Source: Deltaproteobacteria bacterium GWA2_38_16 | Lineage (GTDB): Bacteria > Bdellovibrionota > JACOXK01 > 2-02-FULL-40-11 | DNA: 64,000 bases | Assembly (NCBI GenBank): GCA_001797335.1 | Contig: MGPE01000001.1 | Location: 62,001 to 126,000 of the forward strand | Direction of reading: 5' to 3' | Shown here: positions 1 through 64,000 of the stretch, piece after piece | Layout: each line of letters starts with the position of its first letter | How positions within the stretch are numbered: position 1 is the stretch's first letter | Translations under genes and position numbers: made by a program | The notes under the pieces: generated by a model | What the model was told of the DNA's origin: nothing | The model's database searches: none | Seen by the model: the letters and a program-made list of their open reading frames with translations, nothing else

Positions 1-1219
1 TAATCCGCCACCACCCTTTTCGTTTTCTACAGATAAAATTACTCAACCACAAGTAGCGTGCCACATGACGTATACAAATGAAAAAACACATGAAATTATT
101 AAAGAAAACATTCATTTGTCGGCCATGTATAGTGGCAATATTAAGGGCATTGGGCCTCGATATTGCCCTTCTATTGAAGATAAAGTAGTTCGATTTTCCA
201 GTAAATTAAGGCACCAAATATTTTTGGAACCAGAAGGGCTGAGTACTCAGGAAATATATGTAAATGGAGTATCCACGAGCCTTCCTGTGGATACTCAGTC
301 TGAGTTTTTAAAAACGATTGAAGGGCTTGAGCATGCCGAAATGATGAGGCACGGCTACGCCATTGAATACGACTTTATTTTTCCAACGGAATTAAAAGAA
401 ACGCTAGAAACAAAAAAAATTGAAGGTTTATTTTTGGCAGGACAAATTAATGGAACTACGGGTTATGAAGAAGCCGCAGCCCAGGGGCTTATGGCAGGAA
501 TTAACGCAGCGCTTAAAATAGAAAATAAAGAGCCGCTTATTTTAAAACGGCATGAATCATATATTGGAGTTTTAATTGATGACTTAATTACCAAGGGAAC
601 GCAGGAGCCTTATCGAATGTTTACCTCTCGGGCAGAATATCGGCTTTTGTTAAGAGAAGATAATGCTGATTTAAGGCTTAGAGAATATGGGCGAAAACTT
701 GGCTTGGTAAATGAGACAGAATACCAAAAATATATAACAAAAAAAGAAAGCATTGAAAAGGCCACCGCTTTTTTACAAACCACAAAAATATCCCCAAAAG
801 AAGAAATTAATAAAAAACTTTTAGAGAAGGGCCTTTCTCCTATAGAGAATCAAATAAATTTAGATAAGCTCTTAAGAAGGCCAGAAGTTAATTTTGAAAT
901 GCTTCGAGATCTTGGTTTTGTACAAGAGGAATATTCTGAAGATGTTATTTATCAGGTTGAAATGAATGTAAAATATAAGGGTTATATTGATAGACAATGG
1001 GACGATGTTCAAAAATACGAAAAATTAGAAAAAATAAGTATACCTAAAAACATGGATTTTTCTTCTGTTCCCGGCCTTTCTCATGAAGTTAAAGAAAAGC
1101 TTGTGCAGTTTAGGCCTGCTTCCATTGGGCAAGCGCTTAGAATTTCTGGAATTACCCCAGGATCTATTGCGGCCCTTATGGTTGGAATCAAGAAAAATGT
1201 TTCACGTGAAACATTTTAG
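1..1219 (+). CDS. mnmG: tRNA uridine-5-carboxymethylaminomethyl enzyme MnmG (5' truncated)
   Basis: C-terminal two thirds (about 406 codons, frame open from base 2) of MnmG/GidA, the FAD enzyme that with MnmE modifies the wobble uridine of certain tRNAs. Full-length proteins are about 620-630 residues, so the N-terminal FAD-binding part lies before the window. Family signatures are visible: [14 protein letters not shown] near the start, the [17 protein letters not shown] block, and [20 protein letters not shown]. The last codons (VSRETF) are encoded by a perfect parS palindrome, so the C-terminus doubles as a chromosome segregation site. parA starts 50 bp downstream; no rsmG/gidB lies between them, although that gene is often found there. 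Confidence 0.97.
1198..1213. promoter_or_regulatory. parS: parS centromere site (TGTTTCACGTGAAACA)
   Basis: Perfect 16-bp palindrome matching the bacterial parS consensus TGTTNCACGTGAAACA. It lies inside the last codons of mnmG, directly before parA-parB. It is expected to load the ParB clamp for origin segregation. It is the only copy I found in the window. Confidence 0.95.
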
Positions 1220-1269
1220 TCACTTTTTTATTTACAAAAAATTTCATCTTCGTTACAACTAAAAGAGTC

Positions 1270-2118
1270 ATGTCGGACAAGTCTCCAAAAATCATTACAG
1301 TAACCAATCAAAAGGGCGGTGTTGGAAAAACAACAACTGTTATTAATTTGGGGGCATCTTTAGCCGCTGCTGAAAAAAAGACACTTTTGTTGGATTTAGA
1401 TCCCCAGGGAAATGCGGGAAGCGGCCTTGGAGTTGATAAGCTCTCTCTCACTGGAAAAACTATTTATAATGTTTTGGTTCAAGAACGAAAAATGTCAGAA
1501 GTAATCATTAAAACAGAGCTAGATGGGCTTGATATTGTCCCCTCTAATCAAGATCTGATTGGTGCTGAAGTAGAGCTTGTGACAGAAATTGCTAGAGAAA
1601 CACGGCTTAAAGTATCTTTAGAAGAAATTTTACCCCTATATGATTATATTTTAATAGATTGCCCTCCGAGCTTGGGGCTTTTAACCATTAATGCGCTTAC
1701 GGCGTCTGATTCTTATTTAGTTCCTATGCAATGTGAATATTATGCCATGGAAGGACTTTCCCAATTGGTTAAGTTGGTTGGGCTAGTTAATAAAAGTTTA
1801 AATCCAAAATTGTCTCAAGAAGGAATTTTATTAACCATGTTTGATAGTCGAAATAATTTATGCCACCAGGTGGCGGCAGAAATTCGAGAACATTTTAAAG
1901 GGCAGGTATTTCAATCGGTCATTCCAAGGAATGTAAAGCTGAGCGAATGTCCGAGCCATGGAAAACCTATTTTGCTGTACGATGTAAACTCCAAAGGAGC
2001 GATGAGTTATTTGAGCCTTGCAAAAGAAATCATTCAAAGGAATGAAATTAAAACTGAAGCAACTCTTGATAACGCGTTACAAAATACTGGAGAACGTCCA
2101 TTACAGATAAACGTGTAA
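1270..2118 (+). CDS. parA: Chromosome partitioning ATPase ParA (Soj)
   Basis: Deviant Walker ATPase of the MinD/ParA superfamily, 282 residues. KGGVGKTTTVINLGASLA (about residues 15-32) is the P-loop with its signature lysine, LLLDLDPQGN is the Walker A' segment, and YILIDCPPSLGLLTINAL is Walker B. ParA binds DNA nonspecifically as an ATP dimer and moves ParB-parS complexes. The gene sits 50 bp after mnmG and its stop overlaps a possible ATG in front of parB (TAATG). The protein is long enough only for a short N-terminal extension, as expected for a chromosomal Soj rather than a plasmid ParA with its own helix-turn-helix. Confidence 0.97.
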   Translation: MSDKSPKIITVTNQKGGVGKTTTVINLGASLAAAEKKTLLLDLDPQGNAGSGLGVDKLSLTGKTIYNVLVQERKMSEVIIKTELDGLDIVPSNQDLIGAEVELVTEIARETRLKVSLEEILPLYDYILIDCPPSLGLLTINALTASDSYLVPMQCEYYAMEGLSQLVKLVGLVNKSLNPKLSQEGILLTMFDSRNNLCHQVAAEIREHFKGQVFQSVIPRNVKLSECPSHGKPILLYDVNSKGAMSYLSLAKEIIQRNEIKTEATLDNALQNTGERPLQINV

Positions 2119-2147
2119 TGTATGTAGGACACATGGGGAGGAGTGAT

Positions 2148-3008
2148 ATGGACAAGAAAAAAGCTCTGGGAAGAGGCATGGCCTCTCTTATTCCGGATCC
2201 ATCGGTATTAAGCGATGAGGCACCACCACCAAAAACTTATTTTTATTGTGGGATAGAAAATGTTCTTCCAAATAAAGAGCAACCCAGAAAAGCATTTAAT
2301 GATGAAAAGCTATTGGGCCTAGCTGCGTCTATTAAAGAAAAAGGAATTTTACAGCCCATTATTGTGCGACGTCTTTCGGATTTTCAATATGAAATCATTG
2401 CGGGCGAGCGTAGGTGGCGCGCAGCCCAAAAAGCAGGACTTTCACAAGTGCCTGTAATTATTAGAGAATCTAGTGTTTCTGGAAAATTAGAAGAAGCGCT
2501 TATTGAAAATCTTCAGCGAGAAGATTTAAATGCCATGGAAGAGGCCGATGCTTATCATAAGCTTATTGAAGAACATGAATATACCCAAGAAGAGCTTGCT
2601 AAAAAAATAGGCAAAGATAGGTCTACAATTGCGAATAGTTTGAGGCTTTTGGTTTTATCTCCAGCTGTTCGAGAATTAGTATCCCAGGGAAAAATTACTT
2701 CTGGTCATGCCAGGGCCCTGCTTTCTATTGAAGATGTGAAAAGACAAGAAGAAATCGCCAAAGATATTGTTAAAAAAGAGCTTTCTGTCCGCCAAGTAGA
2801 AGCACTGGTTAAAACAGGAACAAAACGTGGTCATCCTAAGCAAAGCGAAGGATCTCAAGATATTTTTATTACAACTCTTGAGCAAGAACTCTCCCAGCAT
2901 TTTAAAGCTAAAGTGCGTATTGATAACCGATGGAAAAAAGGGAAAATTGAAATTGAGTACTTTGGCGATGACGAACTCAACCGCATTATTTCTCTATTAA
3001 AGGCCTAG
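2148..3008 (+). CDS. parB: Chromosome partitioning protein ParB (Spo0J)
   Basis: ParB CTPase and parS-binding clamp, 286 residues. I chose the ATG at 2148 because GGGGAGGAG lies 5 nt upstream and the protein then begins MDKKKALGRGMASLIPD, a typical ParB start. An in-frame ATG at 2118 overlaps the parA stop but lacks a good ribosome site. Visible parts: VLPNKEQPRKAF, the CTP-binding motif GERRWRAAQ, LIENLQREDLNAMEEA, and the helix-turn-helix TQEELAKKIGKDRSTIANSL. The C-terminal dimer domain follows. The linker between the helix-turn-helix region and the dimer domain (about residues 228-237, GHPKQSEGSQ) is encoded by a short dispersed repeat at 2830-2856. Confidence 0.96.
   Translation: MDKKKALGRGMASLIPDPSVLSDEAPPPKTYFYCGIENVLPNKEQPRKAFNDEKLLGLAASIKEKGILQPIIVRRLSDFQYEIIAGERRWRAAQKAGLSQVPVIIRESSVSGKLEEALIENLQREDLNAMEEADAYHKLIEEHEYTQEELAKKIGKDRSTIANSLRLLVLSPAVRELVSQGKITSGHARALLSIEDVKRQEEIAKDIVKKELSVRQVEALVKTGTKRGHPKQSEGSQDIFITTLEQELSQHFKAKVRIDNRWKKGKIEIEYFGDDELNRIISLLKA
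2830..2856. repeat. Short palindromic repeat inside parB (GTCATCCT..AGGATCTC type)
   Basis: 27-bp imperfect palindrome reading GTCATCCTAAG...GAAGGATCTC. It belongs to the GTCATCCTGA-GCGAAG-type repeat seen in many bacterial genomes. It lies in frame in the parB linker. A second, differently mutated member lies in ileS at 43698-43722. Confidence 0.75.
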
Positions 3009-3030
3009 GCAAAAGCCCAAAAAAACAAAA

Positions 3031-3060
3031 AGCCCACAGCATGTTGCCATGGGCTTTTTT
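3031..3060 (+). terminator. Rho-independent terminator after parB
   Basis: AGCCCA and TGGGCT arms with an inner GCA/TGC pair form a hairpin followed by TTTTTT. It lies 22 bp after the parB stop. Confidence 0.85.
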
Positions 3061-3061
3061 G

Positions 3062-3088
3062 TGTCATCCACGGCCTGATGGGGTATCT
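3062..3088. repeat. Degenerate copy of the GTCATCC..GATC short repeat
   Basis: TGTCATCC followed by CGGCCTGAT and GGGGTATCT matches, with several changes, the reverse complement of the repeats at 39500, 42870 and 54843. It looks like a decayed copy downstream of the parB terminator. Confidence 0.45.
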
Positions 3089-3103
3089 ATAATAAATGAT
3101 TAA

Positions 3104-3130
3104 ATAAGATAATATAAGATCACATAAGAT
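3104..3130 (+). repeat. Three phased ATAAGAT direct repeats upstream of the atp operon
   Basis: ATAAGAT occurs at 3104, 3114 and 3124, exactly 10 bp apart, about one helical turn. Together with the inverted repeat at 3156-3176 this fills the 208-bp gap before the atp genes. It may be a protein binding array; no matching regulator is known to me. Confidence 0.5.
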
Positions 3131-3155
3131 AAAAACACATTTCAGTTTGACTTCG

Positions 3156-3176
3156 TGCGTAAAACTATGTTACGCA
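3156..3176. promoter_or_regulatory. Inverted repeat TGCGTAA-N7-TTACGCA before atp operon
   Basis: A perfect 7-bp inverted repeat with a 7-nt spacer, 40 bp before the first atp start codon. It could be an operator or a leader hairpin. A TTGACT hexamer at 3147-3152 is a possible -35 but no good -10 follows at the right distance. Confidence 0.4.
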
Positions 3177-3216
3177 AAATCGTTTAACTGGTTTATTTTA
3201 TTAGGCAAAACTAACT

Positions 3217-3672
3217 ATGGAACTGCCGGATTTCACATCCATAAAGGCGCTTTTAGAGTATTTTAAAACAGTACCAATTCAAGCTGGGCTGTTTTTGGGA
3301 ATACTTTTTGTTTTAAATAAGCTTGTTTTTGCCCCCTTTTTAAAAATTATTGAAGAGCGCAGACGAAAAACGATAGAAACCTTTAAAAATGCTGAACAAG
3401 TTTCTCATCAAACACAAAACATCTCTTTAGAATATGAAAAAAAGATAAAAGATCACAAAGATCATCTTCGAAAAAAAATGGATGAAACCAGGCGCGAGCT
3501 TGAAAAAGAACAGGCTGAAAAACTTCATCAAACTAAAACAGAACTTTTAAAAAATATGCAAGAAAAACATCAAAAAATAAAAGAAACGGTAGTCCAGGTG
3601 GAAAAGGAATTATCTCAAGACATAAAGGGACTTTCTTCTGAAATTGTACAAAAATTTTTAGGAGTTGCATAG
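3217..3672 (+). CDS. atpF': ATP synthase Fo subunit b' (peripheral stalk)
   Basis: 151-residue b-type stalk protein and first gene of the ATP synthase operon. A single membrane segment (about residues 18-38, AGLFLGILFVLNKLVFAPFL) is followed by a long charged coiled coil rich in Lys and Glu, ending in a short hydrophobic tail. It is followed 3 bp later by a second b-type gene, so the stalk is probably a b/b' heterodimer as in cyanobacteria, alphaproteobacteria and some deltaproteobacteria. Which of the two is called b or b' is arbitrary here. The operon starts directly with the stalk genes; a and c subunit genes are missing. Confidence 0.85.
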   Translation: MELPDFTSIKALLEYFKTVPIQAGLFLGILFVLNKLVFAPFLKIIEERRRKTIETFKNAEQVSHQTQNISLEYEKKIKDHKDHLRKKMDETRRELEKEQAEKLHQTKTELLKNMQEKHQKIKETVVQVEKELSQDIKGLSSEIVQKFLGVA

Positions 3673-4145
3673 CAGATGGTTGAACTGATATTTCCGATTA
3701 TTAATTTTTTTATATTCATTGGCATTTTAATCTATGTTTTAAAAAAGCCATTGAAACAGTTTTTAATAAGCCGAAGCGCAGAGATCGATAAAACCATTCA
3801 AGAAGCAACACGCGTGTATGAAAAGGCCAAACATCTTCAAGAAGAAGCCCAACAAAAATTAAACCATTTGGAAGAGGAAAAAAGAACACTTTTTGTTCAG
3901 GCAGAACAAGACGCAAAAAATGTACAAAAAAAATCAAAGGAAGCGCTAGAAACCATGGTTGTAAAAATGAAAGAAGAACATGAGCAGCGCCTAGACGAAG
4001 AAATGAGAAAGGCGATTAAAAATTTAAAAAAGAAAACTATTCAAAAGATTATAGAAGACACAAAGGTGCAAATTCAACAAAACATAAAAACTAAAGGTCA
4101 AGAAGCGCTCATTGAAGAAAGCTTGGAGATACAAAAAGGAGGAGC

Positions 4146-6194
<2,049 letters not shown>

Positions 6195-6195
<1 letters not shown>

Positions 6196-7073
6196 TGCCT
6201 AATTTAAAAGACATTCGAAGGCGTATTTCAACGGTCAAAAATACGCAGCAAATTACCAAGGCCATGAAAATGATTGCGGCCGTAAAGCTCAGAAAGGCAC
6301 AAGATCAGATTTTGGCGGCTCGCCCCTATGCGAATGAGCTCATCTCTGTTATTTCTAATTTAGTAATTCATGGTGAAGGAAAGCATCATCCCCTTTTGAT
6401 CCAACGAAAACCCCACAAAGTGCGCTTGGTCGTGGTGACTTCTGATCGAGGGCTCTGTGGGGCGTATAATGGAAATATTATTCGAAGGGCCGAGAAATTT
6501 ATTCAGGAAAAAAGGGGCGATTTTAAAGAATTTAAAGTTTCTTTTATTGGCCGAAAAGGCCACGACTATTTTAAAAAACGCCTAGATCCTTCTTTGGTAG
6601 GAAAAATTTATCCAGATATCATGAAGCATCCTTCTTTTGAGCAGGCTTCTACTATTGCTAACGAAATGATGGATGAATTTTTAAAAGAACATTTGGATCA
6701 CGTATATTTTATTTATAATGAATTTAAATCTGCTATCTCTCAAAAAGTGGTTTTAGAAACGCTGCTTCCCACGCGAGCCAAAAAAGAAGAGGATTCTCAA
6801 AAACTTCAAAAAATTGATTATTTATATGAACCTTCTCGGGAAGAAGTACTTACTGCACTTTTACCAAAACATATTCGAATTCAAGTATATCGAATTTTAT
6901 TAGAAGCCGTGTCTTCTGAACATGGGGCGCGCATGACGGCAATGGATTCGGCTACTACGAATGCGAGAGATATGATTTCAAGTTTAAGTTTATTGGCCAA
7001 CCGCATCCGGCAGGCTGTGATTACCAAAGAGCTTATGGAAATTGTGGGTGGCGCAGAAGCACTGAAAGGATAA
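6195..7073 (+). CDS. atpG: ATP synthase F1 subunit gamma
   Basis: 292-residue rotor shaft. The N-terminal helix has the conserved RRISTVKNTQQITKAMKMIAA block, the middle has TSDRGLCGAYN, and the C-terminal helix carries SSEHGARMTAMDSATTNA followed by RQAVITKELMEIVGGAEAL. Shares the A of its ATG with the atpA stop. The gap to atpD is 15 bp and contains TAATGGAGGA as a ribosome site. Confidence 0.97.
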
Positions 7074-8497
<1,424 letters not shown>

Positions 8498-8498
<1 letters not shown>

Positions 8499-8929
8499 TG
8501 TCACTTAGTGTTACGATTGTAACTCCGCATAGAAAAGTGGTTCATAAACTCTCTGTAGATGAGCTCATTATGCCCAGCGAAGCGGGAGAAGTGACCATTC
8601 TTCCAGGGCACACCCCTTTTTTAACCGCCCTAGGGGTGGGCGTTATTCGGACACTTTCTCAAGATGAAAGAATTCATTTTTTAGTGAGCTATGGTTTTGC
8701 AGAAGTGAGAGACGATCAGGTTCTTATTTTGGGAGAAGACATTGAACCTGCCAGCCAAATTGATTTGGAGCGTGCACAAAAAGCCAAGGCAGAAGTAGAA
8801 GAAAAAATACTGAATAAAGTATTGGGTGAAATTGAATACGCTAATTATCTTAAACGACTTCAAGCGGAACAAAAACGCATTGAAGTAGCCAAGCAATCAA
8901 TAGGCCCCTCTTCTAAAAAGAAAAAGTAA
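8498..8929 (+). CDS. atpC: ATP synthase F1 subunit epsilon
   Basis: 143-residue epsilon subunit, last gene of the atp operon. N-terminal beta sandwich with GEVTILPGHTPFLTALGVGVI and YGFAEVRDDQVLILGE; the C-terminal part is a helical hairpin rich in Lys and Glu (ERAQKAKAEVEE) with an Lys-rich tail. The start overlaps the atpD stop. The stop codon abuts the stop of the convergent queE with no base between them, so no separate terminator fits between the two operons. Confidence 0.95.
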
Positions 8930-9556
8930 TTACGGCATATTAAGATATTTATGCAGCTGAACCTGAAGTTTTACAGGAAGACTGTCTTTTCGAATCCATT
9001 CTCCTAAAATTCCAGGACTTAGCTCTTTGTGAATAGCCGACAAGAGAACTTTATGGCAACGAGTAGCCAGCCCATATTGAGTAATCACGCTTTTTGACCA
9101 CTCATAATCTGATCTATCTCCAACTACAAATTTGATCTCATCTTGAGTATTCAAATGGTTTAAATTTTCCCATAAGTTGTGGTGGGCCATATGGCTAGAA
9201 GGTGTTTTAAAATCAATGATTTTAATAACTTTTGAATTTACTTTATTAATTAAGATAGATCCGGAAGTTTCTAGTAATACGGCATAAAAGTTATCCACAA
9301 GGATATCCATAAGTGGATAAACCTCTTCTTGAAGCAAGGGCTCTCCCCCCGTAACCTCAACTGTTTTACAGTTAAACTTTTGAATTTCTTTAAGAATTTC
9401 TTGAATACTCATTTTTTTTCCATCATAAAAAGCATATGCGGTATCACAGTAGGTACATCTTAAATTACAGGCTGTGAGGCGGATAAAAATACAAGGCTCC
9501 CCGCTTCTGGTGGACTCGCCTTGAATAGAGTAAAAAATTTCATTCACTGTCAGCAT
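8930..9556 (-). CDS. queE: 7-carboxy-7-deazaguanine synthase QueE
   Basis: 208-residue radical SAM enzyme of queuosine/7-deazaguanine synthesis, converting carboxytetrahydropterin to 7-carboxy-7-deazaguanine. EIFYSIQGESTRSGEPCIFIRL is the family opening, and CNLRCTYCDT gives the CxxxCxxC iron-sulfur motif. EVTGGEPLLQ follows, then the DFKTPSS and DEIKFVVGDRSDY blocks. No other queuosine genes are in the window. It stands alone between the atp operon and a palindromic repeat element; the upstream side shares a 240-bp gap with radA. Confidence 0.92.
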   Translation of the reverse strand: MLTVNEIFYSIQGESTRSGEPCIFIRLTACNLRCTYCDTAYAFYDGKKMSIQEILKEIQKFNCKTVEVTGGEPLLQEEVYPLMDILVDNFYAVLLETSGSILINKVNSKVIKIIDFKTPSSHMAHHNLWENLNHLNTQDEIKFVVGDRSDYEWSKSVITQYGLATRCHKVLLSAIHKELSPGILGEWIRKDSLPVKLQVQLHKYLNMP

Positions 9557-9631
9557 AATTTTTAGGCATTATAGGGGTTATATTTAAATATTCAAGTGGT
9601 AAATACATAATTTTTAGAAGCCTGTTTATGG

Positions 9632-9750
9632 AAGGAGTTCTTATCTTTTCTGAGAGAGTCTCTCGGAGGGCGAGCGAGCCTGAGAGTGAAGCGCGAATTT
9701 TTCGCTGGGAAAATTCGACGCGGCTCTCGAAGAAACGATAAGAACTCCTT
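9632..9750. repeat. Family 1 palindromic element, copy A (intergenic)
   Basis: 119-bp palindrome between queE and radA. Perfect 14-bp terminal arms: AAGGAGTTCTTATC (9632-9645) and GATAAGAACTCCTT (9737-9750). Inside, a weaker stem and a second hairpin (GCGAATTTTTC / GGAAAATTCGACGC) are visible. Same interior as the copies in tonB (32684-32801) and in front of btuB (37233-37375). Much of it is open on both strands, so it can be read as protein. It fills most of the 240-bp gap before radA. Confidence 0.9.
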
Positions 9751-9796
9751 TCATTTTTTTGATCTTGTTTCATAAATATGTTAACGCTGGTGAGTA

Positions 9797-11164
9797 ATGG
9801 CCAAAGAAAAATCCATTTATAGCTGTCAGTCTTGCGGATATCAAAGCCCAAAATGGATGGGAAAATGTCCAGACTGTCAAAGCTGGAATACGCTCATAGA
9901 AGAAAAAAAAGAGCCAGAGCTTTCTGTTTTAGAAACCAGAACTTTTGATGATATCGATACGGCTCCCATTTCCATTACTCATATTAAAAGTAAGGATTCA
10001 GATCGAATTACCACGCATATTTCTGAGCTGGATCGTGTTTTAGGGGGAGGTCTCGTTCATGGATCATTAGTATTGGTAGGAGGAGATCCAGGCATTGGGA
10101 AATCAACGCTTGTCCTTCAAGCATTTAATGCCATTGCCAAAAAAGATATTCCTGTTCTTTATATTTCTGGCGAAGAATCTTTAGAACAAACAAAATTAAG
10201 AGCCGATCGACTGGGTGCCAAAAGTGAAAGTTTATATCTTTTATCAGAAACTCTTTTAGAAAAAGTCATTAAAGAAGCTAAAAAATTAAAACCAAAAGTC
10301 TTAGCCATTGATTCTGTGCAAACGCTTTATACCGGCGAATTAGAATCTGCACCAGGCAGTATTAGCCAAGTTCGAGAAGTTGTTGCTCGTTTGATGTATT
10401 TAGCTAAAAGAGAAAATATGACAACCGTTGTCATTGGGCATGTGACGAAAGAAGGCGCCTTAGCAGGTCCCAGAGTATTAGAACATATGGTTGATACGGT
10501 TTTATATTTTGAAGGAGACGGGGGAAAAAGTTATCGAATTTTAAGAGCTGTTAAAAATCGGTTTGGTTCTACAAATGAAATTGGGGTATTTGAAATGCAA
10601 GAAGAAGGCCTTATTCCCGTTGAAAATCCTTCTGAACTTTTTTTATCGGAGCGCCCCTTAAATGCGCCAGGCTCTGTGGTGGTGTCAGCCGTAGAAGGAA
10701 CACGTCCCATGTTGGTAGAACTTCAAGCTTTGGTAACGCCCACCATTTTAGCATTACCCAGAAGAACAACGATTGGTGTGGATCACAATCGAGTGAGTTT
10801 ATTGGTGGCAGTTTTAGAAAAAAAGGCAGAACTGGCTCTTTATAATCACGATATTTATGTCAATGTTGCTGGAGGATTAAGAATTCAAGAAACGGGAGTA
10901 GATTTAGGAATTATTGCTTCTGTGGCGTCTAGTTTTTTAAATCGTTCCATAGAGTCTCAAGTTTTATTTTTAGGAGAAGTGGGATTAACGGGGGAGGTTC
11001 GGGCTATTAATCATATTGAAGTCCGGGCCAAGGAAGCTTCTCGTTTAGGATTTAAAAAATGTTTTTTGCCCATGTCTAATCTCAGAAAAATGAAAACCAA
11101 GGTGCCCTTAGAATTTATAGGCATTTCAACGGTGGATGAGCTAATTCAAATACTTTTTAGATAA
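9797..11164 (+). CDS. radA: DNA repair protein RadA
   Basis: 455-residue RadA/Sms, a RecA-like helicase that helps process recombination intermediates. An N-terminal C4 zinc finger (CQSCGYQSPKWMGKCPDC, about residues 10-27) is followed by the P-loop GGDPGIGKSTL, the RadA-specific KNRFGSTNE motif, and a C-terminal Lon-protease-like domain (VAGGLRIQETGVDLGIIASV, FLGEVGLTGEVR). The usual length is about 450. GGTGAG lies 7 nt before the ATG. A DedA gene follows after 9 bp, probably co-transcribed. Confidence 0.96.
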   Translation: MAKEKSIYSCQSCGYQSPKWMGKCPDCQSWNTLIEEKKEPELSVLETRTFDDIDTAPISITHIKSKDSDRITTHISELDRVLGGGLVHGSLVLVGGDPGIGKSTLVLQAFNAIAKKDIPVLYISGEESLEQTKLRADRLGAKSESLYLLSETLLEKVIKEAKKLKPKVLAIDSVQTLYTGELESAPGSISQVREVVARLMYLAKRENMTTVVIGHVTKEGALAGPRVLEHMVDTVLYFEGDGGKSYRILRAVKNRFGSTNEIGVFEMQEEGLIPVENPSELFLSERPLNAPGSVVVSAVEGTRPMLVELQALVTPTILALPRRTTIGVDHNRVSLLVAVLEKKAELALYNHDIYVNVAGGLRIQETGVDLGIIASVASSFLNRSIESQVLFLGEVGLTGEVRAINHIEVRAKEASRLGFKKCFLPMSNLRKMKTKVPLEFIGISTVDELIQILFR

Positions 11165-11173
11165 TAAGAATAT

Positions 11174-11770
11174 ATGCCCTATTTAGGAATTATTTTTTTA
11201 CTTATTATTGGACTCGTGCTTCCCTTTCCAGAAGATTTAACCCTTATTTTAGCAGGGCAGCTTGTTCATTCCGAGGAATTAAATTTTTGGCTCATGTTAG
11301 GTGTGTGTTTTATCGGAGTTATTCCAACTGATTTTGTATTATATTATGTTGGAAAAAAATATGGGCGCACCGTATGGCGATACCGATTTGTCCGACGTAT
11401 TTTTACACCCAAAAGAAGAGTTCAGGTGATGGATCAGTTCACAAAGCATGGGGATAAAGTTGTATGGGTAGCGCGCTTTATTGGAGGATTTCGGGCTCCT
11501 GTTTTTATAACGGCGGGCATGCTAGGAATGTCTCCTAAAAGGTTTTTGTTTTTAGATGGACTGGCTTCTTTAGTAAGTATTCCTCTTTTTGTTGGAGGAA
11601 CCTACTATTTAGGGCAGCGATTTTCTCAAGGAGCCCATCAGGTAGCCCATGAAATGACAAAATATTTAATGATTTTAATAGGGATTATTTTTATCGGAGC
11701 ACTTATTAAAGGAATTTTAAGATCTAAAAAAGAGATTATGGTAGCCCCTCCTACAAACAACGACGAATAG
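11174..11770 (+). CDS. DedA family membrane protein
   Basis: 198-residue polytopic protein of the DedA/SNARE-associated (VTT) family, thought to move lipids such as undecaprenyl phosphate or phosphatidylethanolamine across the inner membrane. Conserved pieces: LPFPEDLTLILAG near the N-terminus, the YYVGKKYG segment, and the RFIGGFRAPVFITAGMLGMS block typical of the family. Three to four hydrophobic segments plus a C-terminal helix. Its last 20 bp overlap the 3' end of the convergent glpK gene. The exact substrate cannot be told from sequence. Confidence 0.88.
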   Translation: MPYLGIIFLLIIGLVLPFPEDLTLILAGQLVHSEELNFWLMLGVCFIGVIPTDFVLYYVGKKYGRTVWRYRFVRRIFTPKRRVQVMDQFTKHGDKVVWVARFIGGFRAPVFITAGMLGMSPKRFLFLDGLASLVSIPLFVGGTYYLGQRFSQGAHQVAHEMTKYLMILIGIIFIGALIKGILRSKKEIMVAPPTNNDE

Positions 11771-13220
11771 CACTTTTCCATTTATCTAAATGAATGGTTC
11801 TTTCTTGAGATTTCATCTGGGGGGAAAACTCTTCATCTTTTTGCCAAGATTTTTGAATATCAGAAAGGTCCTTCCAAAAGCCAATCGCTAGCCCCGCCAA
11901 ACACCCTGCTCCCAGTGCTGTCGTTTCAACAAATTTGGGTCGAATAACCGGAGTTTGTAAAAGATCTGCTTGAAATTGCATCAAAAGATTATTAACGCTG
12001 GCTCCCCCGTCAACCTTTAGCGAAGATAATTTTTTACCTAAATCTTTTTGCATGGCAATAAGAAGATCGTAATTTTGAAAAGCAATCCCTTCTAAGGTAG
12101 CACGAGCTAAGTGTCCCGCGGTGGTTCCTCGAGTGATTCCTGAAATTATTCCTCTGGCCGAAGCGTTCCAATAAGGCGCCCCGAGGCCCGTTAAGGCTGG
12201 AACAAAGACAACTTCTTCTGAAGAAGAAACGGTTTTGGCTAAGGCTTCAATATCGGAAGATTTTTGAATTATTTTTAATCCATCTCTAAGCCACTGCACC
12301 GCAGCCCCTGCAATAAATGCAGATCCTTCTAGGGCATAGGTAACCTTATTCGATAATTTCCAAGCTACCGTAGTTAAGAGATTATAATGAGAGCGAATAA
12401 TTTTTGATCCGGTATTGAGCAATAAAAAAGAACCTGTTCCATAGGTGCATTTGGCTTCTCCAACGTTAAAACAGGCTTGTCCAAAAAGGGCTGCTTGTTG
12501 GTCTCCTGCAATACCAGAAATAGGAATGCCATCGGGGAGCCCAGGTACGTTTTTTGTTTTTCCATATATTTCTGAAGAAGATTGAATAAGGGGCAAAATA
12601 TTTTTAGGTACATGAAGAATATCTAAAAGCTCCTCATCCCATTCGAGCGTTTCTAAATTCATGAGCAGGGTTCGAGAGGCATTGGAGGGATCTGTCACAT
12701 GAACTTTATTTTGAGTAAGCTTTGACACTAAAAAAGTGTCGATCGTTCCAAAAGAAATATCTTTTTTATAAAGCTCTGAATAAGTATCAAAATACCATTT
12801 AATTTTAGTGCCTGAAAAGTAAGGGTCTAGGACTAAGCCTGTTTTTTTTCGAAAAAGTTTTTCTTTTCCTTGTTTTTTAAGTTTGTCACAAATATCTTTT
12901 GTTCGTCGGCATTGCCAAACGATAGCAGGAAAAAGTGGCTGGCCACTTTTTCGGTCCCAGAGACAAGTAGTTTCTCGTTGATTGGTAATACCAATAGCTG
13001 CAATTTGAGAAGCAGGAACTTGAGATTCTTTTAAAACGGTTTGAATGGTGTTTAAAGTAGCAGTCCAAATTTCATTTAAGTTATGTTCAACCCAGCCTGG
13101 TTTTGGATAGTACTGGGGGAATTCTTGATTGGCTTTGGCTTTAATCGTGAGTGCTTGATCAATAAGCAGTGCAGTGCTTCCCGTAGTCCCCTGATCCAAG
13201 GCTAAAATATATGAACTCAT
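11751..13220 (-). CDS. glpK: Glycerol kinase
   Basis: FGGY-family kinase phosphorylating glycerol to sn-glycerol-3-phosphate, 489 residues. ALDQGTTGSTALL is the N-terminal phosphate loop, WVEHNLNEIW and ITNQRETTCLWDR are glycerol kinase blocks, and EGSAFIAGAAVQWLRDGL and DGGASVNNLLMQFQADLL mark the C-terminal ATP domain. I chose the ATG at 13220 (MSSYILALDQ); the frame is open to a TTG at 13238, which would add six unconserved residues. No glpF or glpD is nearby. The gene follows the HEAT-repeat gene by 35 bp in the same direction, so it may be read from the same transcript. Confidence 0.95.
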   Translation of the reverse strand: MSSYILALDQGTTGSTALLIDQALTIKAKANQEFPQYYPKPGWVEHNLNEIWTATLNTIQTVLKESQVPASQIAAIGITNQRETTCLWDRKSGQPLFPAIVWQCRRTKDICDKLKKQGKEKLFRKKTGLVLDPYFSGTKIKWYFDTYSELYKKDISFGTIDTFLVSKLTQNKVHVTDPSNASRTLLMNLETLEWDEELLDILHVPKNILPLIQSSSEIYGKTKNVPGLPDGIPISGIAGDQQAALFGQACFNVGEAKCTYGTGSFLLLNTGSKIIRSHYNLLTTVAWKLSNKVTYALEGSAFIAGAAVQWLRDGLKIIQKSSDIEALAKTVSSSEEVVFVPALTGLGAPYWNASARGIISGITRGTTAGHLARATLEGIAFQNYDLLIAMQKDLGKKLSSLKVDGGASVNNLLMQFQADLLQTPVIRPKFVETTALGAGCLAGLAIGFWKDLSDIQKSWQKDEEFSPQMKSQERTIHLDKWKSAIRRCL

Positions 13221-13255
13221 TTTAAATTCACTTATCAAAGATGTGTGGGCATCGT

Positions 13256-15547
13256 CTAGTCTAAAATACCGTGAAATGTGTTTTTATTTTTAAGAGTGGG
13301 TGTATCAACGCACTCTTGTGCCAAAGGGATGAGTGCAAGCCCAAACAAAGGATTAACATAAGCATCAGCAGAATAAAGTGTAGGTTTATAAAATAATCCA
13401 TTCTCATTTGTAAGGCTTAAGATAGCCCGCTTAAGTTCAAGTTGCATATTTTCTAATAGTTCTCTTTCTCCCGGATTATTTTCTTCTAAAAGAAGTTGAG
13501 TGGCAGATGTCACATAGGGAATTGTAGAGTAAATATAATAAGGTGCAATGGCATCATCTCCTCGATGAGTTCCAGATCGTTGCAGGTGGGCCATGAGAGA
13601 GGGCAAATAATGAATATAATTAGATAAAGAATCGAGTAGGTTTTGGCGATGCTCTTCTTTATGTAAGCTCTCCAGAGGAGACTGATAAAGAGCCAAATGA
13701 ACAGGAACAGCACGTGCTGCAGAAGCTCGTCTGCCTCTATCTGCTTCATAAGAAGGGCTGTAGGCAATTCGCAAAGGATCATCGGAATTAATAGCCTCTT
13801 TTAAAAAAGGGATTCCTTCAGTTTTTTCTTTGGAAGCCAAGATAGATGTGGCCAAGGCATACGTATTGAAAAGACTATTAGATCTTTGCCCAGGTAAATT
13901 TTGATCTCTGGCTGCGCGGGCAACCCGAATATCTGATGTTAGGGACCGATCAGCTTTATCAAGTAAACCAGTTAATTTATTTTTTTGAATGGCGGTTAAG
14001 GTGGGATCTTTTAAAATATCTCTTAAAAGCAAAGAAAAAAACTGTTTACTATAAACAACAGGAGAAGAATCCGGCAGTCCTACGGTTTGTAAAATAGTAG
14101 CAGAAAGATTTTTAAGATTCCTAAATTCAGAAGGTGTTGGACATGAGTTAATGTTGTCAATGTCGTGGGTGAGTTCTTGAATAACTACATTTATTTTTTC
14201 TTTAGCTGCGGGGCAAAAAGAAGAAGCCTTGGATACAAATAATGCTCCCAAAGATTCTAGTGCAAAATCCCAGGGGTTAATAGACATTTCATAGTCAGGA
14301 TTGCGGTAGAAAGCATCTTGTGTCCAATCGGAAGAATGTTGGACAAGACCACATAAAACGGAACACATGCTTGGTAAATCAGTTCTATAAAGGGTATTTC
14401 TTAAAATTTCTTCAAGATGGTCAATGTTTCTAGCTTCTCCCTCTGGCAATGTATCTCTAATCTTTTCTATGATTTGAGCTGCAAATGTTGCATTCACAAG
14501 ATCTTTATTGGCGGCTTCTTGGATGGAAGGGATAGCACGTCCAGCAGCCCAGCCAATTTCTCCTAAAGTCTCTAGTGCTCGTATTCGAAGGACCCAGTCA
14601 TCATCTTTTAATAAAATATTAGTTACTTCTGGGAGTGCATCCAAAGCCCGATAGCCTAAATGCTGTATGGCATACAAAGCTGCATTTTTAACGTTAGCAG
14701 AAGAGTCTTTTAGGGATTTTCTTAAAAGAGGCATAGCTTCTTCTACATGAAGCGCAATTCTTTCTAGAACATCAACGGCCTGCATTCGAATAGTGTCATC
14801 TGAATTATTAAGGGCTTCTTCTAAGCGAGGCAATGCCATTGCAGAAAGACCTTCCATTTTTTTTAATGCCTCTATGGCATATCCTTTATTAGCTAGGATA
14901 GAAGGATTTAGGGCTTCATCTAAAAAAGCTGAAATGGCACGTTCAGCGTGCTCTCCGCTCATGGTTCTAATGGCATCTGCAGCGTATTGCCTTTTATGGG
15001 GAGCTTTATCTGTAAGGGCAATGTTAATAAGTTTTTTAGTTTGTTTTCGGGTGTATTTTTCCATATGGGCCAAGGCAAATGCCGCATTTCGACTTCGAAA
15101 AAGATCGCCACTCTCCAAAATGGTTTTCATAATATCTTCTACGGCTTCTTCGGCATATCCCCCCAGTTTTCCAAGGGCGCGTCCGGCTGCTAGTCTTACT
15201 ACGGGATCTACATCAAGTGTGGCTTTTGAAAATAAGGCAGGCACATACGTTTTAGAATATTTTCCAAAGTTACCCAAGGCATTCACTGCCTCAAGTCTTA
15301 CGGTGGCATCATAATCTCCCAGGGCACCAAAAAGATCAGGAGCAGCTTTATGAGCTTCATATCCCATTTGTCGAAGAGCAAAGGCGGCTTCTCCTCTAAT
15401 TTCATGATCTGAGCTTCGGAGGTCTTGGATTAACTCATCAACGCTTCTTTGGCTTTGTTGTTGTTCCTGGGGCTCTTGGGCACAGATAAATACAGGTAGA
15501 TACAAAAAGAGGTAGAAAAAAAGTAAACCAAAAAATCTTTTCTTCAT
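13256..15547 (-). CDS. Exported HEAT-repeat protein of unknown function
   Basis: 763-residue protein with an N-terminal signal peptide (MKKRFFGLLFFYLFLYLPVF, cleavage probably after residue 23), a short Gln-rich stretch, then about nine HEAT repeats of roughly 37 residues (for example EIRGEAAFALRQMG, TVRLEAVNALGNFG, VVRLAAGRALGKLG) up to about residue 380. The remaining half has no fold I recognise. HEAT repeats form a scaffold for protein binding; in the periplasm they are often part of secretion or cell-surface machinery. The ATG at 15547 overlaps the stop of the upstream gene (ATGA), which supports this start over the in-frame position at 15577. Last of four exported genes read together. 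Confidence 0.8.
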   Translation of the reverse strand: MKKRFFGLLFFYLFLYLPVFICAQEPQEQQQSQRSVDELIQDLRSSDHEIRGEAAFALRQMGYEAHKAAPDLFGALGDYDATVRLEAVNALGNFGKYSKTYVPALFSKATLDVDPVVRLAAGRALGKLGGYAEEAVEDIMKTILESGDLFRSRNAAFALAHMEKYTRKQTKKLINIALTDKAPHKRQYAADAIRTMSGEHAERAISAFLDEALNPSILANKGYAIEALKKMEGLSAMALPRLEEALNNSDDTIRMQAVDVLERIALHVEEAMPLLRKSLKDSSANVKNAALYAIQHLGYRALDALPEVTNILLKDDDWVLRIRALETLGEIGWAAGRAIPSIQEAANKDLVNATFAAQIIEKIRDTLPEGEARNIDHLEEILRNTLYRTDLPSMCSVLCGLVQHSSDWTQDAFYRNPDYEMSINPWDFALESLGALFVSKASSFCPAAKEKINVVIQELTHDIDNINSCPTPSEFRNLKNLSATILQTVGLPDSSPVVYSKQFFSLLLRDILKDPTLTAIQKNKLTGLLDKADRSLTSDIRVARAARDQNLPGQRSNSLFNTYALATSILASKEKTEGIPFLKEAINSDDPLRIAYSPSYEADRGRRASAARAVPVHLALYQSPLESLHKEEHRQNLLDSLSNYIHYLPSLMAHLQRSGTHRGDDAIAPYYIYSTIPYVTSATQLLLEENNPGERELLENMQLELKRAILSLTNENGLFYKPTLYSADAYVNPLFGLALIPLAQECVDTPTLKNKNTFHGILD

Positions 15548-16593
15548 TTTTTTAATCGATTGGGTACGTCTTCCCAAAATTTAAAAGGTTGATCCCAAAG
15601 CGCTGATTTAAAATTGGGAGGTAATCGATACCAGTATGGACCGGAGACATCCGGAGTCCTCCGAACAGTACGCCCCTGTTTGTCTTTAATGGGGGTAGAT
15701 TTCCAAATTTCTAATACGCTGGGATCTTGTTGAGACCATTCAAATCGATAATCATGGCCTCCATGGGTAAAATACTGAGCGCTGATAAATCTTCTAAAGT
15801 AAGCCACTCCCCTTCCATGGACTTCTGAAGTATCTGCTCCAAATGAGATCGTATGTTGTTCCTCTCCTTCCTTGGCTGAAAGTTGAAGCGTGGGATATGT
15901 GTACTGTTTTTCGGTTTGATCTTCTATAAATTTAAGATCGAAGTCTTCAAAGGGTGAGCGTGCTTGAAAAGGCGAAGGATCATTTGGGCTTATTCCATTT
16001 CCTATGTAGGGAAGCGAAGAATCTTCGGGGAGGTGTTCTGCTATGTCTTGTGTGTTTTGAGTTTGCTCGGCAATTTGCTGATCATTCGGAGATGGGCTTT
16101 GAACCGGACATTCTTCTGCTGTTTTCGCTGGCGGCTCTTGTTCTGTTCCTACCAACTCTTGAAATTGGGTTTTTAGAAAAGCACGACGAGAGGGGCTATT
16201 GGTGTGAATCGTTTTTCTAATCTCTCGCCCTCGATTGTCTGTGGTAATTTTATCTACACGATATTGAATTTGATTATTTTGGTTTAAAGAAATAATTAGG
16301 TCAAATGTATTTTCGTCAAGCGTTGTTTTAAAATGAAAACCTGCAGAATCTTCACTTGCCCGGGTTTGTGTATGGTCGGTTTGAGCATAGTGATTATCTC
16401 CTAATTCTTTATATAGGCTGAGGTGGTCAATAGCAGTGTCATCATTCCACGAAGCTTTTAGAGATGGGTAAAAGTGATACGTATGTCCTTCATAGTTAAA
16501 AGAAAAATCATGAGCTGCTGGATCAGAAGGTTGAGCAAAACCAATTAAAGGGAAAACAAGGAAAATAAGTAAGAATTTAGAAAAACGGATCAT
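15544..16593 (-). CDS. Exported protein with an internal duplication, unknown function
   Basis: 349 residues with a clear signal peptide (MIRFSKFLLIFLVFPLIGFA). Two related beta-rich domains flank a Pro/Gln/Glu-rich linker (about residues 150-220). The motif TDNRGREIRKTI in the first half corresponds to KDKQGRTVRRTP in the second, and GHTYHFYPS to GHDYRFEWS, so the protein looks like a tandem duplication. I do not recognise the family. It is coupled to the HEAT-repeat gene by an ATGA overlap and follows the Cys-rich gene by 64 bp. Confidence 0.7.
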   Translation of the reverse strand: MIRFSKFLLIFLVFPLIGFAQPSDPAAHDFSFNYEGHTYHFYPSLKASWNDDTAIDHLSLYKELGDNHYAQTDHTQTRASEDSAGFHFKTTLDENTFDLIISLNQNNQIQYRVDKITTDNRGREIRKTIHTNSPSRRAFLKTQFQELVGTEQEPPAKTAEECPVQSPSPNDQQIAEQTQNTQDIAEHLPEDSSLPYIGNGISPNDPSPFQARSPFEDFDLKFIEDQTEKQYTYPTLQLSAKEGEEQHTISFGADTSEVHGRGVAYFRRFISAQYFTHGGHDYRFEWSQQDPSVLEIWKSTPIKDKQGRTVRRTPDVSGPYWYRLPPNFKSALWDQPFKFWEDVPNRLKK

Positions 16594-16657
16594 GGGCGCC
16601 TCCTTTTTAAATATGGTGCGTTGCTACTGGATCTTATCGGAAGAAGTTGTTGAAAAC

Positions 16658-17935
16658 TTAAGGGGATGGACAAGCACCTTGGATCCAACGCAATTCCTCA
16701 TGTAATCCTGTATCATTTTCTCCAAACATGCGGAGGTGGGGTATTTTTATTTTGCAACAAGTAAGGGCTGTATAATCACCCAAGTCTGTTAAACAGATTC
16801 CATGTTGGTCTTTTTGGAAATAGCCACAAGGTTCTTCTTTATATTGTGAGCATAGGGGATATTGGGTGGCCTCACAGTCTGTGCCAACTCGACAACGAAA
16901 ATTAGGGGAGTATCCCAAAAACCGATCCCACATCCCATAACTTATGCATTGGTTTCCAATCATATCAATTGTCATATTTTCAGGGGTATGGGTTTGTAAT
17001 AAGTGTTGAATATTTTCCGCATTTTCAAGAGCAGAACAGGCTGTATTGTCATATTGGATATTGGAAAGTTTATAATATTTTGCTGTAGGAATCAGTGTTT
17101 TTGAGAGGAAGGGATCTGTTTGAGCACTATCCCAATGCCCCACATATCCTAATTTAAGTTGTCCCCCATAGCAAGCCATAGGAATATCTAATGTGAAATC
17201 CTCCCCTAAGCCTTCGCTTATAAAAGGGACAGGCTGTTGAAGACTGATATCGCATGCATGCTGTTCTGATAGCCACATATTGCACCCTGTTCTAAAGAGA
17301 GCACGTTGCCATTTAGGGGTTGTTCCTACTTGGCAAATACAACATGTTTGTCCTCGCGTTTCTTCAGGACGAAGTCTTTCTGAAATTTGCTCAAGAAAAA
17401 AAGTAAATCTTAAGTATGCTTTTCCGAGTTGATCCAAATTGTTAGTGGGGTCATTACATATATTTGGGTCTGGAGAAAAATCATTGTTTTCATCTTCTAA
17501 ACGTTCTTGCATGCTTCGGATAGCAATAATTAATGAATGGATAGGCAACGGAGAGAGATTGCGAACAATATCATCAGTTACGACAAAAACAGCACTTACT
17601 TGTGGTGCACTGTATTCTTTTGCGCGATCGCAAGTTTGGTTAATGTGGGTTGGATTTAGAGGATTGGCTTTATCTCGAATTAATAAGTAATGAAAAAAGA
17701 GGGCCTCTAGAGATTTTCTGGATAGCTTTTGCATTTGAGTTTTAAGAGATTGCGAAAGAGCGCGCCTAGAGGATGTTGGATCGGTCTGGCTCAGTTCTTG
17801 AAACATAGAAGCAAGTATTGGGAGATCTTCTTGATCAGGTGTCAGTTGACAGGTGATGGGTTGGCCTTGAACGTTTTTACTTAAGCTTAGCCAAGCGCCC
17901 AAAAATAAGAATAAGAGTATACGAAACACTTTCAT
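16658..17935 (-). CDS. Exported cysteine-rich protein, unknown function
   Basis: 425 residues, signal peptide about residues 1-24 (MKVFRILLFLFLGAWLSLS). Nineteen cysteines are spread through the mature part, including GQTCCICQ and a dense C-terminal group ending in ALTCCKI, so several disulfides are likely after export. No homologous family comes to mind. It sits between a pilin-like gene and the duplicated-domain gene, all in one direction. A thioredoxin-fold protein is encoded divergently about 490 bp from its start and could serve its disulfides; that link is inference. Confidence 0.7.
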   Translation of the reverse strand: MKVFRILLFLFLGAWLSLSKNVQGQPITCQLTPDQEDLPILASMFQELSQTDPTSSRRALSQSLKTQMQKLSRKSLEALFFHYLLIRDKANPLNPTHINQTCDRAKEYSAPQVSAVFVVTDDIVRNLSPLPIHSLIIAIRSMQERLEDENNDFSPDPNICNDPTNNLDQLGKAYLRFTFFLEQISERLRPEETRGQTCCICQVGTTPKWQRALFRTGCNMWLSEQHACDISLQQPVPFISEGLGEDFTLDIPMACYGGQLKLGYVGHWDSAQTDPFLSKTLIPTAKYYKLSNIQYDNTACSALENAENIQHLLQTHTPENMTIDMIGNQCISYGMWDRFLGYSPNFRCRVGTDCEATQYPLCSQYKEEPCGYFQKDQHGICLTDLGDYTALTCCKIKIPHLRMFGENDTGLHEELRWIQGACPSP

Positions 17936-17985
17936 TCTTCTTCTCTTTTCGGTTAATCAAACTAAAAACTTAAATTTAAAGAAAT

Positions 17986-18183
17986 TTAAGGAACGGTGGG
18001 TTGGGTGTCGCTACTTTTGATGCATTCAGGGGTGGGACAAGGAGCAGCAATTTTTAAGGCGAGCCTATCCCACCAGCGCTTAATGGGGGTATCGACCTGC
18101 GCCAGGAGAAAGCCAATAAAAAGAATGGTCATCACCAAAGTGGCAATATATTCAATAGAGGCTTGCCCACTATTTTTATGCAT
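17986..18183 (-). CDS. Small pilin-like protein (class III / Flp/TadE-type signal)
   Basis: 65 residues starting MHKNSGQASIEYIATLVMTI. The G-Q-A-S-I-E-Y motif directly before a hydrophobic helix resembles the cleavage region of Flp/TadE pilins and class III signal sequences, which are cut by a prepilin peptidase and keep the helix for assembly. The short C-terminal part contains two cysteines (APCPTPEC). No pilus assembly genes are in the window. The ATG at 18183 is preferred; the frame is also open to an ATG at 18192. A promoter with a perfect TATAAT ends only 7 nt before the preferred ATG, so the mRNA may be leaderless. Confidence 0.6.
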   Translation of the reverse strand: MHKNSGQASIEYIATLVMTILFIGFLLAQVDTPIKRWWDRLALKIAAPCPTPECIKSSDTQPTVP

Positions 18184-18190
18184 GCATATC

Positions 18191-18219
18191 ATTATAGAGC
18201 TTGTTTTAGGGTAAGTAAA
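18191..18219 (-). promoter_or_regulatory. Predicted promoter for the exported-protein operon
   Basis: On the reverse strand: -35 TTTACT (18214-18219), 17-bp spacer, -10 TATAAT (18191-18196). The start codon of the pilin-like gene begins 7 nt after the -10, so transcription probably starts at or next to the ATG. Confidence 0.6.
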
Positions 18220-18312
18220 AAGGATTTAAAGCTGAGTTACATAAATATTTTAGGTAGTTTATGGCCCTTTTGGGCTAGTTTCATAGCAAGAAGGGGCATA
18301 ATAAAAAAAAGT

Positions 18313-18342
18313 TTGCACAAAATTTTTTAGATGTGGTATAAT
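18313..18342 (+). promoter_or_regulatory. Predicted promoter for the leader ORF and thioredoxin gene
   Basis: TTGCAC (18313-18318), 18-bp spacer, perfect TATAAT (18337-18342). The ATG of a 25-codon leader ORF lies at 18350, where transcription should begin. Divergent from the promoter at 18191-18219. Confidence 0.65.
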
Positions 18343-18349
18343 TGTAATT

Positions 18350-18427
18350 ATGAAGTTGAGGAAGACCCTAAAAAAGGGTCTTTTTTTTTGCTTCAAAACA
18401 CGCTATAGTTCCCCTATATTTTTATGA
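18350..18427 (+). CDS. Putative 25-residue leader peptide, likely leaderless
   Basis: ATG at 18350 opens 25 codons (MKLRKTLKKGLFFC...) ending in a TGA that overlaps the ATG of the thioredoxin gene (ATGA). The predicted transcription start coincides with this ATG. A terminator-like hairpin lies inside codons 5-11. The thioredoxin gene itself has no visible ribosome binding site, so its translation probably depends on ribosomes finishing this leader. Seen: the open frame, the overlap, the hairpin. Inferred: that it is translated. Confidence 0.45.
   Translation: MKLRKTLKKGLFFCFKTRYSSPIFL
18362..18389 (+). terminator. Terminator-like hairpin (possible attenuator) before the thioredoxin gene
   Basis: AAGACCCT and AGGGTCTT arms with a five-A loop, followed by a run of nine T. 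It lies about 12 nt after the predicted transcription start and inside the leader ORF, so it could stop most transcripts unless ribosomes prevent the hairpin from forming. Confidence 0.75.
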
Positions 18428-18981
18428 CTTCTCGAAAAGTTTTTTTAACCGTAGGCATTTTTCTTGCTGTCATTGTTTTAGCCCTCGTTTATCTTAATAG
18501 GAATTTACTAACCGCTTTAGTGTCTTATAAAACGGGAGTAGATTTCCCTAATGCCGCTTTAAAAATAGGTGAAAGTGCTCCTAATTTAAGGCTAACGGAT
18601 ATGGAGGGAAAGCTCCATGAGCTTAAAGAGTATCAAGGAAAAGTGATTTTAATTAATTTTTGGGCCAGTTGGTGCCCCCCCTGTATTATGGAAATGCCCG
18701 CCCTAACGGCTGCGTATGAAAAATTAAAAGACAAAGGATTTGAAATACTAGCTATTAGCTTAGATGATGATGTCAAAGCAGCTCAAAAAATAGCAAAAGA
18801 GTCAAAACTTCCTTTTAAGATATTTTTAGACCCCGAGGGGCACTCTGCCCAGGAATATTTGGTATATGGATTGCCGTATACGATTCTTTTAGATCGAGAA
18901 GGGAAAATACAATATAAGGCCTTTGGGGAACACACATGGGATCGGGGCAAAGACTTTGAAAGGATTCAATCTCTTTTGTGA
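18424..18981 (+). CDS. Membrane-anchored TlpA/ResA-type thioredoxin
   Basis: 185-residue thiol-disulfide oxidoreductase. An uncleaved N-terminal helix (about residues 6-25) anchors it, and the thioredoxin fold with NFWASWCPPCIMEMPAL (active-site cysteines 84 and 87) faces the periplasm. YGLPYTILLDREGKI holds the cis-proline segment. It usually works as a reductant for cytochrome c maturation or for exported proteins. Next to a Cys-rich exported protein here, so that could be a substrate. The start overlaps the stop of the leader ORF; the stop overlaps the GTG of the next gene. Confidence 0.9.
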   Translation: MTSRKVFLTVGIFLAVIVLALVYLNRNLLTALVSYKTGVDFPNAALKIGESAPNLRLTDMEGKLHELKEYQGKVILINFWASWCPPCIMEMPALTAAYEKLKDKGFEILAISLDDDVKAAQKIAKESKLPFKIFLDPEGHSAQEYLVYGLPYTILLDREGKIQYKAFGEHTWDRGKDFERIQSLL

Positions 18982-19607
18982 GCGCCAAAATTTCTTTTGG
19001 GTATCGAATTAAAATTATTCTTACTTTTTCTTTCTTATTTGCGTTTGGGTATGGATTTACCAATCGATTTCCCGTGTTTACTCCTAAAACATTGCCCATC
19101 TGCTGGGTAGATACTTTTTTAGGATTTCATCCATGGACCATTTGGATTTATATTTCTGATTATCTGCTCATTTTTTTGCCGGCCATTTTAATTTCAGATA
19201 TTTCTGCCATGAAGCGACTTATTAAAGGATTTTTGGTTGATTTTGCGGTGCATTTTCCTATTTTTTTCTTTTTTCCTACCACCATGATACGGCCCACCCT
19301 TCCAAAGGACGGATTTATTAATTGGGTATTTCATTTGGAGTGGTTACTAGATACGCCAGTCAATTGTTTTCCCAGCCAGCATGTAAGCCTTTGCTTTGTG
19401 GTAGCGATGGGATTTTGGAATTATCAAAGAAAAACATCTATTTTATTTTTTATTTGGTCTATTCTTATTTCAATATCGACCATGACCACAAAACAGCATT
19501 ATTTTTCAGATGTTATTGGAGGGATGTTAGTGGCGTTAATTGTCTATCTTTTGGTGTATCAAAGAAAACGAGAGCCACACATTACGCTTGTTTCCCCGAA
19601 TAAATAA
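18978..19607 (+). CDS. PAP2 superfamily membrane phosphatase
   Basis: 209 residues with about six membrane segments. The PAP2 catalytic motifs are visible: IRPTLP (from KxxxxxxRP, partly degenerate), CFPSQHVSL (PSxH) and TTKQHYFSDVIGG (HxxxD). Family members dephosphorylate lipid phosphates such as phosphatidate or undecaprenyl pyrophosphate, or transfer phospho-groups in lipid head-group synthesis; the spacing resembles the inositol-phosphoceramide synthase-like subgroup. Starts at GTG 18978, overlapping the thioredoxin stop (GTGA). The 3' end overlaps the convergent hutI end by 26 bp. Confidence 0.82.
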   Translation: MSAKISFGYRIKIILTFSFLFAFGYGFTNRFPVFTPKTLPICWVDTFLGFHPWTIWIYISDYLLIFLPAILISDISAMKRLIKGFLVDFAVHFPIFFFFPTTMIRPTLPKDGFINWVFHLEWLLDTPVNCFPSQHVSLCFVVAMGFWNYQRKTSILFFIWSILISISTMTTKQHYFSDVIGGMLVALIVYLLVYQRKREPHITLVSPNK

Positions 19608-20832
19608 CTTTTTTACAAAAGTTATCTCCATAATGATAGAGAAGATATTCATAAGAAGGGACATCAAAAAAGGCTAAATCGGCTTTTTTCCCAACTTCAA
19701 GTGAACCAATTTCTTTTTCAAGTCCTAAGGATTTAGCGGCGTTATAGGTAATAGCAGAGAGTACTTCTGGAAGAGTCATTTTCATTTGAGTAGCAGCTAT
19801 GGTAGCGACTAAGAGTAAATGTTGAGTCATCGAAGAGCCAGGATTAAAATCTGTTCCCAGGGCGACAGTAACACCCGCATCAATGAGTTTTCGAGCTGGT
19901 GCAAAAGGAGTTTTTCCTAAATAAAAAGAAGTTCCGGGAAGAAGTGTGGCCACCGTTTGAGAATTGGAAAGTGCGTTAATTCCCTCTTGAGTAATCGCAA
20001 TTAAATGATCAACGCTTTTAGCTTTTAAAGAAACGGCCAGCTCAGTTCCCCCCAGGGCTTTAAATTCATCGGCATGAATTCTAATATTAAGCCCATGCTT
20101 TAGGGCTGTTTCTAAAATAGTTTTGGTTTGAGAAAGCGTATAAAATCCTTCATCTATAAAGACATCGCAAAATTGTGCTAATTTTTGTTTGGCAATGACA
20201 GGGATCATTTTTTGACAAAGAAGAGCAACATAGTCTTCTTTTTTATTTTTAAATTCCGGTGGGAAATCATGAGCACCTAAAAACGTGGGAATAAGTCTTA
20301 GGGAGTTTTCTTTTTGAAGTTCAGAAATAACGTTGAGAGATTTCATTTCATCTTCATAGGAGAGCCCATAACCACTTTTGACTTCTAAGGTGGTTATTCC
20401 AAAAGATTTTGCTTTTTGGATGCGTTCTTTTCCCAATTGAACCAGTGTTTTTAAAGAGGCTTTTTGAGTTTCTCGAACGGTACTTAAAATTCCGCCACCT
20501 TCTTTAGCAATTTCTAAGTATGTTTTTCCTTCACATCTCAGTGCAAATTCTTCATGGCGAGAACCAGCAAAAACAAGATGTGTGTGGGGATCAATAAGCC
20601 CGGGGAGGACAACCATCCTTTTGGCATCTAAAATATCCATGGATTCCCGCTTTCGCGGGAATGACAAACCAACTTGAGATTCTTTTCCTATCCAAGAAAT
20701 TTTATCTCTTTCAATTAAAAGAGCTGCATCCTCTAGAATAGATAAATCTTCTTTTTGAGGGCGTGCTCCACCCTTTTTGGCTATGCCAGAAAAAGTGATT
20801 AATTGTTTAATATTTGTGATGAGGAGTGACAT
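19582..20832 (-). CDS. hutI: Imidazolonepropionase
   Basis: 416-residue amidohydrolase of histidine degradation, opening the ring of imidazolonepropionate to N-formimino-glutamate. Metal ligands in DPHTHLVFAGSR, EVKSGYGL in the core, IHADEFKALGG with a ligand histidine, and LGTDFNPGSS with the catalytic aspartate. I chose ATG 20832 (MSLLITNIKQL); the frame is open further upstream into hutU. Residues about 56-64 (SFPRKRESM) are encoded by a 27-bp dispersed repeat, just before the conserved VLPGLIDPHTH. Last gene of a long leftward chain. Confidence 0.95.
   Translation of the reverse strand: MSLLITNIKQLITFSGIAKKGGARPQKEDLSILEDAALLIERDKISWIGKESQVGLSFPRKRESMDILDAKRMVVLPGLIDPHTHLVFAGSRHEEFALRCEGKTYLEIAKEGGGILSTVRETQKASLKTLVQLGKERIQKAKSFGITTLEVKSGYGLSYEDEMKSLNVISELQKENSLRLIPTFLGAHDFPPEFKNKKEDYVALLCQKMIPVIAKQKLAQFCDVFIDEGFYTLSQTKTILETALKHGLNIRIHADEFKALGGTELAVSLKAKSVDHLIAITQEGINALSNSQTVATLLPGTSFYLGKTPFAPARKLIDAGVTVALGTDFNPGSSMTQHLLLVATIAATQMKMTLPEVLSAITYNAAKSLGLEKEIGSLEVGKKADLAFFDVPSYEYLLYHYGDNFCKKVIYSGKQA
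20640..20666. repeat. Short palindromic repeat inside hutI (ATTCCCGC-TTTC-GCGGGAAT)
   Basis: Perfect 8-bp stem ATTCCCGC/GCGGGAAT with flanking TGG and GACA. This palindrome class is widespread in bacteria. In frame with hutI, where it encodes SFPRKRES. Confidence 0.85.
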
Positions 20833-20833
20833 A

Positions 20834-22456
20834 TTAAAGCATCGGTATGTTGATATGTTCCTTTTTGGCAATTTCTATGGCCCGTTCATATCCCGCATCG
20901 GCATGGCGAAGAATTCCCATCGCAGGATCCGATGTAAGCACACGATGAAGTTTTTCGGAGGCTTCTTTAGTCCCATCGGCGACAATCACCATTCCCGCAT
21001 GCAGCGAATATCCAATCCCTACCCCTCCTCCGTGATGAAACGATACCCAGCTAGCACCATTCACAGCGTTAATGAGAGCATTCAGAATTGGCCAATCTGC
21101 AATAGCATCACTTCCATCTTTCATGCTTTCAGTTTCGCGGTTGGGTGAAGCCACAGATCCACAATCCAAATGATCTCTTCCAATCACAATCGGAGCTTTT
21201 ACTTTTTTCTTTTTCACAAGTTGATTAAAAATTTCTCCTGCTTTTTCTCGCTCCCCATAGCCTAGCCAACAAATCCGAGCCGGAAGTCCTTGGAACTGAA
21301 CTCTTTTTTGAGCCAAAGAAAGCCAATTTTTTAAGTGAGTCTTTTTTGGAAACGCCTTCATGAGCGCTTCATCAGTTACATAAATATCTTTGGGATCATT
21401 CGATAAGGCGACCCATCTAAAAGGTCCCTGCCCCTCACAAAATAAAGGGCGAATATAAGCCGGAACAAATCCAGGAAAATGAAATGCATTTTCTAAGCCC
21501 CCAAGTTTAGCTTGAGCGCGAATATTATTTCCATAATCAAACACGTGAGCGCCCTTTTTTTGAAGATCCAGCATGGCCTGAACATGAATCACAATAGAAT
21601 CTATGGCACGTTGAATATATTCTTCGGGATTTTTTTTGCGTAGGGTAAGTGCTTCTTCTAAACTTAATCCACGAGGAATGTATCCATTCAGAGTATCATG
21701 AGCAGACGTTTGGTCGGTCACAAGATCAGGAATAATGTTGTTTTGAACAAAAAGCGGATAAATATCGGCAGCGTTTCCTAAAAGAGCAATAGATTTGGCT
21801 TCTCCCTTTTTTTGAAAAGTTTTAGCCATTTCAATAGCTTCATCAAAAGAATCTGTTTTAATATCAACGTATTTTGTTTTAAGTCTTTTTTCGATCCGTT
21901 CCGGATCAACTTCTACGCCAATAAACGTAGCTCCAGCCATCGTTGCAGCCAGGGGTTGAGCACCTCCCATGCCACCCAGTCCTGCCGATAAAATGAGTTT
22001 TCCTGTTAAGTTTCCATTAAAATGAGTTTTTGCAGCACTAAAAAAAGTTTCGTAGGTACCTTGAAGAATACCTTGAGTGCCAATATAAATCCAACTCCCT
22101 GCGGTCATTTGTCCATACATAATAAGTCCCAAAGCTTCTAATCTTCTAAATTCCGGCCAAGTAGCCCAAGCTGGAACCAAATTGGAATTAGCAATGAGAA
22201 CCCGGGGAGCATTGGGATGACTTTTAAGCACTCCAACGGGTTTTCCAGATTGTACAAGAAGGGTTTCATCATTTTTTAGATTTTTCAGACTTTTTAAAAT
22301 AGCGTGGAAACATTCCCAATTTCTAGCGGCTTTGCCACTGCCACCATAGACAATAAGATCTTGCGGTTTTTCAGCAACGGCAGGATCGATATTGTTTTGA
22401 ATCATTCGAAATGCAGCTTCTTGAACCCATCCTTTGCAAGACAGCTTAGTTTTCAT
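20834..22456 (-). CDS. hutU: Urocanate hydratase
   Basis: 540-residue NAD-dependent urocanase, second step of histidine degradation (urocanate to imidazolonepropionate). Blocks present: [49 protein letters not shown] with the NAD glycine loop, [14 protein letters not shown], and the active-site region [11 protein letters not shown] plus [19 protein letters not shown]. Usual length about 550. Overlaps hutH by 11 bp; stops 1 bp before the hutI start. Confidence 0.97.
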
Positions 22457-23924
22457 GAATAGCCGATAGGATTTTTGGAAATAATGTTTTAATCATGGCA
22501 ATATCTTTTGAAAAAATACGATCTTTTTTAATTGGAGGGACTTGAGTTCGAATAATAGAGTGTATTTTTTCTAAGGAAGGGCTTGTGGTTAGGGGGCGAC
22601 GATAATAAATCCCCTGGCTGGCAGCTAAGAATTCAATAGCCAATACTTCCTGGGCATTTTTTAAAATTTCTTTAGCCTTAAAAGCAGCAGTAATACCCAT
22701 GCTGACATGATCTTCTTTGTTTCCCGACGTAGGAATAGAATCAATACTGGCCGGATGAGATAAAACTTTATTTTGAGAAGCCAGTGCCGCTGCTGTAACG
22801 TGGGTGAGCATGAGTCCCGATTCTAATCCCTCTTGGGCAGCTAAGCAGGCGGGTAGACCGCTAAATTTTGGGTCCAAGAGTTTTTCAATCCGGCGCTCTG
22901 AAATATTAACTAAAGTAGTTGCAGCAATAGAAAGAAAATCCATGGCTTGAGATAAATATTGGCCGTGAAAATTCCCTCCACTTATGCTCTTTTTATGTTT
23001 TGGGAAAATAATGGGATTATCGGTGACAGAATTAATTTCTGTTTCAATGATTTTTTTTGCAAATAAGAGGGCATCTTTTGAGCTTCCATGGACCTGAGGA
23101 ATGCATCTAAAAGAGTAAGAATCTTGAACTTTGTCACAATTTTTATGGTTTTCTTGAATTTTACTGTGTTGGGTGAGATTCCAAATGGTTTTAGCAACCT
23201 CTTTTTGTCCAGGATGTGGACGAAGGGCGTGAAGATCTGCATAAAAAGGCATCCGACTTCCTTGCACAGCTTCCAGGCTCATGGCAGCAGCAATATCAAA
23301 TAGTTTAAAAAGTTGATGTGCCTTTAAAATATTTAAAGCTGAAAGTGCAGCCATAAGCTGCGTACCATTAATAAGGGCCAGCCCCTCTCGACCGGATAGT
23401 TTTAGGGGAGAAAAAGAAGTATGATTTAAAATTTTTCCTTCACCAATAAGGACAAGGGCCAGATGAGCCAAAGGAGCTAAATCTCCACTGGCCCCCACAG
23501 ATCCTTTTTGAGGAATGTAAGGATAAATATTTCGATTTAAAAGCTCTAAAAGTTTTTTAACAATTAAGGGACGAACACCCGAATGCCCACAGGCTAAAAC
23601 CTGCGCACGAAGTAAAATCAAAGCCCTGGTTTCCTCTTCTGTTAAAAGGTCCCCGACTCCACAGGCATGGGAGCGGATGAGATTTAATTGGAGAAGTTCA
23701 TTTTGAGAGGCATTAATCTTGACATCACTTAAACTTCCAAAGCCGGTATTAAGCCCATAAATAATTTCCCCTTTTTTAAGCCATTGATCTAAAAGAGCAT
23801 GGCTTTGCATCATCTTTTTTTCTGCAGTTGGATGCAAAGAAACACGAAGTTTTTTGGCACAGATTTTTTCAAAGATATCTAAAGAAAGGTTTTTCCCATC
23901 TAAAAAAAAAGTGCTTGTGCTCAT
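22446..23924 (-). CDS. hutH: Histidine ammonia-lyase
   Basis: 492-residue lyase that turns histidine into urocanate and ammonia. The MIO cofactor triad is in [31 protein letters not shown] and [10 protein letters not shown]...[10 protein letters not shown] are further signature blocks. First of hutH-hutU-hutI. The final hut step (hutF, hutG or formiminotransferase) and the HutC repressor are not in the window. Starts overlapping the stop of the YbjN-like gene (TAATG), tying it to a housekeeping gene chain. Confidence 0.97.
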
Positions 23925-24331
23925 TAGTCGTTAAATCTTTCTTTAAGCATATCCATTTGTTTTTCAGCTACAAAAGCAATGCTGGTTAGGTAATAAATAA
24001 ATTCATTAAGCCCAAGATTGGTCGAGGGGCGAAGCATTTTTAAAATGATTTCATTATGCTTATTAATACCGAAAGAAGCCCCGAGGGATTCTTCTACATT
24101 TTCATTTAATTCTAAAAGCTTTCGATAAAAAGTAGAAATATTGGATTTAGGAAGTGCCATGATTTTAGATTGAAATATAATAAATCCTCCAGCCACAATA
24201 ATAAAAATTTCAGCTTTATTTTGTTCAAGGCGCCAGATATTGGGAGCTTTTTTAGTTTGTTCGGGATCAATGTCCATTTTCTTCAGATATGAGGCAATAA
24301 GTTCAATGTCTTTTGTGTTTGTATCTGTCAT
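23924..24331 (-). CDS. YbjN/CesT-like small protein
   Basis: 135-residue cytoplasmic protein with the alternating helix and strand pattern of YbjN-type or CesT-type chaperone folds (AEIFIIVAGGFIIFQSKI, then SNISTFYRKLLELNENV and GASFGINKHNEIILKMLRP). The assignment rests on pattern only. Overlaps rpe by 4 bp and hutH by 1 bp, so all three are coupled. Function unknown. Confidence 0.55.
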   Translation of the reverse strand: MTDTNTKDIELIASYLKKMDIDPEQTKKAPNIWRLEQNKAEIFIIVAGGFIIFQSKIMALPKSNISTFYRKLLELNENVEESLGASFGINKHNEIILKMLRPSTNLGLNEFIYYLTSIAFVAEKQMDMLKERFND

Positions 24332-24990
24332 AAATTAACATCTCTCCTCATCTGAAGAATGGTTTTCCCATAATCTTTAGTCTTAAAAATCCCTGATCCG
24401 GCGACAAAAATATTGGCCCCCGCTTTGGCGGTTTTCCCAATATTGGCTGCTTTAATCCCACCATCTACTTCAATTTCAAAAGAAAGTTTTCGAACCGTGC
24501 GATATTTTTTTAAGTCTATAATTTTTTCTAGTGAACTTTCAATAAAAGTTTGTCCTGCAAATCCTGGATGAACGCTCATGACTAATACATAATCAATCAG
24601 AGGTAAAAAATCTTTAATCGTAGAAATAGGCGTATCTGGATTAAGAGCCAAGCCTGCCTTAGCCTTTGATTTTTGAATGAGTTCAATTGTGGCTTTAGGG
24701 TTTATAGAAACTTCAACGTGAAAGGAAACCATGTTGGCTCCGGCCAAAATAAATTCTTTGATATAGCGATCCGGATATTGGATCATAAGATGGGCGTCTA
24801 AAGGTAAATCTGTACACCGACGAATGGCTTCTACAATAAAAGGACCGATGGTGAGATTAGGGACAAAATGTCCATCCATCACATCTAAATGTAAAAGATC
24901 TGCCCCTGCTTTTTCAACGGCCTTAATTTCATCTTTTAATTTTGAAAAATCACACGATAAAAGTGAAGGAGCAATTTTAGATTTAAACAT
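24328..24990 (-). CDS. rpe: Ribulose-phosphate 3-epimerase
   Basis: 220-residue TIM barrel of the pentose phosphate pathway interconverting ribulose 5-phosphate and xylulose 5-phosphate. Signature segments: LHLDVMDGHFVPNLTIGP with catalytic aspartate, VMSVHPGFAGQTF, and the phosphate-binding EVDGGI and VAGSGIF. Overlaps fmt by 8 bp and the YbjN-like gene by 4 bp. Confidence 0.97.
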   Translation of the reverse strand: MFKSKIAPSLLSCDFSKLKDEIKAVEKAGADLLHLDVMDGHFVPNLTIGPFIVEAIRRCTDLPLDAHLMIQYPDRYIKEFILAGANMVSFHVEVSINPKATIELIQKSKAKAGLALNPDTPISTIKDFLPLIDYVLVMSVHPGFAGQTFIESSLEKIIDLKKYRTVRKLSFEIEVDGGIKAANIGKTAKAGANIFVAGSGIFKTKDYGKTILQMRRDVNL

Positions 24991-25921
24991 GATGATGTCC
25001 TAAAAAGGAGCCCACTGTTAAGGGAGTTCCTTTTATAAATTCATGGGCTTTCATTTTTCTTTTATTGGCCTTTTGAAGCTCTGTCAATAAAAGACAGCCT
25101 TTAGGAGTTTCAACCACAATGCCTTCTTCTGAAATAGAATGAATTTTTCCAGCTTCTCCCCTAATATTTTCTAAAATAGGTTTTGCCACATGGATTTTAA
25201 GAAGTTCATGTTGAATTTCGGTATATGCTCCGGGCCAAGGATTAGTTCCTCGAATCAAATTAAAAATAGAACGTGCATCTTTGTCCCAATCAATATGGCC
25301 CGTTTCTTTTTCTAATTTTGGAGCTAAAATAACCTCTTTTTCTGTTTGTGGTATTGGAGATATGGCCCCTTTTTTAATACGTTGAAGGGTCTCTAATAAA
25401 AGTGTAGCGCCTAATTGGGAGAGTTTTTGGTGGAGCAATTCTGCAGTATCTTCATCTGAAATTAAAATTTCTTTTTGAGAAAGAATGTCCCCGGCATCCA
25501 TTTGGGGAGTTACATAAAGAATAGTGACTCCTGTTTTTGAATCACCATTTATAAGCGCCCATTGAATGGGAGCGGCCCCTCGGTATTTAGGTAAAAGAGA
25601 GGGATGAATATTAATGGTTTTAAAATGAGGAATGTCTAAAATTTTTTTAGGAATAAAAAGTCCATAGGCCACAACCGCGATTAAATCTGGTTTAAGGGCA
25701 TTTAATTTTTGTATGACAGAAGCATCGTTCAAATTTTCAGGTTGAAAACAAGGGATATGATGGTGCTGGGCGATATCTTTAATGGGGGAAGAAGCCAGTT
25801 TTTGTCCTCTCCCTTTGGGACGGTCTGGTTGAGTATAAACAGCAATGACTTTTTCGTTTTGGATCAACTTTTCTAGGGCAGGAACTGCAAATTCAGGAGT
25901 GCCCATAAAGACAATATTCAT
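24983..25921 (-). CDS. fmt: Methionyl-tRNA formyltransferase
   Basis: 312-residue enzyme formylating initiator Met-tRNA with 10-formyl-THF. IVFMGTPEFAVPAL opens the protein; INIHPSLLPKYRGAAPIQWALINGD holds the formyl-THF binding site with the catalytic Asn/His/Asp set; the C-terminal OB-like domain contains IRGTNPWPGAYTE. Overlaps def by 4 bp, the classical def-fmt pair. Confidence 0.97.
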   Translation of the reverse strand: MNIVFMGTPEFAVPALEKLIQNEKVIAVYTQPDRPKGRGQKLASSPIKDIAQHHHIPCFQPENLNDASVIQKLNALKPDLIAVVAYGLFIPKKILDIPHFKTINIHPSLLPKYRGAAPIQWALINGDSKTGVTILYVTPQMDAGDILSQKEILISDEDTAELLHQKLSQLGATLLLETLQRIKKGAISPIPQTEKEVILAPKLEKETGHIDWDKDARSIFNLIRGTNPWPGAYTEIQHELLKIHVAKPILENIRGEAGKIHSISEEGIVVETPKGCLLLTELQKANKRKMKAHEFIKGTPLTVGSFLGHHHV

Positions 25922-26445
25922 GCGGGTGTATTCGTATTTTTTTTAAATTTCTTAAGAAGCAAATCTTTTTTAAGAGAACTTAAGTGATCAATATAAAGTT
26001 TTCCATCCAAGTGATCTGTTTCATGTTGAAGAGCAACAGCTAACAGCCCTTCTGCTTTGAGCGTTTTAACCGTGCCCTTGCGATCTTGATATTGCACAGT
26101 AACTTGATTATATCGCTTAACCGTTTCGGTGAGACCCGGAAGGCTTAAACACCCTTCTTCAAAAGGGATAAGTTCTTTTCTTTCAAGAATTTTTGGATTA
26201 AAAAAAACTAAAAGGGTTCTTTTATATTCGCCTTCTTTTTCTTCTTTCCAGGTCACATCAATGACGGCAAGCCGAAGAGATATCCCTACTTGATTTGCAG
26301 CCAATCCCACCCCCGGAGCATCGTACATGGTTTCAGCCATGTCTGAAATTAAAGTGTCTAGTGTAGGGTCATTAAAATTTTCAATCAGCTTTGTTTTTTT
26401 CCTTAAAACTGTTGCGGGATATTCTACAATCTTTAAAATTGCCAC
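25918..26445 (-). CDS. def: Peptide deformylase
   Basis: 175-residue metalloenzyme removing the formyl group from nascent proteins. The three motifs GVGLAANQVG, EGCLSLPG and QHETDHLDG are intact, with Cys and two His as metal ligands. The start lies inside the 3' end of the lptG-like gene (13-bp overlap) and the stop overlaps fmt. Confidence 0.97.
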   Translation of the reverse strand: MAILKIVEYPATVLRKKTKLIENFNDPTLDTLISDMAETMYDAPGVGLAANQVGISLRLAVIDVTWKEEKEGEYKRTLLVFFNPKILERKELIPFEEGCLSLPGLTETVKRYNQVTVQYQDRKGTVKTLKAEGLLAVALQHETDHLDGKLYIDHLSSLKKDLLLKKFKKNTNTPA

Positions 26446-27518
26446 CGTTTTTTCATCCTTTGTTGATACTTAACAAAATAAATACCCAATATAAAAAATA
26501 AAATGTTTGCAATCCAAGCTGAAAAAATCGGGGGGATCGTTTTTTTGTATCCAAATGATAGGCCCGCATTTAGACACATCCAGTATGAAAAAGCAATGGC
26601 GAGTCCAATCCCAAAACTTAATGCCAATCCTCCACTTCTTTGACTTTTGGTAGAAAAAGGAACGCCTAAAAAAGCCATGAGAATACAGGCAATGGCATAG
26701 GCAATTTTAGCGTGTAAGTTGACCTCATGGCGGGTGGTATCAAATCCAGCTTCTTTGTTTTTCTGAATAAATTCTCTTAATTCTTGAAAGCTTAGGACTT
26801 TCAAATTAGCAATTTCTTTTAAATCTTCGGGTTTTTCAGTAATATATTCGGCAATTTTAGATTGAAATTTATGAGAAATCGGAAATTCATCTAAAAAAGT
26901 AGTGGCATTCCCCTGAAATAAGGTCCAATGGGACCCATCATAGAGAGCTTGCCCAGCAGAAATGTGCTCAATAAGTTTAAAATCGTCATCAAAAAGATAA
27001 ATACTAATTCCCTGAATGGATTTATTGTCAGAGTTAAAATAATCAATATTATAAATGGCGTTTTTAGCTCGATACCAAATTTTATCAGCCCGAAAGAGTT
27101 GGAATGTTTTATTATGTTTTACTTCTACATTATATATATATTCGGCTTTTTTAAGAGCAGGGGGGACCAGATAATCTGAAACAAAAAAATTTCCTATTCC
27201 AATAAGGGCAGCCAAAAATAAAATAATAACGGATAGCCGTTCAAGGCCAATCCCACACGCATGAATGGCAATGAGTTCTGAATTCTTTGCTAACGTTGTT
27301 AGGGTAAACATTGTAGCGACCAAACATGCTATGGGTACAAGTTGAGAAATGACAAAAGGGAGTTGTAATAAACAATAGGTAATCAAAGATGTTGTGAGTC
27401 CATTGGCCAAAGAACGTTGTAAAACATCCACTAAAAGAAAAAGAGAGGTAAAAACAGCAACGGCGCTTACAAAATAAGATATAAAAAACTTTGCCAGATA
27501 GCGATCAATAATCTTCAT
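26433..27518 (-). CDS. LptF/LptG-type permease (YjgP/YjgQ family)
   Basis: 361-residue inner-membrane protein of the LPS export ABC complex. MKIIDRYLAKFFISYF is the usual start; three N-terminal helices, a periplasmic beta-jellyroll (about residues 125-270), and three C-terminal helices follow. It ends with the GLALSFGIGLAIAFSYW segment common to LptG. The partner permease and the LptB ATPase are not in the window, so whether it is F or G is open. Confidence 0.85.
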   Translation of the reverse strand: MKIIDRYLAKFFISYFVSAVAVFTSLFLLVDVLQRSLANGLTTSLITYCLLQLPFVISQLVPIACLVATMFTLTTLAKNSELIAIHACGIGLERLSVIILFLAALIGIGNFFVSDYLVPPALKKAEYIYNVEVKHNKTFQLFRADKIWYRAKNAIYNIDYFNSDNKSIQGISIYLFDDDFKLIEHISAGQALYDGSHWTLFQGNATTFLDEFPISHKFQSKIAEYITEKPEDLKEIANLKVLSFQELREFIQKNKEAGFDTTRHEVNLHAKIAYAIACILMAFLGVPFSTKSQRSGGLALSFGIGLAIAFSYWMCLNAGLSFGYKKTIPPIFSAWIANILFFILGIYFVKYQQRMKKRWQF

Positions 27519-27542
27519 TAAGTTTTTATCTTACCACTGCCC

Positions 27543-29558
27543 CTATAAGAGATTCAAGGGATCTACATCAATTTGAATAGCCGGGGAGTCTCTTAAAAAT
27601 TTTTCTTCTTGGAGAAGGTTTTTAAGAAAAAGTCGTGTGTGTTGGTGAGAAGGGCTTTTCATGAGCATATGAAAACGATATTTATCCTTAAGCTTGGAAA
27701 GCGGAGATGGAGCCGGCCCTAAGAATTCTAAAGGCAAAAATTGGGAGTGAGATGATTGAATATGGCGGCACAACGCCGCTAATTCTTTAATTTTTTCCAA
27801 GGCTTTTTTTTCAATAGCAGAAGAAATCTTAAAGTGAATAAGCCTTGAAAAAGGAGGGTACTGTAATTCCTGCCGATACGAAAGCTCTGTTTTATAAAAG
27901 TTGGCATAATCATGGGTTTTAGCACATTGGATACTGTAATGATTGGGATGAAAAGTTTGAATAATCACTTTTCCCCCCTTTTCGCCCCGCCCGGCGCGGC
28001 CAGCTACTTGAGTTAAAAGCTGAAACGTTCGTTCAGGAGCTCTAAAATCAGGGATATGAAGGGAGATATCCGCTAAAATAACGGCCGAAAGGGTTACATT
28101 GGGAAAATCATGGCCCTTAGCTATCATTTGGGTTCCAATGAGAATATCAATTTTTTGTTTAGAAAATTGGGATAAAATATTTTCTAGGGTGTCTTTTTTT
28201 TGAGTGGAGGAACGATCAAGTCTTGCAATGGAGGCCTTCGGAAAATATTTTTTAAGCTCTTCTTCTACTTTTTCTGTTCCTAATCCAATGGGGGAAAGAG
28301 AAGCACTTTGACAATCTGGACAGGCAGAAGAAAAAGAAAGTGTGTGCCCACAGTAATGGCAGATGAGTTTTTTAGTTTTGGCATAAAAGGTTAAAGAAAC
28401 AGAGCAGTGAGAACATTTGGCAATGTATCCGCACTCCTGGCAAAGCAAAAAAGAGGCCCACCCCCTTCGATTTAAGAGTAAAATTGCTTGAGATTTTTGA
28501 GAAAGGGTTTCTTCTAGGGCATAGAGTAAGGGTTTGGAAAAAATGAAATCCTGACCAAAATTTCCTTCACACGATTTTAAATCAACAATATCAATGGGAG
28601 GAAGTACCTGCCCTTCTATTCTGGAGGGGAGTTCTAATTTTATTATTTTTTGATGTTCACTATTAAAATAAGATTCAATAGAAGGAGTCGCAGATCCTAA
28701 AACCACAATAGCTTTTTCAAATTGTCCGCGAACCAAGGCAAGATCCTTGGCATTATATCGAAATTTTTCTTCTTGTTTAAAAGAAGCATCATGTTCTTCG
28801 TCTACAATAATGACTCCCATGTTTTCAAAAGGAGCAAAAATGGCACTTCTGGCACCAATGGCAATGGAAGCGATATTGTTTTTTATTTTAAACCATTCTT
28901 TTTGTCGTTGAGCCGGTGTTAAACGGCTATGAAGCAAGGCCAATTTTCCTGGGAAATGGGCTTCAAAGCGGCTAATGAGTTGAGGGGTTAGAGAAATTTC
29001 TGGGACTAAGACAATGGCTTTTTTTTGAAGAAGGAGGGCTTCTTTAATAAGACGCAAATAAATTTCTGTTTTTCCGCTACCGGTAACCCCATGGAGCAAA
29101 AAAGAAGAAAAGGTTTGAGCCTGAAGAGCTTTTTGAAGAGTGTGGAGCGCAGTTATTTGAGCCGGTGTTAGAGAAATAGGGTTTTTAGAGGGCAATGACC
29201 AAGGAGAAAAAACATATTCTTTTACACGAGATTTTTGAGAGGTGCTTGAAAAAGGAAGTGCACTCTTCAAGACCTCTCCTAAAGGAGTAGCGTAATAAGA
29301 AGAAATCCATTTTAAAAATTCCAGCATATGATTTGAAAATAAAGGCTGAGGATGAGAAATTTCTAAAATTTCTTTAGTTTTAAATACTTTTTCCTGAGGA
29401 AAGCCCACCACAAAACCCAGTAGCTTTTTATTTTTAAAAGGAACCAAAACTTGAGAGCCTTCTTGAATATTATTTTTTAAATGAGAAGGGATTTTATAAT
29501 GAAAAGTTTTAAAAAGAGGAAGGGGAACGGCTACTTCAACTAAATCTCGCGTTATCAT
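27543..29558 (-). CDS. priA: Primosomal replication protein N' (PriA helicase)
   Basis: 671-residue 3'-5' helicase that restarts stalled replication forks. The N-terminal DNA-binding domain is followed by helicase motifs GVTGSGKTEIYL (Walker A), IIVDEEHDASFKQ (DExH), VLGSATPS, and a four-pair zinc region (CQECGYIAKCSHCSVSL, CHYCGHTL, CPDCQS). Motifs V and VI (GTQMIAKGHDFPNVTL, QVAGRAGRGEKGG) close the core. Shares ATGA with the stop of the upstream gene. Confidence 0.96.
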   Translation of the reverse strand: MITRDLVEVAVPLPLFKTFHYKIPSHLKNNIQEGSQVLVPFKNKKLLGFVVGFPQEKVFKTKEILEISHPQPLFSNHMLEFLKWISSYYATPLGEVLKSALPFSSTSQKSRVKEYVFSPWSLPSKNPISLTPAQITALHTLQKALQAQTFSSFLLHGVTGSGKTEIYLRLIKEALLLQKKAIVLVPEISLTPQLISRFEAHFPGKLALLHSRLTPAQRQKEWFKIKNNIASIAIGARSAIFAPFENMGVIIVDEEHDASFKQEEKFRYNAKDLALVRGQFEKAIVVLGSATPSIESYFNSEHQKIIKLELPSRIEGQVLPPIDIVDLKSCEGNFGQDFIFSKPLLYALEETLSQKSQAILLLNRRGWASFLLCQECGYIAKCSHCSVSLTFYAKTKKLICHYCGHTLSFSSACPDCQSASLSPIGLGTEKVEEELKKYFPKASIARLDRSSTQKKDTLENILSQFSKQKIDILIGTQMIAKGHDFPNVTLSAVILADISLHIPDFRAPERTFQLLTQVAGRAGRGEKGGKVIIQTFHPNHYSIQCAKTHDYANFYKTELSYRQELQYPPFSRLIHFKISSAIEKKALEKIKELAALCRHIQSSHSQFLPLEFLGPAPSPLSKLKDKYRFHMLMKSPSHQHTRLFLKNLLQEEKFLRDSPAIQIDVDPLNLL

Positions 29559-30337
29559 CGATAGTCTGAAATAAATTTTTCTAAAATTTCTTTAATGGTT
29601 TCATCCGTCAGTGTATTTTTGGTTATTGGGGTTTCAAGGGGTTGGTTGAGTTTAAGGCGATTAAAATCGGTCTCCACCGTAATAATCCCAACCCCCTCCT
29701 CTTGGATTTCCGTGTATTGAGGGTAGGAAAAAGAAATTTTTTTATAATTGGGCAAAAAAAGTTGGCGAAAATTCTTAAAAAGAAAAGTGCGGTTTTCATG
29801 TTCTATTTTTTGGGGCAAGAATAAATCTTTTTCAAACCAAATTTTGTTTGAAGTAGAGGGTGAAGATAAAAGAAGTACAATGTTTTTTTCTTTTTTAAGA
29901 GGAGTGCTTTTTTCAATTCTTCCCAATCGTTCAAGAGAAATAGTGCCCTCTATTTCTTCTCCTTCTATTCCAATAAATCCAAATTGAGAAAGAGTTTTTA
30001 TGAGAAGTTCTGGCGTATTGGTTAGAAAAAGTGCTGGCCAAAAGTGAAGCATATCTTTTTTGGAATGGGTGGCGGAATAAGTAGCATTTTCACACAGGTA
30101 ATTCATTTTTAGGTTGTCGGGTGTAGAAAAATACAAGGATTCTTTACAAGAAAAGTTTTTTGGAGAATAAGCGCCTTCTAAAAAGGTCAGCGTGTGATGA
30201 AGGGCAATGGTTTTAAAATATTTTCTTTGAGTCGTGTTGTTGTGTAAAACAGCTTCAGGGGGCAGTAAAAACCCAAAAGCTATGTTACAAACGATTAGAC
30301 AACAATAACTGATGATAAAGAGAAGAAATTTTTTCAT
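29555..30337 (-). CDS. Exported protein of unknown function, possibly LolA-like
   Basis: 260 residues from ATG 30337 (MKKFLLFIISYCCLIVCNIAFG), which gives a clear signal peptide. Upstream codons in frame are probably not translated. The body has alternating beta strands and motifs such as KIWFEKDLFLPQKIEHENRTF, a pattern like the LolA/LolB-type lipoprotein carriers and outer-membrane sorting proteins. I give that only as a guess. Its first 53 bp overlap the 3' end of galU, and it ends in ATGA with priA. Confidence 0.6.
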   Translation of the reverse strand: MKKFLLFIISYCCLIVCNIAFGFLLPPEAVLHNNTTQRKYFKTIALHHTLTFLEGAYSPKNFSCKESLYFSTPDNLKMNYLCENATYSATHSKKDMLHFWPALFLTNTPELLIKTLSQFGFIGIEGEEIEGTISLERLGRIEKSTPLKKEKNIVLLLSSPSTSNKIWFEKDLFLPQKIEHENRTFLFKNFRQLFLPNYKKISFSYPQYTEIQEEGVGIITVETDFNRLKLNQPLETPITKNTLTDETIKEILEKFISDYR

Positions 30338-31178
30338 ATAAACGCTCTTTAAATTCTGGCCTTTTAAAGGCATAGTGAAGATTGGCTTCTAAAAATCCAA
30401 ATTTATCTCCTGCATCAAACCGTTCACCTTCATAACAATAGCCTAAGACTTTTTGAAAATGAAGCAGTTTTACCAAAGCATCGGTCAGCTGAATTTCTCC
30501 TCCTTTCCCAGGAGGGACTTCTTCTAGTTGGTCAAAAATTTCAGGAGTTAAAATATAGCGCCCAATAATGGCAAGATTAGAGGGTGCTTTTTCAACCGGA
30601 GGTTTTTCCAGTAGTGCTCGGATATCATGAAGCCTTTCATGAGATTTTCGAGGCGTTGCATCGGCAATTCCGTAAAGAGACGTTTGTTCTTTTTTTACTT
30701 TCATCAACGCAATCACAGATGCTTTTTCTTCATTAAAAATATGGATAAGTTGTTGAATACAGGGAACTTTAGAATCAACCAAATCATCCCCCAGCATCAC
30801 AGCAAAGGGTTCTTGTCCGACCAAGTCTTTAGCGCATAAAATAGCATGGCCTAATCCTAAGGGAACTTTTTGCCGAATGGTGGCAATTTGAACAAGGCGA
30901 CTTAATTTTTGTATTTCTTCTAGAAGAAGATCGTTTCCACGATTTTTTAAAATTGTTTCCATTTCAATATGGGTATCGAAATGGTCTTCAATGGCTTCTT
31001 TTCCCCGAGCATTAATAAAAATAATTTGTTCAATGCCGCTTTGAACTGCTTCTTCGACGATATATTGAATGGAAGGTTTATCCACAATGGGAAGCATTTC
31101 TTTAGGAATGGTTTTGGTTGCAGGAAGAAACCGTGTTCCAAGGCCGGCCACCGGGATGACTGCCTTCCTAATTTTCAT
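30285..31178 (-). CDS. galU: UTP-glucose-1-phosphate uridylyltransferase
   Basis: 297-residue nucleotidyltransferase making UDP-glucose for envelope polysaccharides. KAVIPVAGLGTRFLPATKTIPKEMLPI is the nucleotide-binding signature; QVPLGLGHAILCAK-like, MLGDDLVD with the metal aspartate and YCYEGERFDAGDKFG are GalU blocks. Starts 3 bp after the dksA-like gene stop. Its 3' end overlaps the start of the next gene by 53 bp. Confidence 0.96.
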   Translation of the reverse strand: MKIRKAVIPVAGLGTRFLPATKTIPKEMLPIVDKPSIQYIVEEAVQSGIEQIIFINARGKEAIEDHFDTHIEMETILKNRGNDLLLEEIQKLSRLVQIATIRQKVPLGLGHAILCAKDLVGQEPFAVMLGDDLVDSKVPCIQQLIHIFNEEKASVIALMKVKKEQTSLYGIADATPRKSHERLHDIRALLEKPPVEKAPSNLAIIGRYILTPEIFDQLEEVPPGKGGEIQLTDALVKLLHFQKVLGYCYEGERFDAGDKFGFLEANLHYAFKRPEFKERLYEKISSLYHQLLLSNRL

Positions 31179-31180
31179 GG

Positions 31181-31546
31181 TTAGGGCTCTGCTTTTTCTT
31201 GTGATTCGGCATCGGTTTTACACTGAATGCACAAGGTTGTCACGGGACGAGCTTTTAGGCGTTCTTTAGAGATTTTTCCACCACAGGATTCACAAATACC
31301 AAACTCTCCTTTTTCAAGGCGTTCCAGGGCTTCTCGAATTTTAATGATTAAAAAACGTTCTCGTTCACGAATTCGAAGCAAGAAATTTCTATCAGATTCA
31401 GCAGAGGCTCGGTCTGTAGAATCGGGAAAATTTTCTTTTTCGGCATCAGAAGACATGCCTTCTTTAGTTTCAGAAGCTTCTTTCATGAGAGCCTGAAGCT
31501 GATCATTTAAGAGCTTCTTAAACAGGTTTTGTGTTTTTATGTCCAT
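31181..31546 (-). CDS. DksA/TraR family C4 zinc-finger protein
   Basis: 121-residue regulator expected to bind in the secondary channel of RNA polymerase with or without ppGpp. A coiled-coil N-terminus is followed by GEFGICESCGGKISKERLKA and TTLCIQCK, giving the four-cysteine zinc site. Shorter than E. coli DksA (151), like many DksA/YocK-type proteins. First gene of the long leftward chain down to hutI. Confidence 0.9.
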   Translation of the reverse strand: MDIKTQNLFKKLLNDQLQALMKEASETKEGMSSDAEKENFPDSTDRASAESDRNFLLRIRERERFLIIKIREALERLEKGEFGICESCGGKISKERLKARPVTTLCIQCKTDAESQEKAEP

Positions 31547-31559
31547 AAAAAATCAAGCC

Positions 31560-31588
31560 AAACTAGCGTATAAAATTAGCATTGTCAA
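31560..31588 (-). promoter_or_regulatory. Possible promoter of the dksA-to-hutI gene chain
   Basis: Reverse strand: TTGACA (31583-31588), 17-bp spacer, TAGTTT (31560-31565). The -35 is perfect, the -10 poor. It lies 14 bp before the dksA-like start, so the 5' end would be very short. Confidence 0.35.
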
Positions 31589-31606
31589 AGGTAAAAAGAA
31601 ACTGTT

Positions 31607-32464
31607 ATGGTCTTTCAAATGATGAAAAAAGTTCTTTTGATAATGCTTTTTCTATATTCTCTGGCCGAAGCGCAAGAGCTAGAAGGCACGCGTGGCATTG
31701 GGCTTAGTGGAGCGCTTCGAGGTACCGTGGGGCTCAATGAATCGATTTACTATAACCCTTCCGCATTTGCATTTTCCCAACGTTATTCTATAGAGGCGCA
31801 ATCTTTTTTCCTTCCCTCTCAAAAAGGAGAACCTTCCAGATGGGTTTATAGTGGCTCAGTTGTGGATTCTCATAATGAATTTTTTGCAGCAGGTCTGGGG
31901 TATTACCGAAAAACAAAAGAAGGCCGAGAGGGCAAAGAAGCGGAAAATGGATATCACTTGGCGCTTTCTAAAATTTTGGCTCCTTATTGGGCCATGGGAG
32001 TTACTGGAAAATATATTCATATCAATCGGGCTATTTCAGATAAACAACTTTTTAATATGGATATTGGAAATTTTTTAGTGTTAACGCCAGCTATTCAAGT
32101 GGGCTTGACAGGACATAATATATTAGGAAGTCATGAGGATATCCCAGGAAAAATACAAAGAAAAATAGGGCTGGGAGCCAGAATCCAAACATGGAAATTT
32201 TTATATACTTCTATAGATGCTCTAAAAGTACTTCAAGGGGATACAACCCAAAATGTATCACTTCACAGCGCCTTAGAAGTTGTGCATGAAAATGGAGTGG
32301 TATTTCAATCGGGATTTTCTATGTCCGATCAATCTTCTCAAAATCTGTATGGTTTTGGTATGGGATGGTCTCAATATAAATTTGGAGCATTTTACGCGTT
32401 TCAAAATTCAATGGATAGCCTACGGCGAAACACTCACGCGCTTTCTTTGAGAGTATTCTTTTAA
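31607..32464 (+). CDS. Exported beta-barrel-like protein (PorV/TraF-type)
   Basis: Up to 285 residues; translation probably begins at one of the methionines before KKVLLIMLFLYSLAEAQ (31619 or 31622), which gives a signal peptide. The mature part has the GIGLSGALRGTVGLNESIYYNPSAF opening typical of outer-membrane barrels of the PorV/TraF/PmpR-like group, alternating amphipathic strands, and a terminal phenylalanine (SLRVFF) as in BAM substrates. Function unknown. The last 45 bp overlap the convergent tonB gene. Confidence 0.65.
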   Translation: MVFQMMKKVLLIMLFLYSLAEAQELEGTRGIGLSGALRGTVGLNESIYYNPSAFAFSQRYSIEAQSFFLPSQKGEPSRWVYSGSVVDSHNEFFAAGLGYYRKTKEGREGKEAENGYHLALSKILAPYWAMGVTGKYIHINRAISDKQLFNMDIGNFLVLTPAIQVGLTGHNILGSHEDIPGKIQRKIGLGARIQTWKFLYTSIDALKVLQGDTTQNVSLHSALEVVHENGVVFQSGFSMSDQSSQNLYGFGMGWSQYKFGAFYAFQNSMDSLRRNTHALSLRVFF

Positions 32465-32896
32465 TTTAAAATGAAAGGGAGGAAGTTCCAGCCATGTCAT
32501 CGTGGTAAGGGGAGGAGTCCAATTTTTGATAGCTTCTAGGATGGATTGATCGAGAAGCTCATGTCCGGTGGATTGTTTAAACGAAATTTCTTTTACTGTA
32601 CCGTCCTTTGATATTTTTACTTTCACAATGCCGATGCCTTCTTGTTTTAGCTGAATGGCCAGCGGGGGATAAAAAGGAATGGGAAGAGAGGTTCTTATCG
32701 TTTCTTCAAGAGCCGCGTCGAATTTTCCCAGCGAAAAATTCGCGCTTCTCTCTCGGAGCGTTTTCCGAGAGACTCTTTCAGAAAAGATAAGAACTTCTCT
32801 TTTCAGTAAAGCCTTTTTATTTCCTTCAGGAACTTGCAACAGCAACAAATGTAGAGCAAGAGAAATAAAAAAATATAGGAATAATTTATTTTTCAT
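32420..32896 (-). CDS. tonB: TonB energy transducer with repeat-derived linker
   Basis: 158 residues from ATG 32896 ([20 protein letters not shown]). The anchor helix contains the SxxxH motif (S12, H16) that couples to ExbBD. The C-terminal domain is typical: FYPPLAIQLKQEGIGIVKVKISKDGTV and ILEAIKNW. Between them, residues about 32-71 are encoded by palindromic element copy B (32684-32801). TonB proteins normally have a Pro/Glu/Lys-rich spacer here; this one has a basic, Ser/Arg-rich segment. No exbB or exbD is in the window. Overlaps the 3' end of the ATPase gene by 11 bp; last gene of the B12 operon. Confidence 0.88.
   Translation of the reverse strand: MKNKLFLYFFISLALHLLLLQVPEGNKKALLKREVLIFSERVSRKTLRERSANFSLGKFDAALEETIRTSLPIPFYPPLAIQLKQEGIGIVKVKISKDGTVKEISFKQSTGHELLDQSILEAIKNWTPPLTTMTWLELPPFHFKLKEYSQRKRVSVSP
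32684..32801. repeat. Family 1 palindromic element, copy B (inside tonB)
   Basis: 118 bp, inverted relative to copy A. Arms AAGAGAGGTTCTTATC (32684-32699) and GATAAGAACTTCTCTT (32786-32801), 15 of 16 positions complementary. The interior matches copies A and C, with a few changes and without disrupting the tonB frame. It supplies 40 of TonB's 158 residues. Confidence 0.92.
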
Positions 32897-33638
32897 ACAC
32901 AGCCTGCACTTTAAGTCGAACATTAAAAACACGATAAATCATCTCTTCTGTCAGAAGCTCTTCTGCTTTTCCTTGAGCAAAAATAGAGTGATTTTTTATG
33001 AACACTATTTCTTGGCTAAAATGTCTGGCTAATCCTAGATCATGAAGCACCATCACCAGCGTTAACTCTCGTTCCTTTTGAAGCCGCTCCAGTAACGAAA
33101 GGATTTCAAGTTGATACTTCAAATCTAAATGTGCCGTTGGTTCATCTAAGAGAATAATGCGAGGGGTTTGCGTAAGAGCTCGAGCGATGAGCACGCGTTG
33201 TTTTTCTCCACTCGAAAGTGTGTGAAAAAATCTGTTTTTAAGATGAAATGTGTCGGTGGACTTTAAATTCATTTCTGCACACTCTCTATCTTCATGAGAT
33301 TCAAAAGAAAGGCCTGTTAAAAAAGGTGTCCTTCCCATTAAAACAAAATCAAAAACAGAGATTGCATACACGGGCTCAACCCCTTGTGGAACATAAGCTA
33401 AGGTTTGCGCAAACTCTTTTAGTGAAATTGAGTGGAAGGGTTTTTCATAAAGCCACAGCTCTCCTTCTTGAGGATGAAGCAATTTTCCCATGAGTTTTAA
33501 CAAGGTGGTTTTTCCCTCTCCGTTGGGGCCCAAAATAGAAAGCCAGGAATTTTTTTGAATGGTCAAAGAAATATTTTTTAAAAGAGGAATGTTAGTGTAA
33601 GAAAACGAGATATTTTTAAGTTCTAAAGATTGAGTCAT
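32886..33638 (-). CDS. btuD: Vitamin B12 ABC transporter ATPase (BtuD-type)
   Basis: 250-residue ABC ATPase. Walker [15 protein letters not shown]-loop [10 protein letters not shown], signature [15 protein letters not shown], Walker [15 protein letters not shown], and the H-loop [12 protein letters not shown] are complete. The Walker A has Glu-Gly rather than the usual Ala-Gly before GKT, a mild change. Start at 33638 ([14 protein letters not shown]) overlaps the permease stop by 4 bp. Placement with btuC, btuF and btuB suggests cobalamin; FecE-like siderophore transport is the alternative. Confidence 0.87.
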
Positions 33639-34600
33639 GTAGATTTTTTCCACAAGATTATTAAAAAAAGTGGTGCTCCAATAAGCGTTGTTAAAACACC
33701 AATGGGAAATTCTCGGATAAAACAGGTTCGAAGCAGGGTGTCCATTAAAAGTAAAACCCAGCTCCCAATTAAAAAATTTAAGGGGAGCGTAAGTCTATGG
33801 TCTCCTCCCCACAGAAGACGAACAAAATGAGGGACCATGAGTCCTATAAACCCAATCATTCCAGAAAGAGAAACTGCTAAAGCAGTTAAGAGAGAAGAAA
33901 GAATGAAAAAATAATGTTGGGTAGACGTAATGGAAAGCCCCAGGGCATGAGCACTCTCTTCTCCTAAATTTAAGAGATTTAAGGCATAAGCTTTTTTATA
34001 GAGAAGATAAAAAAGAAGAAAAGTCCCAGATAGTGAGAGTAGTATGAAAAAAAGCGAGAAAGGATGAGACAGCCCCCCCATGAGCCAAAAAAGAAGGGTG
34101 GCTCCTTCAAAGGGTTGGGCAAAGCTTAACACAAGCGTGACAATAGATGAAAAAAGAAAACTTAATAGTACGCCAGTCAGCAATAAAAAATGAGACGAAG
34201 TGGAAGCATATTTTTGTGCAGCACGAGAAATAATGAAAATAGCAATAAAAGCACTCATAAAAGCACAGATGGGAATCATTCCAAAAGGAAGATGAAAGAC
34301 AAAAGCTAAGACTGCACCCAAGGAACTGGCAGAAGAAATGCCTAGGATGTAGGGATCGGCCAAGGGATTTTTTAAAATAACTTGCATGACCGTGCCGCTC
34401 GTGGCCAAGGCTCCTCCCACCAAAATGGCCAGTAGAATTCTAGGAAATCGAAGTTGCCAGATAATGTGGGAAAGTTCTACGTTCCACAGCTTTTGAAGGG
34501 GTACAAAAGCAGTTCCCAAACATAAAGAGAAAATTCCTGTGCCAATCAGAATAATGAAAAAGAGTAAGGATAAAAAAATAATTTTAAAACGAAGGTTCAT
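33635..34600 (-). CDS. btuC: Vitamin B12 ABC transporter permease (BtuC/FecCD family)
   Basis: 321-residue FecCD-family permease with about ten helices. LRFPRILLAILVGGALATSGTVMQVILKNPLADPYILGISSAS is the family hallmark (only part quoted: VGGALATSGTVMQVILKNPL), with GMIGFIGLMVPHFVRLLWG and the C-terminal PIGVLTTLIGAPLFL also present. Overlaps btuF by 17 bp and btuD by 4 bp. Forms the inner-membrane channel for the substrate delivered by BtuF. Confidence 0.9.
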   Translation of the reverse strand: MNLRFKIIFLSLLFFIILIGTGIFSLCLGTAFVPLQKLWNVELSHIIWQLRFPRILLAILVGGALATSGTVMQVILKNPLADPYILGISSASSLGAVLAFVFHLPFGMIPICAFMSAFIAIFIISRAAQKYASTSSHFLLLTGVLLSFLFSSIVTLVLSFAQPFEGATLLFWLMGGLSHPFSLFFILLSLSGTFLLFYLLYKKAYALNLLNLGEESAHALGLSITSTQHYFFILSSLLTALAVSLSGMIGFIGLMVPHFVRLLWGGDHRLTLPLNFLIGSWVLLLMDTLLRTCFIREFPIGVLTTLIGAPLFLIILWKKST

Positions 34601-35432
34601 GAATTTTTTTAGAAAGCGCGGTTACTCCTTCTATAAATCGAGGGGTGGCACGTGTCAGTAAATCTCCAGAAATAATATAGATGCGCTTCCCCTTCCAGAG
34701 AGCTTTCATCCTTTTTACTTTTTCTTCTTGTCCAGAAGTTTCAGGGATAATGATGATGTCTGGGTTTAATTTTAAGAGCACTTCTCGTTGAAGTTTAGGA
34801 TAACCTTGATAAGAAGAGGTTATGTTTAGACCACCCGAAAGTTCAATGGCTCGATGGGGAAGTGTATTTTTTCCTGCCACCATCAAAGGGACTTCTTCAA
34901 TTTGAATAAGAACGCGTGGTTTTTGAAAATCCGAGGTATGTTTTTGAATGTGAGCAAGATTTTCTTTCATGTTTTTTATCAATGAACGAGCTTTTTCGGC
35001 TTTATTAAATTTTTTTCCTAGAGTGAAAAGCGTTGCATAGATGTCTTTTTCTGTTTGGGCGGGAAAGGATAAAACTTCTATTTTATTTTTTTGAAGTGTT
35101 TGTAATAGTTCGGCTGGGGTGGCCCCTTCTCTAGCTAAAACAGTAGAAGGATGTAGGAAAAGAATTTTTTCGATATTGGGGGAAATAAAACTTCCCACTA
35201 TTGGAAGTTTTTTGGCCTGAGGCGGAAAATCACTGTACTCAGACACAGCCACAAGGTGATCCTCCAGATTTAGAGCATAAACCATTTCTGTTAGATCCGG
35301 GGCGAGGGAGATGATTTTGGGAGCAGGAGAAGCCAAGGCATGAAAAGACAGAAGAAAAAATAAAAGCAGTAGTAAGAAAGAGTAGATAAGGACCCCTTTC
35401 TTAAAAGCACCGGTTATTTCTTTTTGCTTCAT
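34584..35432 (-). CDS. btuF: Periplasmic cobalamin-binding protein (BtuF-type)
   Basis: 282 residues with an N-terminal membrane or signal segment (LIYSFLLLLLFFLLSFHALA). KIISLAPDLTEMVYALN, AVSEYSDFPPQAKKLPIVGSF and IEKILFLHPSTVLA match the BtuF/TroA helical-backbone binding fold; the YSDFPP motif is especially BtuF-like. It captures the substrate in the periplasm. Shares ATGA with the btuB stop. Confidence 0.87.
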   Translation of the reverse strand: MKQKEITGAFKKGVLIYSFLLLLLFFLLSFHALASPAPKIISLAPDLTEMVYALNLEDHLVAVSEYSDFPPQAKKLPIVGSFISPNIEKILFLHPSTVLAREGATPAELLQTLQKNKIEVLSFPAQTEKDIYATLFTLGKKFNKAEKARSLIKNMKENLAHIQKHTSDFQKPRVLIQIEEVPLMVAGKNTLPHRAIELSGGLNITSSYQGYPKLQREVLLKLNPDIIIIPETSGQEEKVKRMKALWKGKRIYIISGDLLTRATPRFIEGVTALSKKIHEPSF

Positions 35433-37426
35433 AGCGCCCCACTTATGCTTACATTAAATGTCCGCCCTGGCATCGGATAATAAGCAATTCTCTCATACGC
35501 TTTATCTAAAAGATTATCAGCATGTGCGGTAACGGTCAGAGCTGGCGATAGTTCATACGAAGCCCCCATTCCCAAAAGATGTACCGGAGAAAGTTTGGGC
35601 CTTGAAACCGTTTGAGTTAATACAGAACTTAAGAACTGATGATCTAGAGAAATTTTAAATGCGTTAAATTGTACCTGAAAAGATGAATTCACCAGATGCT
35701 GTGGCCTGTGGGGAAACAGCTTATTAAGCCATGTATAATTTAATGCGGTGTGGGAGTTTAAAAAGAACGGAAGATCCGCTTCCAAAGATAATTCATTTCC
35801 CCACAGAGCTCTTTGGTCCAAATTTTCGACCGTAGATACTTGATCCGTAATATCTTTTTTTGAAATTAAGTTTTTTATGTCTGATCTAAAAAGAGTATTT
35901 TCAATCTTCGTATTTAAAAAGGGAAATGTTGTACTAAATCCAATATCTTCGCTCCAAGACGTTTCAGGTTTTAAAAGAGGGTTCCCTGTATAATAGGGGT
36001 CTTGCCAATAAAGTTCACTAAAAGAAGGGGCTCTAAAATTATGAGAGAGGTTAGATTTGATATAAAATTTAGAAAAGGGTTCATATGTTGTCCCTATTTT
36101 AGGAGTGACTGCCGTATAAATATTAGAGCGTTCAAATCGAACCACAGGTATAAATAATAATGATGGATGTACATAGAAATTGTCTTTTAAAACTGCTGCC
36201 AGCGCTGTGCGTTGAGGACGAGAAGGCATGGCATCGCTTTGAATAAAATCCATATTTCCCTGGGCAAGGGCTGTGACTAAGTGGCGAGATCCCAGGGGGA
36301 ATGCATAAGAAAGGGTGGGTTCGAGATGAAAATTTTTATGAGTAGCCTCATAAGTTTCTACGGCATATTTTAAAAAATCTTGTCGATATGGGAGGCGTAC
36401 GGTGAGGGTGTGCTGCTGGGGAAGAGAGAATGTTCCGTCTAAGGTGGCAAGAAAACGATAGTCTTTTTTAATCCCATCCGATGGCCAAATAATGGGACCG
36501 GGAACATGCTGATGGGCCCATAAAAATTCTTGCGTTAGGGAAAATACAGTATGAGGGGTAACTTCCCATAAAGATTTTGCTAAAAAACCTTTGGATTGGA
36601 ATTGATTATTAATTCTTTTTTCTTTTTGGTGGGTCAGAGGATGTGTATACACATAATCTGATTTATCTTTTTGGGAATGAATATTTAAAAGCATATGAAG
36701 AGATTTCCATTTTTGACCCATCGTGAGGGTAAGTTTATGGTCATTAAAATGGGTTGTATCAAAAGAGTTTTTTGAAAAATTATAGCTTAATTGAGGTTTA
36801 TTTTTAAGAGTCACAATATTGATAACACCCCCAATAGCATCAGAACCATAGAGGGCGGATTCTCCTCCGCGAATAATTTCTATTTTTTCAACCTGTGACA
36901 GAGGAATGCGAGACAAATCCACTCCTCCTCCTTGGGCAGAGTTTAGACGAATGCCATCCATGAGGACTAAAACGTGTTCTGCTTTTTCTGAAATGCCTCT
37001 GATGTTGGCCGTGGTTAAAGATCCGGAAGACGATTCGCTTTTAATGATAACGCCTTTTTGGGTTTTTAAAAAATCAGCTACGGATTTTGATTGTTCAGTG
37101 CGCTGGATGGAAAGGATATTGACAAAAGAAGACAGCTGAGATGGTGCTAGTTCTTCCCCTAAAATTAAAATTTCATTTTGCCCGCCCTGGACAGACGGTG
37201 CACATAATAGAAGAAGAAGGGAGATGACAGTGAAAGAGTTTCTTATCTTTTCTGAGAGAGTCTCTCGGAGGGCGAGCGGGCCAGGTTCTGAAGGAGAGCG
37301 AGTCCGAGAGTGAAGCGCGAATTTTTCGCTGGGAAAATTCGACGCGGCTCTCGAAGAAACGATAAGAAACTCTTTCTTAGACAGGACCCGAGAAATATAG
37401 TTATATAATTGTACTGCGCAAATCAT
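35429..37426 (-). CDS. btuB: TonB-dependent outer-membrane receptor (BtuB-like)
   Basis: 22-strand receptor, up to 665 codons. Plug domain: SVADFLKTQKGVIIKS, ANIRGISEKAEHVLVLMDGIRLN, VEKIEIIRGGESALYGSDAIGGVINIVT. A barrel with a C-terminal alternating strand (RTFNVSISGAL) follows. The signal peptide core (SFTVISLLLLLCAPSVQG) lies at residues about 64-81. Residues about 18-64 are encoded by palindromic element copy C (37233-37375). No ATG, GTG or TTG that I could find in frame lies between the element and the signal peptide, so translation seems to start at ATG 37426 and run through the element, or at an unusual codon. Downstream: btuF, btuC, btuD, tonB. Confidence 0.85.
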   Translation of the reverse strand: MICAVQLYNYISRVLSKKEFLIVSSRAASNFPSEKFALHSRTRSPSEPGPLALRETLSEKIRNSFTVISLLLLLCAPSVQGGQNEILILGEELAPSQLSSFVNILSIQRTEQSKSVADFLKTQKGVIIKSESSSGSLTTANIRGISEKAEHVLVLMDGIRLNSAQGGGVDLSRIPLSQVEKIEIIRGGESALYGSDAIGGVINIVTLKNKPQLSYNFSKNSFDTTHFNDHKLTLTMGQKWKSLHMLLNIHSQKDKSDYVYTHPLTHQKEKRINNQFQSKGFLAKSLWEVTPHTVFSLTQEFLWAHQHVPGPIIWPSDGIKKDYRFLATLDGTFSLPQQHTLTVRLPYRQDFLKYAVETYEATHKNFHLEPTLSYAFPLGSRHLVTALAQGNMDFIQSDAMPSRPQRTALAAVLKDNFYVHPSLLFIPVVRFERSNIYTAVTPKIGTTYEPFSKFYIKSNLSHNFRAPSFSELYWQDPYYTGNPLLKPETSWSEDIGFSTTFPFLNTKIENTLFRSDIKNLISKKDITDQVSTVENLDQRALWGNELSLEADLPFFLNSHTALNYTWLNKLFPHRPQHLVNSSFQVQFNAFKISLDHQFLSSVLTQTVSRPKLSPVHLLGMGASYELSPALTVTAHADNLLDKAYERIAYYPMPGRTFNVSISGAL
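37233..37375. repeat. Family 1 palindromic element, copy C (in front of btuB signal peptide)
   Basis: 143 bp. Perfect 15-bp arms AAAGAGTTTCTTATC (37233-37247) and GATAAGAAACTCTTT (37361-37375). Same orientation as copy A but with about 24 extra bp in the interior, partly repeating the GGCGAGCG segment. Open through in the btuB frame. GACAGGACCC, the end motif of family 2, lies immediately next to it at 37380-37389. Confidence 0.92.
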
Positions 37427-37476
37427 TGTAAAAGTCGTTTTCCTGGGGTAAGTGTGGAGGTATTATTACGTTTTCA

Positions 37477-38826
37477 ATGAAAACACAATACTACACAGCT
37501 GAGTTTTTATTTTACGAGGGGAAATTCCAGAAAAATCTAGTCCTAGAAGTGTCAGAGGGTACGATCACTCAGGTAGTGCCTGTTTCTAAAGTGAAAAGTC
37601 AAAAAGTAAGGGATTTGGGTAATGTTGCCCTCCTCCCAGGTACCGTAAATACCCACAATCATTCCTTTCAGTCCCTGGTTCGAGGCTTTGGAGATGACAT
37701 GAATTTTTTTGATTGGCGAGATAAGGGTATTTATAAATATTCCCTCAATTTAAATTCTAAAGATATTTATGTAGGTGCTCTTTTTGCCTTTGGAGAAATG
37801 TTAAAACAAGGCGTTACGACCGTTTGTGATTTTTTCTATATTCAAGATGGAGGAAATGACAATGCCAGAGCTGTAATTCAGGCAGCCAAGGATGTTGGAA
37901 TTCGTTTAGTGTTAGCCAGGTGTTTTTACGATTGGGCAAAAGCCCCTAAAAAATATCAAGAAACCCCTGAGGAAGCCCGCAAGAGATATTTAGAACTGGT
38001 AAAAGAATATAAAGGAAATCCCATGGTAACGATTTGCCCTGCTCCTCATAGCCCTCATGCAGCCAGTGAGACGATGATTAAAACTGCTTTTGAAGTAGCC
38101 CAAGAAACCCACTCCTCTTTTCACATGCATGTTTCCGAAGGAAAATATGAAGTAGAGATGATTCAAAAAGAAAAAGGGCTAACCCCTCTTTTATATTTAG
38201 AAAAACTAGGCATTGTTACAGATAAAATGGTTGTTATTCATGGTGTATGGTTTACAGATAGCGAAATAGCACTTATGGCTGAGCGTGGCGTGAAGCTTTC
38301 TTATAACCCTTCAAGTAATATGTTTTTAGGAGATGGGATTACCCCTATTCAAAAGATGTTAGATCAACATATCACTATTGGTCTTGGAACCGATGGAGCG
38401 TGCAGTAATAATAAAACCTCTATTTTTGAAGAAATGCGCATGGCCGCCCTTTTACAAAAAGTATATCTATTAGACAGCTCCGCTCTTTCAGCGGAGCGGG
38501 TATTTCAAATGGGGACCCACAATGGAGGGAAAGTGTTGGGGTTACCAATTGGAAAGTTAGAAGCTGGGCACCGAGCAGATTTTGTGACACTCGATTTAAA
38601 TTGTTTAGAAATGCAGCCTCTTCAGAATTTACATAAAAATGTGGTGTATTCATTTTCCCCACGAGCGATTCAAGATGTGTATGTGCAGGGGAAAAAAGTA
38701 TTTTCTAAGGGAGAAATTCTTACTGTGCCAGAAGAGGAAATTATTCAGAGGGTGAAGAAGGTTACTCAAGGATGGCGCCCCTCCCCTTTATCCCCTCCCT
38801 CGAGGGGAGGGGTTAGGGGAGGGTGA
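37477..38826 (+). CDS. Amidohydrolase, TrzA/MtaD-type deaminase
   Basis: 449-residue TIM-barrel amidohydrolase. NTHNHSFQSLVRG carries the metal histidines, FHMHVSEG and VIHGVWFTD further ligands, and LGTDGACSNNKTSIFEEMR the catalytic aspartate. The pattern fits the S-adenosylhomocysteine/methylthioadenosine or guanine-like deaminase group better than HutF, whose HSHAFQR and SDSH motifs are absent. The exact substrate is unknown. The last codons (LSPPSRGGVRGG) are encoded by a G+C-rich palindromic repeat. A ribosome-site-like GTGGAGG lies about 16 nt before the ATG, rather far. Confidence 0.82.
   Translation: MKTQYYTAEFLFYEGKFQKNLVLEVSEGTITQVVPVSKVKSQKVRDLGNVALLPGTVNTHNHSFQSLVRGFGDDMNFFDWRDKGIYKYSLNLNSKDIYVGALFAFGEMLKQGVTTVCDFFYIQDGGNDNARAVIQAAKDVGIRLVLARCFYDWAKAPKKYQETPEEARKRYLELVKEYKGNPMVTICPAPHSPHAASETMIKTAFEVAQETHSSFHMHVSEGKYEVEMIQKEKGLTPLLYLEKLGIVTDKMVVIHGVWFTDSEIALMAERGVKLSYNPSSNMFLGDGITPIQKMLDQHITIGLGTDGACSNNKTSIFEEMRMAALLQKVYLLDSSALSAERVFQMGTHNGGKVLGLPIGKLEAGHRADFVTLDLNCLEMQPLQNLHKNVVYSFSPRAIQDVYVQGKKVFSKGEILTVPEEEIIQRVKKVTQGWRPSPLSPPSRGGVRGG
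38781..38823. repeat. G+C-rich palindromic repeat at the amidohydrolase/plsY junction
   Basis: CTCCCC...TCCCCTCCCTCGAGGGGAGG...TAGGGGAGGG forms a long hairpin centred on CTCGAG. It encodes the amidohydrolase C-terminus and its right arm AGGGGAGGG is the only ribosome-site-like sequence in front of plsY (ATG 38828). This palindrome type, translated as PPSRGGVRGG, is known in many genomes. Confidence 0.8.
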
Positions 38827-38827
38827 T

Positions 38828-39397
38828 ATGTTTGAAATATTTTTTATTATTATGGCATATTTAGTGGGAGCTATTCCCACAGGATTTTGGCTGGTAAAAT
38901 ACGTTAAAGGCATCGATGTGCGTGAAATCGGCAGTGGCAATATCGGTGCTACCAATGTCACTCGCGCTCTAGGAAAAAAATGGGGCGCCATAACCCTTCT
39001 TATTGATTTAGGAAAAAGTTTTTGTGTCATTTGGATAGGTAAAAAACTTTATTTTTCTGATCCTGTAATTGCTCTGGGCGTAGGTGCCCTTCTTTTAGGA
39101 AATGCTTTTTCGTGTTTTTTAAAAGGCCAGGGAGGAAAAGGGGTGGCCACCATGCTAGGGATTTATTTGGCCCTATCTCCTCTTGTTTTTTGTGTGGGAG
39201 CTTTGACCTATGGCCTTTTTCGAAAGTTAAGCGGAATTTCTGCGGTGGGATCTTTAGCCGCCGCTTGTGTGCTTCCTATAGCCAGCACTTTTTTCCTTCC
39301 CTCTTTTTATGTGTTTTTATCCCTAGGCATTTCTCTTTTTGTCATGATAAGACACCGTAAGAACATCGCTGAGCTGTATCAAAAATTTTGCAAATAA
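38828..39397 (+). CDS. plsY: Acyl-phosphate glycerol-3-phosphate acyltransferase PlsY
   Basis: 189-residue membrane enzyme making lysophosphatidate from acyl phosphate. Motifs: YLVGAIPTGFWLVK, IGSGNIGATNVTRALGKKWG, and LKGQGGKGVATMLG, the glycine-rich substrate loops. Several membrane helices. Starts 2 bp after the amidohydrolase stop; its ribosome site comes from the repeat at 38781-38823. Confidence 0.94.
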   Translation: MFEIFFIIMAYLVGAIPTGFWLVKYVKGIDVREIGSGNIGATNVTRALGKKWGAITLLIDLGKSFCVIWIGKKLYFSDPVIALGVGALLLGNAFSCFLKGQGGKGVATMLGIYLALSPLVFCVGALTYGLFRKLSGISAVGSLAAACVLPIASTFFLPSFYVFLSLGISLFVMIRHRKNIAELYQKFCK

Positions 39398-39416
39398 TGC
39401 AAATTTTTCATGTCAT

Positions 39417-39446
39417 TTTTCATAAAAATAACTTATTTTATGAAAA
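39417..39446. repeat. A+T inverted repeat between plsY and glnA
   Basis: TTTTCATAAAAATAA (39417-39431) and TTATTTTATGAAAA (39433-39446) pair with a one-base bulge. GCAAA motifs recur on both sides. Possible operator or weak hairpin in the glnA control region. Confidence 0.45.
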
Positions 39447-39499
39447 GTGTTGCAAAAATTTCGCAAATTTTGTAAAAATAAGTAGACTTTAATGAAAAA

Positions 39500-39527
39500 T
39501 GGATCCCCGATCAAGTCGGGGATGACA
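39500..39527. repeat. Short palindromic repeat in glnA 5' region (GATCCCCGA..TCGGGGATGACA)
   Basis: 28 bp with arms ATCCCCGA and TCGGGGAT around TCAAG. Same family as 42870-42895 and 54843-54870. Lies just before the glnA ribosome site, so a hairpin here could affect translation. Confidence 0.85.
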
Positions 39528-39542
39528 AAAAAGGAGAAAACA

Positions 39543-40928
39543 ATGCAAACAACCACACGAAATACCTCTGCGACCTCAAAAAAAACAAAATTAGGAGCAA
39601 CAGAGGGCACCAAAAAAGAACTTTTAACCTTAATGAAGGAACAAGGCGTTCGATTTTTAAGAATGCAATTTACAGACATTATGGGGGTCATTAAAAATGT
39701 CGAAATTCCCGATGTTCAGTTTGAAAAAGCCTTAAATAATGAAATTTTATTTGATGGTTCTTCTATTGATGGATTTTCTCGAATTGAAGAGTCCGATATG
39801 CTTCTTTATCCAGATCCCGCCACCTTTCGTGTTTTCCCTTGGGTGGAAAGAGGGGGAAAAATCGCTCGAATTATTTGCGATGTCTATAATCCAGATTACA
39901 CCCCTTTTGAAGGCTGCCCAAGGCTTGCACTTAAAAAAGTAGTGGAAGAAGCAAAGGGCTTAGGATTTACAATGGCAGTGGGGCCTGAAGCAGAATTTTT
40001 TCTCTTTCAAAAAAATTCCGAAGGAGAAGTCCTCACTTCTACGCACGATAAAGGCGGTTATTTTGATTTAACCCCTATTGACCGCGGAGAAGATGCTAGG
40101 CGTGATATTGTAAATTCCTTAGAAGCCATGGGGTTTGAAGTCGAAGCCGCTCACCATGAGGTAGCCCCTGGCCAACATGAGATTGATTTTAAATATGCTG
40201 ATCCCATTACGACAGCGGATAATGTTAGCACCTTTCGTTTTATCGTTCGAAAAGTAGCCAAAGATCATGGATTGCATGCGACTTTTATGCCAAAACCCGT
40301 GCATGGCATTAATGGCTCTGGAATGCATTGTCACCAATCCTTATTTAAAGACGGGAAGAATGCTTTTTATGACGCCAAGGCCCCCTATCAATTATCTAAA
40401 ACCGCTCTTTATTATATGGGAGGACTTTTAGCTCACGCCAAAGGATTTACGGCGATTACCAATCCCTTGGTCAATTCTTATAAAAGACTAGTTCCGGGCT
40501 ATGAAGCGCCTACACATATTGCATGGTCTTTACGAAATCGAAGCCCTTTGATTCGTGTTCCCGCTAAAAGAGGAGAAAGCACTCGCTGTGAGCTTCGCAT
40601 GCCAGATCCGGCGTGTAATCCCTATTTAGCATTTGCGGTTATGTTAAAATCCGGCCTCGATGGAATTAAAAAGAAATTGGATCCAGGAGCACCAGTCAAT
40701 CAGAATGTTTATAAAATGAGTAGCAGAGAAAGAGCCCGATTAAAAATTGATAGTCTCCCAGGAGATTTAAATGAAGCCATTCGAACCCTCTTAAAAGATG
40801 AAGTGGTTCAGAGTGCCCTAGGACCTCATATTTTTGATCGTTTCACCGAATCAAAAAAAGAAACGTGGCATGAATATAGTGCCGTTGTTCATTCTTGGGA
40901 AATCGACAATTATTTGACAGTCTATTAA
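39543..40928 (+). CDS. glnA: Glutamine synthetase type I
   Basis: 461-residue GSI that makes glutamine from glutamate and ammonia. FDGSSIDGFSRIEESDMLLYPDP, the metal site AVGPEAEFFLF, the ATP-binding KPVHGINGSGMHCHQS (part of a longer block) and the NRSPLIRVPAKRGESTRCELRMPDP segment are intact. I start at ATG 39543, preceded by AAAGGAGAAAACA; the open frame before it runs through a dispersed repeat. The protein resembles the shorter GSI-alpha type. No glnB or ntr genes are adjacent. Confidence 0.95.
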   Translation: MQTTTRNTSATSKKTKLGATEGTKKELLTLMKEQGVRFLRMQFTDIMGVIKNVEIPDVQFEKALNNEILFDGSSIDGFSRIEESDMLLYPDPATFRVFPWVERGGKIARIICDVYNPDYTPFEGCPRLALKKVVEEAKGLGFTMAVGPEAEFFLFQKNSEGEVLTSTHDKGGYFDLTPIDRGEDARRDIVNSLEAMGFEVEAAHHEVAPGQHEIDFKYADPITTADNVSTFRFIVRKVAKDHGLHATFMPKPVHGINGSGMHCHQSLFKDGKNAFYDAKAPYQLSKTALYYMGGLLAHAKGFTAITNPLVNSYKRLVPGYEAPTHIAWSLRNRSPLIRVPAKRGESTRCELRMPDPACNPYLAFAVMLKSGLDGIKKKLDPGAPVNQNVYKMSSRERARLKIDSLPGDLNEAIRTLLKDEVVQSALGPHIFDRFTESKKETWHEYSAVVHSWEIDNYLTVY

Positions 40929-40946
40929 GTAAAAAAGTTTTTTTTA

Positions 40947-40975
40947 TTGACATGGTTTTTTCATTTTGTCATACT
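40947..40975 (+). promoter_or_regulatory. Predicted promoter for porin gene
   Basis: Perfect TTGACA (40947-40952), 17-bp spacer, CATACT (40970-40975). About 137 bp ahead of the porin start, leaving a long 5' untranslated region. Confidence 0.55.
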
Positions 40976-41111
40976 CGCTTTCAGTATTGCAGATTGTATC
41001 TTTAATAAACGAAGTACAGATTTTGTCGAAAACGAAGTAAAAATAAGATTTCGATAAATTAACGTAATGAATGAAGGAAAAACAAACGATGAAAAAGGGA
41101 GGAATAAAGAA

Positions 41112-42857
41112 ATGAAAAAAGACATGAAGAAATTTATCTTTTTATTTGCAGCTTTCATGCTGGTCATGTGGGGAGTTAAAGCCCAGGCTGCTTTTAAATG
41201 GAACGCGGATGCTAGCCAGACATTTACGGCTAGGGCTCATTACGATTTAAGTAATGACCACAATAACCCAACCGCAACCCGAGGAGATATACTGGCTTCG
41301 GTTGGACAGGGATCTGGAGAGTGGGAACACTTTTTTTCAACCCTTTTAGGAATTAATGGGACGTGGGAATTGGTAAAAGATACGTCCTTTAATTTCCGTG
41401 TGGCATCTCAATTTGATTGGTTAGGAGCCAATACCTCAGGACCCTTACAAAGTTCTACCCCGGGGGATAGTAATGGGGCTAACAATCCTTTTGGAGGCAC
41501 CAATCCTTTTAGTTTATGGATTAACCAAATTCATTTAGATTTTATGGATTTTGCGGGATTCCCTGTTAATTTTAAATTGGGGCGGCAAAATATTTGGTTA
41601 GGAAAAGGCTTTGTCTTGGGTAATCGGCTGTTTGGAGCAGGGCCTACGATTTATGCAGGAGGAATGGCACCCACAGGATCTTTTAATCTTAGTCCTAATG
41701 GACAAGCAGGCGCTGCTAATTATGGAAATTTACCGCTAAATTCTATTGCAGGGGGATCTCTGAATGCTCCAGAAACCTCTGACTATACGGGGTTTGATGC
41801 CGCTGTAGCCAATGTGCACCTCTTAAATAATAAATTAAACTTTGATTTTGGATATGTCTTGGTGTCTAGCGCTCTAACAGAAAGTGCTGCGGGTGCTAAT
41901 AATGGTGGAGCTGGTACTACTAACAACAGGCGGGATATTGGAGCCAATGATAATGAGACGTTATGGTTTTTAAATGCAGGGTATAAAGAAAAAACATGGA
42001 ATACGGAAGCCTATGTACTCTTTAATCATGATAAAGAACCCTTGGGAAATAGGAATGTGAATACTACTGCCCATATCTCTTCAGATCAAATTATCACCTA
42101 TGGAACTAGAGGAGATTTTGATTGGGGACAAGATTTGTGGTGGTTTAAACATGTCAATACCTTTGCTGAATTTGCTCTTCAAATGGGACGCCTGGGTTCA
42201 CAAGAAACTGTTGCTCAAGTGGGTCGTAAGCGAAACGCCATGGCGTTTAACATGGGGAGTGATTTTCATTTTTCTACAAGTTATTCACCCTCTTTTGGTT
42301 TAGAAGGGGTTTATTTTAGTGGGCAAGATCCTACCAGCATTCAAAGGACAAACGCAAATGGTGCGGGGAGTGCTCCTGCGACTTTAGTTGCGCCGAATAA
42401 TCGATGGACAGCGTGGGATCCACAATTTAGAGGACGCTTCTTTACTAAAATTATGGATTTCATCGATGATGTATATCTCTCCGATACTACAAATAAAACT
42501 GGTTCTGCAACAAGTACTGACACTACGGGTCGGGTAGATGCGGGATTTACGAATAGGCTTATGATTTTGGCCAGAACTGGATTTGAGCCTATGAAGAAAA
42601 CATCATTTGGCTTAACCTATGCCTATGCTATAGCTGCCAAAGCTCCTCAAGCAGGAGCTCAGAAGGCCATGGGGCAAGAAATAGACTGGGATTTAGGGTA
42701 TCAGCTTTCTAATGTGACAAGCTGGTTTTTCGATGGTGGATTTTTCTTGCCAGGAAGTTATTATACAATGCTTTCATCCATTGCTGGTGGAAGTGATGCC
42801 AAAGGAAAATCGAATGCCATGCTCTTTAGAACTGGCTTTAAGCTAAATTTAGGATAA
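41112..42857 (+). CDS. Outer-membrane porin (alginate-export-like barrel)
   Basis: 581 residues from ATG 41112, chosen because AGGGAGGA lies 8 nt upstream and a signal peptide follows (MKKFIFLFAAFMLVMWGVKA, cut near AQAA). The body is rich in Gly, Asn and aromatic residues in alternating strands. NFKLGRQNIWLGKGFVLGNR and GFDAAVANVHLLNNKLNFDFGYV resemble AlgE/OprD-like wide porins. It ends in a barrel strand (LFRTGFKLNLG). Substrate unknown. Divergent in sequence from the second porin at 51960 but similar in plan. Confidence 0.8.
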   Translation: MKKDMKKFIFLFAAFMLVMWGVKAQAAFKWNADASQTFTARAHYDLSNDHNNPTATRGDILASVGQGSGEWEHFFSTLLGINGTWELVKDTSFNFRVASQFDWLGANTSGPLQSSTPGDSNGANNPFGGTNPFSLWINQIHLDFMDFAGFPVNFKLGRQNIWLGKGFVLGNRLFGAGPTIYAGGMAPTGSFNLSPNGQAGAANYGNLPLNSIAGGSLNAPETSDYTGFDAAVANVHLLNNKLNFDFGYVLVSSALTESAAGANNGGAGTTNNRRDIGANDNETLWFLNAGYKEKTWNTEAYVLFNHDKEPLGNRNVNTTAHISSDQIITYGTRGDFDWGQDLWWFKHVNTFAEFALQMGRLGSQETVAQVGRKRNAMAFNMGSDFHFSTSYSPSFGLEGVYFSGQDPTSIQRTNANGAGSAPATLVAPNNRWTAWDPQFRGRFFTKIMDFIDDVYLSDTTNKTGSATSTDTTGRVDAGFTNRLMILARTGFEPMKKTSFGLTYAYAIAAKAPQAGAQKAMGQEIDWDLGYQLSNVTSWFFDGGFFLPGSYYTMLSSIAGGSDAKGKSNAMLFRTGFKLNLG

Positions 42858-42869
42858 TTTAAAATAGGA

Positions 42870-42895
42870 GATCCCGGATCAAGTCCGGGATGACA
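42870..42895. repeat. Short palindromic repeat after the porin gene (GATCCCGGA..TCCGGGATGACA)
   Basis: 26 bp, arms GATCCCGGA and TCCGGGAT around TCAAG. It lies between the porin stop and the terminator at 42904. Confidence 0.85.
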
Positions 42896-42903
42896 GATGT
42901 GAA

Positions 42904-42938
42904 AAGGGCTAGCTCATAACTGAGTTAGCCCTTTTTTT
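42904..42938 (+). terminator. Rho-independent terminator after the porin gene
   Basis: GGGCTAGCTCA and TGAGTTAGCCC arms (one G-T pair), four-base loop, then TTTTTTT. Separates the porin from lspA. Confidence 0.92.
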
Positions 42939-42947
42939 ATTATTTAG

Positions 42948-42977
42948 TTGATATTGTTGGATTTTTTCTTCTATACT
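42948..42977 (+). promoter_or_regulatory. Predicted lspA promoter
   Basis: TTGATA (42948-42953), 18-bp spacer, TATACT (42972-42977). The proposed GTG start of lspA lies 6 nt after the -10, suggesting a leaderless transcript. Confidence 0.5.
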
Positions 42978-42983
42978 GGAAGA

Positions 42984-43469
42984 GTGAAAAGTAAATATAT
43001 TATATTGGTTTGTCTAGCAGGCCTGGTGATTGCGCTCGATCAAATATCTAAGCTTTATATTGAGCATCATTTTAATCTGCATGAATCTATTACGGTAATT
43101 CCTAATTTCTTTAATTTGACCTATATCAGAAACACAGGAGCGGCTTTTGGGCTTTTATCCAGGGCTCCAGAGAGCTTTCGAATTCCTTTTTTTATTATTA
43201 TTCCTTTGATAGCCTTAACTATTATTGTTTTAATCTTTAAAAAAACCAAAGAAACGCAAGTCTTGATGATTTCTTCTTTATCGTTGATTTTAGGAGGAGC
43301 GATTGGGAATTTTATAGATCGTGTGCGGTTTAACTATGTCATTGATTTTTTAGATTTCCACTGGTTTAACTATCACTGGCCTGCATTTAATGTGGCAGAT
43401 ATGACCATTGTAGTGGGTGTTATCCTTCTTATCTTCTATACTTTAGAGCATGATAGAAAATCTACTTAA
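42984..43469 (+). CDS. lspA: Lipoprotein signal peptidase II
   Basis: 162-residue inner-membrane aspartic protease that removes lipoprotein signal peptides. Blocks: LVIALDQISKLYIE, YIRNTGAAFGLL, GGAIGNFIDRVRFNYVIDFLDFHW with one catalytic Asp, and FNVADMTI with the other. Start: GTG at 42984 gives KSKYIILVCLAG, a normal LspA N-terminus and length. The frame is open to a TTG at 42948, but that overlaps the predicted -35. No ribosome site at a usual distance was seen. Confidence 0.92.
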   Translation: MKSKYIILVCLAGLVIALDQISKLYIEHHFNLHESITVIPNFFNLTYIRNTGAAFGLLSRAPESFRIPFFIIIPLIALTIIVLIFKKTKETQVLMISSLSLILGGAIGNFIDRVRFNYVIDFLDFHWFNYHWPAFNVADMTIVVGVILLIFYTLEHDRKST

Positions 43470-43475
43470 TTAAGC

Positions 43476-43561
43476 GGGTGGCGCCAAAGGAGAGGCTCCA
43501 TCGACGCGCCCGGAACGAAGTGAGGACGAACGATGGAGAGCGTCCTTTGGTGACAGGACCC
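43476..43561. repeat. Family 2 palindromic element, copy 1 (between lspA and ileS)
   Basis: 86 bp from GGGTGGCGCC to GACAGGACCC. Stem arms CCAAAGGA / TCCTTTGG and GCTCCATCG / CGATGGAG; conserved middle CGGAACGAAGTGAGGAC. It occupies nearly the whole gap between the two convergent genes and may act as a bidirectional terminator. Confidence 0.9.
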
Positions 43562-43578
43562 GGAAGATTAGGTAGAAG

Positions 43579-46308
43579 TTAAATTTGTTTCTTGCACTTA
43601 TCGCAGATGGATTGCTGTGTTGTTACGCTTTCAGACCAGATCCAGCAGCGCTCACACTTTTGCCCAGATGCCTTAGTGACTTCTATTTTAAAGGGGGGAT
43701 TCTTCACTTCGTTCAGGATGACTTGAGAGACAATAAAGAAAGTGCTTAAGTCACATGATTGAATAGACCACCATTCCGGTGTTACATGAAGAATCACCTT
43801 GGCTTCCAGAGCGTTTCCAATGAGCTTTTTCTGACGGGCTTCTTCCAAAGCTTTAGAAACCAGCGCGCGAAGCTCTAGAAGTTTTTCCCATCGTTTTTCC
43901 AGGTTAGAGTCCAGATATTTAGGATTTACTTTTGGGAAATCTGTTAAATAAATAGATTTTTCTTGTGGGTATAGGTAAGAAAAAATTTCTTCAGCTGTAA
44001 ATGAAAGAATCGGAGCCATGAGCTTTGTGAGAGAGGAAAGAATTTCATAAAGAACCGTTTGAGCAGCCCTGCGTTCGACTCCCTTAGCAGAAAACGTATA
44101 AAGACGATCTTTTAAAATATCTAAATAAATACTACTCAATTCTACGACACAAAAATTATTCAATAATTGAAAAACAGTATGAAATTCGTAGTGATCATAG
44201 GCTCTTGTGATTTTATCAATGAGTTGGTGAAGTTTTAACAGCGCCCATTGGTCAATGTCTAAGAGCTTGTCATAAGAGACATGATCTTTTTTAGGATCAA
44301 AGTCATCAAGATTCCCCAGCATGTGTTTACACGTATTTCTAATTTTTCGATAGCTTTCCGTAATTCGGTTAATCAAGGGTTCTGAACAATGAACATCGTC
44401 CCTATAATCTTCGGAGGCCACCCACAGTCTTAAAATTTCAGCTCCGTATTGAGAAATAATTTTTTCTGGCTCTACAACATTGCCTAAGGATTTAGACATT
44501 TTGCGTCCTTCTTGATCAACCACAAATCCATGCGTAAGAACTGTTTTATAAGGAGCCATATTCCGAGTAGCCATAGAAATAAGAAGCGAGGTGTGAAACC
44601 ATCCCCGATGCTGATCACTTCCTTCTAAATAAAGATCGGCGGTATAAATATTTTTTCTTTTTCCTAAGACAGAAGAAAAAGAACATCCAGAATCAAACCA
44701 CACATCTAAAATATCTGTTTCTTTTTCAAAATCCTGGCTCCCGCAACTTTGACAGGCAATGTGTTTAGGAAGAATGGTTTTTAAATCAGTCTTAAACCAA
44801 AAATCACTCCCCTCTTTTTCAACATAATCTGCAATCATCCTCATAAATTTTTCATCGATAAAAACAGCTAAACATTTTTTACAATGAAGTGCAGGAATGG
44901 GAACTCCCCACACCCGTTGTCTTGATAAACACCAATCAGGCCTGGTTTCCATCATGCTTCGAATGCGATTTTTTCCCCAAGAAGGGAGGAATTCAACTTT
45001 ATCAATCCAAGACAGTGCATTTTTTCTTAAGTTTTGTTTATCCATCGGAACAAACCACTGTTTGGTGGCCCTAAAGAGCACCGGTTTTTTACATCGCCAG
45101 CAGTGAGGGTAAGAATGCGTAATAGATGTACTTTTAAGCAGCAAGTCCGCCTTTTTCAGGCGTTCAATAATAAGGGGATTAGTATCAAACACAAATTGCC
45201 CTTCGTAGTCAGGCATTTCATGAGTAAATTGCCCACGGTGATTGACCGGTGAAAAAATAGGAAGATGATGTTTGAGGCCTAAAAAGTAATCTTCTTCCCC
45301 ATGGCCGGGGGCGGTGTGCACGCAGCCTGTTCCTGAATCTTCGGTGACATGATGTCCTTCTAAAATGACTGATTTTTTAGGTAAAAAAGGATGATCGCAT
45401 TGGAATCCTTTCAAATTTTGGGCTTTAAATCGGCAAAGAATTTTGCCAGAAGTGAGTCCGCACTCTTTTTTAACAGAGTCTAGTAAAACTTCTGCCACAA
45501 TATAAACTTCTGAGTTTTCCTCAAAGGCGACATACGAAAATTCCGGATGAAGTGCGATGGCCAAATTTGCAGGCAATGTCCAAGGGGTGGTTGTCCAAAT
45601 TAAAACAAACACTTTTTTTAAAGAAAGTTTTGGAAATTTTTGGGATAAAGCTTTGTAAGAAATTTCATCCAGAGGGAATTTTACATAAATAGAAGGAGAG
45701 CTTTTTTCTTCGTATTCAATTTCTGCTTCTGCGAGAGCCGTACGGCAGTGAGCACACCAATGGATGACTTTTTTCCCTCGATATAAAAGATCTTTTCCAG
45801 CTAGAGTGGCCAGTTCTCGAACAATCGTGGCTTCATAATCATAGCTCATGGTAAGATATGGATGATGCCAGTCCCCTAAAACGCCCAGTCTTTTAAATTG
45901 GCTGCGTTGAATATCCATATATTTTTCAGCATGGGCCCGGCAGTGTGCCCGAATTTCTAGGGGGGTGGCCTCTTTATTTTTGATGTTTTTAGTGGCTTGA
46001 AGTTCAATGGGAAGTCCATGGCAATCCCATCCAGGAATAAATTCACACTGAAAGCCCGTCATGTTTTTATATTTAACAACAAAATCTTTTAAAATTTTAT
46101 TAAGAGCGGTTCCAATATGAATGTTGGCATTGGCATAGGGAGGGCCATCGTGAAAAATGAAGGGAGGGCGGGTTTTATTTTTTTGGATTATTTTTTCATA
46201 AATTTTTTCATCTTCCCATTTTTTAAGAATTTCAGGCTCTTTTTGAGGCAAATTAGCCTTCATGGGAAAATCGGTTTTAGGAAGATTTAAAGTTTCTTTG
46301 TAGTCCAT
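43579..46308 (-). CDS. ileS: Isoleucyl-tRNA synthetase
   Basis: 909-residue class I synthetase. HIGH motif in PYANANIHIGTALNK, editing-domain blocks (TTPWTLPANLAIALHPEFSY), WCLSRQRVWGVPIP, the KMSKS loop GRKMSKSLGN, and a C-terminal zinc ribbon CERCWIW...CDKCKK. Residues about 862-870 (VILNEVKNP) are encoded by a short dispersed repeat at 43698-43722, between the anticodon-binding region and the zinc ribbon. Together with lspA this places the ileS-lspA neighbours convergently rather than in the usual co-directional order. Confidence 0.97.
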   Translation of the reverse strand: MDYKETLNLPKTDFPMKANLPQKEPEILKKWEDEKIYEKIIQKNKTRPPFIFHDGPPYANANIHIGTALNKILKDFVVKYKNMTGFQCEFIPGWDCHGLPIELQATKNIKNKEATPLEIRAHCRAHAEKYMDIQRSQFKRLGVLGDWHHPYLTMSYDYEATIVRELATLAGKDLLYRGKKVIHWCAHCRTALAEAEIEYEEKSSPSIYVKFPLDEISYKALSQKFPKLSLKKVFVLIWTTTPWTLPANLAIALHPEFSYVAFEENSEVYIVAEVLLDSVKKECGLTSGKILCRFKAQNLKGFQCDHPFLPKKSVILEGHHVTEDSGTGCVHTAPGHGEEDYFLGLKHHLPIFSPVNHRGQFTHEMPDYEGQFVFDTNPLIIERLKKADLLLKSTSITHSYPHCWRCKKPVLFRATKQWFVPMDKQNLRKNALSWIDKVEFLPSWGKNRIRSMMETRPDWCLSRQRVWGVPIPALHCKKCLAVFIDEKFMRMIADYVEKEGSDFWFKTDLKTILPKHIACQSCGSQDFEKETDILDVWFDSGCSFSSVLGKRKNIYTADLYLEGSDQHRGWFHTSLLISMATRNMAPYKTVLTHGFVVDQEGRKMSKSLGNVVEPEKIISQYGAEILRLWVASEDYRDDVHCSEPLINRITESYRKIRNTCKHMLGNLDDFDPKKDHVSYDKLLDIDQWALLKLHQLIDKITRAYDHYEFHTVFQLLNNFCVVELSSIYLDILKDRLYTFSAKGVERRAAQTVLYEILSSLTKLMAPILSFTAEEIFSYLYPQEKSIYLTDFPKVNPKYLDSNLEKRWEKLLELRALVSKALEEARQKKLIGNALEAKVILHVTPEWWSIQSCDLSTFFIVSQVILNEVKNPPFKIEVTKASGQKCERCWIWSESVTTQQSICDKCKKQI
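43698..43722. repeat. Short palindromic repeat inside ileS (GATTCTTCACTTCG..CAGGATGAC)
   Basis: 25 bp, reverse complement of the GTCATCCTGAACGAAG-type repeat. In frame within ileS. Relative of the parB copy at 2830-2856. Confidence 0.8.
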
Positions 46309-46323
46309 TTCGTATTTCCTATA

Positions 46324-46962
46324 TCATAAATTAGGGTAAATTTCTTTGGCTTTTTTAAGTTGTGCATGGGCTCTTTTTTTATCTCCCAGCTTTTCCCAAT
46401 TCAAAGAGGAAAGTTCATAACTTTTAGCTTTCCAAAAGGGGAAAGGGGAAAAAAGTTGTTTTGCTTTTTCTAAAAAGCCATTGGATTTTTTATAGTCATC
46501 TTTTTCATAATAAATCCAGGCTAAAAAATAATAGGCAAAGGGATTTTGAGGATCTATCGTTAAGGCTTTATTTAAGGTATCAATGGCGGTGGTATAGGTT
46601 GTGGGGGAAATTTGGGTTCTGGCTTTTTCTGTGAGCCGCAAAGAAGCTCTTGTATGGGCAGCCGGTTCAGTGGAATAGAAATCAAGAAGTGGATCATCTG
46701 TGGTGGGTCTGGGTTTGAGAAAAGAACAGCTTGTAGATGCGAGGCAAAAGATAATAATAAAGCTATTTATCGTTATAGAAGACCATCGTATAGGATAAAT
46801 AAATGTGTTATTGGGTTGGGTGGCGCCGAAAGAGAGGCTCCACCCGCCGCGCCCGGAACGAAGTGAGGACGGACGGTGGAGATTGTCTTTCGGTGACAGG
46901 ACCCAAGGACTTATGTAGAATAATTTGGCGATGTTTTTTAAATAACGATAAATAGTGTACAT
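46324..46962 (-). CDS. TPR lipoprotein with repeat-derived N-terminal extension
   Basis: 212 codons. A hydrophobic segment ending LASTSC (about residues 65-80) looks like a lipoprotein signal with Cys as the lipid site. Then a tetratricopeptide region follows (NPFAYYFLAWIYYEKDDYKKS, then FWKAKSYELSSLNWEKLGDKKRA). The ATG at 46962 overlaps the stop of the upstream penicillin-binding protein (TAATG). Residues about 19-49 are encoded by family 2 element copy 2 (46818-46904), and I find no other start between it and the signal. So the n-region of the signal is unusually long, about 60 residues. TPR lipoproteins next to class A PBPs may be cofactors of the LpoA/LpoB kind; inference. Confidence 0.65.
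   Translation of the reverse strand: MYTIYRYLKNIAKLFYISPWVLSPKDNLHRPSSLRSGRGGWSLSFGATQPNNTFIYPIRWSSITINSFIIIFCLASTSCSFLKPRPTTDDPLLDFYSTEPAAHTRASLRLTEKARTQISPTTYTTAIDTLNKALTIDPQNPFAYYFLAWIYYEKDDYKKSNGFLEKAKQLFSPFPFWKAKSYELSSLNWEKLGDKKRAHAQLKKAKEIYPNL
46818..46904. repeat. Family 2 palindromic element, copy 2 (inside the TPR lipoprotein gene)
   Basis: 87 bp from GGGTGGCGCC to GACAGGACCC. Arms CCGAAAGA / TCTTTCGG and GCTCCACC / GGTGGAG. The same middle CGGAACGAAGTGAGGAC as the other copies. Open in the lipoprotein frame. Confidence 0.9.
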
Positions 46963-49247
46963 TATTTTTTTTTCTTCTTCTTTTTTGGATTGTGCAGTTC
47001 ACACACCCTCTTTGGCTCTGTCCCCTTCATAAAGGCTTCTTTAAAAGAGCCGGGGCATTTTTTTGAAGCTAACTCTCCACTTTCTGGATCTATGGTGGCA
47101 AATACAATATCTTCGGGCACTAAAAAATCATGCTCTGGTTTATATTCCGTAGCTTTAAGCATAAAGCGAGTCCAAATGGGAAGTGCCGCCTGAGCCCCGG
47201 TTAACCCCACTTTTTTCTCTTTGTCATACCCTACCCACGCCACCCCCACCAAATCTGGCGTGTATCCACTAAACCAGGCATCCATATATTCATTGGTGGT
47301 TCCTGTTTTTCCAGCCGCTGGCTTTGTAAAACCAAAGAGCTTGACTCCTCGCCCTGTTCCAGAATTTAAAACCCCTTCCAAAGCATAGGTGATAAGATAA
47401 GTAGCTTCTTCGGAAGCTACTTTTTCAACTTCAATCGAGCGCCTTTCTAAGACATTTCCTTCGGGGTCTACCACTTGTTTAATAGAAATAGGAGTGGCCC
47501 TAATCCCTCCGTTGGCAAGCACAGAATAAGCGGTGGCTATTTCAAGGGGAGTAACTTCTTTAGAACCCAACGCTAATGAAGGAATAGCGGGCATAGGGCT
47601 TTGAATTCCTAATTTTTTAATCATCTGGGCTACTTTTTTAAAACCAATTTCTGAAGCAAGTCTCGCCGTTGGAATATTTATTGATTGTTCCAGCGTTTCC
47701 CTTAAAGTTACGGTTTCTTTTTCTTCTTCTTTTTCATCTGGATGAAGTGGAACATAGTTTGTAGGTTCCCAAACTTGTTTATCATACGTTAAAGTAAAAG
47801 GTTCGTTGCTCAAAATATCGGTCAATTTATATTTTTTCCCATGGTCAATGGAAAAAGCCGTTAAAAAAACAAAGGGTTTAAAAAGCGAACCGGGTTGTCG
47901 ATGTGCTTGAGTAATACGATTAAATTGACTTTCTGTGTAATTTCTTCCTCCAATGAGGGCTCTTATAAATCCTGTTTGAGGTTGGATAGCCATAAAAGCA
48001 CCTTGAAGGATGTCTTCGGATGAATCTTTTAAATGAGGGAAGTTGGCTTCCAAGTGTTTTAAAGAAACGGCCATGGCTTGATTTGCAAATATTTGAAGTA
48101 GTGGGTCAAGCGTTGTAAAAATTTTAAGCCCTTGAGTATTTAACACTTTTTCAGAATAACTTTCTAAAAGTTCCATTTTAACAAAATCTACAAAATAAGG
48201 AGCAATATTAGGGGGGGATAGAAATTTTTTAACTTTTAGAGGGTCTTTTAAGGCTTCTTCATATTCACTTTGTATAAGGGTATTAGTTTCAAGCATTTTT
48301 CGAAGCACTACATTTCTTCTTTTGGTGGCCAAGGATTTATTTTTAAAGGGGGAAAAAACGCCAGGCCCCCGAATAATTCCAGCCAGCAAGGCGCACTCTG
48401 AGAGAGAGAGTTTTTCTAAAGATTTAGAAAAATAAAATTTAGAGGCTTCTGCAATCCCATAAATACCAGTAGAGCCTCGTTGCCCCATATACACTTCATT
48501 GACATACGCTTCTAAAATAGCATCTTTGGAATATCGGCTTTCAACAATTAAAGCCATCAAGGCTTCATTTAATTTTCGGATGTAACTTCTTTTTTGAGTT
48601 AGAAAAAAGTTTTTAACCAATTGTTGAGTAATGGTAGATCCTCCTTGGACAATCGATAAATTTTTAAGATTTGTAAAAAATGCTCTAAAAATCCCCTTAG
48701 GATCTACCCCCGAGTGTTCTAAAAACCGCGCATCTTCGACAGAAATAATAGCATTTAAAAGGTTTGGAGGAACTTCTTCTAGTTTGACAAGTTGCCTGTC
48801 TTCCCGAGATGATCCAAAAAATTCTGTAATCAGTTCAGGTTCAAGCTCGGCCAGCGGTATCTCTTCGTCCTTTTTTTGGTAGAGCTTGGTGATGACGCTA
48901 TCTTCAATATCTAAAAACAGAGGAAATCCTGTAAATTTTTTTAAAGGGTATGAAAAATCATTTAAATAAATGGCCCACTGTTCTCCTTCAACATGATATT
49001 CACTGGGGCGACTGACGGGATCAGAAACTTCTTGATATCCTAGGCGGTCTAATTTTTCTTTGAGATGAACGGACCGAATGTCTAATCCTGGATATAATTG
49101 AAGTGCATCCGAATAGACTTTAGAAGGAAGATCCCACTTGGGTCCTGAAAATTTTTCAGTTACAATATGGCTTAAATATTGGGTATAAAAAAAGAGGATA
49201 GTTCCTAAAATAAGTGATAAAACAATAAAAATTTTTAAAAATTTCAC
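46962..49247 (-). CDS. Class A penicillin-binding protein (PBP1b-like)
   Basis: 761 residues from GTG 49247 (VKFLKIFIVLSLILG), preceded by AAGGAC; the frame is open to 49313 but that would overlap the divergent DUF507 gene. Membrane anchor, a small UB2H-like domain (about residues 60-150), glycosyltransferase GT51 (EDARFLEHSGVDPKG, GGSTITQQLVKNFFL, LSLSECALLAGIIRGP) and transpeptidase with GSLFKPFVFL (SxxK), SIN and AGKTGTTNEYMDAWFSG. The tail is eight lysines (NPKKKKKKK). It polymerises and cross-links peptidoglycan. Its stop overlaps the TPR lipoprotein start. Confidence 0.92.
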   Translation of the reverse strand: MKFLKIFIVLSLILGTILFFYTQYLSHIVTEKFSGPKWDLPSKVYSDALQLYPGLDIRSVHLKEKLDRLGYQEVSDPVSRPSEYHVEGEQWAIYLNDFSYPLKKFTGFPLFLDIEDSVITKLYQKKDEEIPLAELEPELITEFFGSSREDRQLVKLEEVPPNLLNAIISVEDARFLEHSGVDPKGIFRAFFTNLKNLSIVQGGSTITQQLVKNFFLTQKRSYIRKLNEALMALIVESRYSKDAILEAYVNEVYMGQRGSTGIYGIAEASKFYFSKSLEKLSLSECALLAGIIRGPGVFSPFKNKSLATKRRNVVLRKMLETNTLIQSEYEEALKDPLKVKKFLSPPNIAPYFVDFVKMELLESYSEKVLNTQGLKIFTTLDPLLQIFANQAMAVSLKHLEANFPHLKDSSEDILQGAFMAIQPQTGFIRALIGGRNYTESQFNRITQAHRQPGSLFKPFVFLTAFSIDHGKKYKLTDILSNEPFTLTYDKQVWEPTNYVPLHPDEKEEEKETVTLRETLEQSINIPTARLASEIGFKKVAQMIKKLGIQSPMPAIPSLALGSKEVTPLEIATAYSVLANGGIRATPISIKQVVDPEGNVLERRSIEVEKVASEEATYLITYALEGVLNSGTGRGVKLFGFTKPAAGKTGTTNEYMDAWFSGYTPDLVGVAWVGYDKEKKVGLTGAQAALPIWTRFMLKATEYKPEHDFLVPEDIVFATIDPESGELASKKCPGSFKEAFMKGTEPKRVCELHNPKKKKKKK

Positions 49248-49292
49248 AGAAGTCCTTGACCTCACACTGATTTTGACTATTGTAGAAGAAAT

Positions 49293-49568
49293 ATGAAGAT
49301 TAAACAAGAACAAGTAGAAAGTGTCTGTCGGCTGATTTTGGGAACTCTAAAAGAGAAAAAAATGATTACCTTTAAGGTTCCCGAACCTAAAGTATACCAA
49401 AAGCTAGTAGAAACTTTTGTTCACAATCTAAAACAAGAAGAGGTTATTGATGAACAAGCCAAAGAAATTTTAGAGAAAAATCTAGAAGCTCACCCAGACC
49501 TAGACCGCCAAAAAATGTTTTTAATGATTAAACGGAAATTGGCTAAAGACAAAGGATTTGTTTTATGA
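49293..49568 (+). CDS. DUF507 family protein, first of a tandem pair
   Basis: 91 residues, helical and charged, beginning MKIKQEQVESVCRLILGTLK. It resembles the DUF507 proteins found in tandem in deltaproteobacteria and related groups; function unknown. The stop overlaps the next gene by 4 bp (ATGA). The two proteins share the plan of an N-terminal helix, a short strand segment and a C-terminal helical half. Confidence 0.75.
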   Translation: MKIKQEQVESVCRLILGTLKEKKMITFKVPEPKVYQKLVETFVHNLKQEEVIDEQAKEILEKNLEAHPDLDRQKMFLMIKRKLAKDKGFVL

Positions 49569-49837
49569 TTTTAAGTGAAGATCGTATTTCTCATCTCTCT
49601 CACCTTCTTCAAGATAGTATTTGGAAAGATGATATGGTTGATTTTAGAGAGGATGAAGCGGCCCTTCGTGAGATTAAGCGAGCGCTGCATAAATATTTTT
49701 CTACTACAGAAGAAATTGATGCTTTGGTACGTCAAAAACTCTATAGTCAAAGCAAAAAAATTGTAGAAGGTTCCCAGGAATGGGATGTGCTTTATAAAAA
49801 ATATTTTGAAGAAGAGCTTTCTAAAAAGCGTTTTTAA
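49565..49837 (+). CDS. DUF507 family protein, second of a tandem pair
   Basis: 90 residues, MILSEDRISHLSHLLQDSI..., with the DUF507-like DEAALREIKRALHKYF segment and a C-terminal EGSQEWDVLYKKYFEEEL. Overlaps the first copy by 4 bp, so a coupled pair, possibly a heterodimer. groES follows 75 bp later but from its own promoter. Confidence 0.75.
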   Translation: MILSEDRISHLSHLLQDSIWKDDMVDFREDEAALREIKRALHKYFSTTEEIDALVRQKLYSQSKKIVEGSQEWDVLYKKYFEEELSKKRF

Positions 49838-49843
49838 CCCCTC

Positions 49844-49871
49844 TTGACTTCTTGTTTTTTATCCTTATATT
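49844..49871 (+). promoter_or_regulatory. Predicted groES-groEL promoter
   Basis: TTGACT (49844-49849), 16-bp spacer, TATATT (49866-49871). An AGCAGCTGCT palindrome overlaps the start region. No CIRCE element is present. Confidence 0.6.
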
Positions 49872-49912
49872 AGCAGCTGCTTTTTTAAGCATTTTAAAAG
49901 GAGGAAATAAAT

Positions 49913-50203
49913 ATGAAAATTCGACCATTGTATGATCGTGTCTTAATTAAAAGAGTAGAAGAAGAAACAAAAACCAAGGGAGGCATTATTATCCCTGATA
50001 CAGCCAAGGAAAAGCCCCAAGAGGGAGAAGTCGTGGCTGTAGGAGAAGGAAGAATATTAGAAAATGGTAAGGTTTCTTCTTTAGATGTTAAAAAAGGAGA
50101 TAGAATCTTATTTGGGAAATATTCTGGAACAGAAATTAAATTGGATGGCGTAGAACATCTGATTATTAAAGAAGAAGATATTTTAGGGGTCATTCAAAAA
50201 TAA
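49913..50203 (+). CDS. groES: Co-chaperonin GroES
   Basis: 96-residue lid of the GroEL chamber. [17 protein letters not shown], the mobile loop [26 protein letters not shown] and the C-terminal EDILGVIQK are typical. AAAGGAGGAAATAAAT precedes the ATG. Confidence 0.98.
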
Positions 50204-50228
50204 TAGGCAAAAATAATAGGAGGAATAA

Positions 50229-51866
<1,638 letters not shown>

Positions 51867-51901
51867 AAGAGCTAAGTACGTAGTTTAATTTATTTTTTAA
51901 T

Positions 51902-51941
51902 AAAAAGAGGTGTTCAAGTTTGTTGACGCCTCTTTTTTTTT
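51902..51941 (+). terminator. Rho-independent terminator after groEL
   Basis: AAAAAGAGGTGT and ACGCCTCTTTTT arms (one G-T pair) with TCAA/TTG extending the stem, followed by T-rich sequence. Ends just before the next open frame. Confidence 0.88.
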
Positions 51942-51959
51942 ATGGTACCCCTAACCCTC

Positions 51960-53381
51960 ATGTTTGCTTCAAAAAAATTTCTAGTAATATCTCTTGTCGT
52001 ATCTATCTGGGTCTTTTTTATTTATGCTTCTCCCCTTTTGGCAGATTTTTCTCTTTATTGGCAAAATCAAAATTATTTTTTGGTAGAAAGTAGATTTTTT
52101 AATACGCTGGATTTGGATAAACAAGGAGCTCCTGCCAGTAATAATGCGGGGAACCAACGTCTTTTTTCGACATTTAAACTACGAATGAAGCCTTCTTTAA
52201 GCATTACAGATCGGCTAACTCTTCATGCCATGTTTGATGCATTTATGAGTCCCTATACCACTAAATCTCAGGAAGAAGGGGCCCTCCTGGGACAACCTGC
52301 CACGGATACGAATGGTTATGGACCAAATACTACCAATTTACCCAGACAGCTTTTTGGAGATGGATCAGGTAGTAGTGGAACTTTTAGCCAAACTTCTTTA
52401 ACTTCAGGAGATGGTAATTTTTTATTAAGGGCAGCGTATTTTGAATATATTGGAGATTGGGGAATTTTTAAAGTAGGCCGTCAACCTAGACACTGGGGAT
52501 TAGGGATTCGATATAATTCTGGGGAAAAACCGTGGGATAAATTTGGGGATAGAACGGATACTCTTTCTTATGAATTAGGATTAGGAAATTTTAAAGTATC
52601 TGCACTTTATACTAAAATTGCAGAAAATGCGATTGATTCAAAAAAAGACGATGTAACTCTCTACGAAAGTTATCTCCATTGGAACGATCCTGAAAAAGAT
52701 TTTGATCTAGGATTTCTATACACATTTTTTAGAGAGAGCCGAGTGTTTATAGCCATGCATTATTTGGATGCTTATTTCATGAAAAAAGCAAAACAATGGC
52801 AAGCAGGAATAGAAGCTGTTTTGGGTTCGGGATCTCCAGGAACTGTTTCAGGAAATATGGCTGCTCAAGTTGGGGTAGCTTCTGAATTTGAGTATGACTG
52901 GACGGCATCTTTAAGTAATTTTTTAAAATTGGGCTATGCTTCTGGGCCTGATATTGAACGAACAGGAAGATTAACCAATTTTGCTTTTGATCGAAATTAT
53001 GACATTGCTCTTTTAATGTTTAATCAACCGTTAGGGGCTATTTCTGGTAGTACGGGCATTGATGCCAACTCTGATCCTGATGTGAATGCTATTTTTTCAG
53101 CTTATTATCTAAATATAGGGGGAAAATATCAGTTTAATGATCGCATTGGAACCAGTCTAGGTTGGACAACAGCTCAATCTCCCATGGCTTTAGCCAGTGG
53201 GGGAGATAAAGATTATGGGAATGAAATAGATGGGTCTCTTTGGTATCGATTTTTGGAAAATTTAAAGTTTAAGGCAGATACAGGTATTTTCTTCCCTGGT
53301 AAACTCTATAAAGGTGCAACTCTCAGTCGAGCTACGAATTTTGCCTATGGCGGAGAGCTTTCTGCCACTCTTATTTTCTAA
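51960..53381 (+). CDS. Outer-membrane beta-barrel protein, unknown substrate
   Basis: 473 residues from ATG 51960 (MFASKKFLVISLVVSIWVFF, then YASPLLADFS as cleavage region). An ATG at 51942 abuts the groEL terminator and is less likely. Strand-rich body with FKVGRQPRHWGLGIRYNSGEKPWDKFGDRTD (part: GRQPRHWGLGIRYN), a plan similar to the porin at 41112, and a final alternating strand (GGELSATLIF). No ribosome site of good quality. The last 4 bp overlap the convergent small gene. Confidence 0.75.
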   Translation: MFASKKFLVISLVVSIWVFFIYASPLLADFSLYWQNQNYFLVESRFFNTLDLDKQGAPASNNAGNQRLFSTFKLRMKPSLSITDRLTLHAMFDAFMSPYTTKSQEEGALLGQPATDTNGYGPNTTNLPRQLFGDGSGSSGTFSQTSLTSGDGNFLLRAAYFEYIGDWGIFKVGRQPRHWGLGIRYNSGEKPWDKFGDRTDTLSYELGLGNFKVSALYTKIAENAIDSKKDDVTLYESYLHWNDPEKDFDLGFLYTFFRESRVFIAMHYLDAYFMKKAKQWQAGIEAVLGSGSPGTVSGNMAAQVGVASEFEYDWTASLSNFLKLGYASGPDIERTGRLTNFAFDRNYDIALLMFNQPLGAISGSTGIDANSDPDVNAIFSAYYLNIGGKYQFNDRIGTSLGWTTAQSPMALASGGDKDYGNEIDGSLWYRFLENLKFKADTGIFFPGKLYKGATLSRATNFAYGGELSATLIF

Positions 53382-53677
53382 TTGTGTCTTTCGTAAAGAA
53401 TAATAAATTTATCGGTAAGCTTTAACCATCCAGGAACTCCGGCTTGAAGTTTAATCCCAAATCCCAGTTGATTATCTAAAAGCTGATACAATGCAGTGGC
53501 AGCATTAAATTCTTTTAAAAACGTGTGATAACTATTAAACCCACTGGTCCATTGAACAAGATACGGCTGCTCAATCATTTCTTGATAGTTAGAAGCCGTT
53601 ACTAAGGACAATTGAATTTGGTCTGCAAAAACACTGACTGGAAATAAAAAGAAAATTACCAAAATCCATGTTTTCAT
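53378..53677 (-). CDS. Small exported protein, unknown function
   Basis: 99 residues: signal peptide MKTWILVIFFLFPVSVFA then an 81-residue mature part with no cysteines. GFNSYHTFLKEFNAATALYQLLDNQLGFGIKLQ has helical and strand character. AGGAGGTGTTCA sits directly before the ATG, so it is very likely expressed. No family recognised. Convergent with the porin. Confidence 0.65.
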   Translation of the reverse strand: MKTWILVIFFLFPVSVFADQIQLSLVTASNYQEMIEQPYLVQWTSGFNSYHTFLKEFNAATALYQLLDNQLGFGIKLQAGVPGWLKLTDKFIILYERHN

Positions 53678-53797
53678 TGAACACCTCCTATTTTTTATTC
53701 ACAACGTTCTTATTTTGTAACGTGTTGGATGGGTTAAGGTCAAATACTTTTTTAATAGCTTTTTATAAAGTGCCTTGTTAGGATGGCCGCGGCTTTC

Positions 53798-54868
53798 ATG
53801 ATTACAATCGAAAAGCTAAATAAAGATGACTTTGAACAAGTTGTCTTTTGTAATGATAAAACCGTTGGCTTAAAAGCCATTATTGCTATTCATGATACAA
53901 CCCTAGGACCTGGAACGGGTGGGTGTCGTTTTTATCCCTATAAAACAGAAGAAGAAGCCTTAACCGATGTTCTTCGTTTAGCAAAAGGAATGACCTATAA
54001 ATCAGCTATTAGTCGAATTCCTTTTGGCGGAGGAAAAGCAGTTATTATTGGGGATCCACATCAATTAAAAAATGAAAGGCTTTTAGAACGATTTGGTGAA
54101 TTTGTGAATTATGTAGGGGGACGCTATATCACTGCTAAAGATGTTGGGGTCGATGGACACGATCTTCAAGTTATTTCTAGGAAAACAAAGCATATTTTAG
54201 GAATTGAAGGAGCTAAAAATTCAAGTGGGGATCCCTCCCCTGCAACAGCCTTTGGAATTTTTCATGGCATTCGAGCTATTGCCAAAGAAATTTTTAAAAA
54301 AGAATCTTTAAAGGGGCTCCATTTTGCAATTCAAGGCGTGGGGTATGTGGGTTACCATTTGGCATTGGATTTACATAAGGAAGGGGCCACGATTACCATC
54401 TGTGATGTAGATAAAGAAGCGCTTCATCGCTGTCAGGAGAAATTACCTGTAACCGTGGTGGATCCCTCTAAAATTTATGATGTGCCTTGTGATTTTTTTG
54501 TACCTTGTGCCATGGGAGCTATTTTAAACAGAGAAACTATTCCTAGACTCAAATGTCGAGTGGTAGCGGGTGCTGCCAATAATCAATTAGCAACGCTGCA
54601 AGATGGGTATGATTTAATTTCAAAAAATATTTTTTATGCGCCTGATTATGCTTTAAATGCAGGGGGCATTATTAATATTGCAGAAGAATTGCAGGGATAT
54701 GATCAAAAAAGAGCCTATGATAGAATTTCTCATATTTATGAAACGATGATTGAAATTATTCGTCGATCTGAAAAAGAAAAAAAACCAACCTTTCTTATTG
54801 CCAATCAAATGGCAGAAGAAATTATTGAAAGCGCTAAGAAGAGATCCCCCGGTCAAGCCGGGGGATGA
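53798..54868 (+). CDS. Leucine dehydrogenase (Glu/Leu/Phe/Val family)
   Basis: 356 residues from ATG 53798 (MITIEKLNKDDF). LKAIIAIHDTTLGPGTGGCRFYPY, the catalytic lysine region GMTYKSAISRIPFGGGKAVIIGD, DVGVDGHDLQVISR and the Rossmann loop FAIQGVGYVGYHLALDL mark a branched-chain amino acid dehydrogenase (NAD-linked oxidative deamination of Leu/Val/Ile). The last eight codons (SPGQAGG and stop) come from a dispersed repeat at 54843-54870, so the natural C-terminus has been replaced. An ATG at 53783 is also in frame. Confidence 0.9.
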   Translation: MITIEKLNKDDFEQVVFCNDKTVGLKAIIAIHDTTLGPGTGGCRFYPYKTEEEALTDVLRLAKGMTYKSAISRIPFGGGKAVIIGDPHQLKNERLLERFGEFVNYVGGRYITAKDVGVDGHDLQVISRKTKHILGIEGAKNSSGDPSPATAFGIFHGIRAIAKEIFKKESLKGLHFAIQGVGYVGYHLALDLHKEGATITICDVDKEALHRCQEKLPVTVVDPSKIYDVPCDFFVPCAMGAILNRETIPRLKCRVVAGAANNQLATLQDGYDLISKNIFYAPDYALNAGGIINIAEELQGYDQKRAYDRISHIYETMIEIIRRSEKEKKPTFLIANQMAEEIIESAKKRSPGQAGG

Positions 54869-54870
54869 CA
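54843..54870. repeat. Short palindromic repeat forming the leucine dehydrogenase 3' end
   Basis: 28 bp with arms ATCCCCCGG and CCGGGGGAT around TCAAG. It encodes the final residues and its TGA (54866-54868) is the gene's stop codon. Confidence 0.88.
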
Positions 54871-54874
54871 GAAA

Positions 54875-56323
54875 TTATTTTTTTAGTTTTTCTATTGCTT
54901 TTTCTACATTCAACCTACCGCCTGCGACTACTTTTTCTGAAAGCGTAGAAATTTTATCTACGGTTTCCATGAGCACTGTCTTAATTTCCTGAGGTGTGAG
55001 CGTAGGTTTTAAAGATAATAAAAGAGCTGCTGCGCCTGCCACATGGGGGGAAGCCATAGAGGTTCCATCCAAATGGTCGTATTTGTTGCCAGGAACAGTA
55101 CTATAAATTTCTGCTCCGGGTGCAGCCAGATGAACCGTTTTCTTCCCATAATTTGAAAAGAAAGCAAGCTTATCTGCTTTGGTTGTGGCTGCGACTGAGA
55201 TCACAGAAGCGCTATTGGCGGGATACATTGCTTTTTTATCATTATTGTTGGTTTCATTGCCCGCAGCGCATACCACAGTAACACCTTTTTTAGTGACTGC
55301 AGCCAAAATGTCTTCCAGGGCTTGAGAAAATTCAGAATCTCCCCAGCTATTATTAATAACTTTAGCTCCCTGGGCGGTGACGTATTCAATGGCTTTAATG
55401 GCCGTTTCTACTGCACCAGAACCTGAAGCATCAAACGCTTTGGCAGAAAGAAGAGTAACCACTTGATTGATACCAGAGACACCAATACCATTATTTCCGG
55501 TGGCTCCAATCGTTCCTGCGACATGGGTGCCATGCATATGATCATCATAGGGAAGATGATCATTATGAACAAAATCCCATCCAATAACATCATCAATAAA
55601 CCCATTGTTATCATCATCAATAGCGTTATCAGGAATTTCTTTAGGATTTCGGTAGACATTGGTAATTAAGTCTTCATGGTTATAATCAATCCCCGTGTCT
55701 ACAATGCCCACAATGATGTCTTTAGATCCAACGGTGGTAGTCCAGGCGTTAACGGCGCCTGTTTTTCCAATGCCCCAGCTTGTATTTAAATCAGGATCTT
55801 CGCTGGGAGTCACTGGGTCAGGGGGCAATTGAGGAGCAGGATCATCTTTAGGAGTATCACCGCCACCATCTCCTGGAGGCCATGGCCAAGGAAATTCACC
55901 ATCTCCTGGGGGCCAGGGAAAAGGAAACTCACCATCTCCTGGAGGGGGAAAAGGGAATGGCCAGGGAAAAGGAAATTTTCCATTGTCATCATCGTCGTCG
56001 TCATCATCATCTCCATCGTCTTTTAAATAAAGAATAAAATTAGGTTCAGCGTATTCTACAGCTGGGTGTGATTGAAGAGTGGTTAAGACGGCATCGATAG
56101 ATTTATTTTTAAAGGTGATCACCTTTAATTCTGGGAGAAGTTCGGAAGTATAAATTTCTGAAGCTCCCATCTGAGTTAATAAAAGATTAAAGGACTGAAG
56201 AGAAAGTGTACTAGGCCTAAATTTTACAATGACTTGGTTAGGTGCGTAGAGAGGTTTTGCCTCTGATGAATATCCTATAAACAAAAAGCACATCAAAAAC
56301 CAGAACAGGAAACATCTTTTCAT
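54875..56323 (-). CDS. Secreted subtilisin-like protease with Asp tract and Pro/Trp repeats
   Basis: 482 residues. Signal peptide (MKRCFLFWFLMCFLFIGYSS), an inhibitor I9-like propeptide (APNQVIVKFRP ... HPAVEYAEPNFIL, about residues 28-100), then a nine-residue Asp run and three copies of a PPGDGEFP-type unit with PFPWPFPFP (about 101-160). The S8 catalytic domain follows, with IVDTGIDYNHEDL (Asp), HGTHVAGTIGATG (His), and DGTSMASPHVAGAAALL (Ser). No C-terminal sorting domain. The acidic and aromatic-proline linker between propeptide and enzyme is unusual; it may bind calcium or the cell surface. Single gene. Confidence 0.92.
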   Translation of the reverse strand: MKRCFLFWFLMCFLFIGYSSEAKPLYAPNQVIVKFRPSTLSLQSFNLLLTQMGASEIYTSELLPELKVITFKNKSIDAVLTTLQSHPAVEYAEPNFILYLKDDGDDDDDDDDDNGKFPFPWPFPFPPPGDGEFPFPWPPGDGEFPWPWPPGDGGGDTPKDDPAPQLPPDPVTPSEDPDLNTSWGIGKTGAVNAWTTTVGSKDIIVGIVDTGIDYNHEDLITNVYRNPKEIPDNAIDDDNNGFIDDVIGWDFVHNDHLPYDDHMHGTHVAGTIGATGNNGIGVSGINQVVTLLSAKAFDASGSGAVETAIKAIEYVTAQGAKVINNSWGDSEFSQALEDILAAVTKKGVTVVCAAGNETNNNDKKAMYPANSASVISVAATTKADKLAFFSNYGKKTVHLAAPGAEIYSTVPGNKYDHLDGTSMASPHVAGAAALLLSLKPTLTPQEIKTVLMETVDKISTLSEKVVAGGRLNVEKAIEKLKK

Positions 56324-56442
56324 AAAGTCTCCTTCTTGTTTGAACTACTGGTTTAACTGCTTTTGTATGTAAGTCTGGGGTAAGACAAATGTAAAAACAC
56401 TAAAAGTATACCAATTCTATTTAGTGCCTGTAAACAGTTTAT

Positions 56443-57828
56443 TTAGGGGATGGATAAAATAACCAAATGTTGAGTTTGAGCAATCATCGTAAAATGATGA
56501 ACATGGGGAAGAATTTCGGGCTTATTTGCCATAATATAAAGAGGAATATGATTAGATGTATTAAGAAGGGATAGATGAAAAGGCAAAAATCTTTTTTCTT
56601 TAAAGGCATGGCTAAACCTAAAGTTTAAGAAAAAGTTTTGTCCTGGAAAATAGTATAAGACATTCTTTTCAGTAATGGCACTTATCGCCCCTCCCAATTC
56701 ATAATATTGTTTCCAGTAATGGACTTCCGACAAAAGTTTCTTTTTATGAAGTGAAAAAGGAGTAAAAGAAAATACCAGAGCCATGAACAGAGTCGCAGTA
56801 AAAACACCGTAAGCAATCCATCGTTTGAGTTTTAGGGAAAGAAAAGATTCTATTCCAACTGCGCACAAAAGGGCCACTGCAGGATTTAAAGATAGGAGAT
56901 AATACCCTTGGTTTTTAGAAGAAGTAAGGGATAAGGATCCAATTACAACCATGCACCAAAAGAAAAGTGTTAAGATAATAGATTTTTGATGGGGCGTATT
57001 TAATTTTGTAAAGCGAATGAATGGAATAAAAGCAAATAGGGTAAGATACAGGTATCTGGTAAACATCGTTTTAATATAAAAAGTAGGATCTTGAATAGTG
57101 CCATATCCGGTTGTTCTCCAAAATGACATGAATGAAATATCCGAATGATGTCTTGAGAGCAAAAAGGTATATCCTAAAATCAAAAAATAAGGAGTTAAAG
57201 TCCCTATCATAAAATAAGGAGAGAAAAGATCTTTCCATTTTTTTGAGATTAAAAGATAAAAAAGAATAATAGGAATGGGTAATAAACCAAAAGATCCTTT
57301 GGTTAAGAGTGCACATCCTAAAGCAAAGCCAGAAATTAGGTAGAAACATTTATGCCTTTCAGAAAAAATAGCTGCTGTAATAGAAAGCGTACTAAAAAAG
57401 ATAAGGGGGATATCTAAGAGACAAAGACTGGCATGCATCATAAACCGAGGGGAAATGAGCAAAAATAAACCTGCCAAAAATCCGACCCAAGGGGAGAAAA
57501 AAGTATTTCCAAACCCAAAAATAAGTAAAATCAGTAAACACCCCATCATCCCCACCAGTGCTTTTGAAGTAAATTCTGAAATGCCAAAAATTTTAAAAAA
57601 TCCAGCCTGAAGCCATTTAAATAAAAGGGGATGTTCAAAGAACATAAATTCGCTTTGAATATTTGGGTCTTCTGGAAAAAGTGTAGATTGAGCGGCTAAA
57701 AGGGCCGCCTGACTGCTATAGGTGTAGGGATCAACATGAACCGATCCCTGAACTCCCATTTTAGGGAAAATGACAGTGATGGATAAAAGGAAAAGAAGTG
57801 CGCCTAAAAAAGGCTCAAAATTTTTCAT
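56443..57828 (-). CDS. Membrane glycosyltransferase, ArnT/PMT-like (GT39/GT83)
   Basis: 461 residues with about 11 membrane helices. After the first helix comes VHVDPYTYSSQA with the acidic residue of the catalytic loop, and HPLLFKWLQAGFFKIFGISEFTSKALVGMMG is the conserved second block (part: HPLLFKWLQAGFFKIFG). Such enzymes transfer a sugar from a polyprenyl phosphate donor to lipid A, protein or polysaccharide. Overlaps the next upstream gene by 4 bp; last gene of a three-gene set. Confidence 0.82.
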   Translation of the reverse strand: MKNFEPFLGALLFLLSITVIFPKMGVQGSVHVDPYTYSSQAALLAAQSTLFPEDPNIQSEFMFFEHPLLFKWLQAGFFKIFGISEFTSKALVGMMGCLLILLIFGFGNTFFSPWVGFLAGLFLLISPRFMMHASLCLLDIPLIFFSTLSITAAIFSERHKCFYLISGFALGCALLTKGSFGLLPIPIILFYLLISKKWKDLFSPYFMIGTLTPYFLILGYTFLLSRHHSDISFMSFWRTTGYGTIQDPTFYIKTMFTRYLYLTLFAFIPFIRFTKLNTPHQKSIILTLFFWCMVVIGSLSLTSSKNQGYYLLSLNPAVALLCAVGIESFLSLKLKRWIAYGVFTATLFMALVFSFTPFSLHKKKLLSEVHYWKQYYELGGAISAITEKNVLYYFPGQNFFLNFRFSHAFKEKRFLPFHLSLLNTSNHIPLYIMANKPEILPHVHHFTMIAQTQHLVILSIP

Positions 57829-59294
57829 AAAGATACCTTAACCGTTTTTCTAAAGATAATATGCTCCTTCATTTCTTTAAAAATTTCCCAATGTTCATTT
57901 AAAATATCTTTTAAGTCTTGAGTAGTAATAGGATCTTTTTCATTTTTCTTATAGACAATATAATTTAAATTTAGATGTATATTGATAAGAGTTTTTATTG
58001 TTTGCTTTTCAGATCCACCTGTATAAATGGGGATATTTTTGTTGAGATAAAAATATCCTGTGTCGTCACGGTTAATGTACATGACTCCTGTTGAATCTTG
58101 TTGTTTTCCAACAATATAGGTTGCTTTTACAAGTTCTGAATTTTTTGTCCAATGAGGATATTGATACGGGTAATTAAGAAAAGGGGATAAAAAAGGAGGT
58201 ATGTACTGTGGAATAAGAGCAATAAAAAATAAACTATACGTCAATTTTTTTAATCTTATCTGTGCTGTTTCTGAAAGAAGAGTGTTTTTAAAAAAATAAA
58301 AATATCCGATGGGAATCAAAATAAAAAAGAAAGGAGTAATGGGGCTGATATATCGTAAAAGCTTGTGTCCTACCAAAGAATGGATGATGAAATATAGGAC
58401 TAAAGAAAAATGAATAAGATTAAGTTTTTTAAAAGAATGATAAAAATAAAAAAGAATACAGGGAAATAAGATGGGAGATAAAATTTTAACAGTATAACCT
58501 ATATAGGTATAAAAGGGTTTTGCAGTATCTTCTCCTGTGACATCATGATAATAATTAAAAAAAGAGGCTAAAAATTTATGCCAGGTAAAATAATCTACTA
58601 TTCCTTGAATAAGAATAACCATCATTACTCCTATGCAAAACATGAAAGCAGAAACATATTTCTTTTTAAAAAGGAGATAGCCTAATAGTGTAAAACCAAA
58701 AACAGCCACATGATATTTAGCGACAAAGACAAATCCAAGACTGATGCCACTCATCATACCCAGATATAGTTGTTTTAATCGGGGATGATCTGGATAAGAA
58801 GAAGCTTTAAGACAGAAAAGATGAGCCAGTAAAACAAAAGCAATAGCAATCATTTCACCATGAAGTTGAAGATTAAAGAAAGCAAAAAACCCCCACACGG
58901 CAGCATATAATGCGGCAAGATAAGCTGTGCGTTCATTATCAAGAATTTTAGTAATATGAAAAATGCTATAAATGCTGACTAAAGATAAAAGAGCTAAAAA
59001 GAATCGTAGAGTATAAATCCACAAAAATGGGTCATCAATTTTTAAAAAAAGGAAACATTTTAGTAAAATATAGATACAACCTGGAATAATCCAAGATCGA
59101 GCCCCTCCAAACTGAGAATTAAATTCCCAGGGTAAGGCTCCAAATCCCTTTGCATATTTAAAAGCAGGTTCTAAATATTGCCACTGAGCGTCTGGATGTA
59201 AATATCCTCCTCCCATAACAAAAATCATGATACTTCTTAAAAAGAGAGATAATAAAAGAATATTTCTTAAAGTTAAATATTTGCTATCGATCAT
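57825..59294 (-). CDS. Membrane mannosyltransferase, ALG9/PIG-B-like (GT22)
   Basis: 489 residues with about ten membrane helices. YLHPDAQWQYLEPAFKYAKGFGALPWEF (part: HPDAQWQYLEPA) is the HPDE-like first-loop motif of the GT22 family, which in eukaryotes adds mannose from dolichol phosphate mannose. A single LQLHGEMIAIAF segment follows. Bacterial versions probably use polyprenyl-phosphate sugars made by the neighbouring GT2 enzyme. Start overlaps the GT2 stop by 11 bp. Confidence 0.8.
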   Translation of the reverse strand: MIDSKYLTLRNILLLSLFLRSIMIFVMGGGYLHPDAQWQYLEPAFKYAKGFGALPWEFNSQFGGARSWIIPGCIYILLKCFLFLKIDDPFLWIYTLRFFLALLSLVSIYSIFHITKILDNERTAYLAALYAAVWGFFAFFNLQLHGEMIAIAFVLLAHLFCLKASSYPDHPRLKQLYLGMMSGISLGFVFVAKYHVAVFGFTLLGYLLFKKKYVSAFMFCIGVMMVILIQGIVDYFTWHKFLASFFNYYHDVTGEDTAKPFYTYIGYTVKILSPILFPCILFYFYHSFKKLNLIHFSLVLYFIIHSLVGHKLLRYISPITPFFFILIPIGYFYFFKNTLLSETAQIRLKKLTYSLFFIALIPQYIPPFLSPFLNYPYQYPHWTKNSELVKATYIVGKQQDSTGVMYINRDDTGYFYLNKNIPIYTGGSEKQTIKTLINIHLNLNYIVYKKNEKDPITTQDLKDILNEHWEIFKEMKEHIIFRKTVKVSL

Positions 59295-60141
59295 GAATTT
59301 CTGAATGTATTTGTCGTAAGATATCTGCTAAGAGACCAAAGAAAAAACAAAAAATTCCAGCAATAATAATAAGGCCTCCTCCTACAGGGATGCCCAGACC
59401 CACAATGGCTGCTTTCCAAAGACTATAGATGAAGCCTATGGCAATGAATATTCCTGAAAGAGGCAGAAAAAAATGAAGAGGTTTAAAAAGAATAGTTAGT
59501 CGAAGAATAAGCATCATCATTTTTAGCCCATCTGAAAGAGGGCTTACAGTACTACGCCCTTTTCTTTTAACAACGGTTATGGGGTGATATTGTACGTCAT
59601 AGTGGTTTGCAAAAGCATATAGAGTTAAGGTAGTTGTAGCTGAAAAACCATTTGGCAAAAAAGAAAAACTTTTTTGAAAAAGATCTCTATCGATAATTCT
59701 TAAGCCGGAGTTTAAATCTGGGATTTTTTGTTTCATTAAAAAATTTGCAAAGCTATTCAATATTTTTTTTCCAAAGGCTCTGCGATAATCTCTTAAGAAA
59801 TTTTTATCGCGTTCCCCCACAATCATGTGGCAATTTTTACACTGTGCATAGAGTTTCTCGATATCCTCAACATGATGCTGCCCATCCGCATCAAAGAGGC
59901 AAATATATTTCCTGGTTGCTTTTCTAAAGCCAGACTTAAGAGAGGCGCCGTATCCCATATTGGTAAGGTGTTTAACAATAATAATTCCAGATACAGTTTC
60001 TATTTTAGAGTAGGAAGCGTCTGTCGAAGCATCATCAATAACGATTATTTCGGCTTGAGGATATTTCTCTTTCAGGGCACACAGAATTTCTCCAATACTT
60101 TGTGCTTCATTATAACAAGGAATAATAATGGATAAGTCCAT
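59284..60141 (-). CDS. Polyprenyl-phosphate glycosyltransferase, DPM1-like (GT2)
   Basis: 285 residues. IIPCYNEAQSIGEIL and IVIDDASTDASYSKI open the GT-A domain; FDADGQHHVEDI holds the DxD-like metal site; GLRIIDRDLF follows. Two C-terminal helices (FLPLSGIFIAIGFIY and IIAGIFCFFFGLLADILRQI) anchor it. It should charge polyprenyl phosphate with a hexose for the two membrane transferases downstream. First gene of the set. Confidence 0.88.
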   Translation of the reverse strand: MDLSIIIPCYNEAQSIGEILCALKEKYPQAEIIVIDDASTDASYSKIETVSGIIIVKHLTNMGYGASLKSGFRKATRKYICLFDADGQHHVEDIEKLYAQCKNCHMIVGERDKNFLRDYRRAFGKKILNSFANFLMKQKIPDLNSGLRIIDRDLFQKSFSFLPNGFSATTTLTLYAFANHYDVQYHPITVVKRKGRSTVSPLSDGLKMMMLILRLTILFKPLHFFLPLSGIFIAIGFIYSLWKAAIVGLGIPVGGGLIIIAGIFCFFFGLLADILRQIHSEIHDR

Positions 60142-60212
60142 AGTGTTAAAAGGTACTTTAATTTACAAGATAATATTTGTAAAATGGTATTATCAAATGA
60201 TAACTTTAAAAT

Positions 60213-61802
60213 ATGCTTGATATGTTGATTAAAGAGGCGACAATTTATGATGGGACGGGAAAAATTTCTTTTGTGGCTGACGTAGGGATTAGGGGAGATA
60301 AAATTGTTTCCGTCCAAAAAGATATTCAAGAAAAAGCTAAAAACATTATTCAGGCCAAAGGGTTTATTTTAAGTCCTGGGTTTATCGATATCCATTCCCA
60401 CTCAGATTATTTTTTACTGATTAATCCCACGGCCGATAGCAAGATTACTCAAGGTGTGACCACAGAAGTGGGAGGAAATTGTGGATATTCTGCAGCTCCT
60501 ATTTGGGGAGAAGCTCAAAAACGCAGGGAAGAAGAATACCAAAAATATTATAACCTAAAATTAGGGTGGAGTAGTCTTTCCGAATATTTTAAACGGCTAG
60601 AAGATACTACCATAGCGTTAAATTATGCCCATTTGATTGGGCACAATACTCTTCGACAATCGGCCATGGGATCTAGTAATCGAGCTCCCACGACTCAAGA
60701 ACTTTCTCAGATGAAAAAAGGTGTTGAAGAAGGGATGAAAGAAGGGGCGGTGGGAATTTCAACAGGGCTGATTTATCCTCCTGCTTGCTATTCTAAAACC
60801 GAAGAAGTTGTGGCCTTGGCCAATGTGTGTAAAAAATCGGGAGGAATTTTTACGTTTCACATGAGAAGTGAAAGCGATCGAGTTGTGGAAGCTATTCAAG
60901 AGGTATTGACTATTGCACGAGGAGCTAAAATTCCTGTTCAAATTTCTCATGTAAAAACTTCAGGGCAAAGAAATTGGCATAAAATTAAAGAAATTTTTGG
61001 TCTCATCGAAAAGGCCCAGCAAGAAGGGCTAGATGTAGAATGTGATCGTTATCCTTATGCGGCTTCTCAAACAGGGTTAATGCAAGTTTTGCCGGACTGG
61101 ACATTTGAAGGAGGAGCTAAGGGATTGGTGCAAACGCTTAAAGATTCTAAAAACAGGAAAAAAATTAAAGAAGAAGTAATGACGCTACACCCTCCTTCGG
61201 AAGAATATTTAGACAAAGTTTTAATTATGGAAGTCATGAGTGAAAAAAATAAGCAATTTGAGGGGCTTACGGTTCAAAAGGCAGCCAAAAAAGCCAAAAA
61301 AGAAGAGTTTGAATTTTTATTTGATCTTTTAATTGAAGAAGAGGCAGCGGTATCGGCAATTTACTTTACGATGTCGGAAGAAAATTTAAAGAATTTTTTA
61401 AAGAAAGACTATATTTTTGTAGCCTCAGATAGTGGAGCAAGGGCCACTCATGGGCCCTTGGCGAAGGGAAAACCACATCCCCGGATTTTTGGAACTTTCC
61501 CAAGAGTGATTCGAAAATATGTAAGGGAAGAAAAATTTTTAGATCTGGCTACAGCGATTTATAAGATGACGTATCAGCCAGCTAGGCGTTTTGGTTTAGA
61601 AAAGCGTGGGAAAATTAAAGTGGGATATTTTGCAGATGTGGTGTTGTTTGATTTTAATAAAATCGCGGACAAAGCAGACTTTTTAGATCCCTTTCACTAT
61701 TGTGAGGGGATTGAATATGTTTTTGTGAATGGGGAGATAGCCCTGGAAAAAGGAAAGCAAACTAAAACCAGAGCAGGTAGGGTCCTAAGAAGACATAGTT
61801 AG
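60213..61802 (+). CDS. N-acyl-D-amino-acid deacylase family protein
   Basis: 529-residue amidohydrolase. SPGFIDIHSHSDYFLL with metal histidines, GVTTEVGGNCGYSAAP with the ligand Cys typical of D-aminoacylases, HMRSESDRVVEAI, and ECDRYPYAASQTGL are present; DSGARATHGP carries the catalytic aspartate. Removes acyl groups from D-amino acids or related dipeptides. An internal ATG at 60222 is possible. Followed by a family 2 element, then the convergent nagZ. Confidence 0.9.
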   Translation: MLDMLIKEATIYDGTGKISFVADVGIRGDKIVSVQKDIQEKAKNIIQAKGFILSPGFIDIHSHSDYFLLINPTADSKITQGVTTEVGGNCGYSAAPIWGEAQKRREEEYQKYYNLKLGWSSLSEYFKRLEDTTIALNYAHLIGHNTLRQSAMGSSNRAPTTQELSQMKKGVEEGMKEGAVGISTGLIYPPACYSKTEEVVALANVCKKSGGIFTFHMRSESDRVVEAIQEVLTIARGAKIPVQISHVKTSGQRNWHKIKEIFGLIEKAQQEGLDVECDRYPYAASQTGLMQVLPDWTFEGGAKGLVQTLKDSKNRKKIKEEVMTLHPPSEEYLDKVLIMEVMSEKNKQFEGLTVQKAAKKAKKEEFEFLFDLLIEEEAAVSAIYFTMSEENLKNFLKKDYIFVASDSGARATHGPLAKGKPHPRIFGTFPRVIRKYVREEKFLDLATAIYKMTYQPARRFGLEKRGKIKVGYFADVVLFDFNKIADKADFLDPFHYCEGIEYVFVNGEIALEKGKQTKTRAGRVLRRHS

Positions 61803-61895
61803 TGGGTTGGGTGGCATTGAAGGAGAGGCTCCATCGACGCGACCGGAACGAAGTGAGGACGAACGATGGAGAGCGTCCTTCAATGACAGGACCCA
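61803..61895. repeat. Family 2 palindromic element, copy 3 (between deacylase and nagZ)
   Basis: 93 bp from TGGGTTGGGTGG to GACAGGACCCA. Arms ATTGAAGGA / TCCTTCAAT and GCTCCATCG / CGATGGAG; the middle reads CGGAACGAAGTGAGGAC. It begins on the base after the deacylase stop and ends 12 bp before the nagZ stop. Confidence 0.92.
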
Positions 61896-61907
61896 AAGAA
61901 TATGTTT

Positions 61908-62984
61908 TTAAGTTAAGAGTTGTTTGGCTAAGGTTTGGTGAGCTTCGCATCCCACTACTTCTGAAATCTTTGCAGGATCTACTGGTTGATAGGGCATGAT
62001 ATAGCGATTTCTAACTTTAGTAATTCTTTCTGAGCTATCTTCAATTCTTTTTAGAGGAATTTTTAAATCTAACACACGTCTTAATAAACTTTCTATTGCA
62101 GTAATTTGTTTTTCTAGCGTCTTACAAATTAAGATAAAATCTGCTCCAGCATCAATGGCTTTATTGGAGGCTTCTTCAATGGTATAATGATCAGAAATAG
62201 CTTTCATTTCTAAATCATCAGTAATAATAACACGGCTAAATCGAAGCTGAGTTCTTAAAAATTCCATCGTGATTTTAGAAAGAGTGGCAGGATATTTGGG
62301 ATCCAAATTGGGATTTAAAATGTGAGCCGTCATCACTGTTTCAACTCCTCCCTTAATAACCCGTTCAAAAGGGATCCATTCAACCGTTTTTAATCTTTCT
62401 ATGGAATGTTCTACTTTGGGAAGCTCCAAGTGAGAATCCAGCATTGTATCTCCATGTCCTGGAAAATGTTTTGCACAAGCCACAACGCCCCCCCGCTGAA
62501 GCCCCCGAATAAAACCAGAAGCAATTCTTGAAACAATTTCTGGATCTGAGCTAAATGCACGATCTCCGATAATAGGATTTTGAGGGTTTGTATTGACATC
62601 TACCACAGGAGCAAAGTTATAGTTAATACCGACGGCTCTCAGTTCTTGAGCCATCGCAAAACCTACATCAAAACAAAGTTTGGGAGAATCTAGTTTTGTT
62701 AATAATTCTGGTTTTCCAAAATCTGTAAAGGGTTCATGAAGGCGCTTTACCCTCCCCCCTTCTTGATCAACCGCAATAAATAAAGGTGTTTTTGGATTTA
62801 AGGCTTGAATATCATTGGTGAGCGCAGCAATTTGTTCAGGGCTTTCAATGTTTCGTTCAAAAAGAACAACGCCCCCTACGTAATAATCACTGATCATTTT
62901 TTTTAGATCATCAGAGACAGATTTTCCTTCAAAGCCAATTATAAACATTTGGCCAACCCGTCTTCTAATTTGATCTAGTTTCAT
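61908..62984 (-). CDS. nagZ: Beta-N-acetylhexosaminidase NagZ (GH3)
   Basis: 358-residue glycosidase removing GlcNAc from muropeptides. VDQEGGRVKRLHEPFTDF, the His-Asp loop KHFPGHGDTMLDSHLELP, and the nucleophile segment VIITDDLEMKAISDHY are intact. No signal peptide, so cytoplasmic, as in peptidoglycan recycling. Followed in the same transcriptional sense upstream by the oligopeptide permease genes (38 bp gap). Confidence 0.94.
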   Translation of the reverse strand: MKLDQIRRRVGQMFIIGFEGKSVSDDLKKMISDYYVGGVVLFERNIESPEQIAALTNDIQALNPKTPLFIAVDQEGGRVKRLHEPFTDFGKPELLTKLDSPKLCFDVGFAMAQELRAVGINYNFAPVVDVNTNPQNPIIGDRAFSSDPEIVSRIASGFIRGLQRGGVVACAKHFPGHGDTMLDSHLELPKVEHSIERLKTVEWIPFERVIKGGVETVMTAHILNPNLDPKYPATLSKITMEFLRTQLRFSRVIITDDLEMKAISDHYTIEEASNKAIDAGADFILICKTLEKQITAIESLLRRVLDLKIPLKRIEDSSERITKVRNRYIMPYQPVDPAKISEVVGCEAHQTLAKQLLT

Positions 62985-63022
62985 AACAAGGTGATCATAG
63001 CAAATTTAAATTTTAGAAACGA

Positions 63023-63817
63023 CTATTTTTTTAACTTGGGATCCCATAGATCTCTCAACCCATCTCCAATAAAATTAAATCCCAAAACCGTTAGCATGAT
63101 GGCAATTCCAGGGAAAATAGCAATGAATCCCGGCTGAAAGGAAGACTGTTTTGCTAAAGACAACATATTTCCCCAGCTGGGAATGTCAGGCGGTACACCC
63201 ACCCCTAAAAAGCTTAGAGAAGATTCTCCAATAATAATTCCTCCCATGACAAAAGAAGCCTGAACAATAAGAGGGGATAAAATATTGGGCCAAATGTGTC
63301 TGATAAGAATTCGAGAATGGTTAGCTCCCAGAGATCGAACCGCTTGAACAAATTCTTTTTCTTTTTCAGATAACACCTGAGCTCTGGTAACTCTGGCAAA
63401 TCCTGTCCATCCTACTATAGAAAAAAGCATAATTACGTTGAGTAAGGAAGGACTTAAAAAAGCCGCCAAGGCAAAAATAAGTAAAAGTCCTGGGAAAGCT
63501 AAAAGAATATCTACAAGACGCATTAAACACTCATCCCACCATCCTCCGTAATAGCCCGCGAGCGATCCTAATAAAAGACCAATAAAAAATGATAAAAGAG
63601 TAGAAACAATGGCTACCGTTAAAGAAATTCTGGCTCCGTAAATAATTTTACTGTAAATATCTCCTCCCAATTTATCTTGCCCTAGCCAGTGAGTGTGAGA
63701 AGGAGGAGAAAATCGATGGCTAATGTCAGTACTTTTAGGATCATGGGTTATTAAGAAAGGAGCAAAGAGCCCCGCTAAAATAAAAAGTGTAACCAAGATG
63801 AGGCCTATCTTTGTCAT
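63023..63817 (-). CDS. Dipeptide/oligopeptide ABC transporter permease (DppC/OppC)
   Basis: 264 residues with about six helices. HWLGQDKLGGDIYSKIIYGARISL is the family opening (part: HWLGQDKLGGDIYSKI), and the coupling helix is ARVTRAQVLSEKEKEFVQAVRSLGA. IGESSLSFLGVGVPPDIPSWGNML is the C-terminal hallmark. Shares ATGA with the upstream permease. Context with NagZ and a D-aminoacylase suggests uptake of cell-wall peptides, by inference only. Confidence 0.93.
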   Translation of the reverse strand: MTKIGLILVTLFILAGLFAPFLITHDPKSTDISHRFSPPSHTHWLGQDKLGGDIYSKIIYGARISLTVAIVSTLLSFFIGLLLGSLAGYYGGWWDECLMRLVDILLAFPGLLLIFALAAFLSPSLLNVIMLFSIVGWTGFARVTRAQVLSEKEKEFVQAVRSLGANHSRILIRHIWPNILSPLIVQASFVMGGIIIGESSLSFLGVGVPPDIPSWGNMLSLAKQSSFQPGFIAIFPGIAIMLTVLGFNFIGDGLRDLWDPKLKK

Positions 63818-64000
63818 TGGAGCCGAATCCTTGGATCAGCCCAGGCATATAAAATATCAGTTAAAAGATTAATAACGACATAAAGAGTAGCAATAAGAAT
63901 AACGCATCCTTGAACTAAAGGATAATTTCTGGATTGAATGGCTTCTACCAGAAGGCTTCCAATTCCTGGCCAGTCAAAAACAGTTTCTGTAATAATCGAG
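63814..64000 (-). CDS. Dipeptide/oligopeptide ABC transporter permease (DppB/OppB), 3' end only
   Basis: The last 62 codons only. The C-terminus reads ETVFDWPGIGSLLVEAIQ, then YPLVQGCVILIATLYVVINL and ADPRIRLQ, which is the standard end of DppB-type permeases. The rest of the gene lies beyond the window. Stop TGA at 63814-63816 overlaps the DppC start. Confidence 0.93.
   Translation of the reverse strand, partial: SIITETVFDWPGIGSLLVEAIQSRNYPLVQGCVILIATLYVVINLLTDILYAWADPRIRLQ

Follow-up and report, generated by a model that had tools for sequence, protein, structure and literature searches.

This locus raises the question of how a palindromic repeat comes to form the linker of a TonB protein, and of what has become of the gene and the repeat since. 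In the 64,000-nucleotide stretch of Deltaproteobacteria bacterium GWA2_38_16 analysed here (the window), tonB is the last gene of a minus-strand btuB-btuF-btuC-btuD-tonB operon, whose genes overlap one another, with tonB overlapping the stop codon of btuD (Table 1). Its own stop codon lies at 32420-32422, a small correction to the earlier reading of the ORF end, and the gene overlaps a plus-strand OMP-like gene (31607-32464) tail to tail by 45 bp (32420-32464). The product has an N-terminal anchor carrying S-x-x-x-H and a C-terminal TonB domain that scores well above the PF03544 cut-off of 24.6 bits; the element-encoded residues sit directly after the anchor and before this domain, where they make up the greater part of the flexible spacer. 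The initial annotation had placed the repeat at exactly these coordinates, and its description of the peptide as basic and Ser/Arg-rich also holds: the peptide, which includes KREVLIFSERVSR, contains R6, S5, E5, L5 and K3, has a net charge of +3 and lacks proline. The arms of the outer stem are 29 nt each and 86% complementary in inverted orientation. Folded as RNA, the coding strand of the element reaches -59.1 kcal/mol, whereas dinucleotide shuffles reach -32.2 (z -7.5), and at 118 bp it is a long-stem palindrome within the 100-150 bp class. An AlphaFold prediction of TonB made without an alignment had a mean pLDDT of 43, with the linker at low confidence.

Table 1. Coordinates of tonB, its palindromic element, the btu operon and further copies in the window, and of LpxB-LpxK fusion genes elsewhere in the class (given by locus)
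Feature	Location	Strand	Remarks
tonB reading frame	32420..32896	-	158 aa, ATG at 32896; PF03544, 46.1 bits
Palindromic element, 118 bp	32684..32801	-	codes TonB residues 32-71 (KREVLIFSERVSRKTLRERSANFSLGKFDAALEETIRTSL)
5' arm of outer stem (coding strand)	32773..32801	-
3' arm of outer stem (coding strand)	32684..32712	-
Inner hairpin 1 (CTCTCGG...CCGAGAG)	32750..32771	-	length varies among copies
Inner hairpin 2 (GCGCGAATTTTTCGCTGGGAAAATTCGACGC)	32715..32745	-	most conserved part of the family
btuD-like ABC ATPase	32886..33653	-
btuC-like FecCD permease	33635..34600	-
btuF-like periplasmic binding protein	34584..35432	-
TonB-dependent receptor (BtuB-like)	35429..37426	-	first gene of the operon
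Second window copy of the element	37240..37368	+	antisense in the N-terminal end of the btuB-like ORF, before a signal-peptide-like stretch
Third window copy of the element	9638..9744	+	between queE-like and radA-like genes
LpxB-LpxK single-frame fusion	L077:453-2915	-	element exactly at the junction; the four fusions are from four genomes
LpxB-LpxK single-frame fusion	L081:431-2854	-	element exactly at the junction
LpxB-LpxK single-frame fusion	L083:260-2746	+	element exactly at the junction
LpxB-LpxK single-frame fusion	L108:2-1660	-	element exactly at the junction

The element is a member of a family and not a chance palindrome. BLAST related it to two further copies in the window, one in btuB (matched over 37240-37373; 95.8% over 71 bp, E 2e-28) and one between genes (matched over 9633-9745; 88%, E 1e-36); inner hairpin 1 of the tonB copy is 27 nt shorter than its btuB counterpart, a difference that keeps the frame. 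Trained on five copies, a covariance model found eight in the genome, and after refinement it recovered the element in each of the class's eight genomes, at 5-40 copies per genome and about 94 in total. With stricter filters, it found none in the 283 other genomes of the phylum. Scanning the core pattern through GTDB genome contigs from 84,980 species, a search whose scope may not have included the source genome's own records, returned a single carrier, a groundwater Deltaproteobacteria MAG of the same class, and no match was found in viral contigs. The 77 copies that we aligned put the size of the other members at about 95-177 bp. One genome (G006) also holds a second, lower-scoring subfamily (GTCGTGTCGGAAGG...GACGCCGTACCC; L100, L106, L115, L119, L128, L130) with shared arms of its own, often near copies of the first type. 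Searched against RNA and protein family models, the element scored above the cut-off of none: Rfam searches of the whole window and of the element gave only weak miRNA-type hairpin matches, none near a gathering score, and no NCBIfam model matched the 41-aa plus-strand reading. We found no description of the element in the literature searched.

Dispersed copies are found, in frame, within genes unrelated to one another. No fewer than eight distinct sites inside genes are free of stops and in frame on both sides (TonB, a kinase, PurL, a PBP, PabB, the LpxB-LpxK junction, LpxB and a CtaA-like protein), and most of these sites are linkers. Domain maps place the element between the kinase domain and the transmembrane helix of a membrane-anchored Ser/Thr kinase, between the transpeptidase and PASTA domains of the PBP, and between Anth_synt_I_N and Chorismate_bind in PabB; in the LpxB-LpxK fusion it occupies the junction in four genomes, while in another genome it lies within LpxB. 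A fusion of these two proteins with no element at its junction occurs in G003 (L092). Overall, 28 of the 77 aligned copies lie inside reading frames of at least 160 codons that run through them. Read by eye, none of the other 49 breaks one gene into out-of-frame parts, and where two long frames flank such a copy, they belong to different genes. Several more copies, including the one in btuB, stand at the N-terminal end of exported proteins, immediately ahead of a hydrophobic stretch; the start codons at these sites are unsettled. In-gene copies have on average 2.6 of six frames open (1.7 in shuffles) and the others 1.8 (1.3 in shuffles); because the in-gene copies were chosen by openness, only the latter comparison fairly tests an intrinsic tendency to open frames. 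The tolerance to insertion that had been suggested for TonB is thus borne out in many other host proteins. The same PurL linker also carries other repeats, a tandem insert of the PTSLWRHCNSS type in G002 (L048) and one of the SVIASGSEAIPSPKVMRSPRF type in G006 (L050), and looks like a hot spot for repeats inserted in frame.

The arms and the core of the element have changed in an unusual way. Over the outer ~20 bp, the arms of most copies show nearly perfect pairing, but their sequence is not the same from one copy to the next. At orthologous sites the two arms have changed together: we counted 19 compensated against 2 single arm changes in the LpxB-LpxK fusions of G002 and G005, and 11 against 3 in a periplasmic protein of G005 and G004; PurL, with 8 double and 7 single changes, shows that some orthologous pairs are nearer even. 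The core is also inverted between orthologous sites. The PabB cores match at 83 of 102 positions when one is inverted and at 43 of 105 directly, and those of the LpxB-LpxK fusions of G004 and G001 at 87 of 109 and 45 of 108, respectively. Since the arms are reciprocal best matches within both pairs when 76 copies are compared, each pair points to one insertion that was later inverted with the frame kept. Core inversion is equally clear in PurL and in a periplasmic protein of G001 and G004, where the arms are not mutual best matches and separate insertions are possible. As a separate observation, two sites in G004 that are orthologous to element insertions (L187 and L181) hold a near-perfect inverted repeat of 20-23 bp with a short unrelated loop and no core; these could be remnants or terminators.

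Taking these results together, we consider it probable that the TonB linker is a class-specific palindromic mobile repeat of ~100-150 bp, with a long outer stem and two inner hairpins, which was inserted in frame, is translated, and had its arms and core reshaped by template switching. The palindromic repeat would have entered tonB in frame and become part of its product. Because the element tends to be free of stops in several frames, insertions would survive in linkers, either orientation adding a flexible stretch of 35-48 residues. After insertion, the DNA polymerase would switch template between the arms and copy one arm onto the other, giving arms that are nearly perfect and specific to each copy, and at times the same switching would invert the core. 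In coding DNA, DNA polymerase template switching is reported to cause both arm homogenization and spacer inversion (PMC8604942), and the same point is made for RNA hairpins elsewhere (PMC8794818); we infer that it is the best available mechanism for both features here.

The strongest competing idea, which we regard as possible though rather unlikely, is that selection keeps the arms paired because a folded form of the element, as RNA or as single-stranded DNA, is needed for mobility or regulation. The double changes at orthologous sites would be expected from such selection as well, and on the element strand G.T mismatches exceed A.C (63:24), an excess that is not decisive as a test for selection on RNA, and is perhaps inflated, since the copies are related. 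On the transcript strand of the in-gene copies, however, the two mismatches are equally frequent (14:14). Few intermediates are seen although the arms differ widely among copies, and core inversion is a by-product to be expected of template switching.

It may also be asked whether this tonB is a decaying gene in which the insertion is a tolerated loss, with another TonB-family protein doing the work, as the initial annotation had allowed for. Such a second protein does exist: a longer TonB/TolA-like protein with a Pro-rich linker (C1:136159-136992) is kept in seven of the eight genomes of the class, and the short TonB is clearly found only in the window's genome and in G003, a relative of a different genus. 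The G003 gene is syntenic (btuFCD-tonB-OMP-dksA-galU), and its product is 47% identical to the window TonB over 72 residues. The alignment with a relative's TonB that had been called for thus shows an ortholog with an ordinary linker, which measures 63 residues from the anchor H to the YPP motif, against 59 in the window TonB. With lengths so nearly equal, the element appears to have taken the place of an ordinary linker, although G003 is the only syntenic TonB without a linker insert and is too diverged to serve as an exact empty site. The earlier reading of a palindromic spacer in TonB therefore stands, with the refinement that the protein was not lengthened. In the C-terminal domain, the two genes differ at 29, 22 and 40 first, second and third codon positions over 73 codons, a pattern that fits purifying selection and speaks against the suggestion that the gene is not translated; the linker region, with 49, 40 and 45 differences, carries no such sign. 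Decay is improbable, given this third-position excess, the 158 open codons with an intact TonB_C domain, the conserved linker length and the place of the gene among overlapping operon genes. Alongside the conserved second protein, the window TonB may not be the sole TonB of the cell and may be dispensable. In G003, the tonB gene itself has another element at its 5' end (L135:2501-2677), beside a run of N that leaves the start of the gene uncertain, so tonB has received elements at separate positions in the two genera.

The dispersion of the family suggests that the element was mobile in the past. A Y1 transposase was considered as its general driver and rejected, being patchy over the eight genomes: it is missing from four (G001, G002, G005 and G006), one of which has 40 copies, and a REP/RAYT assignment, which calls for such a gene in the genome, does not fit. 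The window's genome (G000) has Y1 matches in two pieces, L139 and L143 (G000:C19:6497-6840), one with two stop codons and apparently decayed. Nor are there the constant terminal inverted repeats of MITEs, the arms being copy-specific and common to close copies only. This variation from copy to copy would also agree with each insertion making an inverted copy of part of its target, which would then be the source of the arms. We give this idea little credence: the recent copies L035, L036, L037 and L038 share inner arms with TTCTTAYC, and among the empty sites sought for ten copies, the readable one (L094 against L175 and L176) does not contain the arm sequence, the others being mostly too diverged for target duplications to be read.

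Finally, removal of the element from the mRNA as a self-splicing, intron-like RNA, the splicing raised earlier, is very improbable despite its strong structured fold and its presence in purL, pabB and other conserved genes, since every gene-internal copy is free of stops and in frame with both flanks, none splits a gene out of frame, and no Rfam intron family was found at cut-off. At the openness of the copies outside genes, we estimate that roughly one unselected insertion in ten would stay open throughout, which makes eight separate sites by chance very unlikely. The in-frame, stop-free copies argue for translation, the simpler reading because an intron would not need open frames.

The closest known kind of element is the protein-coding palindromes of Rickettsia and Wolbachia, and ours works like the Rickettsia palindromic elements (RPE; Ogata et al. 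2000, 2002; reviewed in PMC2229807 and PMC10969869). RPE are long-stem palindromes of 105-146 bp that form several families. They occur between genes and also, in frame, within numerous unrelated conserved genes, where they are translated, as reportedly tested for guanylate kinase (PMC2229807). Palindrome size, long stem, and in-frame insertion in unrelated conserved genes and between genes are common to both. The present element differs in its host lineage, groundwater Deltaproteobacteria and not Rickettsia; in its copy-specific outer arms, where RPE have a fixed terminal repeat; and in having its core in both orientations at shared coding sites. Neither copy-specific arms nor coding inversions are described for RPE in the literature searched, the primary RPE description lying beyond its reach. 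Membership by sequence was not found in a search of NCBIfam as a whole, which returned for TonB chiefly models of the TonB/TolA type, with none for RPE among matches up to E 1. Wolbachia, another bacterial genus, also has protein-coding palindromic repeats (Ogata et al. 2005, as cited in PMC2229807); their host lineage is unrelated, and the comparison here is by description. The MITEs ERIC/RU-1, NEMIS/Correia and YPAL are also short, non-autonomous repeats; they can become joined to genes in frame, and some of them supply parts of signal peptides (PMC2229807). The present element, unlike these, has no constant terminal repeat. No target duplication was seen among its empty sites, of which one could be read. 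We know of no partner transposase for it. Template switching in yeast likewise homogenizes arms and inverts spacers in coding DNA, the inversions changing 2-5 bp (PMC8604942), whereas here a core of ~100 bp is inverted and the gene stays open. Coding palindromes in the mitochondria of Nematomorpha are likewise perfect or near-perfect inverted repeats kept in translated genes (PMC6649704); unlike ours, they are not a dispersed bacterial repeat family. It is conceivable, and in our view a long shot, that the present element is a mobile element recognized by shape, its arms drifting freely while paired, which gives invertible linkers to essential proteins; core inversion could then switch a linker between two peptides with the gene kept open. 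Since orthologous sites differ in whether they hold the element and in which orientation, linker tolerance, arm homogenization and the inversion of coding sequence can be tested directly. Protein-coding palindromes were first described as a speciality of Rickettsia and later of Wolbachia; the presence of a separate family in an uncultured class far removed from them suggests that mobile palindromes can also be built into essential proteins of other bacteria.
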